Shown here piece by piece: positions 1 through 51,903 of a DNA stretch of 51,903 nucleotides; the stretch's first letter is position 1, and each line of letters begins with the position of its first letter. The notes beneath the pieces are model-generated. The model saw nothing but the letters and a program-made list of their open reading frames with translations, was not told the DNA's origin and ran no database searches. Made by a program: the position numbers and the translations under genes. Source of the DNA: Bacteroidota bacterium (GTDB taxonomy: Bacteria > Bacteroidota > Bacteroidia > Bacteroidales > B18-G4); assembly GCA_018831055.1 (NCBI GenBank), contig JAHJRE010000088.1, forward strand, positions 1 through 51,903, given 5' to 3'.

Positions 1-1
1 C

Positions 2-712
2 TCCGACCTAAGCTACCTCGGTGAAGCTGAAAAGGTAACCATCGACAAGGAAAACACAACCATCGTCAGCGGTAAAGGTAAAAAAGAAGATATCGAAGGC
101 AGGGTAAAACAAATTAAAGCCCAGATTGAAGTCACTACCTCCGACTACGATAAGGAAAAACTTCAGGAAAGACTTGCTAAACTTGCCGGTGGTGTTGCCG
201 TTATCTACGTTGGAGCTGCCAGTGAAGTCGAAATGAAGGAAAAGAAAGACAGGTTCGATGACGCCCTCAACGCAACTCGCGCAGCCATTGAAGAAGGTAT
301 TATCCCCGGTGGCGGTGTTGCTTACCTGAGAGCCGTTCCTGAACTCGACAACATTGAGACAGAAAACGAAGACGAAGAAATCGGTATCGCAATTATTAAA
401 AGAGCTCTGGAAGAACCTATGCGCCAAATAGTGGAAAATGCCGGACTCGAAGGCTCCGTCATTGTTCAGAAAGTCAGGGAAGGTAAAGACGACTTCGGCT
501 TTAACGCCAGAACCGAAGAATATGAATACCTCTTCGAATCCGGTGTGATCGACCCAACCAAAGTTGCCCGCGTTGCCCTGGAAAACGCAGCTTCTATTGC
601 AGGTATGTTACTTACTACCGAATGTGTACTCGCCGACCATAAAGAAGAAAAGGAAAGCGGTGGTATGCCCGGTGGCCCCGGAATGGGCGGCGGAATGCCA
701 GGAATGTATTAA
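2..712 (+). CDS. groEL: Chaperonin GroEL, C-terminal part (5' end outside window)
   Basis: This is the last 236 residues of the 60-kDa chaperonin, the ATP-driven protein-folding ring of the cytoplasm. The reading frame is open from the first bases of the window, so the start and the N-terminal half lie upstream. The visible part covers the end of the apical domain, the returning intermediate domain (the [10 protein letters not shown] stretch near 200) and the C-terminal equatorial domain with the conserved [10 protein letters not shown] nucleotide-binding loop. It ends in the typical Gly-Met-rich tail ([17 protein letters not shown]), so the 3' end is intact. groES would be expected upstream, outside the window. 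A strong hairpin terminator follows 20 bases downstream. Confidence 0.98.
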
Positions 713-731
713 AATACATTAAACCATTACT

Positions 732-762
732 AAAAAACCCCTCTTCATTCGAGGGGTTTTTT
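732..762 (+). terminator. Rho-independent terminator of groEL
   Basis: Perfect 12-bp hairpin: an A-run plus CCCCTC at 732-743, a 7-base loop, then GAGGGG and six T at 751-762. It sits 20 bases after the groEL stop codon. Confidence 0.95.
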
Positions 763-771
763 ATTTATCCT

Positions 772-779
772 TAAATTTG
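772..779 (+). promoter_or_regulatory. -7 promoter element for the DUF4468 gene
   Basis: TAAATTTG matches the Bacteroidota -7 consensus TAnnTTTG exactly. It is 32 bases before the ATG at 812 and directly follows the groEL terminator. No clear -33 TTTG is visible because the terminator T-run occupies that place. Confidence 0.6.
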
Positions 780-811
780 TAATCAGATTATTGTTTAATG
801 CCAAAACAAAC

Positions 812-1393
812 ATGACAATGACAAAATTAAAGCTTAACACAATTCTTATCCTGTTTGCCATGTTACCGGCTTTACAACTTTTCTCCCAACAAGACAGCAT
901 CCCACCTCCCACTCCTGCTAATATTCCGATTGATGAAGCAAGCGGACTGATCGTTTATCAGGAAGTGGTCTCAGAACCCGGTACCAAATCTGTTCTGTTT
1001 AACCGGGCCAGTGAATGGCTGCACCAGTTCTTTGCCAATCCTGTCCATGTTACCAAAGTAAGAGACGCATCCAGCGGTATTATCAAAGGCCGGCATCAGT
1101 TCGAATTATTCAGAACCGATAAAGACGGAAATAAAATCCATGCCGGTATGGTCCTGTATTCCTTTAAAATAGAGGCCCGGGACGAACGATACCGCTATAC
1201 GGTCGATGAACTGCTCCTGCGCCAGCAATCACGATATCCTATCGAAAAATGGCTCGATAAAAATGACCCAAATTATAATCCCCAATGGGAGGAATACCTG
1301 CAGCAAATCGATAATTACGTTAGAAATGTTTTCGCTGCAAGCCTTAAAGAAGCCATGAAACCTAAAAAAGAATACCAGGAAGAAGAATGGTAA
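812..1393 (+). CDS. Secreted DUF4468 domain protein
   Basis: A protein of about 193 residues with an N-terminal signal peptide: a lysine-containing start, a hydrophobic core LNTILILFAMLPALQLF, and a probable cut before QQDS. The mature part matches the DUF4468 pattern: an early strand GLIVYQEVV, then LFNRASEWLHQFF, then a strand-rich core ending around YRYTVDEL. DUF4468 has a TBP-like fold and is common in exported Bacteroidota proteins; no biochemical role is established. A TTG at 791 would extend the frame by seven codons but falls too close to the promoter, so the ATG at 812 is preferred (ATG at 818 is also possible). The gene appears monocistronic. Confidence 0.8.
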   Translation: MTMTKLKLNTILILFAMLPALQLFSQQDSIPPPTPANIPIDEASGLIVYQEVVSEPGTKSVLFNRASEWLHQFFANPVHVTKVRDASSGIIKGRHQFELFRTDKDGNKIHAGMVLYSFKIEARDERYRYTVDELLLRQQSRYPIEKWLDKNDPNYNPQWEEYLQQIDNYVRNVFAASLKEAMKPKKEYQEEEW

Positions 1394-1538
1394 TACTTCA
1401 CCTTACTCAGTTAAACAGAATAAGCAGGCAATCATTTTCTAATTTATTCATTCTACGATTATTTAATCATAGCAGTTTTTTTATAAACATTATTCGTGTT
1501 TAATTGTTTATCTTTTTGATTAAACAAAAAAGTACAAA

Positions 1539-2864
1539 ATGCAAAGAGTACAAGTCATAAAAGGTTTCTCAAAATTATTCAAAGAAGACAAACTGAAGCA
1601 GGTTACAAGCTATTTTGAAAATCCGGGAGAGGCTGAACAAATCCTGAAGTCATTCTGGCATCAGAACCCCTCTGTTCAAAACCTCCTGGACGAATTCAGC
1701 GAAAACAGTATCTCTAATTTCAACTTCCCCTATGGCATAGCACCGAATTTTCTGATCAACGATACCTTATACCTTATTCCCATGGTGATCGAGGAAAGTT
1801 CTGTGGTTGCTGCAGCAGCAAGCAGTGCCAAATTCTGGGCCGAGCATGGAGGGTTTCATGCCAAAGTTATCGCAGTTAAGAAAATAGGACAAGTGCATTT
1901 TATCTGGGAAGGTAATAAAGAAAAACTGATTGCAGCTATGCCTCGGTTACGTGAAGAAATGATTAAAGGAACGAGGCACCTCACAGCCAATATGGAAAAG
2001 CGTGGCGGAGGGATCCTGGATATTGATTTGGTGGATATGACCCATGAAATTGATAACTATTACCAGATCAAAGCATCTTTCAATACCGTGGATTCCATGG
2101 GTGCCAATTTCATCAATACCATCCTGGAAGAATTTGCCGGTATCCTGACAAGATTTATCGCCCGTCAGGACAACTTCGAAAGCCACGAAAAGTATTGCGA
2201 AATTATCATGTCGATACTCTCAAATTATACTCCTGAATGTCTGGTAAAGACATATGTGGAATGCGAGATCGACGCCTTTAAGAACTGCGACGAAAACCTC
2301 AGCGCCGAGCGTTTTGCCTGGAAGTTTGAAAAAGCAGTGCAAATCGCCCATGCCGACGTGCATCGGGCAACAACTCACAACAAAGGTGTTTTTAACGGTA
2401 TAGACGCAGTAATCCTGGCCACGGGAAATGATTTCAGGGCCATTGAAGCCGGAGGTCATACTTATGCGGCCAGAAACGGAAAATACGCGAGCCTCACTGA
2501 CATCAAAATAGAAAATAACCGTTTTCACTACAGCCTTACAATCCCCATGGCATTAGGAACTGTTGGCGGCTTAACAGGACTCCATCCCCTTGCCAAATTT
2601 TCATTGGGCTTGCTGAATAACCCGGATGCCGAACAGCTTATGATGATCGCGGCATCCGTGGGTCTGGCCAATAACTTTGGTGCCGTCAAATCTCTTATAA
2701 CCAAAGGCATTCAAATTGGCCATATGCGCATGCACTTATATAATATCCTGAACCATATAGGTGTTTCACCGCAGGAAAAAAACAAGGCAGTTGAGTATTT
2801 TAAAGATAAAAAGGTATCTTTCAGTTCTGTAAATGAATTGATCGCAAATCTGAGATCTAATTAA
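1539..2864 (+). CDS. Hydroxymethylglutaryl-CoA reductase
   Basis: Reduces HMG-CoA to mevalonate, the committed step of the mevalonate route to isoprenoids. The sequence matches class II bacterial reductases: EESSVVAAAASSAKFW (85-100) in the substrate site, then the catalytic block HNKGVFNGIDAVILATGND with Lys282, Asn286 and Asp298 spaced exactly as Lys267/Asn271/Asp283 of the Pseudomonas mevalonii enzyme, the RAIEAGGH motif, and the C-terminal flap GHMRMH with the catalytic His395. The 441-residue length is normal. It is the first gene of a compact mevalonate operon, 11 bases ahead of the GHMP kinase. HMG-CoA synthase is not in this window. Confidence 0.96.
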   Translation: MQRVQVIKGFSKLFKEDKLKQVTSYFENPGEAEQILKSFWHQNPSVQNLLDEFSENSISNFNFPYGIAPNFLINDTLYLIPMVIEESSVVAAAASSAKFWAEHGGFHAKVIAVKKIGQVHFIWEGNKEKLIAAMPRLREEMIKGTRHLTANMEKRGGGILDIDLVDMTHEIDNYYQIKASFNTVDSMGANFINTILEEFAGILTRFIARQDNFESHEKYCEIIMSILSNYTPECLVKTYVECEIDAFKNCDENLSAERFAWKFEKAVQIAHADVHRATTHNKGVFNGIDAVILATGNDFRAIEAGGHTYAARNGKYASLTDIKIENNRFHYSLTIPMALGTVGGLTGLHPLAKFSLGLLNNPDAEQLMMIAASVGLANNFGAVKSLITKGIQIGHMRMHLYNILNHIGVSPQEKNKAVEYFKDKKVSFSSVNELIANLRSN

Positions 2865-2875
2865 TTCCTATCGTT

Positions 2876-3817
2876 TTGAAGAATATCACCCTACATTCCA
2901 ACGGGAAACTGCTGCTCAGCGGTGAATACCTCGTGATGCAGGGTGCTCTTGCCCTTGCCCTGCCTCTCATTAAAGGTCAATCCCTGAATATCAGCCCGGT
3001 ACATGGGAACAGACTTCTATGGGAAAGCACAGATACTGAAGGAATATGGTTTTCCTGCGAAATTAACCTGAACTCATGGGACATTATTTCCACATCAGAT
3101 CCCTTAAAAGCATCTAAACTCATTGAAATAATCAGGATGGCAGCCATTCTGAATCCCCGTTTTCTGATCCACGATCAAGGATATAAGGTACAAAGTAATC
3201 TGGAGTTTTCGAAAGAATGGGGATGGGGTAGTAGTTCTACACTATATACCAACATTGCAAATTGGGCAGAAATTGATCCTTTCACCCTATATTTTGCTTT
3301 GGAAAACGGTTCAGGTTATGATATTGCCTGCGCTCATGCAAAACAGGCAGTTTTATATCAACTTAGAGGAAAAGACCCTGTATACCAGGAAATTGACTTC
3401 AACCCTCCTTTCCGGGCTAATTTAGCTTTCATCTATTCCGGAAAAAAACAGGATACCAGAACAAGTATCCTTGAATTTAGGTCAGAAATTAGCAAACATA
3501 CTACTGAATCCGAACAGATTACCCAGATTACCAAAGAAATAGCAGATAGCCGTAAACTCAACGATTTTCTCTATTTCCTCAAAGAACATGAAAAGATCAT
3601 CAGCTCCCTCCTGGGAATGAAAATGATACAGGAAGCAGAGTTTGGAGATTTTGAAGGTATCACCAAATCACTGGGCGCCTGGGGAGGTGATTTTCTTTTG
3701 GCTGCCAGTAACAATGGCATTGAATATATCCGGCAGTACTTCCAAAATAAAGGACTGAATATAATTTACGGATTTGACCAAATCATCAGACATGATGGGA
3801 GCAATAATGCAAAATAA
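2876..3817 (+). CDS. GYDIA-family GHMP kinase (probable mevalonate-pathway kinase)
   Basis: A 313-residue kinase of the GHMP superfamily. Seen: N-terminal GKLLLSGEYLVMQGA (10-24), the phosphate-binding motif WGWGSSST (115-122), the family signature GSGYDIA (145-151) whose Asp fits the catalytic base position, and a late GAWGGDFLL motif. The GYDIA family lies beside mevalonate genes in other Bacteroidota. Since a separate mevalonate kinase and a diphosphomevalonate decarboxylase follow in the same operon, phosphomevalonate kinase is the likely missing activity; that is inference. The start is TTG at 2876: the next ATG falls inside the conserved N-terminal motif. It overlaps the decarboxylase start by 11 bases. 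Confidence 0.85.
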   Translation: MKNITLHSNGKLLLSGEYLVMQGALALALPLIKGQSLNISPVHGNRLLWESTDTEGIWFSCEINLNSWDIISTSDPLKASKLIEIIRMAAILNPRFLIHDQGYKVQSNLEFSKEWGWGSSSTLYTNIANWAEIDPFTLYFALENGSGYDIACAHAKQAVLYQLRGKDPVYQEIDFNPPFRANLAFIYSGKKQDTRTSILEFRSEISKHTTESEQITQITKEIADSRKLNDFLYFLKEHEKIISSLLGMKMIQEAEFGDFEGITKSLGAWGGDFLLAASNNGIEYIRQYFQNKGLNIIYGFDQIIRHDGSNNAK

Positions 3818-4862
3818 CAATCGTCTTGAGGGAACCATTTCCTGGAGAAGCCCATCGAATATAGCCCTGATCAAATACTGGGGGAAATTCGACGGGCAGA
3901 TCCCAGCCAACCCTTCCCTTAGCATGACACTGAAGAATGCCTATACGGAAACCGTTTTGCAATATCAGCCGGCCAATACTAACTCTCCTGAAATCCTTGT
4001 TGATGGTAATCAATCTGAGAAATTCACGACCCGGATACAGAATTATTTTGAAAAGCTCCAGAAACATTTCCCGGAGATAGGATCTTTTTCATTCAGGATA
4101 AAAACTCACAACACTTTCCCACATTCAGCGGGCATTGCATCCTCGGCATCCGGATTCAGCGCCCTGGCTTTATGCCTGCTCACGTGGCACGAAAACATCC
4201 GTGGTAATAATTACGATGATTTTTTCAGGATGGCATCCGATTTGGCCCGTCAAGGTTCAGGAAGTGCCTCACGGTCGGTTTACGGTGGAATGACGGTCTG
4301 GGGGAACCATCCCGATGTTGCGGGTTCATCAGATTACTTTGCCATTCCCGTTCCTGTGAAAGTTCATCCCCTGTTCGCCGACCTGAAAGATACCATATTA
4401 ATTGTCGATTCAGGTGAAAAACAGGTTTCAAGTTCCATGGGACATGCATCCATGACCGGTCATCCCTTTGCAGAAGCCCGCTACAGACAGGCTAATGCTA
4501 ACCTCTCTTCCATCCTGAAGGCTATTACAACCGGAAACTGGCAGGTTTTCCAGGATATCACCGAAAATGAGGCATTGACTTTGCATTCCCTCATGATGTC
4601 AGCCCAGAATGGTTATACCCTGCTTAAACCGGATACTTTAAATATTTTGCAGGAAATAAAGAAAATACGGGAACAAAGGCAATTAAATGTTTGTTTTACC
4701 CTAGACGCCGGGCCAAATGTGCATTTAATCTACCCTGCTTCAGAATCGGATGCAATAAAGCCATGGATTGAAAAAACACTTCCTGGATATTGTGAAAACC
4801 ATCACAGGATTGAGGATGAAACCGGTAACGGACCTGTACTGTTAAAAAACGAAAAACGATGA
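3807..4862 (+). CDS. mvaD: Diphosphomevalonate decarboxylase
   Basis: Converts mevalonate 5-diphosphate to isopentenyl diphosphate with ATP. Seen: SPSNIALIKYWGK near residues 15-27, the NPSLSMTL strand, the ATP-binding loop SAGIASSASGFSAL, RQGSGSASRS, and TLDAGPNVH with the catalytic Asp300. All are hallmarks of the family; length 351 is normal. The start was set at ATG 3807, which has GGGAG five bases upstream and overlaps the end of the preceding kinase by 11 bases; ATG 3792 and TTG 3774 would add only a few unconserved residues. The stop overlaps the ATG of the next kinase (ATGA), so translation is probably coupled. Confidence 0.96.
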   Translation: MQNNNRLEGTISWRSPSNIALIKYWGKFDGQIPANPSLSMTLKNAYTETVLQYQPANTNSPEILVDGNQSEKFTTRIQNYFEKLQKHFPEIGSFSFRIKTHNTFPHSAGIASSASGFSALALCLLTWHENIRGNNYDDFFRMASDLARQGSGSASRSVYGGMTVWGNHPDVAGSSDYFAIPVPVKVHPLFADLKDTILIVDSGEKQVSSSMGHASMTGHPFAEARYRQANANLSSILKAITTGNWQVFQDITENEALTLHSLMMSAQNGYTLLKPDTLNILQEIKKIREQRQLNVCFTLDAGPNVHLIYPASESDAIKPWIEKTLPGYCENHHRIEDETGNGPVLLKNEKR

Positions 4863-5857
4863 AGAACATTAGCAGCAAATTTTATGCAAAGATATTGCTG
4901 TTCGGAGAGTACAGTGTCATTTGCGATTCTATGGGATTAACCATCCCCTACGCTCATTTCGAGGGGACATTCAGCTTTATTAACCAGGATTCCAATAAAA
5001 ACTATGATGAGGCCATCCGCTCCAACCGCCACTTGAAAAAATATGCTGACCATCTTGCACTATTACGACTCGAAGGCGAATATTTTTCAGGAATGGATCT
5101 CGAACAGCTTTTCCGGGATATTGATGCAGGACTATACTTTCGTTCAAACATTCCACAAGGCTATGGCATTGGTAGCTCAGGAGCCCTTGTAGCAGCTATC
5201 TATGAACGCTATGGCAACAGTGGTTTAAACCCTGGTCAGCCTATTGGCCCGGAGAAAACAAACGATCTTAAGAAAACATTTGCCCTTATGGAATCCTATT
5301 TCCATGGAACCAGTTCCGGCCTCGACCCACTGCTTTGTTTTCTTCAGCGACCCTTGCTTATCCGAAATAAAACCGATATCCAGTTTGTGAATATCCCTCC
5401 TAACCAGTTTTCCCGACAAGGTGCCATATTCCTCCTGGATTCAGGTAAACCAGGAAAAACCCAGCCCCTGGTGAAGCATTTTATGAATCAGTGCAAAGTC
5501 ACTGCTTTCAACGACAGAATTCAATCGGAACTGATACCCCTCAACGATCAATGCATCACATCCCTGCTTAAGGCTGATACGGAGGTGTTTACAGATAGTC
5601 TGCAAAAACTATCGGCGTTCCAGCTACATAATTTTTCGGCCATGATCCCTGCCCATTTCCGGAATATTTGGGAAGATGGCCTTAATCATGGGAAATTCTC
5701 GATGAAACTATGCGGTTCAGGAGGTGGCGGTTTTATGCTGGCTTTTGCCAATCATTACGAGTCTGCTGTTGCTGACCTGCAACATCGTGGTTTGGAATTT
5801 ATTACAGTATATAAAAATTCTGCCGGTGTTAAGGCTCCTTCCTTTATATTTGTATAA
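4859..5857 (+). CDS. Mevalonate kinase
   Basis: GHMP-family kinase of 332 residues, expected to phosphorylate mevalonate at the start of the lower mevalonate pathway. Seen: AKILLFGEYSV (10-20), the ATP loop GYGIGSSGAL (101-110), TSSGLDPLL (151-159) with the catalytic Asp156, and the C-terminal LCGSGGGGFML (284-294). Its first ATG overlaps the decarboxylase stop as ATGA. The assignment as mevalonate rather than phosphomevalonate kinase follows from similarity to Bacteroidota mevalonate kinases and the SSGLDP motif; the specificities of this protein and the GYDIA kinase could in principle be swapped. Confidence 0.88.
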   Translation: MKNISSKFYAKILLFGEYSVICDSMGLTIPYAHFEGTFSFINQDSNKNYDEAIRSNRHLKKYADHLALLRLEGEYFSGMDLEQLFRDIDAGLYFRSNIPQGYGIGSSGALVAAIYERYGNSGLNPGQPIGPEKTNDLKKTFALMESYFHGTSSGLDPLLCFLQRPLLIRNKTDIQFVNIPPNQFSRQGAIFLLDSGKPGKTQPLVKHFMNQCKVTAFNDRIQSELIPLNDQCITSLLKADTEVFTDSLQKLSAFQLHNFSAMIPAHFRNIWEDGLNHGKFSMKLCGSGGGGFMLAFANHYESAVADLQHRGLEFITVYKNSAGVKAPSFIFV

Positions 5858-5874
5858 AGATAATCTCTGAATAC

Positions 5875-7506
5875 ATGAAGAATTACTTTTCTGTTTCTGG
5901 TCATATCATAGATGTTGTGACCGGAAGGATCTTTGACGGTACCGTTTTTGCAGAGAATGGCAGGATAATAAGAATTGAGGAAACCTCAAATGTCCCGGAT
6001 CAATATATTATACCAGGACTGATTGATGCCCACATACACATCGAAAGTTCCATGCTCGTTCCCTCCGAATTTGCCAGGATTGCCGTTACGCACGGAACCG
6101 TTGCCACGGTGTCGGATCCTCATGAAATTGCCAATGTATTGGGTATCCCCGGAATCATGTTCATGATAGAAAACGGCAAGAAAACACCTTTCAAATTCTT
6201 TTTCGGTGCTTCCTCATGCGTGCCTGCCACCGGTTTTGAATCCTCCGGTGCAATCCTTGGGCCTGATGAAGTCAGGAAACTCCTGGAAATGCCCGAAATC
6301 CACTATCTTTCCGAAATGATGAATTATCCCGGAGTTATTTCCCAGGATGCTGAGGTAATGAACAAAATCAACATTGCCCATGGACTGGATAAACCGGTCG
6401 ACGGCCATGCCCCCGGCCTCATGGGCGAGGATGCACGAAAATACATTGCAGCAGGGATAAGCACTGACCATGAATGTTATATGATCGAAGAGGCACGGGA
6501 GAAGGTGGCTTTGGGCATGAAAATTCTCATCAGGGAAGGTAGTGCTGCCAAGAATTTCAATGAGCTTATACCCTTGCTGGCTGAAAATCCTGAAATGGTG
6601 ATGTTCTGCTCTGACGACCGCCACCCCGATGACCTTGTTAAAGAACACATAAACAGCCATGTTAAAAGGGCATTGAACATGGGTTACAACCCTATTGACG
6701 TTTTAAGAGCCGCATCCCTCAACCCTGTTAAACATTATAAACTCGATGCAGGATTGCTCCAACCCGGAGATCCCGCCGATTTTATCGTGGTCGATAACCT
6801 GCAGGAATTCAATATCCTGAAAACCTATATCAATGGCGAAAAAGTATCAGAAAATGGGGTATCACTCTTAACATCTATACAAACAGAACCGATCAACAAT
6901 TTTAATGCTCAAAGGATTAAAACGGAGGATTTTCAACTGCAAGCTACCGGTGACCATATCCGCGTGATCCAAGCAATCGATGGTCAGCTTATAACTGGCA
7001 GCCTCGAGTCCAAAGCAATACGTAATGGAGATTTTGCTGAAAGTAGTCCTATGGATGACATCCTGAAAATTGCCGTTATTAACCGTTATGATCCTGCCAT
7101 ACCAGCTATCGGATTTATCAAAGGATTTGGACTTAAAGAAGGTGCTATCGCATCCTCAGTGGCACACGACAGCCATAATATCATCGTTACCGGAGCTACT
7201 GATGAAGCCATGGCTGAAGCCGCCAACCTTTTAATAGAGCACAAAGGAGGTATTGCTGCCATTGGAAAGGATTTCAAGCATATACTTCCCCTTCCTGTCG
7301 CAGGACTGATGTCTGATAAGGATGGATACCAGGTCGCCAGTGATTACGAATTGGCCGATAAACAGGCAAAAAAACTCGGATCTGAACTACATGCTCCATA
7401 TATGACTCTGTCTTTTATGGCTCTCCTGGTTATTCCACAATTAAAACTCAGTGATAAAGGACTTTTTGATGCGAAAAACTTCCGTTTTACCAAAATTTTT
7501 TCTTAG
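5875..7506 (+). CDS. ade: Adenine deaminase
   Basis: Amidohydrolase that converts adenine to hypoxanthine and ammonia in purine salvage. The N-terminal part holds the metal-binding DAHIHIESSM (51-60), then the characteristic THGTVATVSDPHEIANVLG, a DGHAPG motif, STDHE, and CSDDRHPDDL, all typical of the AdeC/Ade family. The C-terminal adenine-deaminase domain contains GFGL and HDSHNIIVTG. Length 543 is close to the usual 550-590. It starts 17 bases after mevalonate kinase on the same strand and is probably the last gene of that operon, although it has no metabolic link to it. Confidence 0.96.
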   Translation: MKNYFSVSGHIIDVVTGRIFDGTVFAENGRIIRIEETSNVPDQYIIPGLIDAHIHIESSMLVPSEFARIAVTHGTVATVSDPHEIANVLGIPGIMFMIENGKKTPFKFFFGASSCVPATGFESSGAILGPDEVRKLLEMPEIHYLSEMMNYPGVISQDAEVMNKINIAHGLDKPVDGHAPGLMGEDARKYIAAGISTDHECYMIEEAREKVALGMKILIREGSAAKNFNELIPLLAENPEMVMFCSDDRHPDDLVKEHINSHVKRALNMGYNPIDVLRAASLNPVKHYKLDAGLLQPGDPADFIVVDNLQEFNILKTYINGEKVSENGVSLLTSIQTEPINNFNAQRIKTEDFQLQATGDHIRVIQAIDGQLITGSLESKAIRNGDFAESSPMDDILKIAVINRYDPAIPAIGFIKGFGLKEGAIASSVAHDSHNIIVTGATDEAMAEAANLLIEHKGGIAAIGKDFKHILPLPVAGLMSDKDGYQVASDYELADKQAKKLGSELHAPYMTLSFMALLVIPQLKLSDKGLFDAKNFRFTKIFS

Positions 7507-7531
7507 CTGAGGTGAGATATTTATATATTTA

Positions 7532-7563
7532 TTTGCCATTTATATCATTTTTATATATTTTTG
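7532..7563 (+). promoter_or_regulatory. Bacteroidota-type promoter of the ArsR gene
   Basis: TTTG at 7532-7535 and TATTTTTG at 7556-7563, separated by 20 bases, fit the TTTG-N(19-21)-TAnnTTTG promoter consensus. The start codon at 7579 follows closely, giving a very short leader. Confidence 0.75.
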
Positions 7564-7578
7564 CAAAAATGTTTGGTT

Positions 7579-7878
7579 ATGGGAAAATTAAAATTAGAAA
7601 TCACAAAACTGGAAAGTGCAGCCAGTAAATTACGGGCTATAGCACATCCGATGAGAATTGCCATCATTGAGCTTTTGAACAATGGTGCGAAAATGAGCGT
7701 TACGGAAATCTATAAAAAACTCAACATTGAGCAGGCTTCTGCCTCACATCATCTGAATATCCTTAAAAATAAAGGTGTTCTGGAATCAAAAAGGGATGGA
7801 AAGAAAATCTTTTACTCCCTTAAGAGTCAGACTTTAAAGGAGATCATTGATTGCATTAACAGGTGCAATGAAGAATAG
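7579..7878 (+). CDS. ArsR/SmtB-type winged-helix transcriptional regulator
   Basis: A 99-residue regulator with a winged helix-turn-helix: LRAIAHPMRIAIIELL (helix 1-2), SVTEIYKKLNIEQASASHHLN (recognition helix), and the wing KRDGKKIFYSL. The ELCVCDL-type metal site in helix 3 of classical ArsR is absent, and the only cysteines are near the C-terminus (CINRC), so it is either not metal-sensing or uses another site. ATG 7579 is chosen over TTG 7561 because the -7 promoter element overlaps the latter. It stands alone, followed by its own terminator, with no obvious target gene next to it. Confidence 0.88.
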   Translation: MGKLKLEITKLESAASKLRAIAHPMRIAIIELLNNGAKMSVTEIYKKLNIEQASASHHLNILKNKGVLESKRDGKKIFYSLKSQTLKEIIDCINRCNEE

Positions 7879-7997
7879 AAAGTAATAACTTTCTGTTGCT
7901 CTTCTTTATCAAACTTGCCAAATTTGTTTTTTCGATTTTCAGGATAATGTTATTTAATAATTTCATTATCCTTATAATGTTTAAGCAATTCACAACT

Positions 7998-8020
7998 AAG
8001 ACCCTTTGGGTCTTTTTTTT
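7998..8020 (+). terminator. Rho-independent terminator between convergent genes
   Basis: Stem AAGACCC (7998-8004) and GGGTCTT (8008-8014) with a TTT loop and a following T-run. It ends ArsR transcription; the converging Ig-like gene has its stop codon at 8019-8021. Confidence 0.85.
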
Positions 8021-9938
8021 ATTCCGGAATCAGGTTCCATTCTTCATCCATCTCCCAATTGCCTCGGATTTCAATGCTTTCAGGAAAGTAATAAACTTTT
8101 TCGGGCTGAATACCTTTCAAATAATTGCCTGAATCCCAACGGCCGTTCCGGTTCCTGTCCTGGATTGCTTTGATTACATATTTTGCAGGCTGAAGATATT
8201 GAAACTCCAGGGATGCCTCCCCTTCTACCACAGCTTCCCGCAATACTTTTTCTTTGCCGTCGAGCAATTGGACAACATAAGGGTTAAGACTGTCGGAAAT
8301 GCTTACTTTCATTCTCAATATGCCGTAATCTTCCGGTGAAAGAGTGCCAAAACGGAAATTCAGGCTGTCATTCTGCTTTCCGGTTAAATCTGTCAGAATG
8401 GAATCGGGTATGATAATCTCGTAGGAAGCAGACTCCTTCCAGGGTATATCGAATAAAAGTCGTCTGTTGACCGGTGTGTCAATAAAAACGGGAGCAAAGA
8501 ACTGTGTATCCGCCTCCTCAATTAACAATACCTGAGAAAAATCAAAATTCGTCACCGGATATTCAAAGATCATGGATGCCTTCCCGTTCAGATCCATCTT
8601 TCCTCCCCGAAGATTGGTAGAAAACTTCAAAGGTTCCGGTTTCTTGTCCTGCTTATTAATCCTGCCTTTCCGTACAGTTTGAATAAGCGGTACCTTAACT
8701 GTATCCAAAACAAGAGTATCATCAGAGATAATCAGATTCAAGGAATCTGTAAACGCATTCCTTATCCAGTAAACAAGAGTATCCCTTCCCCGGTTCCATT
8801 CTTCCGTCTTCCATTCATCCCCAACCACAGTATCGCTAACAACAATATGGGGATGCTTAACAGGAAAACGGAAAACAAAACGCAAAAATGCTTCTTTTTC
8901 CAGCTTTGCTTCCAGCAAACGCTGAGTTGAGTCTACCTCCCGGAACATGGATAATCTATAATGATTGTAATCCGGCTTTTCCTGAGTTGCAACACTGTCT
9001 GTTAACAATGTATCCTGCAACACCAGGCTTGTATCCGCCATAATGGAATCCTGTTCCTGAAATTCCTCCAACACCGGTATGGAATCCTGTCCTTGATCCT
9101 CCTCAAAAACACGTATGGTATCATTCCCCACTATCATATAATAACCGGAATCCTGCACGATGGAATCCATTGCAACCCCAATTGTATCCGGCACCAAGGT
9201 GTCCAATACAGGCGTTGAAAAATACTCCGGAACAATAAGAGAATCCAGGAATGCGATATCCTCATTGGGAAGATCAAACAGGAAATTCTTATTGATATCG
9301 TTCAGTGCAAATATCTTAAAATGACCGGGACGGAGGTTGTTCAGTACAAAAACGCCTTCTTCTATGGTTCGGGTAACATAAAGGGGCCGCACCAGGTAAG
9401 GTACCGAATCAAGGGGAATGGTATCGTATGATGACTTATACAACATGACCAGTACATCTTTCTGAGGCTTAAGATCAAAAGCATTCACAACCTCACCCAT
9501 GATGCTCATGGAATCAAGCACCGGACCTGTAGAGAAAACATAGGTGAAATAGGGCAACACATTCCCTTCATTGAGGTCGCTGATGGCTTTACCGAAAAAT
9601 ACCGAATAGGTTGTGCTGTCTTCCAGATCCCCCTCGAAAGTAACCTGCACGGATCTTCCTTTTAGCTTGAATTCAGGTAATTCCGCAGGTGGGGATAAAA
9701 ATACCTCGTCGTTTACATTATTGAGTTGTATAAATTCATCAAACGACAAACGAAATTGTCCTTCCTGAAAATCAGTAGTGCCATTAGGTGGCTCAAGGGC
9801 AATGATGACCGGGGGATTGGTGTCTTTACTCCCTCCCGTAGGCGCTACCGGATTGGCACAACGCACCGCTACAAGCATTGTGATAATGATTGGAAAAATA
9901 AACGGTCTGCAAATCTTACCCATTCTCAGGTGCTTCAT
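8019..9938 (-). CDS. Ig-like domain (Big_5) putative lipoprotein
   Basis: A 639-residue exported protein. The N-terminus has a signal peptide (IFPIIITMLVAVRC) with a candidate lipid-acceptor Cys27 followed by ANPVAPTGGSKDTNPPV; the Gly-Gly-x-Lys-Asp then Pro-Pro pattern is typical of Bacteroidota Ig-like lipoproteins. Arg before the Cys is atypical for a lipobox, so lipidation is less certain. A Big_5 Ig-like domain spans about 40-135, followed by a carboxypeptidase-regulatory-like segment, an Asp/Val-rich repetitive linker around 265-320, and a C-terminal strand domain with the calcium-site-like DRNRNGRWDSG. It is the last gene of a three-gene minus-strand operon. Function unknown. Confidence 0.82.
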   Translation of the reverse strand: MKHLRMGKICRPFIFPIIITMLVAVRCANPVAPTGGSKDTNPPVIIALEPPNGTTDFQEGQFRLSFDEFIQLNNVNDEVFLSPPAELPEFKLKGRSVQVTFEGDLEDSTTYSVFFGKAISDLNEGNVLPYFTYVFSTGPVLDSMSIMGEVVNAFDLKPQKDVLVMLYKSSYDTIPLDSVPYLVRPLYVTRTIEEGVFVLNNLRPGHFKIFALNDINKNFLFDLPNEDIAFLDSLIVPEYFSTPVLDTLVPDTIGVAMDSIVQDSGYYMIVGNDTIRVFEEDQGQDSIPVLEEFQEQDSIMADTSLVLQDTLLTDSVATQEKPDYNHYRLSMFREVDSTQRLLEAKLEKEAFLRFVFRFPVKHPHIVVSDTVVGDEWKTEEWNRGRDTLVYWIRNAFTDSLNLIISDDTLVLDTVKVPLIQTVRKGRINKQDKKPEPLKFSTNLRGGKMDLNGKASMIFEYPVTNFDFSQVLLIEEADTQFFAPVFIDTPVNRRLLFDIPWKESASYEIIIPDSILTDLTGKQNDSLNFRFGTLSPEDYGILRMKVSISDSLNPYVVQLLDGKEKVLREAVVEGEASLEFQYLQPAKYVIKAIQDRNRNGRWDSGNYLKGIQPEKVYYFPESIEIRGNWEMDEEWNLIPE

Positions 9939-9970
9939 TTTACAAAGATGGTAAAAACTTCATTACCCCT

Positions 9971-10582
9971 TTAAAGCAAGCGGAATTCATAACCCCTTCC
10001 CAGACACTCTTCCAGGAATAATGGAAGCGTAATCAGCATATTTTCCCTTGCTTTCAGGCTGTCGTGAAAGACAAGAATATCTCCTCTGCCGGAGATATTC
10101 AAGGCGTTACTTAGACAGGTTGCAGGTTGCAGGTCCCTGTTAAAATCACCGCTTAAAGCAGTCCACATGATTACCCGGTATTTCCCTTTAAGCCATTTGG
10201 CCTGCCTGCGGGTGATCCTGCCATAAGGTGGCCGGAATAAATCCCCGGATACCAGACCGGCACATTGTTCGACATCCCGGATGTAATCCTCAAATCCTGA
10301 TTTCCAGCCATTAAGATGATGAAAAGTGTGGTTGCCTGTCCTATGTCCTTTGCCAATAACTTTCGCATAAACCTCGGGGTATTTGCGGACATTATCGCCA
10401 ACACAGAAAAATGTTGCCTTTACATCAAAATGATCAAGGATATCAAGTACAGCCGGGGTTACATCAGGATGGGGCCCGTCGTCAAAGGTAAGATACAGAG
10501 AATTCTTACCGTTTCGGACCCTCCAGATAAGCCCGGGACCATACAGGTTCCTCATTAACCAGGATGGCTTGAGATAATTCAA
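9971..10582 (-). CDS. Polysaccharide deacetylase family protein (NodB homology)
   Basis: A 203-residue carbohydrate esterase family 4 protein. Motif 1 is TFDDGP (32-37, Asp34 base and Asp35 metal ligand), motif 2 is HTFHH (His85 and His89 metal ligands), motif 3 is RPPYG (117-121), and a late VFHDS supplies the C-terminal histidine motif. All catalytic elements are present, so it should remove N-acetyl groups from a sugar polymer. No signal peptide is visible, so its compartment is unclear. It starts 2 bases after the DUF2723 stop and is co-transcribed with it, which hints at a role in modifying a glycan. Confidence 0.93.
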   Translation of the reverse strand: MNYLKPSWLMRNLYGPGLIWRVRNGKNSLYLTFDDGPHPDVTPAVLDILDHFDVKATFFCVGDNVRKYPEVYAKVIGKGHRTGNHTFHHLNGWKSGFEDYIRDVEQCAGLVSGDLFRPPYGRITRRQAKWLKGKYRVIMWTALSGDFNRDLQPATCLSNALNISGRGDILVFHDSLKARENMLITLPLFLEECLGRGYEFRLL

Positions 10583-10584
10583 AA

Positions 10585-13500
10585 TTATCGGTTAAAGGGT
10601 TGTCCAACATAACGCTGGTAATACTGATCGAATATCTTTTTCGATTCACCGGCAATATCTTCCCTTTGATTCTCCAATGCCAACCGATAAATTTCCTGCA
10701 TCATGGCAAGGTTCTGCTGCCTTTGAAAGTCAACCTTTTCTGCTTTATCTCCTGTAAAACTGAAGAAATAATATAGGTTGTCCAGGGTATGATCGTAGAG
10801 TTTTACCAGGATGGCATCTCCTTTATCCGTCCTGCCTGACTTATAATATGCATCGGCCACAGGGACAACAAAATAATCATAAGGTATTGAGGCATCGGGG
10901 ATGATTTCCGTAATCCTGTCGGCCACCAATGCTGCCGAATCCTTCTTCCCCTGGCGTATAAGTTCCTGGGCCAGCCTGCCATAGATATTTCTCAGATTCA
11001 TCGCAGCCCGTATATTCTCTTCACTCCAGAATAGCGTGGAATCGGCCATGCTGATGCTATAACGGTTCATCAGGTTGTTGTACATTGCCTCAGTGCTAAC
11101 CCCTCCGACCTGATGGTCAGGACTCTTGATCCTGGCCGGGATTAAACGGTAGGCCATACCTTCCTGAACAAAATACTTTTGAATACCAAGATACGCATCA
11201 TCACCTGTGGTTGTCGAAAAATATACCGGCCGTGTCCAGTCAATATGTGCTATCAAATCCAGCACCATTAAGTGATTCTTTCCAACACCCTGGGTGTTGA
11301 CCGTCCATTCTATATCCTCAATTCTGTCGGCAAATTCTGCAGGAATTGCATTATTAGCAATAACCTCCGCTGAATCAACAGATACCCTGAACTTCTTTGC
11401 AGGAAAATAATCAAAGGTTTGTCCTCCCGAACGTATCTTCAGCTTATCTTCATCTCTTTTCATAATGTTGAAAAGTTCCTTCAATTCCACATAGCCTTTG
11501 ATGTTTTCATTTTCAATGAGGTACACAACATCGCGTGTTCCCTGCTTGTACTGGTCGTAGTTCAGAGTGAAGGGTACCGGATCCGCATCATAAACCTTTC
11601 GCTGCATCTGGCTGATGTACCAGTCGCCACTGAGCAGGCTCAGATTGCAAACCCTCACATCGGTACGTATACCCTCAACTTCCTGGGCATACCATAGAGG
11701 GAAAGTGTCGTTATCGCCGTTTGTAAACAAAATGGCATTGGGTTCACAGGAATTCAGGTAACATTTAGCCACTTCCAGTGCGGTATAGCGTCCCGAACGG
11801 CTGTGATCATCCCATCCTTCGTAACCCATATTTGCCGGAACCAGCAAAACAGTGGCAATGCCAACTATGAGTACACTGGTGACAGGCTTTAAATACCGAC
11901 TCAGTTTTTCAACCAGGTATATCACTCCCAGTCCGATCCAGATGGAAAATGCATAAAAGGAAGCGGCGTAAGCATAATCCCTTTCACGGGGTTGCGGCGC
12001 ATGCTGATTGAGGTAAACCACAATGGCCAGGCCTGTCATCACAAACAACAAAGTCACTACCAGCCCGTCGTGATACTTTTTGCGGAATTGATAAAAGAGC
12101 CCGAACAATCCCAGGATAAGAGGAAGGAAATAATACGTGTTCCTGGCTTTGCTTTTCATATTGTCAGGAAGGTTCTTCTGTGGCCCCAGACGCATTTCGT
12201 CAAGGAAGGTGATCCCACTCAGCCAGTTACCATGCAAAAGGTCACCATGTCCCTGTATTTCATTTTGCCTTCCTGCGAAATTCCACATGAAATACCGGAA
12301 ATACATATGCCCCAGCTGGTAATCGAAAAAATACCTGAGGTTTTCGCCGAATGTTGGTTTCCTTTTTCCATCAGGATCACCCTTGATACCGGCCCACCTC
12401 TTGTAATCCTCAATATAACGGCTTTCCGTATTGTTCCACATCCTGGGGAATATCGTTATATATTCCGGATCGTATACCAGTTTTGTTCCTTTGCGGTCAT
12501 CCTTGATCACATATTTGCCCTTCGAGCTGTCGCGCATGTAAACCGGTTTGCCGTCTTCCTGCCCAATCACCGGCGCATTGTAATACGGACCCTTCAGCAA
12601 GGGCCAGTCACCGTATTGCTCACGATTCAAATAGGATAACAGGCTGATCGCATCCTTCGGGCTATTCTCATTGATCGGGGTTTCCGCGTTGGAACGTATC
12701 ACCAGCATGATAAATGAAGAGTAACCGATGAGGATGAAAACAAGGGATAAAATGACGGTATTCTGCAAAGCAGCCAGTTTGCGGGTAAGAAAGAAAAATC
12801 CGGCTACAATGGCGAGAATGACGATTCTGAGAAAAAATGAACCGGCACTATCGCTTTCCAACAGAAAAAAGAGGGCCATAATCCCACCCAGGATATAAAC
12901 CCACATTTTAAACCTTCTCGTGGGCCGCTGGGTATAAATAAGCGCTATGACCAGCAAGGAGATCAATACCACTGCCAGAACGATCGTCCCGGTATGAAAA
13001 GGCAAACCCATTCCATTGACAAATAAAAGCTCGGTGTTGGCAAACAGGGTAAGTGTTTCGGGTATGATGCCATACATGATGGCAGCAAGTACCAGAAAAC
13101 TGACCAGGATGACAAATATCACCCTCCAGAATTTATAGTTGCGATACTTCCTGAAATATATTATCAATCCGATGGCAGGAATGGCAAGCAGGTTCAGCAG
13201 ATGCACCCCGATTGACAAACCCATCAGGTATGCAATAAGGATAAGCCAGCGGTCGGCATGCTTTTCGTCGGCAACCTGCTCCCAACGTAGTACAGCCCAG
13301 AAAACCATCGCGGTGAACAGCGATGACATGGCATATACTTCTCCTTCCACCGCGGAAAACCAGAACGAATCGGAAAAGGCATAAGCAAGAGAGCCTACGA
13401 TTCCTGCCGAAAGGATCGTCCACATCCCGGCCTTTGTCATCTCTTCCCCACCCCTGATCACCAATCGTTTGGCAAGCATGGTGATTGTCCAGAACAGGAA

Positions 13501-13776
13501 AAGTATGGTAAAACTACTCGACAGAGCCGACATGGTGTTGATCATAAAGGCAACCTGGCTGTTATCCCCAAAAGCAAACAGGGAGAAAAAACGCCCAAGT
13601 AACTGGAAGAATGGCGCCCCCGGAGGATGACCCACCTGTAATTTAAAGGCGGTGGAAATATATTCCCCGCAATCCCAAAAACTTGTTGTCGGTTCAGCTG
13701 TTAAAATATATACAACTGAGGCGATCAGGAATATGATCCAGCCGGTGAGGTTGTTTAGCCTTCGATATGAGGTCAT
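10585..13776 (-). CDS. DUF2723 family membrane protein (GT-C glycosyltransferase-like)
   Basis: A 1063-residue integral membrane protein with about a dozen hydrophobic segments in the first 700 residues and a soluble C-terminal part. The N-terminus LTAEPTTSFWDCGEYI followed by KLQVGHPPGAPFFQLLGR is the DUF2723 signature; the acidic residues of WDCGEY sit in the first loop where GT-C enzymes keep their catalytic acids. The family is related to vertebrate TMEM260, an O-mannosyltransferase, so protein or lipid glycosylation is a reasonable inference. It is the first gene of an operon with a polysaccharide deacetylase and an Ig-like lipoprotein. Confidence 0.9.
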   Translation of the reverse strand: MTSYRRLNNLTGWIIFLIASVVYILTAEPTTSFWDCGEYISTAFKLQVGHPPGAPFFQLLGRFFSLFAFGDNSQVAFMINTMSALSSSFTILFLFWTITMLAKRLVIRGGEEMTKAGMWTILSAGIVGSLAYAFSDSFWFSAVEGEVYAMSSLFTAMVFWAVLRWEQVADEKHADRWLILIAYLMGLSIGVHLLNLLAIPAIGLIIYFRKYRNYKFWRVIFVILVSFLVLAAIMYGIIPETLTLFANTELLFVNGMGLPFHTGTIVLAVVLISLLVIALIYTQRPTRRFKMWVYILGGIMALFFLLESDSAGSFFLRIVILAIVAGFFFLTRKLAALQNTVILSLVFILIGYSSFIMLVIRSNAETPINENSPKDAISLLSYLNREQYGDWPLLKGPYYNAPVIGQEDGKPVYMRDSSKGKYVIKDDRKGTKLVYDPEYITIFPRMWNNTESRYIEDYKRWAGIKGDPDGKRKPTFGENLRYFFDYQLGHMYFRYFMWNFAGRQNEIQGHGDLLHGNWLSGITFLDEMRLGPQKNLPDNMKSKARNTYYFLPLILGLFGLFYQFRKKYHDGLVVTLLFVMTGLAIVVYLNQHAPQPRERDYAYAASFYAFSIWIGLGVIYLVEKLSRYLKPVTSVLIVGIATVLLVPANMGYEGWDDHSRSGRYTALEVAKCYLNSCEPNAILFTNGDNDTFPLWYAQEVEGIRTDVRVCNLSLLSGDWYISQMQRKVYDADPVPFTLNYDQYKQGTRDVVYLIENENIKGYVELKELFNIMKRDEDKLKIRSGGQTFDYFPAKKFRVSVDSAEVIANNAIPAEFADRIEDIEWTVNTQGVGKNHLMVLDLIAHIDWTRPVYFSTTTGDDAYLGIQKYFVQEGMAYRLIPARIKSPDHQVGGVSTEAMYNNLMNRYSISMADSTLFWSEENIRAAMNLRNIYGRLAQELIRQGKKDSAALVADRITEIIPDASIPYDYFVVPVADAYYKSGRTDKGDAILVKLYDHTLDNLYYFFSFTGDKAEKVDFQRQQNLAMMQEIYRLALENQREDIAGESKKIFDQYYQRYVGQPFNR

Positions 13777-13849
13777 AACAATAATTTAGGTTATTCGCTA
13801 TCCTGCGAAAATAGAAAAAATAAGGATGCCCCAATATTCAATAATTCTC

Positions 13850-13857
13850 TAATTTTG
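13850..13857 (+). promoter_or_regulatory. -7 promoter element of gpmA
   Basis: TAATTTTG is a perfect TAnnTTTG element 50 bases before the gpmA ATG. No convincing -33 TTTG is seen. Confidence 0.55.
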
Positions 13858-13907
13858 CTTAAACTATTGAGCATGAACATTATTATAATCAATTTAATAT
13901 CAAGGAT

Positions 13908-14654
13908 ATGAAAAAATTAGTCTTGCTAAGGCATGGTGAAAGTGTCTGGAACAAAGAGAACAGGTTTACGGGTTGGACCGATGTCGGCCTTTCGGAAAAA
14001 GGAACAGAAGAAGCCATTGAAGCCGGAAAAGTACTGAAAGACAATGGCTTCCGGTTTAAACTGGCTTATACCTCTTACCTTACCAGGGCCATCAAGACCC
14101 TCTGGCTTGTGCTGGAAGAGATGGACCTGATGTGGATCCCGGTTGACAAAAGCTGGAGGCTGAATGAGAAACATTACGGTATGCTACAGGGATTGAACAA
14201 ATCCGAAATGGCTGACAAATACGGCGATGAACAGATACTCCTGTGGAGAAGAAGCTACGACATCCCTCCCCCACCCCTGACAGAGGATGATGAACGTAGC
14301 TCCCTGAAGGATCCCCGCTATGCAGAACTGAATAAAAAAGATATCCCCATGACAGAATGCCTCAAAGATGTGGTTGACCGCATGGTTCCATACTGGGAAA
14401 ATGAAATCTCCGTTAACCTCGAAGCCTACGAAGAAGTACTGGTGGCTGCCCATGGTAACAGCCTTAGGGCTGTGGTTAAATACCTCAAGGATATGAGCGA
14501 TGAGGATATCCTGGCATTCAATATCCCCACTGGAATTCCCTACGTTTTTGAATTCGATGATGATATGAACCTGCTGAAAGATTACTTCCTGGGAGACCCC
14601 GAAGTGATAAAAAAGCTGATGGAACAGGTTGCCAACCAGGCTAAAAAGAAGTAA
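13908..14654 (+). CDS. gpmA: 2,3-bisphosphoglycerate-dependent phosphoglycerate mutase
   Basis: Interconverts 3- and 2-phosphoglycerate in glycolysis and gluconeogenesis. The catalytic phosphohistidine motif LRHGES is at residues 7-12 (His9), followed by [26 protein letters not shown], the [12 protein letters not shown] loop and the second histidine in AAHGNSLRA. Length 248 matches the family. It is followed 5 bases later by the metallophosphoesterase gene, so the two are likely one transcript. Confidence 0.97.
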
Positions 14655-14659
14655 CCCGG

Positions 14660-15376
14660 ATGAAAAAGCATTGGGTCATACCCGACATCCATGGCTGCTC
14701 CAAAACCCTGCAGTCACTGATAGATTATCAGATCAACCCTTCCAAACATGACTGGCTGTATTTCCTGGGCGATTATATCGACCGCGGCCCCGATTCTAAG
14801 GGAGTGATCGATTATATCATGAGCCTCCAGGAAAAAGAGTATAATATCCGCCTTTTAAAGGGAAACCATGAGGAATACATCCTGAAAGCCTATTATGCCG
14901 AGCCTGAAAAAAAAGGGTTCCTGGGTTTTGGTAAAAAAAATGAGGTAAAAAAAGAATGGACCCACTTCGGCGGGAAAGAATGTATGAACAGTTTCGGGGT
15001 GAAAAACCTGCGCGATATTCCGGAAAAATATATCCATTGGCTTGAAAACCTGGAATTGTATATCGATCTTGATCAGTTCCTCCTTGTACATGCCGGGTTG
15101 AACTTCGGCAAGGAGGATCCTTTTGAGGACGAACATGCCATGCTTTGGATACGGGAATTTCTAAACGAACCGGAACGGATCGGCAATAAAACCATTATTC
15201 ACGGGCATGTCCCCATTAACCTCGAATTACTTTATCATTTCAGGGATCATCCCGAACTGAAGGTCATCGATCTTGATAACGGCGTTTACATGAAAGACCG
15301 TTCCGGGTTTGGAAATTTACTGGCGCTGGAGTTGGGCTCTATGGATTTAGCGGTGCAGTATAATTTGGATATGTGA
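14660..15376 (+). CDS. Calcineurin-like metallophosphoesterase (PPP/ApaH-like)
   Basis: A 238-residue cytoplasmic phosphoesterase. Metal-binding motifs of the PPP branch are in order: DIHG (9-12), GDYIDRGPDS (37-46), GNHEE (68-72), LLVHAG, and IIHGHVP. It resembles bacterial serine/threonine phosphatases of the PrpA type and short ApaH-like enzymes; the substrate cannot be told from sequence. A Lys/Gly-rich insertion (EKKGFLGFGKK) follows GNHEE. It sits 5 bases after gpmA and ends just before a 34-bp palindrome. Confidence 0.9.
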   Translation: MKKHWVIPDIHGCSKTLQSLIDYQINPSKHDWLYFLGDYIDRGPDSKGVIDYIMSLQEKEYNIRLLKGNHEEYILKAYYAEPEKKGFLGFGKKNEVKKEWTHFGGKECMNSFGVKNLRDIPEKYIHWLENLELYIDLDQFLLVHAGLNFGKEDPFEDEHAMLWIREFLNEPERIGNKTIIHGHVPINLELLYHFRDHPELKVIDLDNGVYMKDRSGFGNLLALELGSMDLAVQYNLDM

Positions 15377-15378
15377 TA

Positions 15379-15412
15379 CAGATGACATCTTCCCCGGGGG
15401 AGATGTCATCTG
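15379..15412. repeat. 34-bp palindromic element, copy 1
   Basis: Two 17-base arms, CAGATGACATCTTCCCC and GGGGGAGATGTCATCTG, complementary except for one T facing a G. It fills the gap between the convergent metallophosphoesterase and mutase genes and would fold as a strong hairpin on either strand, so it may act as a bidirectional terminator. Confidence 0.9.
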
Positions 15413-17566
15413 CTAACTCCTCGATTCAATCAAAATCTCCAGCAACTTGATCCCTGCGTCGGAAATCACGGTTCCGGGACCGAAAATGGCTACTGCCCCG
15501 GCTTTGTAAAGAAAGTCATAATCCTGGGGTGGGATTACGCCTCCAACAATCACCATGATGTCTTCACGACCGAGTTTCTTCAGTTCTTCTATCAACTGAG
15601 GGACCAGTGTCTTATGCCCTGCAGCCAGACTGGAAACCCCCACTATGTGCACATCGTTCTCAACTGCCTGGCGTGCCGTTTCCTGAGGAGTCTGGAACAA
15701 TGGCCCGATGTCAACATCGAACCCTATATCTGCAAATCCTGTAGCTACTACCTTTTCACCCCTGTCGTGCCCGTCCTGGCCCATCTTGGCGACCATGATC
15801 CTGGGCCTTCTTCCTTCCAGTTCGGCAAACTTATCCGCTAACTCACATGCTTTGCTAAAACTGCTGTCTCCCTTCGATTCGAAAGAATAAACACCTGAAA
15901 TAGACCTGATCACTGCTTTGTAACGGCCAAAGACCTTTTCGCAGGCAAAGGAGATCTCTCCCAGGGTTGCTCTTTTCTTTGCAGCGTCAACTGCAAGCTC
16001 CAGCAGGTTGCCTTCGCCGGTTTCGCAGGAATAGGTGATGGCTTTCAAGGCTTCCTGCACTTCCGCTTCGTTCCTGGATGCCTTCAGTTTATTGATCCGT
16101 CTTATCTGTGCTTCCCTCACGGCGCTGTTGTCAACCTCAAGGGTTTCTATCGGGTCTTCCTTTTCCAGCCGGTACTTGTTCACTCCAACGATGGTATCTT
16201 TGTGTGAATCGATCCTGGCCTGTTTGCGGGCGGCAGCTTCCTCAATACGCATCTTCGGCAATCCGGTCTCGATGGCCTTTGCCATACCTCCCAGCTCTTC
16301 CACTTCACTGATTAACTCCCAGGCACGATGAGCGATATCATTCGTAAGCGCTTCCACATAGTAGGATCCTGCCCAGGGATCAACATTCCGTGTCACCTGG
16401 GTCTCTTCCTGGATATATATTTGCGTGTTCCTGGCAATTCGCGCGGAAAAGTCGGTGGGCAAAGCAATGGCCTCATCCAGAGCATTCGTATGAAGGCTTT
16501 GCGTGTGGCCCAGGACAGCACCCATGGCTTCAATGCAGGTCCTGGCTACATTGTTGAAAGGATCCTGCTCCGTCAAACTCCAGCCCGATGTCTGGCAATG
16601 CGTTCGTAATGCCATGGATTTGGGATTCTTTGGATTGAACTGCTTCACGATCTTAGCCCATAGCATTCGGGCAGCCCGCATCTTGGCAATCTCCATGAAG
16701 TGGTTCATACCTATGCCCCAGAAAAAGGATAACCTCGGTGCAAAAGTATCGATATCCATCCCGGCCTGTATGCCTGTACGGATATATTCCAGCCCGTCGG
16801 CCAGCGTATAGGCAAGTTCAAGATCAGCCGTGGCACCGGCTTCCTGCATATGATACCCCGAAATGCTGATGGAATTGAACTTGGGCATATTCTTCGACGT
16901 ATATTCAAAGATATCGGCTATGATTCGCATGGAGGGTAATGGCGGATAAATATAGGTGTTCCTGACCATGAATTCTTTCAGGATGTCGTTCTGGATGGTG
17001 CCGCTAAGCTGCTCCAGTTTCACTCCCTGCTCCAGCGCAGCCACGATATAAAACGCCATTACCGGCAAGACAGCCCCGTTCATGGTCATCGAAACCGACA
17101 TCTTATCCAATGGAATGCTCTTGAACAATATCTCCATGTCGAGAATGGAATCGATAGCAACACCTGCCTTGCCTACATCACCTACAACCCTCTCGTGATC
17201 GGAGTCATATCCCCGGTGAGTGGCCAGGTCAAAGGCAATGGATAATCCTTTCTGGCCGGCCGCCAGATTGCGGCGGTAAAAAGCATTCGACTCCTCTGCC
17301 GTGGAAAAACCTGCGTACTGACGGATGGTCCATGGACGCATAACGTACATGGCCGAATAAGGCCCCCGAAGAAAAGGCGGAAGTCCTGCCGCATAATCCA
17401 GATGTTCCATTTCCCTTAGGTCGGCGGCTGTGTATACCGGTTTCACTGCTATCTTTTCCGGGGTTATCCAGCCTGCCTCAATATGGCTTCTGTGCTCCCA
17501 GGATGGAATATCTGCTTCTTTCGACCGCACAGACTTATAATCGATGTGTTGGAAATTAGGTTTCAT
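15413..17566 (-). CDS. Methylmalonyl-CoA mutase, large (catalytic) subunit
   Basis: Adenosylcobalamin-dependent enzyme that interconverts succinyl-CoA and methylmalonyl-CoA. The 717-residue chain has the TIM-barrel substrate domain ([75 protein letters not shown]) and a C-terminal B12-binding domain with the DxHxxG cobalt-ligand motif DGHDRG at 598-603 (His600), then the GGVIPPQDY and FGPGT loops. It starts 18 bases after the small subunit gene, giving the heterodimer common in Bacteroidota, where it serves propionate formation or use. The MeaB chaperone is encoded at 34678. Confidence 0.98.
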
Positions 17567-17584
17567 CCGTAAATCATTTTTAAA

Positions 17585-19471
17585 TTAAATAATACCCAGT
17601 TCTTTATTAAATTCCCTTAAGGTTTCCAGGACATTCGACCGGATATGGATAAAATGCCTGATGCCGGCTGCCTGCAACATTTCCAGGCTTTCTTTCGGGT
17701 AGCCGGCTATCACGACTATGGCACGATCATTCAGTTTGGCATATATCTCCGGGGCAATCACGGGATATTCCTCATCGGAACTACATATCACAACGATTTC
17801 CGCTTGCTGTTTCAGGGCAGCTTCCACTCCCTCGTCAATGGCAGCGAAACCAAGATTGTCGATAATCTCATAACCCGCACAGGCAAAGAAATTTGAGGAA
17901 AACTGTGCCCTTGCGATGCGCATCGAAAGGTTCCCGAAAGTGAACATAAATGCTTTCGGACGACCGCTCTTCAATGCATACTGATCGGTTTCGTAACGCA
18001 AACGCTCAAATTCCTGTGCTCCCCGGTATAACTTCAACGTCTCCGCCATGGCACCTGCCACTTTTTCGTCATCTTCTTCAAATACAGTCAGGTCAACCTC
18101 CTTGCTAATGTGTTCCCCGAAATTTGGGTACTGGTTTGTTCCCAGGATGACCTGTCTGCGCGTAGCAATATCTTTGTCTTTCTCCCTGGCCGTTTCTGCT
18201 ATTACTTCCTGAATGTATCCCTGCCTGAAGGCTTCGATAAAACCACCTTGGGATTCTACTTCCAGGAATAATCTCCACGACTCTTCGGCTATGGATGCCG
18301 TAAGGTTCTCAATATAATAACTGCCGGCTGCAGGATCAATGATCTTGTCGAAATAAGATTCCTCTTTCAGCAACAACTGCTGGTTACGGGCTATCCGCTC
18401 TGAAAAGTCGCCCGGCTCCTCAAAAATGCTATCGAAGGGTTTTACCGTTAGGGAATCTACCCCGGCAATGATTGCTGACATGGCCTCCGTTGTTGTTCGC
18501 AGCATATTCACGTAAGGGTCATAGAGGGTCTTGTTCCAGTCGAGTGTAACGGCATTCACCCTCATAAGTGCAATTTCATTATCCGACGGGCCGTATGCTT
18601 TTACTATGGATGCCCATAAAAGCCTTGCTGCACGGATCTTGGCAATTTCCAGGAAATAATTTGAGCCTGTGGCAAAGGTAAACTTGATGTTCGGTGCTAC
18701 CTGGTCGACAGAAACACCCGTATCTGTGAGCTGTGTGAGGTACTCAGCACCGCATGCCAGACTGAAAGCCAGTTCCTGGACAATCGAAGAACCGGCATTG
18801 CGGAACAGGGAACCGTTAACCTGTAAAACGCTGAAATGCTGGAAATGACGAGCAATATCGATCAAACGGCGAGCGGTATCAAAGCTTTCCTCCCGGCTCT
18901 GGTAAAAGGATCCCTTCAGCAGAAGATAACCCAATGGATCAAAATCAATGAATCCATGTATCTTCTGGAAATCCCGGTTATATTTTACAATCAGATCATA
19001 GTGGTGCTGCATGACCTGCAGAGCCTGTCCGGGCGGACAGGCGAAGTTGACCTCCACGATCTCGGCGAAAATGTTTTTCATCAGCCTGTCGAGGTCACTT
19101 TCAGTGTATTCCTTGTCCTCCAGGATAAAGCCCAGCGAATCTACGCCCTTCATCAGGATGTCGAGGGCTTTCCCGTTGGCTTTTTCAATGTCGTTTACCC
19201 GGATGTCCTGTCGGATATACCACTCGTTTGCAGTGGTTTTATCGCCCCTGACAAATGGAAATTCACCGGGGACCTCCATGAGGAACTCCAGTTCCGAAAG
19301 GTCTTCCTTCCTGTAATATGGCTTTACATCAAAGCCTTCCCCGGTCTTCCAGACCAGCTTTTTTTCATAATCCGCCCCCTTGAGATCGGCACGGATCAGG
19401 GCTTCCCACTCTTCCGTGCTTACCGGCGGAAACTCGCTGAAAAGTCTTGGTTTCTTTTCTTCCTGCGGCAT
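17585..19471 (-). CDS. Methylmalonyl-CoA mutase, small (non-catalytic) subunit
   Basis: A 628-residue partner of the catalytic subunit. It shares the mutase barrel (FVRGDKTT, WYIRQDI, IDPAAGSYYIENLT, a feature shared by both chains) and a C-terminal cobalamin-like Rossmann domain. As in known beta subunits, the cobalt-ligand motif is missing: where DxHxxG is expected the chain reads FGNLSMRIARAQFSSN. It lies directly upstream of the large subunit on the same strand. A TAATTTTG -7 element is about 60 bases before its ATG. Confidence 0.96.
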   Translation of the reverse strand: MPQEEKKPRLFSEFPPVSTEEWEALIRADLKGADYEKKLVWKTGEGFDVKPYYRKEDLSELEFLMEVPGEFPFVRGDKTTANEWYIRQDIRVNDIEKANGKALDILMKGVDSLGFILEDKEYTESDLDRLMKNIFAEIVEVNFACPPGQALQVMQHHYDLIVKYNRDFQKIHGFIDFDPLGYLLLKGSFYQSREESFDTARRLIDIARHFQHFSVLQVNGSLFRNAGSSIVQELAFSLACGAEYLTQLTDTGVSVDQVAPNIKFTFATGSNYFLEIAKIRAARLLWASIVKAYGPSDNEIALMRVNAVTLDWNKTLYDPYVNMLRTTTEAMSAIIAGVDSLTVKPFDSIFEEPGDFSERIARNQQLLLKEESYFDKIIDPAAGSYYIENLTASIAEESWRLFLEVESQGGFIEAFRQGYIQEVIAETAREKDKDIATRRQVILGTNQYPNFGEHISKEVDLTVFEEDDEKVAGAMAETLKLYRGAQEFERLRYETDQYALKSGRPKAFMFTFGNLSMRIARAQFSSNFFACAGYEIIDNLGFAAIDEGVEAALKQQAEIVVICSSDEEYPVIAPEIYAKLNDRAIVVIAGYPKESLEMLQAAGIRHFIHIRSNVLETLREFNKELGII

Positions 19472-19530
19472 GTTGTCTTATTTTCTTTTGAAATGATTTA
19501 AATGTCAGCATCATAGAAACCGACACCCGG

Positions 19531-19538
19531 CAAAATTA
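19531..19538 (-). promoter_or_regulatory. -7 promoter element of the mutase operon
   Basis: On the minus strand reads TAATTTTG, a perfect TAnnTTTG element about 60 bases before the small-subunit ATG. Confidence 0.55.
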
Positions 19539-19630
19539 CAACAATTACAGGAAGTGGGGCAAGGATGAGGAAATTTGTTGTTATTTAATTAACACCAGCC
19601 GTTCAACATCGGCATTCTGGTTTCGGAACA

Positions 19631-19664
19631 CAGATGACATCTCCCCCGGGGGAGATGTCATCTG
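19631..19664. repeat. 34-bp palindromic element, copy 2 (perfect)
   Basis: A perfect palindrome with arms CAGATGACATCTCCCCC and GGGGGAGATGTCATCTG. It is followed by TTAATGAA, as is copy 3, and marks the left side of the AT-rich island. Confidence 0.95.
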
Positions 19665-19779
19665 TTAATGAATGAAGTTTGCTCTTTTTCCTTTTCGGTT
19701 CAACAACCGCAAATTTTAACAAACTTTACTATATTTACAACTTGTCAAAATAGGCATCCATTTACTCACCATACAGAAA

Positions 19780-21858
19780 ATGAAAACCGTTATTTTTTCT
19801 TTTATCACAATTTTTGGTATATGTAACATTACACTTTCGCAATGGGTGTTACAAAGTCCTATTCCAACTAGCGAAACATTGTATGATGCTTGTTTTATAA
19901 ATAATTATACTGGATGGATTGCCGGTGACAACGGAAAAGTGTTTGTAACTTTCGATGGAGGATTAAATTGGGAGGATAGATCTTTGGATTCAATTACGTC
20001 ATCAATTCCTTGTATAATGTTTGTAGATGAAAATAATGGTTGGTTTGGCACGAGTACAGCTGATATTTTTTATACTCCTGATGGGGGTCTTACTTGGTTA
20101 CATCAAGGGAAAATATTTGACCATATAGTATTTGATATATTTTTTATTGATAATTTAAAGGGGTGGGCTGTTGGATCAAATAGCAAAATAATGAATACTA
20201 TTGATGGTGGAGTGAATTGGACTCTTCAACCCTCCTCAGTAGTTTATGCTCTAAAAACAATATTTTTTATCAATCAAGATACTGGATGGTGCGCTGGATA
20301 TAATGGAGAATATCATTATACCTTAAATGGTGGAAATACATGGAACAAAGGAAGTTTAGGAGCAATTGCCTCCTATAATTGTATCTATTTTTCGGATTAC
20401 TATAACGGATGGATTGTTGGTGAAAATGGAAAGGTTAAGTATTCAAATGACGGGGGCAATTGTTGGACAACTCAATATCCAAATATTATTGAAGATCTTA
20501 ATAGTGTATCTTTTGCAGATCATTTGAACGGTTGGGCGGTTGGGAATAATGGTTTCATAATATATACCAATAATTCTGGAGATGATTGGATCCAACAAAG
20601 TAATCCTATATCCTCTGATTTTCTGAATGTTCAATTTATAAATCAGACGACTGGATGGGCTGTTGGTCAATTTGGACAAATTATTAATACAGAAGATGGA
20701 GGGGAAAATTGGTTAGCTTTAACAAAGGGAAGCATTGAATATCTACAAAGTATTTTTTCTTTAAACAATAATATTGCTTGGGCTGCTGGTTATAACGGCA
20801 CAATTCTGAAAACTATTGATGCAGGTGAAAAATGGACAATACAGAATAATATAGGCAATGAGATTTTACATGATATATACTTTGCCGATGAAATGAATGG
20901 TTGGACAATAGGTAATAATGGTACTATTTTATTCACTCAAAATGGCGGAACAGACTGGAATATTCAGGCATGTAACTCTATTAATGATCTTTACACCATC
21001 TATTTCATTAATCCATCTACCGCCTGGATATGTGGTAGTATGGGAGAGATATTAAAATCAACAGATGGTGGTTTTAACTGGATAAGTCAGAATTCAGGAG
21101 TAACAAAAGATTTAAATAGCATTTGCTTTACAAATCCTAATCAGGGATTTATATGTGGTGAGGAGGGATTAATATTATATACAAATGATGCTGGATTAAA
21201 CTGGGAACAGCAGGAATGCCCAACATATTCTTCACTTAATGACATATTTTTTCTGAATGACTCTGTTGGTTGGATCGTTGGTAACAATGGTAAACTTTTA
21301 TTTACTCATAATAGTGGAGATTTTTGGGATTTAAAAATATTGCCAATTACATCATCTCTCAAATCCATATATTTCTTTAATGACTATAATGGATGGATTG
21401 CAGGATATGATGGAAAAATCTTCTATACACCCGATATAGGATTGAATTGGTATAGTCAACCAATTAATACTTCAAATAATTTAATGGATATTTACTTCTG
21501 TGATCATAACTCTGGATGGGTTGTTGGAGAATTGGGGAATATTTTTTATACTGATAATGGGGGGATAGTAGGATTCAATCAGTTAAAACAAAAAGAAGAG
21601 CTTGCTATTCTAACTATGCCAAATCCTTTTCATAATAAAGCAATAATTCAGATATACTCCAAGCAGGCTTGTGAATTTGAAATTAGAATTTATAATCAAT
21701 CCGGAAATATTTTGCATGAACAAATGATTAAGATATCAAACAATGATGTCCAAAAAATCATATGGAATCCATCCACTGATAATTGTTCTGGACTTATATT
21801 TATTACTATTAGAGGTTGCAATCAATCTTTAATTAAAAAAATGATATACATAAAATAA
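19780..21858 (+). CDS. Secreted YCF48/BNR-like repeat protein with C-terminal sorting-like domain
   Basis: A 692-residue exported protein. A signal peptide (MKTVIFSFITIFGICNITLS) is followed by 14 repeats of about 42 residues with the pattern GW-x(2)-G-x(2)-G-x-I-x(2)-T-x-DGG-x(2)-W, as in YCF48-like photosystem-stability and sialidase-BNR propellers; 14 repeats fit two seven-bladed beta-propellers. The last 85 residues (from NPFHNKAIIQIYS to the end) resemble a type IX secretion C-terminal domain: an early NPF, then IRIYNQSGN and a final strand. Base composition is far more AT-rich than the flanking genes, so it was probably acquired. Ligand or role unknown. Confidence 0.85.
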   Translation: MKTVIFSFITIFGICNITLSQWVLQSPIPTSETLYDACFINNYTGWIAGDNGKVFVTFDGGLNWEDRSLDSITSSIPCIMFVDENNGWFGTSTADIFYTPDGGLTWLHQGKIFDHIVFDIFFIDNLKGWAVGSNSKIMNTIDGGVNWTLQPSSVVYALKTIFFINQDTGWCAGYNGEYHYTLNGGNTWNKGSLGAIASYNCIYFSDYYNGWIVGENGKVKYSNDGGNCWTTQYPNIIEDLNSVSFADHLNGWAVGNNGFIIYTNNSGDDWIQQSNPISSDFLNVQFINQTTGWAVGQFGQIINTEDGGENWLALTKGSIEYLQSIFSLNNNIAWAAGYNGTILKTIDAGEKWTIQNNIGNEILHDIYFADEMNGWTIGNNGTILFTQNGGTDWNIQACNSINDLYTIYFINPSTAWICGSMGEILKSTDGGFNWISQNSGVTKDLNSICFTNPNQGFICGEEGLILYTNDAGLNWEQQECPTYSSLNDIFFLNDSVGWIVGNNGKLLFTHNSGDFWDLKILPITSSLKSIYFFNDYNGWIAGYDGKIFYTPDIGLNWYSQPINTSNNLMDIYFCDHNSGWVVGELGNIFYTDNGGIVGFNQLKQKEELAILTMPNPFHNKAIIQIYSKQACEFEIRIYNQSGNILHEQMIKISNNDVQKIIWNPSTDNCSGLIFITIRGCNQSLIKKMIYIK

Positions 21859-21881
21859 ATATATTAGGAAAAATAACAATT

Positions 21882-23753
21882 ATGAAGAAATTATTTTTCT
21901 TAGGAATGCTTTTCCCAATTTGTTTAGTTGGGCAGAATATAGATGATGCATACTCAGATCATACTGGACAAAGTAGATTTTCAGATTTCATTCCTCCTGG
22001 TTGGGATGGAGAATATCAAGTATTTTTAAAAGATATATACTGGAATTCTATATACAAAAATTACAATCAAGCTGCAAAATCCTTTAAAATGGAAATTGTT
22101 TCATTCCCATTTATACCAAAATATTTAGATGACAACGATACAAATACAAAGGTGAACTTACACTCAAACCTTTATGATTATAGATGTTTTGACGTACAAC
22201 TTGCAGAAGGTTATTCTTTTGGAGAACTTGAACAACATTATAATCAAGGTGGGGATGTTTATGATTATTGGGGATGGGGTTGGGATTATGGATATTGGAA
22301 TATATTTAGTAAAATAAAGAATAATTACATTTGTGATGATGAAGGTGTTTATAAAATGTGCAAGGGTGACTATGGTTTAATTAGTGCAGGGTTCTATGTA
22401 CCCATTCCATGTAGCAATGATAACCAAAAAGATGTTTGGTTTCCTCACACCATTATTAAGCATACAGTATATTTTCATTGTGGACCAAGTCTTGAAGATA
22501 ACATTGTTGACTCATTGTATTGGATTTATGACAATACTCGTGGCACTATGAAAGGATATCCCTTTGTTAGTACAAATGGTGGCGGTGAATTCAATGATTT
22601 TATTAATCCAACTATCGATGTTTGTTTTAGACCAACTTTTATGAATTGTAATTTTGTTTATAATCCTTTAGTACAAATAACAAATCATCCTGATTATGAT
22701 AGTGGTTGGCAACCACCTGAGGATGCATCTGGCTCTGTCAATTACTTTCCACCCGAAGAGGTATTGGAAAACTTTGACGTTTGCGAAACATATGAATTAT
22801 ACTACAATCCAAACCAACAGCCAATTAATAGCGGCTTTTTAGTTACGCCTTCGTGGAAATATGTTGATCATATACATCCCTGTTCATATGCATTATTAGA
22901 TGCTCCTCTACTAAATGCAAATGGTCAATATTGGGCTGGTTATGACGCCTCAGGATCAATACTTGAGGGCAAGGAACATGTCTATGAGATTAACAATAGT
23001 ATAGATTTAACATTAATAAACCCCTATGAAAAAATAATATATAATCCCTCACATGTATTTGTTAATGCTAATTTAACTTTCCCACGAGACTATAAATTTC
23101 TTACTTTACATGGCAAATATCCTGATAAGGATAATGAAGTACTTAAATATTATGAAGATTATTGGTATAACAAACCATTCATATTTGAATTTGAGCGATA
23201 TTATCCAACCCCAGTTAATAAGGATATTAATGCAGAGCCTTGGTCAACCTACCAACTGAATAATAGAATTGCAATTACTATTGAACCATGTACAATAATA
23301 ATGAATGCAAAATTTATAGGAACAGACAAAGAAGAGAAAGGGATCCTTATTTGTGATACAAACGCAGTATATGGGAATTGGAAATATGATAAAGAAACGA
23401 TTGAAATTATTCAACTTGCCCCTGGTCCTGATTGTGGCGAGGAACCAATTCCTGATCGAAATAATACTAATGCAATTCTTTTCTCTCATCAAGTTAGCAC
23501 AAGAAAAAAGGAGTTTATAAGGGTTTATAATAATCCTTCAAAAAATGTAAATATTGAACTTATTGACCCGTCTAGATTTAAGGCACCTATTATACAAATT
23601 ATTGACTCTTTTGGGAATAAGATCAAAATGATTGTAAATCCTCAAGAAGCAATTCATCTTTGTGATTATAAACTTTCGTCGGGAATTTATCTTGTATTAC
23701 TTTATGATATGGAAAGAAGGTTGGAATCAAAAAAAGTGATTATAACTTATTAG
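21882..23753 (+). CDS. Secreted protein of unknown function with sorting-like C-terminus
   Basis: A 623-residue protein I do not recognise. It has a signal peptide (KKLFFLGMLFPICLVG, cut before QNIDD). The middle is rich in Tyr, Trp and Cys, with an unusual aromatic stretch DYWGWGWDYGYW near residue 130, and contains no repeat or known catalytic motif that I can name. The last 80 residues (NNPSKNVNIELI, IQIIDSFGNKIKMI, SSGIYLVLLYD, KKVIITY) look like a type IX secretion sorting domain. It lies 23 bases after the YCF48-repeat gene, shares its AT-rich composition, and is probably co-transcribed with it. Confidence 0.72.
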   Translation: MKKLFFLGMLFPICLVGQNIDDAYSDHTGQSRFSDFIPPGWDGEYQVFLKDIYWNSIYKNYNQAAKSFKMEIVSFPFIPKYLDDNDTNTKVNLHSNLYDYRCFDVQLAEGYSFGELEQHYNQGGDVYDYWGWGWDYGYWNIFSKIKNNYICDDEGVYKMCKGDYGLISAGFYVPIPCSNDNQKDVWFPHTIIKHTVYFHCGPSLEDNIVDSLYWIYDNTRGTMKGYPFVSTNGGGEFNDFINPTIDVCFRPTFMNCNFVYNPLVQITNHPDYDSGWQPPEDASGSVNYFPPEEVLENFDVCETYELYYNPNQQPINSGFLVTPSWKYVDHIHPCSYALLDAPLLNANGQYWAGYDASGSILEGKEHVYEINNSIDLTLINPYEKIIYNPSHVFVNANLTFPRDYKFLTLHGKYPDKDNEVLKYYEDYWYNKPFIFEFERYYPTPVNKDINAEPWSTYQLNNRIAITIEPCTIIMNAKFIGTDKEEKGILICDTNAVYGNWKYDKETIEIIQLAPGPDCGEEPIPDRNNTNAILFSHQVSTRKKEFIRVYNNPSKNVNIELIDPSRFKAPIIQIIDSFGNKIKMIVNPQEAIHLCDYKLSSGIYLVLLYDMERRLESKKVIITY

Positions 23754-23836
23754 AAACCTTATTACTATTCAATCTTGGTGATCTGTTTCTAGCTGTTTAA
23801 GGATAAGGTCTGTAAGTTAGAAAAATATGTTTTAAT

Positions 23837-23870
23837 CAGATGACTTCTCCCCTGGTGGTGATGTCATCTG
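23837..23870. repeat. 34-bp palindromic element, copy 3 (degenerate)
   Basis: Arms CAGATGACTTCTCCCCT and GGTGGTGATGTCATCTG, the same length as copy 2 but with several mismatches. It is followed by TTAATGAA like copy 2 and marks the right side of the AT-rich island. Confidence 0.85.
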
Positions 23871-23938
23871 TTAATGAAAATTTAACAGTTATTTCTCCCA
23901 AGCTTCATTGAATCAATATTCAACTTTCTATAATTCCC

Positions 23939-24015
23939 AATTCTCCAGCACCCAGTTCCCCAGCACCCAGTTCCCCAGTACCCAGTTCCCCAGTACCCAG
24001 TTCCCCAGTACCCAG
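23939..24015. repeat. 15-bp tandem repeat array
   Basis: Four full units of CCCAGTTCCCCAGYA (from 23951, 23966, 23981 and 23996) with partial units on both sides. Each unit can be read as 7 plus 8 bases around CCCAGT. Confidence 0.95.
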
Positions 24016-24065
24016 CCCCAATAACCTGCATCACCCTATCCCCGTATCCAGTCGGCATCCCTCCC

Positions 24066-26234
24066 TTACTCCACCACCTCCATCTCTTCTACCAAATGCC
24101 CGGCTCCTGCGAACTTATCCATGATAAACAGGCAGTAACGGATGTCGAGGCTGATGTTGCGGCATTGTTCAGGGTCATAGACAATATCGCTCATGGTGCC
24201 TTCCCAGCAACGGTCGAAATTCAGGCCGATGAGTTCGCCGGTGGCGTTGATGACCGGGCTTCCGGAATTACCCCCGGAGGTGTGGTTCATGGCCGTGAAA
24301 CATACCCGCAAACTTCCGTCTTTATCTGCGTAACGTCCGTAATCCTCTTCCCTGTATAGCTCTTTTAGCTTGTCTTCAACCACATAGTCGTAAATATCTG
24401 GATTCTCCTTTTCCATTATGCCGTCGAGGGTCGTATAATAGCCGTATTCCACCCCGTCGGCCGGCGAATAATCCATGACAGGCCCGTAGGAAACACGCAA
24501 GGTGGAATTGGCATCCGGGTAAAAACGGCGCTCCGGCTCAAACTCCATCAATGCCTTCATGTATATGCGCTGGAGGCTGTCGGCCCTATCGTACAAAACA
24601 AAGATATCCGGGATGATCTTTTCCTGATAAACCGAGTAAATATCCGAAGCAAGCTTGTAAGCGGGGTCTTTCAGGATTTTCTTATAAGCAGATGGCTTAT
24701 AGGTATCCAGGAAGGAAAGGACTTTCTCTTCCGAAGCCAGGAAGGACTTTTCAAAGACCATTCCGGCATACGCCTTGATATCTCCATTATACTTCTTTGC
24801 AATCTCCCTGAATACAGTGGGTTGAAATTCCTGTTCCACCTGACGGTAATACTCAGTCAACAGGGTGATGAATACTTCCTTGTCAACCTTTTCCTGATAA
24901 TCTTTGAAATGCCGTTGCGCCGCAACATGATACGACTCAAGCAAGGTTGCCAACTGTGTGTCGTCCATTCCTTTTTCGCTTGCCTCAACCATCCTGCGGA
25001 ATCCAAGTGCATAACGGAGTATCTCTATCCTGAAACCCACTTCCGTTACATAGGTCATGGCTATATCAAGGGGTGTTATCTCCTCGTACACTTTTTCATA
25101 TTCAGGAAGCAGCTTGGCATATTTTTTTGCCCTCTGACTATCAGCTCCGGCCCATTCAATGAACTCACGTTCCTGCTGTTGCTTCCTTTCAATGATCCCG
25201 GTGCGGAGTATCCCACGGTTCTCCCCTATCCACTTTTTCCAGCTATTGGCTACCCCTGCCGATTTGGAGGCATATTGTATCCTGATCAGGTCATCCTGGT
25301 TAATGTATTTATTGTAAATATCCAGGACTTTCCCCCGCATTTCAATCCGTAATGGATTCTTATGTCCGAAAAGGGGTTCTATTGCAAATGAAGGAATATA
25401 TTGCTCAGTTGAGCCCGGGTAACCGAATACCATGGTAAAATCACCTTTATCAACACCTTTAAGGGATACAGGAAAGAAATATTTTGGTTTGTAAGGAACA
25501 TTCTTATCAGAATATGGCGCCGGTTTATTGTTTGAATCAGCATAAATCCTGAATACCGAAAAATCGCCCGTATGCCTGGGCCACATCCAGTTGTCGGTAT
25601 CCCCTCCGAACTTGCCAATATTGGAAGGCGGCGCACCCACCAGCCGTACATCTTTGAAAACCTCGTTAATAAACATATAATACTGGTTCCCATGATAAAA
25701 AGGCCTTATCACCACCTTGTACCCGGAGGTATCCTCCACGCTCCTCACGATAGCATCGATATGGCTGCGGACAATGGAATCCCTCACCTTCTCACGCATA
25801 TTGTCGTCTATTCCCTCCAGCACTCTTGCTGTCACGTCGTCCATCCTGACCAGGAAAGTGACCCTTAAACCCGGGTTGGGCAGCTCCTTTTCACGACTCA
25901 TGGCCCAGAAACCATCCGTAAGGTAGTCATTTTCCAGACTGCTGTGCCGTTGTATGGAACCATAACCGCAATGATGGTTGGTAAGCAACAGCCCCTGGTC
26001 GGAAACAAGCGCCCCTGTACACCCGCCACCAAAGATCACAATAGCATCCTTCAGACTGGTGTGATTGATGTTGTAAATGTCATCCGCACTGAGCTTCATG
26101 CCCATTTCCTGCATATCCTTCTCATTGTACTTCTTCAGAAGCATGGGTATCCACATACCCTCATCGGCTAAGGATATGGAAGGAATTGATATAGAAAGAA
26201 TAAACGTTAATAGTAAGACATTGATTTTCATCAT
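24066..26234 (-). CDS. S46 family dipeptidyl peptidase, predicted DPP11 type
   Basis: Exported serine peptidase that removes dipeptides from peptide N-termini, used by Bacteroidota to feed on peptides. A signal peptide ends near LADEG; the mature start DEGMWIP is typical of S46. Catalytic residues are visible: His in LTNHHCGYG (87-88), Asp in GGDTDNWMW (212-214) and Ser657 in GGNSGSPV. Arg675 follows the Ser by 18 residues, the same spacing as Ser655/Arg673 of Porphyromonas DPP11, whereas DPP7 has Gly there; a preference for Asp/Glu at P1 is therefore inferred. Length 722 is normal. It lies 43 bases after ridA on the same strand. Confidence 0.95.
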   Translation of the reverse strand: MMKINVLLLTFILSISIPSISLADEGMWIPMLLKKYNEKDMQEMGMKLSADDIYNINHTSLKDAIVIFGGGCTGALVSDQGLLLTNHHCGYGSIQRHSSLENDYLTDGFWAMSREKELPNPGLRVTFLVRMDDVTARVLEGIDDNMREKVRDSIVRSHIDAIVRSVEDTSGYKVVIRPFYHGNQYYMFINEVFKDVRLVGAPPSNIGKFGGDTDNWMWPRHTGDFSVFRIYADSNNKPAPYSDKNVPYKPKYFFPVSLKGVDKGDFTMVFGYPGSTEQYIPSFAIEPLFGHKNPLRIEMRGKVLDIYNKYINQDDLIRIQYASKSAGVANSWKKWIGENRGILRTGIIERKQQQEREFIEWAGADSQRAKKYAKLLPEYEKVYEEITPLDIAMTYVTEVGFRIEILRYALGFRRMVEASEKGMDDTQLATLLESYHVAAQRHFKDYQEKVDKEVFITLLTEYYRQVEQEFQPTVFREIAKKYNGDIKAYAGMVFEKSFLASEEKVLSFLDTYKPSAYKKILKDPAYKLASDIYSVYQEKIIPDIFVLYDRADSLQRIYMKALMEFEPERRFYPDANSTLRVSYGPVMDYSPADGVEYGYYTTLDGIMEKENPDIYDYVVEDKLKELYREEDYGRYADKDGSLRVCFTAMNHTSGGNSGSPVINATGELIGLNFDRCWEGTMSDIVYDPEQCRNISLDIRYCLFIMDKFAGAGHLVEEMEVVE

Positions 26235-26277
26235 CTTTAACTAATTTAGTAATTGCTAACGAATCTAATGATTTTGA

Positions 26278-26655
26278 CTACTTCACTGCAATGGTCTCAA
26301 TCTCAACCAAAACCCCAAGAGGCAACCTTACTACGCCATAAGCCGCCCTGGCAGGAGGATTATTTGGATAGTACTTCGAATAAATCTCGTTCATGGCAGC
26401 AAAATTATCCATATCGCTTAACAGGCAGGTGGATTTTACCACATCTTCGTATGAGTAACCAGCTTTTTCCAGGATGGCCCCGATGTTTTTCATAACCTGT
26501 TCCGTCTGTTCACGGATCCCTCCTTCCACGATCTTTCCTGTTTCAGGATTCATAGGGATCTGGCCCGAGATGAACAGCATCCCGTTCTTTTCAACTGCCT
26601 GGCTATACGGTCCAACAGCCTGTGGCGCTTTGTCGGTGTGAATGATCTTTTTCAT
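26278..26655 (-). CDS. ridA: RidA family enamine/imine deaminase
   Basis: A 125-residue YjgF/YER057c/UK114 protein that hydrolyses reactive enamines such as 2-aminoacrylate made by PLP enzymes. Seen: GPYSQAV (15-21), LFISGQIP (27-34), the PPARAAYGV motif with the carboxylate-binding Arg103, and the C-terminal VEIETIAV with Glu120. Full length, cytoplasmic. Upstream is a good -7 element; the S46 peptidase follows on the same strand. Confidence 0.96.
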   Translation of the reverse strand: MKKIIHTDKAPQAVGPYSQAVEKNGMLFISGQIPMNPETGKIVEGGIREQTEQVMKNIGAILEKAGYSYEDVVKSTCLLSDMDNFAAMNEIYSKYYPNNPPARAAYGVVRLPLGVLVEIETIAVK

Positions 26656-26673
26656 TTATTCAGATATTTAGAA

Positions 26674-26681
26674 CAAAAATA
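26674..26681 (-). promoter_or_regulatory. -7 promoter element of ridA
   Basis: Minus-strand TATTTTTG, a perfect TAnnTTTG match about 19 bases before the ridA ATG. Confidence 0.6.
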
Positions 26682-26701
26682 ATATTTAATCGCAGATCAG
26701 A

Positions 26702-26760
26702 AGATCGCAGATCGCAGATCGGAGATCGGAGATCGAAGATCGTTGTTCTCCGATCTTCGA
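26702..26760. repeat. Heptamer array (AGATCGN) and hairpin after lptD
   Basis: Six consecutive 7-bp units AGATCGC/AGATCGG/AGATCGA/AGATCGT at 26702-26743. Overlapping it, TCGAAGATCG (26733-26742) and CGATCTTCGA (26751-26760) form a perfect 10-bp stem with an 8-base loop directly at the lptD stop codon. Confidence 0.9.
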
Positions 26761-26761
26761 T

Positions 26762-29497
26762 TTACAGGTCTCTGAAGTCCTTTTTCTTCGTCAGTTTCAT
26801 ATCCTGCAGCAGGGAAGCTTTGACATTAAGTGCAAAGTTCCAGCTTTTCCTGGGGCCGATGGGGATCCAGTTTAACCGCATCTCAAAGCAATGCAGGTCG
26901 CGGTAAATATTAATGGAAGTATAAGAGATATCGGCAGCTTCAAAATCCCATCCTGTCATAAATCCTATCTTCCATTTGGGTGTGATGCTCAGATCCCCGC
27001 TTAACCCAAGGGTCTGAACCAGGGTCTCCACCTTCTCGGGTTCGCCATTCACATATTTATTTGTATGATCAAGGCTCAGGTTATAATTAATGCTTAGCCT
27101 CCAGGGAATGTTCCAGTCAATATAATCCTGGGGATTCTCCTCAATATCACGCAGTTCTTCCGGTGTCATCTCCGGAGGTGGCTCCGGTGCAAGAGCTTTG
27201 TCCTTAGCCCCCTTTTTCTTGAACATATCGGGCGACAGACTCAAACTTGCCCCTACCGTCCAGGTGGTATTCATCAATCGCATCAGGCGACGGTTTTCTT
27301 CCCACTCCGTCTTGTTCAGGTTTTTGGTTCCGGTGGAATCCAATACGTATAAATCCCAATTGCTGCCATATGTTATATCAAATCCCTGAAAAAGCCGGGT
27401 CCTGCCACTCATGCGTATCTTATCCCAACGCATTGAATCCTTTGCCATATCGTAAGAAGTGGAAATGGTGAAATTATCGATGAGGGGTATTTTTTTGGTC
27501 CCCGTAACCGTGTCTTTACGCGATCTGACCTTCATTTCAAGGTTATTGGTAAGACTGAAATTGACCCGTCCGGATTTTCTCTGGGGCGGTGATCCGAACA
27601 AACTCCCTTCGAAAATGGAATACGTAACCTCCTTTCCCGTACTGGGATTAAAATAAGATTTATAATAACCCCAGTTATCCCCTTCAAATGAAGGTGTATA
27701 GGACATGCCCACCGTAGGTGTCAGTACATGCCGGATGGCAGTTACAGGCGACCAGCTTCCAAACTGGTACATCCCATATAGTTTCGTTGTCACAGATGTC
27801 GACAGGTTATAATCAAAAGCATTCCTGAATGCATTGATGGTATCCGTACGTACGTATCCCACCGTTGTGTCGTTCCCGCTGAACAGGGTATCGTTCGTCC
27901 AGTACCTATCGATATAACGGAAATACATACGGTCGGTAATATTTATGGAATTGGTCCAGGTGAAATATTTGAGCAGCTTGATGGATGAACTGATAGGAAT
28001 GGTATGTTTTATTCCGTTCCTCATGTCTTTGAACACATCGTCCTTAAACAACAGTGAATCGGCGGTGGTAACGGTATTCTTCGCATTCATGGTGTAATTC
28101 ATGCTGATATTTTCGTACCAGCGGAGTTTCCCAACCTTGTTCTTTTTACGTAGTGGGTAGAAACGATTTACCGAGAATGTGATCTCAGGCAGGTTAAGGG
28201 TAACCTTTTTATCCAGGGTGCTTTGCGTATGACTTCCGTTGAGTGTCAGGAAATACTTCCCTGCGAAGCCGGTCTGATAGGAAACGCTCGACTGGAAAGT
28301 GTTCGAGAGGTAATCCTGGGTTGTGGTAGGGTTATAATAGTTGGATTTGCGGCTGCGGATATTCACATCGGCTGAAAAACGGCTGTTTGGTCTGGCCTTG
28401 GGATCCTGACTATGAAGCCACCGGATGGAATAATCGCGGTCTTTGCGATAATCGGCCGAACCTTGTTCTCCCGTAATGTTTATTGCATAAATAAAATCAA
28501 AATTCCCCGTGAACTTGTACCTTTTTTTATAGCGCATTGAAGGTTTTACTGCCCAGCTACCCCGGGTATAAATATCACCAACCAGCTTCAGGTCAAGATA
28601 ATCGTTTACAGCCCAGTAATAGCCTCCGTTTTCAAAATAGAATCCCCTGTCGGCCGATTCCCCCCAGGTTGGAATGACTATACCCGACCGTTGACCGGCT
28701 CGGTTGGGGAATATCCCGAAGGGGATGAACACGGGAGTAGGTACATCTTCAATGACGAGATAAGCAGGCCCCGTCACGATGCGTTTTCCCGGTATCACTT
28801 TCGATTTGAAATAACGGAACTCGAAATCTTTGTTCTCACAGGGCGGACAGGTTGTATATGACCCACGCAGGATGTTCACATCGTTATCTGGCATCTTCTT
28901 GATGGTTGACCCGTGGATAAGCCCTTCCCCATCCTGCGTGTAAACATCGCTGATCAATCCTTTCTTCGTATCAAAGTTGTATTTCATGGTCCGCGATTGA
29001 AACTCCTGCCCTCCTTCTGCGAAAACGGGTAATCCCCTCTCCTTCCCCGTAGAATCAGGTATTCCGGCTGCATTAACCAGATTAGTGGTGAAATCAATAT
29101 CCACATAAGCCGACTTCAGACTGATGTCTTCATAGTAGATCTCGGCATCACCATAAATGTAAACCTTGCGGTTTTTCACATCGAAACGAAGGGAATCGCG
29201 TGCCTTATAATCAACGGTTGCTTCCAGTTTGGGTTTTGCCGGCTGTGTATCTTCAGGAGAAAGCGTATCGGATGGCAGATAATCCTGCAGATCATCAACA
29301 ATGACCGTGTCAGAAACATAAAGGGTATCTTGCACATACAGTGTGTCGACATCTCCCTGCAGGATCTGAGGAACAGTGTCCTGCAGGCTTATTCCTGTTG
29401 AATCAGTCTGTGCCTGCAACGGCACAAACACCCTGAGCAGCAGGGCAGCCGCCAGGCAATATTTCAACTGTCTCTTTGTTAATAACTTGATCGACAA
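26762..29497 (-). CDS. lptD: LPS-assembly outer membrane protein LptD
   Basis: Outer-membrane beta-barrel that inserts lipopolysaccharide into the outer leaflet. The signal peptide runs to about LQAQ; an Asp/Leu-rich linker follows, then an OstA/LptA-like jellyroll (about 95-240: DVKNRKVYIYGDAEI, YVDIDFTTNLVNA, MKYNFDTKKGLI) and a long barrel beginning at PVFIPFGIFPNRAGQRSGI, with alternating aromatic strands to the C-terminus. Length 911 fits Bacteroidota LptD. The start is TTG at 29497; no ATG lies before the signal peptide core, and a second TTG ten codons later is an alternative. It is divergent from the amidase gene. Confidence 0.93.
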   Translation of the reverse strand: MSIKLLTKRQLKYCLAAALLLRVFVPLQAQTDSTGISLQDTVPQILQGDVDTLYVQDTLYVSDTVIVDDLQDYLPSDTLSPEDTQPAKPKLEATVDYKARDSLRFDVKNRKVYIYGDAEIYYEDISLKSAYVDIDFTTNLVNAAGIPDSTGKERGLPVFAEGGQEFQSRTMKYNFDTKKGLISDVYTQDGEGLIHGSTIKKMPDNDVNILRGSYTTCPPCENKDFEFRYFKSKVIPGKRIVTGPAYLVIEDVPTPVFIPFGIFPNRAGQRSGIVIPTWGESADRGFYFENGGYYWAVNDYLDLKLVGDIYTRGSWAVKPSMRYKKRYKFTGNFDFIYAINITGEQGSADYRKDRDYSIRWLHSQDPKARPNSRFSADVNIRSRKSNYYNPTTTQDYLSNTFQSSVSYQTGFAGKYFLTLNGSHTQSTLDKKVTLNLPEITFSVNRFYPLRKKNKVGKLRWYENISMNYTMNAKNTVTTADSLLFKDDVFKDMRNGIKHTIPISSSIKLLKYFTWTNSINITDRMYFRYIDRYWTNDTLFSGNDTTVGYVRTDTINAFRNAFDYNLSTSVTTKLYGMYQFGSWSPVTAIRHVLTPTVGMSYTPSFEGDNWGYYKSYFNPSTGKEVTYSIFEGSLFGSPPQRKSGRVNFSLTNNLEMKVRSRKDTVTGTKKIPLIDNFTISTSYDMAKDSMRWDKIRMSGRTRLFQGFDITYGSNWDLYVLDSTGTKNLNKTEWEENRRLMRLMNTTWTVGASLSLSPDMFKKKGAKDKALAPEPPPEMTPEELRDIEENPQDYIDWNIPWRLSINYNLSLDHTNKYVNGEPEKVETLVQTLGLSGDLSITPKWKIGFMTGWDFEAADISYTSINIYRDLHCFEMRLNWIPIGPRKSWNFALNVKASLLQDMKLTKKKDFRDL

Positions 29498-29523
29498 CTT
29501 TAATAATTGCAGTTTTTAAGTGC

Positions 29524-29531
29524 TAAATTTG
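29524..29531 (+). promoter_or_regulatory. Possible -7 element of the amidase gene
   Basis: TAAATTTG, a perfect match to TAnnTTTG in the lptD/amidase divergent gap, but about 95 bases before the GTG start, so the leader would be long. Confidence 0.4.
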
Positions 29532-29626
29532 TGAAAACATGGGCCTGATTTTACAGCTAACTACCATGTTCAGAGCAATATAAATCAAACAACATCAAAT
29601 TTTCAAAGCTACAAAATAATTCTAAG

Positions 29627-30775
29627 GTGAAACGTACAGGCTTGTTATTTGGTATTTTTTGTATGCTGCTTATTGCCTTCAATACAGGATATTCGCAGCA
29701 GAAATTGCGGAAGGTTGTGATTGATGCCGGCCATGGTGGCAAGGATCCTGGGGCAGTCGGGAAAAATAACTACGAGAAAAACATTGCGCTATCCATAGCT
29801 TTAAAGACAGGTAAATATATCAAAGAAAACCTGCCGGATGTGGAGGTTATTTATACCCGCAGCGACGACCGCTTCGTGGAATTGCACCGCAGAGCCCAGA
29901 TCGCCAATGAAAATAAAGCAGATCTTTTCGTATCCATTCATTGCAATGCTAATAATTCCACCTCTATATACGGTACCGAGACCTATGTGATGGGATTGCA
30001 CAGGTCACAGGCCAACCTGGAAGTTGCCAAGCTGGAAAATGCTGCCATCCTGAAAGAAGAAGACTATTCCGATATGTACGAAGGCTTTGATCCGAATAAT
30101 GATGAGGATTACATCACCCTTAGTCTGTTCCAGAATGCTTTCATGGACCAAAGCATTGACCTTGCTTCCAGGGTTGAAGCACAATTCAGCGAAAGGGTCG
30201 GAAGAAAAAGCAGGGGGGTGTTGCAAGCCGGATTCCTGGTATTGTATAAAACAGCTATGCCGGGTGTGCTCATAGAAACAGGATATATTTCCAACCCGAC
30301 TGAAGAAAAATACCTGGCTTCAGCCGACGGACAAACGTATATTGCTTCTGCCATCTACCGGGCTATCAAAGAATATAAGAACAACCTGGATAAGGAAGCA
30401 GGGATAGCATACACGGGCCATACCTCAGCTCCGGAAACGGGTATTGAGGAATTGCCTGTAAATAACAACCCTGAGCCTGAAAATGTGAATGAATCCGAAC
30501 AGAAAGCTTCACCGGAAGTAATTTTTAAGGTTCAGGTCGCATCCTCGGACAAACCGCTGAAAAGCAGTCAGTTTGGCGATATTGGACCTGTGGAGGAGTA
30601 TGTTCAGAATGGCTCCTATAAATATACTGCAGGTAAAACAAGCGATCTGAAGGAAGCAACCGTTTTGCAGAATAAAATCAGGAAAAACAGCAAATACAAA
30701 GATGCTTTCGTTGTCGCCTTCCTGAACGGTGAAAGGATTTCTATTAAGGCAGCCAGGGAAATGCTCGGATTATAA
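29627..30775 (+). CDS. N-acetylmuramoyl-L-alanine amidase with SPOR-like C-terminus
   Basis: Zinc amidase that cleaves the stem peptide from peptidoglycan during division. After a signal peptide (KRTGLLFGIFCMLLIAFNTGYS) comes an Amidase_3 domain: VVIDAGHGGKDPGA with zinc ligand His36, Glu50 in NYEKN, SIHCNA with His105, and the catalytic Glu217 in VLIETGYISN. After a Pro/Glu-rich linker (about 265-290), residues 295-382 (IFKVQVASS... to the end) resemble a SPOR-type peptidoglycan-binding domain. The start is GTG, needed to keep the basic signal-peptide n-region. Length 382 is normal for Bacteroidota. Confidence 0.95.
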   Translation: MKRTGLLFGIFCMLLIAFNTGYSQQKLRKVVIDAGHGGKDPGAVGKNNYEKNIALSIALKTGKYIKENLPDVEVIYTRSDDRFVELHRRAQIANENKADLFVSIHCNANNSTSIYGTETYVMGLHRSQANLEVAKLENAAILKEEDYSDMYEGFDPNNDEDYITLSLFQNAFMDQSIDLASRVEAQFSERVGRKSRGVLQAGFLVLYKTAMPGVLIETGYISNPTEEKYLASADGQTYIASAIYRAIKEYKNNLDKEAGIAYTGHTSAPETGIEELPVNNNPEPENVNESEQKASPEVIFKVQVASSDKPLKSSQFGDIGPVEEYVQNGSYKYTAGKTSDLKEATVLQNKIRKNSKYKDAFVVAFLNGERISIKAAREMLGL

Positions 30776-30826
30776 AGGCTTGGATCATTGGTTAAAGGTT
30801 TTCCTGGAATTTCTATAAAAATATCT

Positions 30827-30834
30827 TACATTTG
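30827..30834 (+). promoter_or_regulatory. -7 promoter element of the MCE gene
   Basis: TACATTTG, a perfect TAnnTTTG element 22 bases before the proposed TTG start at 30857. It supports a separate transcript from the amidase and rules against a start at 30788. Confidence 0.6.
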
Positions 30835-30856
30835 TAGTAAAGAAAAGCCGGAAATT

Positions 30857-31804
30857 TTGAAACTGTCTCGTGAATTTAAGGTAGGTATTGTTTTTATCGT
30901 TGCCATTGCAGCACTTGTTTGGGGTTTAAACTACCTCAAAGGGTTCGATCTGTTCAAAAAACATCAAACCTATTATGCTATTTATCCTACGGTTAACGGG
31001 CTTGAAAAATCCAATCCTGTTTTCATTAACGGCTTGAAAGTAGGACATGTGAGTGATATTTATTTCTCCCCCGATTATTCAGGATTGATTGTGGTAGTTA
31101 TGTCAGTGACAACAGAACTTCCCATTCCCGATAATACTATTGCCGGCATATACAGTTCCGACCTGATGGGTTCCAAAGCCATTGAGCTGATCATGGGAAA
31201 CTCAACAACCAACCTTAAAGATCTGGATACTCTGGCCTCGAGGGTGGACCCCAGCCTCAAAGAAGCGGTTAACCAGCAGATCCAGCCGCTGAAGAACAAA
31301 GCGGAAGACCTGATACGCTCTATCGATTCCGTTGTGGTTATGGTGCAGGCCGTTTTTAACAAAAAATCCAGAGAAGATATTGCCAATGCCCTGGAAAGCA
31401 TTAAAAATACCCTTAACAGCCTGGAAAGCGCTTCATATAATATCGATACCATTGTTAAAAGCCAGGCCGGCCGGCTTGCCAACATCCTCTATAATCTGGA
31501 TATGATCACTTCTAACATCGAGAATAATAACGATAAGATCGATCGCATTATAAACAACTTTGCAAGCATCAGCGATTCACTGGCCAAAGCTGAAATCCCG
31601 AAAACCTTCAATAATATCAACCGGACGGTTAATGACCTGTCGCTGATAGCCGATAAAATCAACAGCGGACAAGGCACTCTGGGACAACTTATCAACGATG
31701 ATGAATTGTACAATAACCTGATTCAGGCATCCCAGGATCTGGATAAACTCCTGCTTGATATTCAAAACAACCCAAAGCGCTACGTAAGGTTCTCAGTCTT
31801 CTAA
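30857..31804 (+). CDS. MlaD/MCE-domain protein (lipid transport)
   Basis: Inner-membrane-anchored substrate-binding protein of a Mla-type lipid transport system. The N-terminus MKLSREFKVGIVFIVAIAALVW is a single transmembrane anchor, followed by an MCE domain (about 35-115: VNGLEKSNPVFINGLKVGHV, GLIVVVMSV, YSSDLMGSKAIEL). The rest is a long alpha-helical coiled-coil region with Asn/Asp-rich heptads (about 140-290). The start is TTG at 30857, which matches the usual beginning of Bacteroidota MlaD proteins and lies just after a promoter. Partner ATPase and permease genes are not in the window. Confidence 0.92.
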   Translation: MKLSREFKVGIVFIVAIAALVWGLNYLKGFDLFKKHQTYYAIYPTVNGLEKSNPVFINGLKVGHVSDIYFSPDYSGLIVVVMSVTTELPIPDNTIAGIYSSDLMGSKAIELIMGNSTTNLKDLDTLASRVDPSLKEAVNQQIQPLKNKAEDLIRSIDSVVVMVQAVFNKKSREDIANALESIKNTLNSLESASYNIDTIVKSQAGRLANILYNLDMITSNIENNNDKIDRIINNFASISDSLAKAEIPKTFNNINRTVNDLSLIADKINSGQGTLGQLINDDELYNNLIQASQDLDKLLLDIQNNPKRYVRFSVF

Positions 31805-31850
31805 CAAATATTGCTGCTTTTCAACGCCTTGCGCAATTTGCAACATCAAA

Positions 31851-33398
31851 TCAATCCCACTTGAAAATATCATAACGGTCCAAAGGCCTCTGTTCTTCTA
31901 TCCATTGAAACCCTTTCAGTTTCAGCTCCGCCGGTGGGTAATCCTTTTCCGGCACCAGGTGCGCATCAGGTTTATCGATATAGGAAATGGTGCTGATCTC
32001 ATTGCCATCCAGGAAGATCAGCATACGACTGGCCAGGGCTTTATTGATGCCGATCAGGGTGCGGTCCTCTTCCCTGACAAAGTAAATGGTCTCCGAATTC
32101 CCGGAAACTGTGATCTTGTATATCCTGTTCTCCTTAAAATACCCCACCATGGTTTTACCCTTGATCTGGTTAAAGGTAGTGCTGTCGTCGCGGGAAATAA
32201 TAAAACAGGAATTATACATAACCATTGAGTCTACTTCATTATTGGCATAAACGATCTTTATGGTATCAGCACTAAGCTGGTTTTCATCCGACCACAGTAT
32301 AGGATTCCCTCGCAGGGTTACGGTGGAATCGGGAACAAAATAGGTCATCGAATCGCTCATACCTTGCAGGTCGGGACGAAAGAATTTCACTTTATGATAA
32401 GCATTGATCACTTCTGCTTTACCGGACGAATCAGACATAACCATGATGGTGTCGGCATGGAGAAATAAAGAGTCGTATTTGTCGATCATAATAGCCAGTG
32501 CACTGTCGGTTACAAAAGCATAACCCTCGTCCCTGTCGAACTCGGCATAATTGCCATTGATGATAATATCCTCCACTGTATCAGTAATAATGATGTTCCT
32601 GTATGCTTCACCGTATGACCTTCCGCGATTATAGTAAATGCTGTCCCCTTCCACCGTCTGATCCCCGTGAACGATATAGGCATTCTGCTTAAGGCTTGAT
32701 ATATTGTTTTTAGTATCATACCAACCGCGTTCGCAGTAAATAAAGTTTTCCTCCCCCGTAATGGTAGTTGGTCCCAGGAAAAAGGCAGTTTCGGTGACCG
32801 TATGATATTTCAGGGTATCCGATCGCATAATATAATCGGGATTCGTAAGCACGACGCTGTCGCGAAAGAAAAACAGGTTCTCATTCGAATAAAAATACCC
32901 GATACGGCTGGTCAGGATATTCGTATCACTTACAATACGGCCTCCGGTATTGTAAAAAGCAATACCGGTATTGCGATCATAATTCAGATGATCGGTGGTA
33001 AGTACGGCCCGTTTGTCAACCATTTTCACATTGTAATGCATAATGGCGAGCCGGGTAGCCCCGTCGTAGTTCAGAACATCACCATATATATTCAATGTAT
33101 CGTTCACATTGATCCTGACATTACCAAATGCATCGAAATTGTTCGACTGCGAATTCAGAAGGGCACTGTCACAATAAAACCAGGTACTGTCTTGCCGCAT
33201 CACAACATCACCAACCAACTGTTTGATGTTCTCTCCAACTTTGTTATCGATTCTTAGCTCACGGGCATTAACGATTTTCACCTGGGTTTTCTTCTGGGAA
33301 AATCCGGGATGATTTGAAAAAGCAAATATCACCAGGACTGTTATCAGGAGAACAAACCTGCCGGAAGGAAATATTTTTTCTGCGGAATGGCCTGGCAT
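31851..33398 (-). CDS. OstA-like (LptA-type) periplasmic protein
   Basis: A 515-residue exported protein with a signal peptide (FVLLITVLVIFAFSNHPGFS) followed by repeated OstA/LptA jellyroll strands: VGDVVMRQDSTWFYCDSALLN, FDAFGNVRINVNDTLNIYGD, LTTDHLNYDRNTGIAFYN and similar segments about every 40 residues. Such long OstA-like proteins in Bacteroidota are thought to bridge LPS between membranes. It is near lptD and the MCE gene but on its own transcript. The ATG lies 39 bases after the 3' end of tRNA-Lys on the same strand, so read-through from the tRNA promoter is possible. Confidence 0.9.
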   Translation of the reverse strand: MPGHSAEKIFPSGRFVLLITVLVIFAFSNHPGFSQKKTQVKIVNARELRIDNKVGENIKQLVGDVVMRQDSTWFYCDSALLNSQSNNFDAFGNVRINVNDTLNIYGDVLNYDGATRLAIMHYNVKMVDKRAVLTTDHLNYDRNTGIAFYNTGGRIVSDTNILTSRIGYFYSNENLFFFRDSVVLTNPDYIMRSDTLKYHTVTETAFFLGPTTITGEENFIYCERGWYDTKNNISSLKQNAYIVHGDQTVEGDSIYYNRGRSYGEAYRNIIITDTVEDIIINGNYAEFDRDEGYAFVTDSALAIMIDKYDSLFLHADTIMVMSDSSGKAEVINAYHKVKFFRPDLQGMSDSMTYFVPDSTVTLRGNPILWSDENQLSADTIKIVYANNEVDSMVMYNSCFIISRDDSTTFNQIKGKTMVGYFKENRIYKITVSGNSETIYFVREEDRTLIGINKALASRMLIFLDGNEISTISYIDKPDAHLVPEKDYPPAELKLKGFQWIEEQRPLDRYDIFKWD

Positions 33399-33437
33399 TA
33401 TATAAAACAGGGCTTCATAACGAAGCCCTCTCCTTTG

Positions 33438-33510
<73 letters not shown>

Positions 33511-33530
33511 CTATTTCCTTTTTCCGTGTT

Positions 33531-33566
33531 GCTCGACCTGGGACCCTTCAACCAAGCTACGGTGAA
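33531..33566 (-). pseudogene. Decayed tRNA-Lys fragment
   Basis: On the minus strand, GTAGCTTGGTTG is followed directly by GGGTCCCAGGTCGAG. These match the D-arm and T-arm parts of the neighbouring tRNA-Lys, with the anticodon arm deleted and both acceptor sides lost. It lies 20 bases upstream of the intact tRNA, between it and the promoter. Confidence 0.75.
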
Positions 33567-33583
33567 GTATTTAATTCGGGTCG

Positions 33584-33591
33584 CAAAGTTA
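33584..33591 (-). promoter_or_regulatory. -7 promoter element for tRNA-Lys
   Basis: Minus-strand TAACTTTG, a perfect TAnnTTTG match, about 75 bases upstream of the mature tRNA 5' end. The tRNA fragment would lie in the transcribed leader. Confidence 0.5.
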
Positions 33592-33664
33592 ATAAAAAAC
33601 TTAATAGATATGTTTGCCCTCAAAAGAAATCAAATCAAATATCAATGCAATTTCCGCAACTAAC

Positions 33665-34123
33665 CTATCTGAACAATCGTTGATCAAAAACAAATCGTTC
33701 TTTACCAGTGATTTTGATCTTTTGAAAATCTTCATGTGCCGGATTGATCAGGTAATTATGATCACCTTGAACAACGGCCGAGGGAACTTTCAAAATTAAT
33801 AATCTATTCTCCTTAATAAATTCATCACCGATCTTTTGTGTAGAACCGGCATAAGGGAAACTTTTCCAACTCTTTGGTAATGAACCTACTTTTATCTCCT
33901 GCACTGTAATATCATCAGGAATTTCAATGCTTATCATAAAATAATCATGTGGAATATTTCCCATAGAACAATGAACAGCTATTTCCGCCGTGCATAAAGC
34001 CCTTGAATCAGAGGTATACAGCACTTTTGTCCCTTTATGATTCCATCGACCACCGGATAACTCTGCCCCCTTACCGGAAAGATCACCCGCGTACTTTTCT
34101 TTCGATAACCTGTAAACAATCAT
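33665..34123 (-). CDS. RES-domain toxin (NAD+-degrading)
   Basis: A 152-residue RES-family protein. The family's key residues are visible: Arg in MIVYRLSK, the GGRWNHKGTKVLYTSDSRALCTAE block with the conserved Arg, Tyr and Glu, and a later Ser/Asn region (GDHNYLINP). Characterised RES toxins (MbcT, ParT-like) consume NAD+ or modify with ADP-ribose. Its ATG overlaps the stop of the Xre-type antitoxin as ATGA, the usual type II arrangement with the antitoxin first. Length is typical. Confidence 0.92.
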   Translation of the reverse strand: MIVYRLSKEKYAGDLSGKGAELSGGRWNHKGTKVLYTSDSRALCTAEIAVHCSMGNIPHDYFMISIEIPDDITVQEIKVGSLPKSWKSFPYAGSTQKIGDEFIKENRLLILKVPSAVVQGDHNYLINPAHEDFQKIKITGKERFVFDQRLFR

Positions 34124-34539
34124 GCTAATACGCCGTGTTCAATTCTTATAAGTTCATCCTTAACCAATGCTAAACCAAATGAATTATCCAGGAATTCCGA
34201 AGGGCTTGCCCCCCCCAGTGATACATTTTCAGTAAATAACCACGTTAAAAAATCATTAATTGTACCAAATACCTCAGTCCCCTTTTTGAAAAGCAGCCCG
34301 ATAAGTATCAAACGTTCAGAATGAATCGGATCAAAACGTCTTTGCTCCCTCTTATATCTTTGCATGGTGCGCTCCGAAACATTTAATATTCTCGACCATT
34401 CCGACATCTTCAACGGGAACTTTTCCGAAAGCTCATCAAATGTTTTATAGTCAATTCCTTGCCTGGCCGATTCCATCAGCAAGAAAACATCGCAGTTTTC
34501 AAGAGATTTATAGGAAATACTTTCTGCTTTCATGGACAT
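34120..34539 (-). CDS. Xre/MbcA/ParS-family antitoxin
   Basis: A protein of about 139 residues with an N-terminal Xre-like helix-turn-helix (FPLKMSEWSRILNVSERTMQRYKREQ split over two helices) and a C-terminal MbcA/ParS toxin-binding domain (FGTINDFLTWLFTENVSLGGASPSEFLD). It neutralises the RES toxin encoded immediately downstream. The upstream ATG at 34560 overlaps the promoter, so ATG 34539 (or 34533) is preferred. The promoter region carries TACG motifs at 10-11-base spacing that could be its own operator. Confidence 0.9.
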   Translation of the reverse strand: MSMKAESISYKSLENCDVFLLMESARQGIDYKTFDELSEKFPLKMSEWSRILNVSERTMQRYKREQRRFDPIHSERLILIGLLFKKGTEVFGTINDFLTWLFTENVSLGGASPSEFLDNSFGLALVKDELIRIEHGVLA

Positions 34540-34546
34540 TTTTTTA

Positions 34547-34580
34547 CAAAGATACGTCATATTTACGATTTTTTACGTCA
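34547..34580 (-). promoter_or_regulatory. Promoter and candidate autoregulatory operator of the toxin-antitoxin pair
   Basis: Minus-strand TATCTTTG (34547-34554) is a -7 element just before the antitoxin ATG. On the plus strand TACGTCA occurs at 34553-34559 and again at 34574-34580, with TACGATT at 34564: three TACG blocks on one helical face, as expected for a repeated repressor site. Confidence 0.5.
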
Positions 34581-34652
34581 AATGTCGGAATAATGGTTAA
34601 AGACGTTTAGCGATGGTTATAAAACCGCTGGATTTCTACAAAAATCTTTGAC

Positions 34653-34660
34653 TATCTTTG
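34653..34660 (+). promoter_or_regulatory. -7 promoter element of meaB
   Basis: TATCTTTG, a perfect TAnnTTTG match 17 bases before the ATG at 34678. Confidence 0.6.
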
Positions 34661-34677
34661 CATTTCAACCATCAAAT

Positions 34678-35781
34678 ATGCCTGACGCAAACAAAAAAGA
34701 TAAAAAGTCTGCGCTTCATGTAAACAAAGGTATAGAGCAGCCATCCCAGATAAACCCTTTGGCCGCCGGGAAGCTTAAAGGTTTGAAAAAACCCGATCTG
34801 AATGCATCTGACTTTTTAAGAGGTATCCTTTCCGGGGATCGAGCTATATTCAGCAAGGCCATTACCTTGATAGAAAGCACACTACCAAAACACCAGGATA
34901 TTGCCCAGGAAATTATTTCATTATGCCTACCGCATTCCGGTAAATCAATTCGTGTTGGCATCACAGGAGTCCCCGGAGTTGGCAAAAGCACATTTATTGA
35001 AGCATTGGGTTTGCATCTAACCGGATCGGGACACAGGATCGCCGTCCTGGCCATCGACCCCAGCAGCCAGCGTTCCAAAGGCAGCATCCTGGGAGATAAA
35101 ACACGCATGGAAGACCTTGCCAACCACCCAAATGCTTATATCCGGCCCTCTTCCAGCGGAGGTTCTCTGGGTGGCGTTTCCAGGAAAACGCGGGAAGCCA
35201 TCATCATCTGCGAAGCAGCAGGCTTCGATGTGATCTTCGTGGAAACTGTCGGGGTAGGTCAATCGGAAACGGCCGTCCATTCTATGGTGGACTTCTTCCT
35301 GCTGTTGATGCTTTCCGGCGCCGGTGACGAGTTGCAGGGCATCAAAAGAGGCATCATGGAAATGGCCGACGCGCTGGTGATCAATAAGGCCGATGGAGAT
35401 AATATCCAACGGGCAAAACTGGCTAAAGCCGAATACGAAAACGCCCTCCATATGTTCCCCCCTCCTGCTTCCGGATGGCTCCCACCGGTGAAAACCTGCT
35501 CCGCTCAAACCAAACAGGGGATATCCGAAGTATGGAATAACATCCTGGATTACATGAAACTGACGAAAGGAAACGGATATTTCCTGGAAAAAAGACAGAG
35601 GCAAAACATCGGGATCATGTACGAAGCTCTTGAAGCCGAACTCAGAGAACTCTTTTACCGGAATCCTGAAATCAAAACCCTTCAGAAAAAACTGGAAACC
35701 GACATCCTGGCCAATAAAACCAGTCCATATCTCGCCGCCTCTCTCCTTATCAATGCATTCAAAAAACCATCATCCTTTTAA
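34678..35781 (+). CDS. meaB: Methylmalonyl-CoA mutase-associated GTPase MeaB
   Basis: G3E-type GTPase of 367 residues that protects and reloads the cobalamin cofactor of methylmalonyl-CoA mutase. Seen: a Lys-rich N-terminus, Walker A GVPGVGKST (97-105), DPSSQRSKGSILGDKTRM, RPSSSGGSLGGVSRKT, VETVGVGQSE, and the guanine-specificity motif NKADG; an alpha-helical dimerisation arm ends the chain. The start is ATG 34678, just after the promoter; the upstream TTG at 34648 would precede it. The partner mutase subunits are about 15 kb away at 15413-19471, not adjacent as in many genomes. Confidence 0.97.
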   Translation: MPDANKKDKKSALHVNKGIEQPSQINPLAAGKLKGLKKPDLNASDFLRGILSGDRAIFSKAITLIESTLPKHQDIAQEIISLCLPHSGKSIRVGITGVPGVGKSTFIEALGLHLTGSGHRIAVLAIDPSSQRSKGSILGDKTRMEDLANHPNAYIRPSSSGGSLGGVSRKTREAIIICEAAGFDVIFVETVGVGQSETAVHSMVDFFLLLMLSGAGDELQGIKRGIMEMADALVINKADGDNIQRAKLAKAEYENALHMFPPPASGWLPPVKTCSAQTKQGISEVWNNILDYMKLTKGNGYFLEKRQRQNIGIMYEALEAELRELFYRNPEIKTLQKKLETDILANKTSPYLAASLLINAFKKPSSF

Positions 35782-35841
35782 AGCTACAAGTATTCTCCAG
35801 CCTGTTTCCGGAAAATCTGTGAAAATCCGTGTAATCTGTGT

Positions 35842-36894
35842 TTACAACCCGCTCACCTTTTTCGGAAACATCAAGGAAATCAGTATTGACGATCCCAGAA
35901 TCCCCACTATGATCAATAAACTGGTCTGCGTATCAATATCCAGGATATGAAAATAATGCGCCGGCATCTTCAATCCGATGAAAATCAGTAATACCGATAA
36001 CCCCGCCTTAAGAAAGTAAAAACGGTTGATCACATGTGAAATAAGGAAGAACAGGGAGCGTAACCCAATAATGGCAAACACATTTGAAAAAAATACAATA
36101 TAAGGGTCTTTGGTGACAGCAAAAATGGCAGGCACGGAATCCACGGCAAAGATCACATCCGTAAACTCTATGACCAGTAAAACAATGAATAATGGAGTTA
36201 TTAAAAGTTTGCCATTTTGACGTATCCAGAATTTATGACCCTCATACCGCGGGTGTACCGAAAAATAACGGGATGCAAACCTGACAACAGGATGATGTTC
36301 AGGATCGATCGTCTTTTCCTTCCCCTTAATGAACTCCTGCAACATTTTTCCTCCGGTGAAGATCAGTATAGCTCCAAAGATCAGTAAAATCCAATCGAAA
36401 CGTTGTATCAGGGCGGAACTCAGGAAAATAAAAATGAAGCGCATGATAATGGCACCCAGGATACCCCAGAACAAAACCTTTTTGTAATACTTCTCCTCAA
36501 CCCCAAAAGCCATAAATATCAGGATCATTACAAAAACATTGTCGACCGATAAAGCATACTCGATAATATAACCCGTAAGATATTCAAGTGATAAGTTGTG
36601 ATTATAAACGGTTTTGGCTGCTTCATAATCCAGACCGTTAATATCGATCTGATGTGAAAAGCGCTTTACATTTTCTGCAATTTCCTCCCAGCTTCCAAGG
36701 CCATGCAGAAAATGCCCCTCAAAATACAAAAAGGTATAAAATCCCATTGAAAAAGTGATCCAGACCATTGTCCAGATAAGCGATTCCCTGAATCCAACCA
36801 CGTGATCCTTTTTTGAGAATATCCCAAGGTCGAGAAACAGGATAAGAAGGATAAAGAATATGAATCCTGCTATAAAAATTACTTCTGTTGACAT
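35842..36894 (-). CDS. TerC/Alx family integral membrane protein
   Basis: A 350-residue protein with about nine transmembrane helices. The TerC signatures are present: the first helix LILFLDLGIF with the intramembrane Asp, EYALSVDNVFVMILIF, the cytoplasmic DPEHHPVVRF/HPRYEGHKFW loop, and VIEFTDVIFAVDSVPAIFAVT. Relatives export manganese or calcium, or confer tellurite resistance; Mn2+ export is the likely role by family. I looked upstream for a yybP-ykoY (Mn2+) riboswitch and saw none. It is convergent with meaB and divergent from glutamine synthetase. Confidence 0.94.
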   Translation of the reverse strand: MSTEVIFIAGFIFFILLILFLDLGIFSKKDHVVGFRESLIWTMVWITFSMGFYTFLYFEGHFLHGLGSWEEIAENVKRFSHQIDINGLDYEAAKTVYNHNLSLEYLTGYIIEYALSVDNVFVMILIFMAFGVEEKYYKKVLFWGILGAIIMRFIFIFLSSALIQRFDWILLIFGAILIFTGGKMLQEFIKGKEKTIDPEHHPVVRFASRYFSVHPRYEGHKFWIRQNGKLLITPLFIVLLVIEFTDVIFAVDSVPAIFAVTKDPYIVFFSNVFAIIGLRSLFFLISHVINRFYFLKAGLSVLLIFIGLKMPAHYFHILDIDTQTSLLIIVGILGSSILISLMFPKKVSGL

Positions 36895-36910
36895 AAATGG
36901 AACTAAGGAG

Positions 36911-36918
36911 CAAAAATA
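36911..36918 (-). promoter_or_regulatory. -7 promoter element of the TerC gene
   Basis: Minus-strand TATTTTTG, a perfect TAnnTTTG match about 17 bases before the TerC ATG. Confidence 0.6.
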
Positions 36919-37007
36919 ACAAGTTTTGGGGTGCTATTGTTTGCATGAACCAACTTTAATTTTCCAAAGATTAATGTTCTATTGTTAAGCAATTAACAAA
37001 AATTTCC

Positions 37008-37015
37008 TAAGTTTG
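37008..37015 (+). promoter_or_regulatory. -7 promoter element of glutamine synthetase
   Basis: TAAGTTTG, a perfect TAnnTTTG match 25 bases before the ATG at 37041. Confidence 0.6.
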
Positions 37016-37040
37016 ACGCCTGTATCCCAAACCCGATGCT

Positions 37041-38543
37041 ATGAACGAAAAAACTGCCATGAACCCGAATCAGTTGGTTCAATATCTGAACAAACCCGCA
37101 AAGGATTTCACACGTGATGATCTCGTGAAATATTGTGAGGATTACAACATTGAGATGATCAACTTCCGTTATGCAGGATGGGATGGTCGTCTGAAAACCC
37201 TTAATTTCATTATTAACAGCAAGAAACACCTGGAGGAGATCCTTACCAACGGTGAGCGCGTCGACGGATCCAGCCTTTTCAGTTTTGTGGAGGCCGGTTC
37301 AAGCGACCTCTATGTAGTTCCCAGGTACAAAACGGCTTTTGTCAACCCGTTCAATGATATCCCCACACTCGACATATTGTGTTCTTATTTTGATAAAGAG
37401 GGTAATCCTCTCGAATCCGCTCCTGAGTATATCCTGAAAAAAGCTCATAAAGCCTTTAAGGATGTAACGGGCATGACCTTCGAAACCATGGGGGAACTGG
37501 AATATTACGTTGTTTTTCCCAGGGAAGACCTTTTCCAGGCCTCCGACCAACGTGGATACCACGAATCCAGCCCTTTTACCAAATGGGAACAATTGCGCAT
37601 TGATGCTATGCAGGCTATTGCTCAGGCAGGAGGACTCATTAAATACGGGCATTCTGAAGTTGGAAATTTCAGTCTGGGTGATATGGAATACGAGCAGAAC
37701 GAGATCGAATTCCTTCCAACCAATGTAGAAGATGCAGCCGATCAGCTTATGGTTGCCAAATGGATGCTCCGCACCCTTGCATACCGCTATGGAGTAACTG
37801 TTTCCTTTGCTCCCAAGATCACCGTGGGAAAAGCCGGGAGCGGTCTGCATGTGCATACCCGCCTGATGAAAGACGGGAAAAACATGATGGTAGAAAACGG
37901 CCGGCTCAGTGATACAGCCAGGAAAGCCATTGCCGGTTACCTCGACCTGGCTCCTTCACTGACTGCTTTCGGGAATATCAATCCAACATCGTATTTCAGA
38001 TTGGTTCCCCATCAGGAAGCCCCTACCAATATTTGCTGGGGTGACCGCAACCGCTCCGTTCTGGTAAGGGTTCCATTGGGTTGGTCGCTCGGAAAAGATA
38101 TGGTCTCCCAGGTAAATCCCCAGGAAAAACCGCACACAGAAGATATGACCGTCAAACAAACTGTCGAATTCCGCTGCCCCGACGGCTCAGCAGACATTTA
38201 CCTGTTAATGGCCGGACTCACGGTTGCCGCAAGACATGGATTCGAAATGAAAGATGCCCTGGAATATGCCCGGAAAACTTATGTTGATGTCAACATTTTC
38301 AAAGATGAGAATAAAGCAAAACTCCAGGAATTGAATCAGTTGCCAACATCCTGCTACGAATCCGGCGAATATCTGGAAAAACAGAAAGATATATATACCA
38401 AATACGGGGTATTCCCGGAACGCATGCTCGACTGGATCGCGCAATACCTGAAAAACTTCAACGATAAAAACCTTCGCACCGAAATCAGCCACAATGAAGA
38501 AGAGATCATGAAGCTGGTGAAGAAGTACTATCATTGCGGATAA
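37041..38543 (+). CDS. glnA: Glutamine synthetase
   Basis: ATP-dependent ligation of ammonia to glutamate, the main entry of ammonium into metabolism. Family motifs are in order: DGSSLFSFVEAG (75-86), GELEYYVVF (metal-binding Glu), GHSEVGNFSLGDMEYEQNEIEFLP, the ATP-binding KITVGKAGSGLHVHTRL, NPTSYFRLVPHQEAPTNICWGDRNRS, and EFRCPDGSADIYLLMAGL. At 500 residues it is somewhat longer than the classic 470-residue type I enzyme but clearly GSI-like rather than GSIII. Start ATG 37041; ATG 37059 is an alternative. No PII or other nitrogen genes adjoin it. Confidence 0.95.
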   Translation: MNEKTAMNPNQLVQYLNKPAKDFTRDDLVKYCEDYNIEMINFRYAGWDGRLKTLNFIINSKKHLEEILTNGERVDGSSLFSFVEAGSSDLYVVPRYKTAFVNPFNDIPTLDILCSYFDKEGNPLESAPEYILKKAHKAFKDVTGMTFETMGELEYYVVFPREDLFQASDQRGYHESSPFTKWEQLRIDAMQAIAQAGGLIKYGHSEVGNFSLGDMEYEQNEIEFLPTNVEDAADQLMVAKWMLRTLAYRYGVTVSFAPKITVGKAGSGLHVHTRLMKDGKNMMVENGRLSDTARKAIAGYLDLAPSLTAFGNINPTSYFRLVPHQEAPTNICWGDRNRSVLVRVPLGWSLGKDMVSQVNPQEKPHTEDMTVKQTVEFRCPDGSADIYLLMAGLTVAARHGFEMKDALEYARKTYVDVNIFKDENKAKLQELNQLPTSCYESGEYLEKQKDIYTKYGVFPERMLDWIAQYLKNFNDKNLRTEISHNEEEIMKLVKKYYHCG

Positions 38544-38544
38544 T

Positions 38545-38679
38545 ATTCTGGATTCTGGATTCTGTATTCTGTATTTACAATTGGATTTGCAATTTGATAT
38601 TGTCAATGCATTGAAAATTGAATATTTCCAATCGAAAATCCTATTGTAAATACAGAATACAGAATCCAGAATTGACAAT
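38545..38679. repeat. Inverted heptamer arrays forming a long hairpin
   Basis: Units ATTCTGG, ATTCTGG, ATTCTGT, ATTCTGT run from 38545. A 30-base arm at 38552-38581 is perfectly complementary to 38643-38672, with a 61-base spacer whose ends also pair partly. It fills the gap between convergent glutamine synthetase and the flippase-like gene and may terminate both. Confidence 0.9.
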
Positions 38680-39747
38680 TCAAACGCTTCTAAACCGAAT
38701 CAGCTTCCGCTTCAGGAAAACCCTTCTGATCCAGAAAGGCAATACGATCACGCCAATAACAAGATAAGGATAATAACTCAGTATGCGCCATAAAAGACCA
38801 ACGGCAGCTTCAAACCCTTGTGGTATAAATTCTCCTAAGAACATAGGAAAGGCATATTCTGCAATTCCGCTGCTTCCGGGGGTAGGACTGATCAGGAGTA
38901 TGACCCACATTACCAGTTGCCGGCCATAAATCAGCAATTGATCCTGGACGGCAGGATTAAAAGCCAGTATAAGGCAATTAACCACCCAGAAACGGGCTGT
39001 CCAGCTAAAAACCGTTGCCCCGTATGCTTTTAACCAGAATTTCCAGGATTTGCCTTTCATTTCACGGGAAGTGGTGATGATGTCATCCCCTGTCCTCGCA
39101 GCGTCATATCTCCATCTTTTCAGGAATTTCAACTTGAAGATCTTCAGCAATATCCATTTAAACCCCCTGGGATTCAGAAATATGGCATAAGTGATTATTG
39201 TAGTCAGTAATAGGATAAAAACATATCCTGCAATAAAAACCCCTTCGCTACCCCAGTTCATCAGAAATAACTGGCTGCTGGTAAATAGATTACTGGTACC
39301 GATAAGCAGCAAGATCAAGGGTACCATGAGAATATAAAAAAGTTCATCCAGCATGGCTGTAACCATGACAATTGCCGTGGATTTCCCAACGGAAATTCCT
39401 TCTTTATGGACAATGATAAGGGCTATTGCAGAACCGCCAACCACTGAAGGTGTTATTGACGAAGCGAATTCCCAAAGCATGATCACATCGAAGCTGTGCC
39501 GCCAGGAGATCTGCTTATCGGTCATCAGCCTTATTCTATACATATAGGCAATATCGCGTATCGCCTGCAGGCAGATGGCAGCCAGCAACCATCCGACCAT
39601 ATACCCCGACCATTGGACCCCACTTAGGTGCTCCGTTTCAAAATCCCGGATAATAAGCCATGCCGCCACCCCTAAACCGATGACGATCGGAATGATGATG
39701 CGTTTAAGCTGAAAAAAACGTAGTACTTTTCTTAGATCGCTGACCAT
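38680..39747 (-). CDS. Flippase-like / LPG synthase transmembrane-region (UPF0104) protein
   Basis: A 355-residue polytopic membrane protein with about eight hydrophobic helices. The pattern SSITPSVVGGSAIALIIVHKEG followed by ILLISPTPGSSGIAEYAF matches the lysylphosphatidylglycerol synthase TM region family (also called YbhN/AglD-like), which lacks the cytosolic aminoacyl-transferase domain here. Members are thought to move or modify lipids or lipid-linked sugars; the substrate is unknown. Its stop codon lies at the edge of the heptamer hairpin. Confidence 0.88.
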   Translation of the reverse strand: MVSDLRKVLRFFQLKRIIIPIVIGLGVAAWLIIRDFETEHLSGVQWSGYMVGWLLAAICLQAIRDIAYMYRIRLMTDKQISWRHSFDVIMLWEFASSITPSVVGGSAIALIIVHKEGISVGKSTAIVMVTAMLDELFYILMVPLILLLIGTSNLFTSSQLFLMNWGSEGVFIAGYVFILLLTTIITYAIFLNPRGFKWILLKIFKLKFLKRWRYDAARTGDDIITTSREMKGKSWKFWLKAYGATVFSWTARFWVVNCLILAFNPAVQDQLLIYGRQLVMWVILLISPTPGSSGIAEYAFPMFLGEFIPQGFEAAVGLLWRILSYYPYLVIGVIVLPFWIRRVFLKRKLIRFRSV

Positions 39748-39780
39748 GAACGAATTCTGAGATTATGTGAAGTGGAAAAA

Positions 39781-39815
39781 CAAGCTACAAGCTACAAGCT
39801 ACAAGTTACAAGCTA
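39781..39815. repeat. Heptamer array CAAGCTA x5
   Basis: Five adjacent 7-bp units, four CAAGCTA and one CAAGTTA, upstream of the flippase-like gene. Confidence 0.95.
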
Positions 39816-39852
39816 CGACTGCAAAATATTACCCTCACCCTGCACTCTGACC

Positions 39853-39921
39853 CCTGCAACCTGCAACCTGTAACCTTTCCCTGCCTCCTGCAACCTGTAA
39901 CCTGCATCTTGTAACTTGCAG
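39853..39921. repeat. Heptamer array CCTGCAA/CCTGTAA
   Basis: About ten imperfect 7-bp units in near-constant phase (CCTGCAA, CCTGCAA, CCTGTAA, later CCTGCAA, CCTGTAA, CCTGCAT, CTTGTAA, CTTGCAG), just after the guanine deaminase gene. Confidence 0.9.
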
Positions 39922-39947
39922 CCTTTTCACCAAATATTCCTGCAAGC

Positions 39948-40427
39948 TTAATACATTTTCCTCGTTTCATTTTCTGTCCACTTCTCCAACACCTCAACAG
40001 CTTCATCCCGGAGGTGCTGGACAAATTCCACCATCCGGATATCATGAGGGATTTCAATTTCCCGATAGATATGTTCATCGCTAAACCCGGCTTTGGTAGC
40101 ATCGTTACGGTTGGCGGCGAAAACCACCCGTGAAATTTTCGCCCAGTAGATAGCCCCTAAGCACATTGGACAGGGTTCGCAACTGGAATATATCGTTGTT
40201 CCCCCCAGATCCCAGGTACCCAGATACCGGCATGCATTCCGGATTGCTACGATTTCTGCATGGGCAGTGGGATCGTTGGTTTTCAATACCTCGTTCCAAC
40301 CCTCGGCAATGATCTTCCCATCCTTAACGATCACAGCACCAAAAGGTCCGTGAATCCCGTCGTGCGAGTGGCGGGCGCTTAATTCAATGGCTTTGCGCAG
40401 AAATTTGCTGTCCTCTTTTGGGATCAC
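39948..40427 (-). CDS. Guanine deaminase (nucleoside/cytidine deaminase fold)
   Basis: A 159-residue zinc deaminase. The zinc site is HAE (56-58, His ligand and catalytic Glu) with PCPMC (Cys86, Cys89). The match to Bacillus GuaD is closer than to TadA: TAHAE, SSCEPCPMCLGAIYWAK, the AGFSDEHIYREI segment, and a C-terminus ending in an aromatic residue (RKMY) that in GuaD reaches into the neighbouring active site. It should convert guanine to xanthine. The adenine deaminase at 5875 is another purine-salvage gene in this window. Confidence 0.87.
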   Translation of the reverse strand: MIPKEDSKFLRKAIELSARHSHDGIHGPFGAVIVKDGKIIAEGWNEVLKTNDPTAHAEIVAIRNACRYLGTWDLGGTTIYSSCEPCPMCLGAIYWAKISRVVFAANRNDATKAGFSDEHIYREIEIPHDIRMVEFVQHLRDEAVEVLEKWTENETRKMY

Positions 40428-40779
40428 GTTGTAAACTTTCGACTAATGTATGATTTTTTAAGGAGATTATTTCAAAGACAACAAATATGATTAAATTCGA
40501 AACAAAAAGATTTGATTTTCAGGAAAAGCTAGAACCGGTCATTTAATATACTGTCAAATAAAAAGTAATTTTCATTAATGTAATTTTACCCGCTGGTCAT
40601 TTTGGGTTTTCGCATTATAAGTCCCGTAGCGGTGTTTATTATTATTTTCATATCAATAATAACAAATATGTCGCCCCTATGGGGCTTTCTGTTGGTTGCG
40701 CCGTCCTTTTCTATAAATATTCCGCCCCTAACGGGGCTGGGTTATCATGGTTTTTATATTGTTTGCTTTGTTTTGAAGG

Positions 40780-40813
40780 CAGATGACATCTCAGGCCTGG
40801 GAGATGTCATCTG
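40780..40813. repeat. 34-bp palindromic element, copy 4
   Basis: Arms CAGATGACATCTCAGGC and CTGGGAGATGTCATCTG. The outer 12 bases are identical to copy 2; the centre differs but the length of 34 is kept. Confidence 0.9.
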
Positions 40814-40971
40814 TTTAAAAGTGTCACCCCTACGGGGTTCTGGAAAACGAGTCGCGTCCATTTGCTACCGTAGGGGCGCCCCTACGGGGCTGGAAAATAG
40901 ATAGGGTTATTAAAGAGCTATATGATGTGGAAAACATTTTTTACCTGATAAACCAAGCCCCGGAGGGGCGG
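40798..40971. repeat. Direct repeat, copy A (about 174 bp)
   Basis: Runs from the right arm of palindrome copy 4 to the GGGGCGG block. It repeats at 41729-41904 with scattered mismatches, 931 bases downstream, on the other side of the DUF1684 gene. Confidence 0.9.
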
Positions 40972-41108
40972 AATATTTATAGCAAAATAGGCGCAGATCG
41001 GTTTCCAAAGCCCCGTTAGGGGCGGCATGTTAGAAGGGACGAAATATTTGTATAAGAAAAATTCTCCTCCATTTTAATACCTTTACCCTCTGATTTAATA
41101 CCCATGCA

Positions 41109-41717
41109 ATGAAAACAATCATTCTCCTTCTGATATCCTTATTTATCTTTATTTCCACCCTTACCTATTCCCAATCCGAAGCTGAAAATGAAATCAACCA
41201 ATTCCGCCTGGAATTAAATAAACATTTTGCAGATACAGCTAGCTCCCCATTACCTGAAGCTGAGAAGGCAACATTTCGCGGGCTGGACTTATATCCCATA
41301 GATTTGAAATACAGAATTTCCGCAGAATTAATCCGTACCCCCGGGGAAGATCCCTTCGGGATGGCAACAACCACCGAAAGGCTTCCGGTTTATGTCAAAT
41401 ACGGTGAAGCTCATTTTAACCTTCACGGGAAAGATATAATTCTGAACATTTACCAAAACATCAAGCTCACTGAATCGGAAGAATACAGGGATTATTTATT
41501 CCTTCCTTTCAATGACCTCACCAACGGTGAAGAAACATACGGTGGAGGTCGGTATATCGACCTGAAAATACCGGCAGGAGACACTATTATCATCGATTTT
41601 AATCAGGCTTACAACCCTTATTGTGCCTATAATCACAAATACTCATGTCCGGTCCCGCCCAGAGAAAACAGGATGGAGGTTGAAATCAGGGCGGGGGTTA
41701 AAAAACCTGGCAAATGA
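41109..41717 (+). CDS. Secreted DUF1684 family protein
   Basis: A 202-residue protein with a signal peptide (KTIILLLISLFIFISTLTYS). The mature part carries the DUF1684 signature at its C-terminus: GGRYIDLKIP, then TIIIDFNQAYNPYCAYN, YSCPVPPRENRMEVEIRAGVK. The invariant Asn-Pro-Tyr-Cys, Ser-Cys-Pro and Pro-Pro-x-Glu-Asn elements are all present. The biochemical role of DUF1684 is unknown. The stop codon lies inside the degenerate left arm of palindrome copy 5, so the last few residues may have been altered when the repeat arrived. Both sides are flanked by copies of the 174-bp repeat. Confidence 0.9.
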   Translation: MKTIILLLISLFIFISTLTYSQSEAENEINQFRLELNKHFADTASSPLPEAEKATFRGLDLYPIDLKYRISAELIRTPGEDPFGMATTTERLPVYVKYGEAHFNLHGKDIILNIYQNIKLTESEEYRDYLFLPFNDLTNGEETYGGGRYIDLKIPAGDTIIIDFNQAYNPYCAYNHKYSCPVPPRENRMEVEIRAGVKKPGK

Positions 41718-41744
41718 AATCCTAGTCATGGGAGATGTCATCTG
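41711..41744. repeat. 34-bp palindromic element, copy 5 (left arm decayed)
   Basis: The right arm ATGGGAGATGTCATCTG is conserved; the left arm CAAATGAAATCCTAGTC has several changes. It overlaps the stop codon of the DUF1684 gene (41715-41717). Confidence 0.7.
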
Positions 41745-41904
41745 TATAAAAGTGTCACCCCTACGGGGTTCCGGAAAACGTGTCGCGTCCATTTGGCTAC
41801 CGGAGGTGCGCCCCTACGGGGCTGGGAAATAGATAGGTTTATAAATTGCTTTCTGATGTGGATTATATTTTTTACCTGATAAACCAAAGCCCCGTAGGGG
41901 CGAC
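41729..41904. repeat. Direct repeat, copy B (about 176 bp)
   Basis: Second copy of 40798-40971, including CACCCCTACGGGGTT, the CGTCCATTTG block, TTTTTTACCTGATAAACCA and the terminal GCCCCGTAGGGGCG hairpin. It is only the right half of the MITE-like element. Confidence 0.9.
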
Positions 41905-41950
41905 ACTTTAACAGTTAGTAATTAAAAGAACACTCTGTTAGCAAGACAAT

Positions 41951-41985
41951 ATCTGCGATCTGCGATCGTCGATCTCAGATCTTAT
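41951..41985. repeat. Heptamer array ATCTGCG
   Basis: Five imperfect 7-bp units (ATCTGCG, ATCTGCG, ATCGTCG, ATCTCAG, ATCTTAT). The last two overlap the final codons and stop of the dehydrogenase gene that ends at 41975. Confidence 0.85.
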
Positions 41986-43000
41986 AATGCTCCGCTGTCC
42001 TTTCCACTCCTTCCTCCTCGCTGTATTTAGGCACAAATCCAAAATCTTTCCGTGCTTTCTCCGATGAATAGGTGATATCAGTACAGGTATAAACCACGGC
42101 AAAGCGACTGAATTTTGGCTGGTAACTTTTAACGGGTCTGACCATCCAGGCTATGAATTCGGATATACTGCCGATTGCATAGGCAAACCCACGAGGTAAC
42201 CACAGGTTTTTCGGCCAAATTCTGTATCCTGCCCCTTCCACGATACGGTCAAAGAATTTAAAAAAATTACTGCCCGGACCATCCGTCATGAAATAAACCT
42301 GACCACAGACTTTCTCATTCCCGTTCCACATGGCTGCAGCAGCAAGCACATGGGCATATCCCGCATTTCCAACGTATATGTGCTGACAACGGGTTTTGCC
42401 ATTGCCCAGCCGGACGTAGAATCCTCCTTTGGCCATATTTATCAAAGAGCTGATATGATAGGGGTCGTCTTCACCGTAAATGTCCGACCCTCTGAGTACG
42501 CAAGTCTTTAGTACATCATCGTTTTCTTCCAGGATGAGTTTTTCCGCAAGGTACTTTGAAGTGCAGTAACTGTTGGAATGCTTTTCAGGATATGGATGGC
42601 TTTCGTCAACATTGATAAGAGGCTTACCGCCGAAGACCGCATCCACCGATCCTGTAAAGATCAGGTATTTTACTCCGCTCTCCCGGCAGGCACGGATCAC
42701 GTTCTTCGTACCCTCCAAATTCACATCCAACACCTCCTTATCGCTTTTCGTTCCCCAATCAACTATCGCCGCCGAATGTATGACAATATCTTTCCCTTGT
42801 AAGGCTTCTAAAAGCAAATTATAATCCAGGATGTCCCCCTGAACGTATTCAACTCCATCAACCTTTGATCCTGTGTCTTTAATATCAAAAACAGTTAGCG
42901 ATCCGGGTCTTAAAGGTGAATCATTATCCAGGAACTCTTTAACTATGGCCTTTCCCAGGAAACCGTTGCCACCTGTAATCAAAACATTGGGTTGGTTCAT
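41975..43000 (-). CDS. NAD(P)-dependent epimerase / 3-beta-hydroxysteroid dehydrogenase-like protein
   Basis: A 341-residue extended SDR enzyme. The Rossmann motif GGNGFLG is at 10-16, Asp39 in VFDIKD suggests an NAD preference, and the catalytic YxxxK is Y145/K149 with Ser118 in FTGSVDAVFGG. The overall pattern (HSAAIVDWG, NLEGTKNVI, the C-terminal hydrophobic segment LWLPRGFAYAIGSISEFIAWM) is that of the 3-beta-HSD/sterol dehydrogenase and OleD-type reductase group. No olefin or steroid genes are nearby, so the substrate is open. It is divergent from an EthD-domain gene, 64 bases apart. Confidence 0.85.
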   Translation of the reverse strand: MNQPNVLITGGNGFLGKAIVKEFLDNDSPLRPGSLTVFDIKDTGSKVDGVEYVQGDILDYNLLLEALQGKDIVIHSAAIVDWGTKSDKEVLDVNLEGTKNVIRACRESGVKYLIFTGSVDAVFGGKPLINVDESHPYPEKHSNSYCTSKYLAEKLILEENDDVLKTCVLRGSDIYGEDDPYHISSLINMAKGGFYVRLGNGKTRCQHIYVGNAGYAHVLAAAAMWNGNEKVCGQVYFMTDGPGSNFFKFFDRIVEGAGYRIWPKNLWLPRGFAYAIGSISEFIAWMVRPVKSYQPKFSRFAVVYTCTDITYSSEKARKDFGFVPKYSEEEGVERTAEHYKI

Positions 43001-43064
43001 AAATCAATTACTTTAGAAACGACAAAATATTCTATCATTGCAAACATAGAAAATAATAAACTTC

Positions 43065-43727
43065 ATGGAAAACCAAATTTACCTGATCCGCGGAGAAGAA
43101 CGGGAGACTTACCCTGAATTCTCAAAACGAATACTATCCGCCGCAAAGATGCTGAGGGAAGACATTAAAGTTAGCGTAACCCTGACGGAAAGCAAACCTC
43201 CAACTTTATCCGTGATCCCTTTCCGGAAAAACAAAATCGCTGCTGTCTCGGTTTCTACCCCAATTAAACAAGTCCTGGAGCAACTGGCCGATATTCCCGG
43301 TTTTGCCGGTGCTTACAAGGTCGATAAAGCATTTCCCATCAAATACCGACGCAACTGGGATCCGGGAACCGTTACTCCCGGCCTTTGCCTCCTCACTCTA
43401 TTCCGGAAAAAGAAAAACCTCAATCATGATACTTTTATCCACCGCTGGCATAACGGCCATACCCCTCTCACCCTGGAGGTCCATCCCATTTACCATTACA
43501 ACCGTAATGTTATCCTGGAAACCCTCACCCCAGATTCCGAACCTTTCGACGGTATCGTCGAAGAACATGTGGAAAAACCTTCCCTCCTCTTCAATCCTGC
43601 CAGATTCTTCGGTGGCCCGCTTAAAATGCCCTGGAACATGCTGCGTGTCTATCGTGATGTTAATTCTTTCCTGGATTACAAGAGTATAGAGCCTTATTTG
43701 TGCAGGGAGTATGTGATGGGGGGGTGA
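43065..43727 (+). CDS. EthD-domain (dimeric alpha/beta barrel) protein
   Basis: A 220-residue protein. The C-terminal half carries the EthD-like pattern: LCLLTLFRKKKNLNHDTFIHRW, then HTPLTLEVHPIYHYNRNVI and a Glu/Phe-rich strand before FGGPLKMPWN, as in EthD-related monooxygenase or dehydratase-like proteins of the ferredoxin fold. The N-terminal half (residues 1-100) looks like a second, more diverged barrel unit (AAVSVSTPIKQVLEQL, GAYKVDKAFPI). No catalytic residues can be assigned. The divergent placement with the SDR dehydrogenase suggests they act on one compound. TATCATTG at 43033-43040 is a one-mismatch -7 element. Confidence 0.75.
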   Translation: MENQIYLIRGEERETYPEFSKRILSAAKMLREDIKVSVTLTESKPPTLSVIPFRKNKIAAVSVSTPIKQVLEQLADIPGFAGAYKVDKAFPIKYRRNWDPGTVTPGLCLLTLFRKKKNLNHDTFIHRWHNGHTPLTLEVHPIYHYNRNVILETLTPDSEPFDGIVEEHVEKPSLLFNPARFFGGPLKMPWNMLRVYRDVNSFLDYKSIEPYLCREYVMGG

Positions 43728-43731
43728 AATA

Positions 43732-43808
43732 CAGGGGGCAGGGAACAGGGAACAGGTTGCAGGGGGCAGGTTGCAGGGGGCAGGGGGCTGGGGACTAGGG
43801 GCTGGGGG
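43732..43808. repeat. G-rich heptamer array CAGGGGG/CAGGTTG
   Basis: Eleven adjacent 7-bp units in constant phase (CAGGGGG, CAGGGAA, CAGGGAA, CAGGTTG, CAGGGGG, CAGGTTG and so on, turning into CTGGGGG), starting 5 bases after the EthD gene. Confidence 0.95.
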
Positions 43809-43967
43809 GCTGGGAGATGGAGTATTTAATGTCATTATGGCGTATTTCATTTTAATTTATGTGTCATTTTGTCTTGTTTTGAAGTTTGATTTTCGCTGGT
43901 ATGGAAATTGACTGGGGAGTGGAAAGAAATCAAAACAATAACTTAAAAATAGATGGAGGATAAAACC

Positions 43968-44375
43968 ATGACACTTATTAAATGGAGCAAAGACCCCTTA
44001 ATGGCAGAATTGATGAACTACGGAATGAACCGTTTCGGCAACCGTTGCAATACCTGCCGTCCTGCTGCCAATATTCTTGAGAAAGAAGATGGTTTTGGCA
44101 TTGAACTGATGGTTCCGGGAATGAAGAAGGAAGACTTTAAGATTGACCTCGATAAGGATATCCTGACCATATCAGCCGAAGCAGAGCAGGAAAATGTAAG
44201 CAATTACACAAGAAGGGAATTTGGAATTGGCAGCTTCAGCCGCTCGTTTTCTATCCCGGAAAGCATCAACACGGATGAGATCAAAGCTGAGTACAACGAT
44301 GGTATACTGAAACTGCATTTACCGAAGAAGGAAGAAGCCAGGGCTAAACCTGCCAGGACTATAGAAATCTCTTAA
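43968..44375 (+). CDS. Hsp20/alpha-crystallin small heat-shock protein
   Basis: A 135-residue holdase chaperone that binds unfolding proteins. The alpha-crystallin domain runs from about ANILEKEDGFGIELMVPG to the end: FKIDLDKDILTISAE, REFGIGSFSRSFSIPESIN, and AEYNDGILKLHLPK with the conserved GIL. A C-terminal IEIS supplies the I-x-I docking motif. ATG 43968 is chosen because GGAGG lies 9 bases upstream, one of the few clear Shine-Dalgarno sequences in the window; an ATG at 43953 is the alternative. It ends just before a strong terminator. Confidence 0.95.
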   Translation: MTLIKWSKDPLMAELMNYGMNRFGNRCNTCRPAANILEKEDGFGIELMVPGMKKEDFKIDLDKDILTISAEAEQENVSNYTRREFGIGSFSRSFSIPESINTDEIKAEYNDGILKLHLPKKEEARAKPARTIEIS

Positions 44376-44410
44376 TACTAAGCCAAAGTTAGCAAAAATG
44401 GTTAATGCGA

Positions 44411-44438
44411 AAAAAAGGCCGGAAATCCGGCCTTTTTT
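44411..44438. terminator. Bidirectional terminator between hsp20 and flavodoxin genes
   Basis: Perfect 12-bp stem: six A plus GGCCGG (44411-44422), loop AAAT, CCGGCC plus six T (44427-44438). The A/T runs on both sides allow it to work for both convergent genes. Confidence 0.95.
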
Positions 44439-44940
44439 ATTTAAATTCTTTCATAAGAATCTTAACCCATTGTTCTATCCTTTCCTGGGTCAGTTCATCC
44501 TGATTATCGACATCCAGGGATAATCCAACAAATTTGTCTTTAATGACCGCGTCTGAATGATCGAAATCATAACCATCCGTTGGCCATTCTCCTGCGAACT
44601 CAACTTTATCTTTCAATCTCTTATAGAGTGTTCCCATTCCATCCACAAAACTGTCGGGATACGTATCCTGGTCACCCACACCGAAAATGGCTGCCTTTTT
44701 CCCTTTCAGATCAACCGACTCAACTACTTCGATAAAATCCTCCCAATCGTCCTGCATATCCCCAATTCCCCAGGTAGAGGTTCCGAAGATAAGATAAGGG
44801 TATTTTTCAATATCAGATGCATCGGCTGAATCAACGTTGTAAACATCGGCTTTACCTTCACCGAATTGCATTGCTATCTTCCTGGCGGCGAACTCCGTAT
44901 TTCCTGTGGAAGATCCGTAAAATATTCCAATTTTTGCCAT
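44437..44940 (-). CDS. fldA: Long-chain flavodoxin
   Basis: An FMN-binding electron carrier of 167 residues. The phosphate loop GSSTGNTE is at 9-16, the first isoalloxazine loop is GTSTWGIGDMQDDW, and the second is VGDQDTYPDSF, with the extra loop of long-chain flavodoxins present (EFAGEWPTDGYDF). The typical FldA ending (ERIEQWVKIL) is seen. It probably replaces ferredoxin under iron limitation. It lies 50 bases after the ZIP transporter gene on the same strand. Confidence 0.96.
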   Translation of the reverse strand: MAKIGIFYGSSTGNTEFAARKIAMQFGEGKADVYNVDSADASDIEKYPYLIFGTSTWGIGDMQDDWEDFIEVVESVDLKGKKAAIFGVGDQDTYPDSFVDGMGTLYKRLKDKVEFAGEWPTDGYDFDHSDAVIKDKFVGLSLDVDNQDELTQERIEQWVKILMKEFK

Positions 44941-44990
44941 AATATTCTATATTTTCCTGAAAACAATAACAAACGGCGACGAAATATGTT

Positions 44991-45812
44991 TCAGGCAAAC
45001 ATCAGCAAACTAAACGCCATTACCGCCATACCGGCAACCAGTCCGTAAATGGAAAGATGGTGTTCCCCATATTCCCTTGCTGCCGGCAATAGTTCATCAA
45101 TAGAGATGAAGACCATGATCCCGGCAACAGATGCGAACAAGACGCCAAAAACAGCCGGTGTGATAAAGGGCATAAGGATAAGATAACCCAGGATGGCTCC
45201 CGCAGGCTCTGCCAGACCCGAAGAGAAGGAATACCAGAATGCCTTTCTTTTGCTGCCGGTTGCGTAAAAAATAGGAACAGATACTGCAATGCCTTCCGGG
45301 ATGTTGTGAATTGCAATAGCAACTGCAATGGCGATACCCAGTCCGGGCTCGGTCAATGCGGCGGTAAAGGTGGCAAGCCCTTCCGGAAAATTATGGATAG
45401 CTATGGCAAGGGCAGTAAATAAACCCATGCGCATAAGCTTTTCATTACGCCCGTTATTTGCCGTTCCAGGTTGAATTTCTTCTATCATCCTGATCTCATG
45501 CGGATTTTCATATCCCGGGATAAGCTTGTCGATGATCGCAATCAGTAAGATCCCGCCGAAAAATCCGGCCGTTGTGTACCAGAATGCCGAAGTATCGCCG
45601 TAAACGCCGACAAGTGAGTCCCTGGCCTTTCCGAATATTTCCACGAAAGAGACATAAATCATTACCCCAGCCGAAAAACCCAGCGATATAGCGAGAAATT
45701 TCGTGTTGGTCTGCTTTGTAAAAAAAGCGAGTGCACTGCCTATCCCGGTCGACAAACCGGCAAACAGGGTAAGCGCAAAGGCAAATAATACCGTTCCCGT
45801 TTGAAATTCCAT
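44991..45812 (-). CDS. zupT: ZIP family zinc transporter (ZupT-like)
   Basis: A 273-residue metal importer with eight predicted membrane helices. The binuclear metal site in helices 4 and 5 is intact: HNFPEG (140-145) and HNIPEG (169-174). Other ZupT features are [10 protein letters not shown] in helix 2 and [17 protein letters not shown] before the last helix. It should bring Zn2+ or related divalent ions into the cytoplasm. It starts 20 bases after the TPR gene, so it may be the tail of the long minus-strand operon. Confidence 0.94.
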
Positions 45813-45832
45813 ACCAGGCTAAATTATGAAAA

Positions 45833-46459
45833 TTATTGCACCCATTTCAACCCCTCAATGGCGGATTCATCTTCGGGATTGTATAGTAACACCTGTCGAA
45901 AAAGCACCCCCGCTTCTCTTAGTTTTCCCAGTTTCAGGTTCGTCCAGGCGTACATGATCAATCCATCATAATCAAAAGGATAGAGATTCACAATCTTTTC
46001 AAAATGAGTGAATGCCTTATCGTATACTTCATTATTGTAGTAATACAAACCCAACTTATAATGGGCAATGGTATTCTGGGGGTCTATCTCCAGGATCTTT
46101 TCGTATTGATTTACGACAAGATTCCAGTTTCCCAGGGCGGAAGCCGGAAAGGTTATGCCAAACCGTGGTTCCAATGAATAGGGCTTCAACCCGATTGCAC
46201 GCTGGTAATAGGCCATGGATTCGGTAAAGCTTCCATTTTGATAACTCAGCCATCCCAATCTTAAATTCAGGATATAATGATCCTCGCTGTAAACATCTTT
46301 CAATGCTTTAATGGCCTTTGTATATTCGCCCGATTCCTGCCAGGTGTAACTTGAACGAAAAGCCTCTTTCATCGTATTATAATCCTGTGCTGTCGAAAGG
46401 GTTATTCCTGAGAATATCAGAAATAAAACAGTTAAAAACCTATGCGCTAAAAGTTCCAT
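45833..46459 (-). CDS. Exported TPR protein
   Basis: A 208-residue protein with a signal peptide (FLTVLFLIFSGITLSTA) and four or five tetratricopeptide repeats: ESGEYTKAIKALKDVY, YQNGSFTESMAYYQRAIGLKP, ALGNWNLVVNQYEKILEIDPQ, YNNEVYDKAFTHFEKIVNLYP and LGKLREAGVLFRQVLLYNPE. It is likely a periplasmic scaffold. Its ATG overlaps the stop of the beta-barrel gene by 13 bases, so the two are probably translationally coupled and the proteins may form a complex. Confidence 0.85.
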   Translation of the reverse strand: MELLAHRFLTVLFLIFSGITLSTAQDYNTMKEAFRSSYTWQESGEYTKAIKALKDVYSEDHYILNLRLGWLSYQNGSFTESMAYYQRAIGLKPYSLEPRFGITFPASALGNWNLVVNQYEKILEIDPQNTIAHYKLGLYYYNNEVYDKAFTHFEKIVNLYPFDYDGLIMYAWTNLKLGKLREAGVLFRQVLLYNPEDESAIEGLKWVQ

Positions 46460-47916
46460 TGTATTCCTCCGAAAAAATTATTGTGAAAGTAGTCAAAACT
46501 ATGAAACCGGAATTCGCCCTTTGGCGAATCGTGAAACACTGCGTATACTCCCTCCTTTGCCAGGAACTGATAACGCAGATTAAAAGAAAGGTGCTCCGAT
46601 AGTGGGAAAATCAACCTCATTGCAAGTCGATATTTAATTTTATCAGTAATGGTAAATATTACCAGGCCGTTGTTTTCAGAAGTATAAGACAGGTCACCCA
46701 CCGTGACCGAGCCTTCAGTCCAGAGCCAGGATAAAATCCTGCCTCCCAATACCTGGTGAAAGATCAAACGATACTCCTTGTCTGTTAAGAAATTTCTCAA
46801 TTCTGTCGTGGAATAAAAATTCAGGTTACCACTGGGGAACCAGGTCAGCCGCCCATCGATCTGAAAAAACTTCCTTTCGTTCAGGCTGGAATAAATTGCA
46901 GAAATGCCTCCGTTAAATCGGGAAAAGGATTTATTCACCGACAGCGCCCCCAGGTAATCGTTTGTGCTGACATTCCTGGTGGTAAAACTATAAGCGGGTC
47001 TTTCATAAGTAAACCAAAACGTTTGTTGACCATCATAAACAAAATAAGCCGTGTCGGAAGCTTCTTGCGGTTCATACCGGGCTTCCGTAACGGGAAAATT
47101 TAGCATTGAGTAGTGAAATGCAGGAATAATCTGAATTTCATTTTTTAATGTAAAAGTGGCATTAAGATACAGCTCATTTTGTCTGACCTTATAATCTATG
47201 ATATTCTGATTATCGGTCACCGGAAAAGAATAATACTTTGAATAACCCCACGATTCATAAACAACAGAATCCACCTTTGCTTCATACAGGGTATATTCAA
47301 AGCGTTTTCTCATATCTGCTTCGATGAAGTTATACCCAACATACATCTTAACACGGTCTGAAAGGCGGAAGCGCACTCCGGCATGAGCATATCTGCCGTT
47401 ACCATATAAAAGCTGCTCTCCATAAATCTGATCCTTGCCCATAATATTCAGGTCCGAATTCTTAGAGATATTATTGGTAGTCAAGAGGCCTCCTTCTGCA
47501 TATACCATTTCCAGGAATTTATTTTCCGGGATTTTCAGGGATTGTTTCAGGAATGAAGGGATTTTTCGGTTTACGGAAGTAATGACATCGTTTTGCCCTG
47601 AAAACTTCAGGGAATAGTAGTAGTAAGTCCAGGCATCCTTATCAAGGCTGTTGAAGTCAAGAGCCCTGCGAAACTGGCGGGCTGCCTCAATATAATTGTG
47701 CTTTTCATAGTATGCTATACCCAGTCTCATTCTGAGATAGAAATAATCCGTGCCTGCCCCGAGGGCTTCCTTTCCTTTTTTCACCAGTCTGTCCCAGTCC
47801 TGATGCAGATAAAGGCTGTACGTAATGCTATCGGATGCATGAAATGTTCTTTCCTGGGAAAAACCGGCTTGCATACCCGTAAAAATGACTAATACCAACA
47901 TCACTAATCTTCCCAT
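46447..47916 (-). CDS. TPR plus outer-membrane beta-barrel protein (YaiO-like architecture)
   Basis: A 489-residue protein with a signal peptide (LVMLVLVIFTGMQAGFS), a short TPR region (about 35-115: YYEKHNYIEAARQFRRALDFN), then about 300 residues of alternating amphipathic strands rich in Tyr and Phe (GVRFRLSDRVKMYVGYNF, NELYLNATFTLKNEIQIIPAF and so on), ending in aromatic IQWNF as outer-membrane barrels do. The arrangement resembles YaiO-family proteins, but I cannot confirm membership. It overlaps the genes on both sides by 13 bases, each time inside an ATGG-to-TAG overlap. Confidence 0.78.
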   Translation of the reverse strand: MGRLVMLVLVIFTGMQAGFSQERTFHASDSITYSLYLHQDWDRLVKKGKEALGAGTDYFYLRMRLGIAYYEKHNYIEAARQFRRALDFNSLDKDAWTYYYYSLKFSGQNDVITSVNRKIPSFLKQSLKIPENKFLEMVYAEGGLLTTNNISKNSDLNIMGKDQIYGEQLLYGNGRYAHAGVRFRLSDRVKMYVGYNFIEADMRKRFEYTLYEAKVDSVVYESWGYSKYYSFPVTDNQNIIDYKVRQNELYLNATFTLKNEIQIIPAFHYSMLNFPVTEARYEPQEASDTAYFVYDGQQTFWFTYERPAYSFTTRNVSTNDYLGALSVNKSFSRFNGGISAIYSSLNERKFFQIDGRLTWFPSGNLNFYSTTELRNFLTDKEYRLIFHQVLGGRILSWLWTEGSVTVGDLSYTSENNGLVIFTITDKIKYRLAMRLIFPLSEHLSFNLRYQFLAKEGVYAVFHDSPKGEFRFHSFDYFHNNFFGGIQWNF

Positions 47917-50123
47917 ATGGCTTTAATTTCTTTATTAGGGGCAGTAATGGTAAAAACCGACAATTTTCCGTCTGCGATTTCCATCCGGAACCGGATGTTC
48001 CTGATCGGCTTTTTCCCGATACAAGCATTAACTTTGGAATTCAGGGTGATTTTTTCATTCAGAAAATCGCTGGTCTTTTCAGCCAATTCAAGTGTATAGG
48101 TTATGTTTACCAACCTCAAGAATGGAGCCATAAAATCCTGAAAAGGTTTGATCCAGGAAACCGTAAACATATGATCGGGAATACGATCATTTATCGTTAT
48201 CCCCTGGTAATACCCATAAATGACTTTGAATGCACCCAGGTAGAAATAATACAGAAGGGACTTTCTGTTTCCTGTAAAATCGATAAAAAAGACAACGCCG
48301 TCGACTGCTTTGAAATATGCTCTGGAGCCGGATTCTTCGCATTTAATGTAAGTATTGTTCAGACTATCGGCCTCCACTTTCCACGAAACCCTTTCCTCAG
48401 CGTGATTCAACAAGTCTTTAACCAGGAAAGAAAATTTCTGACCGGGAACCAGTCCGAAAGCCTTTTTCAGCATTGCATTCCTGCTGATATTGGATAATAA
48501 TTCATTTTCTTCCGGGACTGCGTATGCCTTCAATTCGGGTCTCTTTTCCCGGAAGCTGATATAATAAGCAAAAGGATAGTGAATCGTAGCAGATCCAATA
48601 AAGGGATCTTTCTGAACCTGAAAATGAAGATGAGGATAAGGAGATCTTCCACTGTTCCCGCAATGAGCCAAAACATCACCTTTTTTTACAAAATCGCCTT
48701 TAGCCACTTTGAACGATCCTTCCTTCAGATGGCTAAGCTTGGTAAATAGTTTGTCAGTATGCCGGATGATAATGGTGTTTCCCCAGTTTTGCCTTAGATT
48801 GACTTCGCCAACCGGATTGTCCGGGATACCATCAGCGATTTCCTCTACTTTCCCGTCGGCAGGAGCTATGACCGGTTTGTTGAAACAGTAATAATCCGCC
48901 AAATCATCTCCCTTGCTATTAAAAACCTTTCCCTCTTCATCCTCAATCTGAAAATCCAGTCCGTGTTTCCATTCTCCCTGATGGGTGTATTTGCCGCTAT
49001 ATCCCTGTGTCACTTTCCATTCACCGTAAAAAGGCAGAGACAAGCTCATATTTACATCGGGGCGAAAGCGTTCAAGAAAGTTGCGACTGATATACAAATT
49101 CTTTTCCGGGGAATGGTGCTGCACATAAACCAGTTCAGGGCTGCGGAAAAACCTTTCCCGAAACTTCATTACATACAGAAAGAGCAGAACAATGAAATTA
49201 AAAGGCAGGGAATACACCGAAAGCTGTAATGTGTAAAACAATGCTGAGGTGCTGCTGATCGTGATTGAAATCAAAGGGATTAATAAGACCACCCAAAGAA
49301 AAGAGCTCCTGGAAGGAATGATGAAAAACCCTCCAACTGCAATGGCTGTGAGGATGAAATTGAAGCCGATGTAACTGTAATTTAATTCGGAAATATCGGC
49401 CCCTATCAACCTGTAAAAGTAGTATGCGGAAAAGAAACCTACCAGGCTCAGCAGGAAAGAGATCCTGGAACAGATCAGCACTCCAATGGCAATGATCAAC
49501 CCTGGAAAGAGATGATACTGAAAGAAGATGGCCCCGAGGGAACGAAAATAAATAACCCAGGATTGAGGTATGTTGAGATTGTTGAACCACTCATAAATTT
49601 TCACAAGGTTAATCCCGCCAATGGCATACATTTCATTCAGGGAAAAGATGCCGCCTTCACTAATCTCAAGCGAAGTTACAGAACGAGCAGCCAGGGTCAC
49701 CATCCAGAGCGAGATCAGAAAAGGAATACTGAGATAAGGCAGTCCGTACTTTCCGATCACACCTTCCATCATAAGCGTAATAAACAGTGTAAACATGGCT
49801 GTAAAAGCCAGAATAAGGTAGAATTCCACACCCGGCTGATAAAACACTCCCAGTCCTAATCCTACCAACAGGCTGTTAAATCCATAGTATCCAGCTTTGA
49901 TGTTAAACCGGTTGAACCCCATGAAGAACGCTGCGAGATTCGAAATCACCACAGAGATTAATCCGGCAAGACCCGCGTTTATATCAAACAAGGTAACAAC
50001 GAGTAAAATAACCGCAAAAATCCTCGAATGGGAAAAGAAAACCTGCGAATAGCTATTGCCAATGCTCAGCAAAAAGGCCGAAACAACTGATTTCCAACGC
50101 TTGTATGATATAGGTTGCATCAT
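47904..50123 (-). CDS. Urea transporter - M23 (LytM) peptidase fusion
   Basis: A 739-residue fusion. Residues 10-320 form a urea-transporter domain with about ten helices and the pseudo-symmetric pore signatures GFNSLLVGLGLG (81-92) and GFNFILTAIAVGGFF (253-267). Residues 360-520 are an M23 beta-sheet domain: GEWKVTQGYSGKYTHQG, PVIAPADGKVEEIADG, NTIIIRH, GDVLAHCGNSGRSPYPHLHFQV with the HxH pair His498/His500. The first zinc motif is odd: HxxxD would put Lys386 at the His position, with His387 shifted by one (KHGLD). The C-terminal 200 residues are unassigned. ATGA overlap with the decarboxylase gene. Confidence 0.88.
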   Translation of the reverse strand: MMQPISYKRWKSVVSAFLLSIGNSYSQVFFSHSRIFAVILLVVTLFDINAGLAGLISVVISNLAAFFMGFNRFNIKAGYYGFNSLLVGLGLGVFYQPGVEFYLILAFTAMFTLFITLMMEGVIGKYGLPYLSIPFLISLWMVTLAARSVTSLEISEGGIFSLNEMYAIGGINLVKIYEWFNNLNIPQSWVIYFRSLGAIFFQYHLFPGLIIAIGVLICSRISFLLSLVGFFSAYYFYRLIGADISELNYSYIGFNFILTAIAVGGFFIIPSRSSFLWVVLLIPLISITISSTSALFYTLQLSVYSLPFNFIVLLFLYVMKFRERFFRSPELVYVQHHSPEKNLYISRNFLERFRPDVNMSLSLPFYGEWKVTQGYSGKYTHQGEWKHGLDFQIEDEEGKVFNSKGDDLADYYCFNKPVIAPADGKVEEIADGIPDNPVGEVNLRQNWGNTIIIRHTDKLFTKLSHLKEGSFKVAKGDFVKKGDVLAHCGNSGRSPYPHLHFQVQKDPFIGSATIHYPFAYYISFREKRPELKAYAVPEENELLSNISRNAMLKKAFGLVPGQKFSFLVKDLLNHAEERVSWKVEADSLNNTYIKCEESGSRAYFKAVDGVVFFIDFTGNRKSLLYYFYLGAFKVIYGYYQGITINDRIPDHMFTVSWIKPFQDFMAPFLRLVNITYTLELAEKTSDFLNEKITLNSKVNACIGKKPIRNIRFRMEIADGKLSVFTITAPNKEIKAIWED

Positions 50124-51481
50124 TTAAGGTCAAAACGGTTAAGATTAGCAGGGACCAATTCGTTCTGAACCAGTTGATCCAAGGTCTCATTCTCCCTGAT
50201 AACATGAGGAATACTGTCTTCGTCGATTATCACTACTTTGGGTCTCAGCGTGATGAACTGCATCCATTGGGTCATATTGTAGGCACCAACGCTGTGAATG
50301 ACAAAATGATCCCCTTTGTTCATCAATGGAAGGTTGATACTTTCACGGATCACATCGATATTCATACAGAGGGGTCCGTAAACTACAGTTTCCTCCGTAT
50401 ACTGGGTTTGTTTCCTTGCAGGTGAAATCTTATGATCGTACCAGAAAGAAGTAAACAAGAGGTTTACACCCACGTCAACGATGGTTGTGCGCCTGCCATC
50501 GGAGAGACGTTTATTGGCGATGACGGTACCAAGCAGATAACCGGCATCATCGATGAGGGCTCTTCCGGTTTCAAGGATAAGTAAAGGCATATTCTCACGG
50601 TCGAAGTTGCTGTTCAGGAGTGGTGTAGTTATAGCTTCGGCATAATCATCAAAAGTAGGATTTGTATCGCTTGCAGGCAGGTATGCCCCTTTCAGCGTAT
50701 TTCCGGAAGCAAAGCCGCCTCCCATATCGATGTATTTAATCTCATGCTGGTATTTGTTCTTAAGTCCGATGGCAAGATCGGCCATTTTATACGCTGCTGT
50801 TTCATATGCTTTTGCCGTCATCATGTAAGTCCCGATATGCGTGTGAAGACCAACCAGGTCAAGCATATCAGAATGCATGATCTTGTTCAGGGCTTCCCAG
50901 GCCTGGCCGTTTTCATAATTGAAGCCAAAACGGTCCCACATGGGATAAACGCCTGTGTCCATATTGACCCTGATGGCCACTTTAGGCCTCTTCTTGGTCT
51001 TTTCAGCAATCTCAATAACGGAATATAACTCATCGAGGTGATCAATATGTATAAGAGACTCATTCAGGATAGCCTTGGTCAGGTCCTCTCCGGTCTTGTC
51101 AGGCCCGTTAAAAATGATCCTGTTCCCACTTACTCCGTTGGCAATAGCTTTATCGTATTCAAAACCCGATACAACCTCAGCCCATGAACCTTCCTGATGA
51201 TAAACCCTGCATACGGCATCTAAATAGTTGGTTTTGTATGACCAGGCGAATTGCACTTTTGGATAGCGAGTGGTAAAAGATTTGAGTGCGGCCCTGTATT
51301 TATTGCGAATTGTCTTTTCAGAGATCACAAACAAAGGTGAACCGTAAGTTTTAATCAATTCACTAACCGAAACATTATCGATGTATGGCATAGGAGAGTA
51401 TTCCGCCTTCATGCCGAATTTATTGGGAAGATTGCTTTCATGCCGGCGTATCACCGGCCGCTCATATCTTAGTTTTTCCAT
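50120..51481 (-). CDS. PLP-dependent decarboxylase (diaminopimelate/ornithine decarboxylase fold)
   Basis: A 453-residue fold-type III enzyme with an alanine-racemase-like barrel. Lys83 in AWSYKTNYL is the PLP Schiff-base lysine; HTHIG (213-217), the DRFGF motif (183-187), a GGGF phosphate loop (MGGGFASG), LETGRALIDDAG and YGPLCMNIDVI follow the family order, including the Cys-x-x-Asp of the second subunit. It is not a standard LysA: the N-terminus carries an extra 30 residues and the substrate pocket motifs differ. It sits in an operon between an ATP-grasp enzyme (11 bases upstream) and the urea-transporter fusion (ATGA overlap), so a dedicated role on an amino-acid-derived compound is likely. 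Confidence 0.88.
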   Translation of the reverse strand: MEKLRYERPVIRRHESNLPNKFGMKAEYSPMPYIDNVSVSELIKTYGSPLFVISEKTIRNKYRAALKSFTTRYPKVQFAWSYKTNYLDAVCRVYHQEGSWAEVVSGFEYDKAIANGVSGNRIIFNGPDKTGEDLTKAILNESLIHIDHLDELYSVIEIAEKTKKRPKVAIRVNMDTGVYPMWDRFGFNYENGQAWEALNKIMHSDMLDLVGLHTHIGTYMMTAKAYETAAYKMADLAIGLKNKYQHEIKYIDMGGGFASGNTLKGAYLPASDTNPTFDDYAEAITTPLLNSNFDRENMPLLILETGRALIDDAGYLLGTVIANKRLSDGRRTTIVDVGVNLLFTSFWYDHKISPARKQTQYTEETVVYGPLCMNIDVIRESINLPLMNKGDHFVIHSVGAYNMTQWMQFITLRPKVVIIDEDSIPHVIRENETLDQLVQNELVPANLNRFDLK

Positions 51482-51492
51482 AGTTATTGTAA

Positions 51493-51903
51493 TTATAATT
51501 CTCCGTTAATTGAAATTTGCTGAAATTCTTCAATGTTTACGATCATATCCCAGGAATAACGGATAAACATTTTTCCTACCGTATATTCCTGAAATGGAGG
51601 GACGTCTTTACCAAAAGCAAGGTTGACTAAAGCTTCAGGGATATTTTGCCCTGCACCGACTGCCAGATAGATCCAGGCCGGTATGCGTGGGTTTATTTCC
51701 AGAATATAAAACTCATTGTCTTTATTCTTCATGAGTTCCAGCTCAAAGCCTCCTTTCCATTTGGTCGAACTTAAAAACTTACGTGTAAGATCCAATATCT
51801 TGGGGTCGGAAATAGTTATTCCTCCCCATGCTTTTCCTTTATCAGTTATGTATTGCTTCCGCATCGGGACTGCTGAGATTGTATTTCCCTTCCCATCACC
51901 CAA
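51493..51903 (-). CDS. ATP-grasp enzyme, C-terminal part (5' end outside window)
   Basis: The last 136 or more residues of an ATP-grasp ligase; the frame is open at the window end. Visible are the C-terminal catalytic part: a glycine-rich lid region (DGKGNTISAVPMRK), then KWKGGFELELMKN and the metal-binding ILEINPRIPAWIYLA motif (Glu and Asn that bind Mg-ATP), as in carbamoyl-phosphate-synthase-like ATP-grasp proteins. The product could be an amide, a peptide or an acyl phosphate; the N-terminal substrate domain is not visible. It precedes the PLP decarboxylase by 11 bases and is the first gene of the operon seen here. Confidence 0.85.
   Translation of the reverse strand: MGDGKGNTISAVPMRKQYITDKGKAWGGITISDPKILDLTRKFLSSTKWKGGFELELMKNKDNEFYILEINPRIPAWIYLAVGAGQNIPEALVNLAFGKDVPPFQEYTVGKMFIRYSWDMIVNIEEFQQISINGEL

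Follow-up and report, generated by a model that had tools for sequence, protein, structure and literature searches.

The closest characterised relative of the decarboxylase considered here belongs to the FslC/FigC rhizoferrin pathway (PMC7857480, PDB 7kh2). According to the FigC study, this siderophore-making enzyme has threonines and a tyrosine where DAPDC has the arginine that binds the distal carboxylate, and a methionine in place of the acidic residue adjacent to the catalytic cysteine (PMC7857480). The ligase of this pathway is an NIS synthetase that acts before the decarboxylase, and the pathway includes an MFS exporter. The butirosin module BtrI/BtrJ/BtrK likewise combines a small protein, an ATP-grasp ligase (BtrJ) and a fold-III decarboxylase whose substrate is a linked amino acid; its small protein is an acyl carrier that has a serine for phosphopantetheine attachment. 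In lasso-peptide RiPP pathways, a PqqD-fold protein (TbiB1, TfuB1) stands beside a modifying enzyme, together with a precursor peptide, a lasso cyclase and a leader protease. Complete urea-transporter (UT) domains are found in dvUT and Yut.

The locus described here, which extends over the end of the window (the whole 51,903-nucleotide stretch of DNA analysed), resembles each of these systems in part. Its decarboxylase, like FslC/FigC, has lost both the diaminopimelate-binding arginine and the acidic residue beside the catalytic cysteine, and its ligase would similarly act before the decarboxylase. In contrast to that pathway, the ligase is an ATP-grasp enzyme with no NIS synthetase in the set, the MFS exporter is absent, the membrane parts differ and FigC His357 is not found (CMNID here versus CMQHD in FigC). 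The combination of small protein, ATP-grasp enzyme and decarboxylase is shared with the butirosin module, and BtrK structures were among the PDB matches of the decarboxylase, but the small protein here has the PqqD fold. Unlike the lasso-peptide pathways, the locus has no lasso cyclase or leader protease, in place of which it has the ATP-grasp enzyme and decarboxylase, and no precursor peptide was found. The UT domain is complete and keeps most pore positions, as in dvUT and Yut, but it is fused to an M23 domain and a C-terminal region and has alanine in place of one pore glutamate. By analogy, the parts recall the ligase-then-decarboxylase logic of FigC and BtrJ/BtrK combined with PqqD-type presentation. 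Every known kind of system considered failed at least one tested feature.

Consistent with the original prediction, Pfam, NCBIfam, PADLOC and the literature searched yielded no named system with this gene set. The same literature contained no paper joining a urea transporter with M23 and ATP-grasp, and none on Bacteroidetes that brings together PqqD, ATP-grasp and a decarboxylase. An anti-phage defence system was also considered and rejected: PADLOC models gave one weak, partial match, of the PqqD protein only.

Operon structure

The window is a complete contig (C88) of a 4.19-Mb assembly of 342 contigs, and its end falls within the operon. The five minus-strand genes initially recognised in it had the domains and spacings that had been described (Table 1). 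The ATP-grasp and decarboxylase genes are separated by 11 nt, the decarboxylase and UT-M23 genes overlap by 4 nt, and the UT-M23/barrel and barrel/TPR pairs each overlap by 13 nt; a ZIP transporter gene follows the TPR gene after 20 nt. Given the overlap sequence CAATGGAACTTTTAG, in which the TPR start codon lies inside the terminal QWNF-stop of the barrel (Gln-Trp-x-Phe-stop), the TPR gene is predicted to be translationally coupled to the barrel gene. The remainder of the operon was located at the end of contig C55, where a PqqD-like gene overlaps the ATP-grasp start by 8 nt. The two ATP-grasp pieces were 82% and 79% identical to an intact 348-aa sister protein, and approximately 21 residues fall between contigs C55 and C88. 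Because the contig ends there, the original prediction had missed the PqqD-like gene and the ATP-grasp N-terminus. Thus, the operon consists of six genes, in the order PqqD-like, ATP-grasp, decarboxylase, UT-M23, barrel and TPR.

Table 1. Coordinates of the operon genes, protein domains and neighbouring features at this and related loci
Feature	Location	Strand	Evidence or remark
ATP-grasp ligase, C-terminal 136 aa	51493-51903	minus	PF15632/PRK12767-type matches; cut by contig end
Fold-III PLP decarboxylase, FslC/FigC-like non-LysA type	50120-51481	minus	NF041039 238 bits
UT-M23 fusion	47904-50123	minus	PF03253 4.9e-57 + PF01551 2.2e-17
UT-M23 domains	UT channel 21-318; M23 about 363-510; C-terminal region about 530-739		
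TPR-barrel: signal peptide, TPR region, outer-membrane beta-barrel	46447-47916	minus	N-terminal TPR match, terminal QWNF
Exported (signal-peptide) TPR protein	45833-46459	minus	TPR_2 1.3e-17
ZIP/ZupT zinc transporter, accessory neighbour	44991-45812	minus	NF003243 395.6 bits vs cut-off 252
PqqD-like gene, 86 aa	L068 11727-11987, end of contig C55		PF05402 match
ATP-grasp N-terminal 191 aa	L068 11980-12552, end of contig C55		Identity to intact sister protein
HMA-AraC regulator, CzcA-like and CzcB-like genes	L068 4436-10568		Just upstream of operon 5' end
HMA-AraC regulator genes near operon	L044 12468-13064; L051, L054, L055, L057, L163		
UT and M23 as separate genes	L150 7944-10198		Genome G064
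661-aa secreted protein	L155 5926-7911		In place of PqqD
DUF302 gene	L037 4248-4634		Pfam match
Gene resembling the L037 DUF302 copy	L040 5198-5605		
~280-aa T9SS-exported protein	L143 2856-3698; L140, L141, L144, L146, L156		Directly upstream of PqqD

Conservation and co-occurrence

The distribution of the system was examined in an even sample of 395 Bacteroidota genomes, with cut-offs of E < 1e-30 for UT-M23, E < 1e-40 for ATP-grasp and E < 1e-80 for the decarboxylase. At these cut-offs, each of the three genes occurred in 34 of the 395 genomes and these were the identical 34, an all-or-none pattern spanning 27 genera and 16 families. The resulting frequency, estimated from the sample, is about 1 in 12 (ca. 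9% of sampled genomes). Chance clustering was rejected, the probability of this pattern being 1 in C(395,34), or about 10^-49, on the assumption of independent genomes, which these are not. Within the order, full-length UT-M23 was present in 28 of 60 genomes (own included), nearly always within this operon; the two halves lay apart in G034, G057 and G017. Genes scattered in relatives would have spoken against the original prediction of a dedicated system across both membranes; instead, the genes formed contiguous operons, and that prediction is supported. Our results establish the system as real and obligate, and as undescribed in the libraries and papers searched.

Gene order was also well conserved. 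In 48 of 49 loci, a PqqD gene was present no more than 500 nt upstream of ATP-grasp; the one divergent locus without it, L155, encodes a secreted protein instead. Same-strand neighbours no more than 50 nt apart were found for 40 of 46 ATP-grasp-decarboxylase pairs, 31 of 43 decarboxylase-UT pairs, 31 of 32 UT-barrel pairs and all 30 barrel-TPR pairs, and the 13-nt overlap recurred in 25 of the latter. Distance matrices of ATP-grasp, decarboxylase, UT-M23 and TPR were correlated at 0.80-0.89 (Spearman), and those involving the short PqqD protein at 0.45-0.60. No plasmid-borne copies of the system were found.

Some loci contained additional genes. In the family of the window, two loci (L037, L040) have a gene between the decarboxylase and UT-M23, which is a DUF302 gene in one and resembles it in the other. 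In six genomes of another class, the gene immediately preceding PqqD encodes a member of a T9SS-exported protein family.

In distant classes, UT-M23 is followed by TPR and then by a barrel of approximately 275 aa. Profile comparison indicated that the window barrel is homologous to these barrels (probability 96.5%), and the outer-membrane barrels of distant classes are on this basis one family, for which no Pfam or NCBIfam model was found.

Decarboxylase

The best curated family of the decarboxylase was FslC (NF041039), although the score was below the cut-off of 500 bits, and its best PDB match was 7kh2 (N-citrylornithine decarboxylase). Against the LysA family (TIGR01048), it scored 221 bits, below the cut-off of 297.9, and intact copies from the system scored approximately 206-248 bits. 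K83, H213 and C372 are kept, and the catalytic Lys, His, Glu, Arg, Cys, Asp and Tyr are invariant in the group. The diaminopimelate-recognising Arg is replaced by Thr or Ser (T344 in the window) and the corresponding Glu by Met (M373) in 51 of 51 system decarboxylases, versus Arg or Lys in 11/11 and Glu in 10/10 (one gap) in LysA of the same order. The system decarboxylases were monophyletic (local support 0.92). These pocket residues imply that the decarboxylase would act on an amino acid carrying another group on its side chain.

A separate true LysA above the cut-off was found in 29 of the 33 other phylum-level system genomes. In contrast, the 96%-complete genome of the window contained no LysA above the curated cut-off, nor did most system genomes of its order, unlike elsewhere in the phylum; this may reflect lysine auxotrophy or divergent enzymes.

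PqqD-like protein and ATP-grasp enzyme

The PqqD-like protein, of the RiPP-recognition (RRE) type, matched PF05402 at 39.7 bits (cut-off 23.4), and the PqqD profile matched TbiB1 at 7.7e-14. TbiB1 and TfuB1, its closest solved relatives, are lasso-peptide leader-binding (recognition) proteins. Of 2477 small ORFs scanned around the operons for a conserved precursor or scaffold peptide, only PqqD recurred. A precursor peptide that is distant or unusual may still exist. A role as a covalent carrier was rejected, as PqqD has no invariant Ser or Cys and its C-terminus is not conserved. The ATP-grasp enzyme was nearest to carbamoyl-phosphate-synthase-like ATP-grasp proteins, below every NCBIfam cut-off, and the reaction typical of its superfamily suggests amide formation. 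Both soluble enzymes, the decarboxylase and the ATP-grasp ligase, would be suitable for amide or amine synthesis, in line with what had been proposed from the window.

Channel-peptidase fusion

The UT domain scored 193.8 bits (Pfam cut-off 25), whereas the match to the Yut family was below the cut-off (112 versus 274.6 bits). Both the UT and M23 domains were present in 48 of 48 homologues, and H381, D390, H465, H498 and H500, the zinc ligands and catalytic histidines, were invariant among them. In comparison with dvUT, the first-half Gln, the slot Phe and Leu and, at each of the central sites, a hydroxyl residue were kept in most or all homologues, but the second-half Glu was Ala in most.

In known UT proteins, both ends lie inside the cell. 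In UT-M23, the N-terminus and the stretch immediately following the last helix contain more Lys/Arg than Asp/Glu, whereas acidic residues predominate in the middle loop. In G064, UT and M23 are encoded by separate genes that overlap by 4 nt, and no signal peptide precedes the M23 half; this locus, which also lacks barrel and TPR genes nearby, may be decaying. The charge bias and the split homologue point to a cytoplasmic location of the M23 domain, which weakens the original prediction of a periplasmic peptidoglycan peptidase. AlphaFold gave low confidence for the fusion (pLDDT 42) and its M23 plus C-terminal half (pLDDT 37) because the alignments used only sequences from the window and related loci.

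Proposed mechanism and alternatives

The gene set is probably responsible for producing and transporting a small molecule derived from an amino acid. In the best explanation, the PqqD protein would bring a partner, either a peptide or a protein, to the ATP-grasp enzyme for amide formation through an amino-acid side chain. The decarboxylase, judging from its pocket, would remove the alpha-carboxyl of this side-chain-linked amino acid. Positioned on the cytoplasmic side of the channel, the M23 domain could then hydrolyse the conjugate and a small neutral product might be released into the urea-type pore, after which the TPR and barrel proteins may carry it across the outer membrane. We put forward these workings of the six genes, from presentation to outer-membrane exit, only tentatively. 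Counting against this explanation are the normally extracytoplasmic location of M23 enzymes, which would make a cytoplasmic one atypical, the replaced pore glutamate, the lack of a conserved precursor peptide beside the operon and the locus without PqqD. That the system represents a new machine, an obligate unit in which an amino acid is tailored on a PqqD-type protein or its partner, cut by a cytoplasmic M23 domain at the mouth of the urea-type channel and exported via the dedicated TPR and barrel proteins, is rather doubtful at present.

Genes associated with metals occur beside some loci. Six Bacteroidales loci have a gene for an HMA-plus-AraC regulator only a gene or two away from the operon, and system contigs carry many of the top-scoring copies of this subfamily in the order. 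In L036 and L068, the regulator lies further upstream, beside CzcA-type efflux genes; the L068 CzcA-like protein (1459 aa) has an outer-membrane-efflux-like C-terminal part. The ZIP gene adjoins the system only in the window, L036, L040 and, on the upstream side instead, L133, so in two lineages, one of them the window's family, and on different sides. The ZIP transporter is not a core component, and a place for it in the unit is not supported. These neighbours, in part of the lineage, suggest metal handling as a possible purpose, which is compatible with the best mechanism: the product would be a metal-binding small molecule for acquisition or tolerance, with HMA-AraC as the metal-sensing regulator. 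The siderophore made by FigC, the nearest characterised decarboxylase (PMC7857480), and the CzcA/CzcB-type genes just upstream in L068 and L036 fit this purpose. Nevertheless, no metal gene recurs beside loci outside Bacteroidales, the set contains neither an NIS synthetase nor a TonB receptor, and the L036/L068 regulator may serve the efflux genes instead; we consider this purpose unlikely.

Envelope modification offers another explanation, in which a periplasmic M23 domain would cut peptidoglycan or an envelope peptide while the cytosolic enzymes make a group bearing an amine for attachment to the wall or an outer-membrane component. M23 domains are usually murein endopeptidases, all zinc and catalytic residues are invariant here, and the set closes with genes for a periplasmic TPR protein and an outer-membrane protein. 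However, the charge bias places both UT ends in the cytoplasm, no signal peptide is present on the separate M23 protein of G064, the set includes no periplasmic transferase, and we regard envelope modification as improbable. The direction of transport could also be reversed, such that a small amide or peptide fragment enters through the barrel, TPR protein and channel and is processed in the cytoplasm by M23, the decarboxylase and ATP-grasp. In favour of this, UT proteins work as passive channels, the pore residues are largely conserved, barrel-TPR pairs might provide a way in and a ZIP importer adjoins some loci. We consider uptake unlikely as well: ATP-grasp and PqqD are typical of biosynthesis, an imported substrate has no obvious need for a ligase and no conserved catabolic genes occur nearby. 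Finally, an ordinary LysA with unrelated neighbours, one of the outcomes that would have spoken against the original prediction, is hardly credible and was rejected: family-level similarity (221 bits) and the lack of a LysA above the cut-off in the window's own genome and many relatives favour it, but it is contradicted by the separate true LysA in 29 of 33 genomes, the replaced diaminopimelate residues in all 51 members of a monophyletic group and the perfect co-occurrence with the other system genes.

Implications

The decarboxylase of this system is open to misannotation as LysA, and the system includes a channel-peptidase fusion. Because the set is small enough to be expressed or deleted as a unit, metabolomics offers a direct way to look for its product. 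That such a set, for which no name was found, is strictly co-inherited across 16 families suggests a metabolite still to be discovered and a path through both membranes that has yet to be described.
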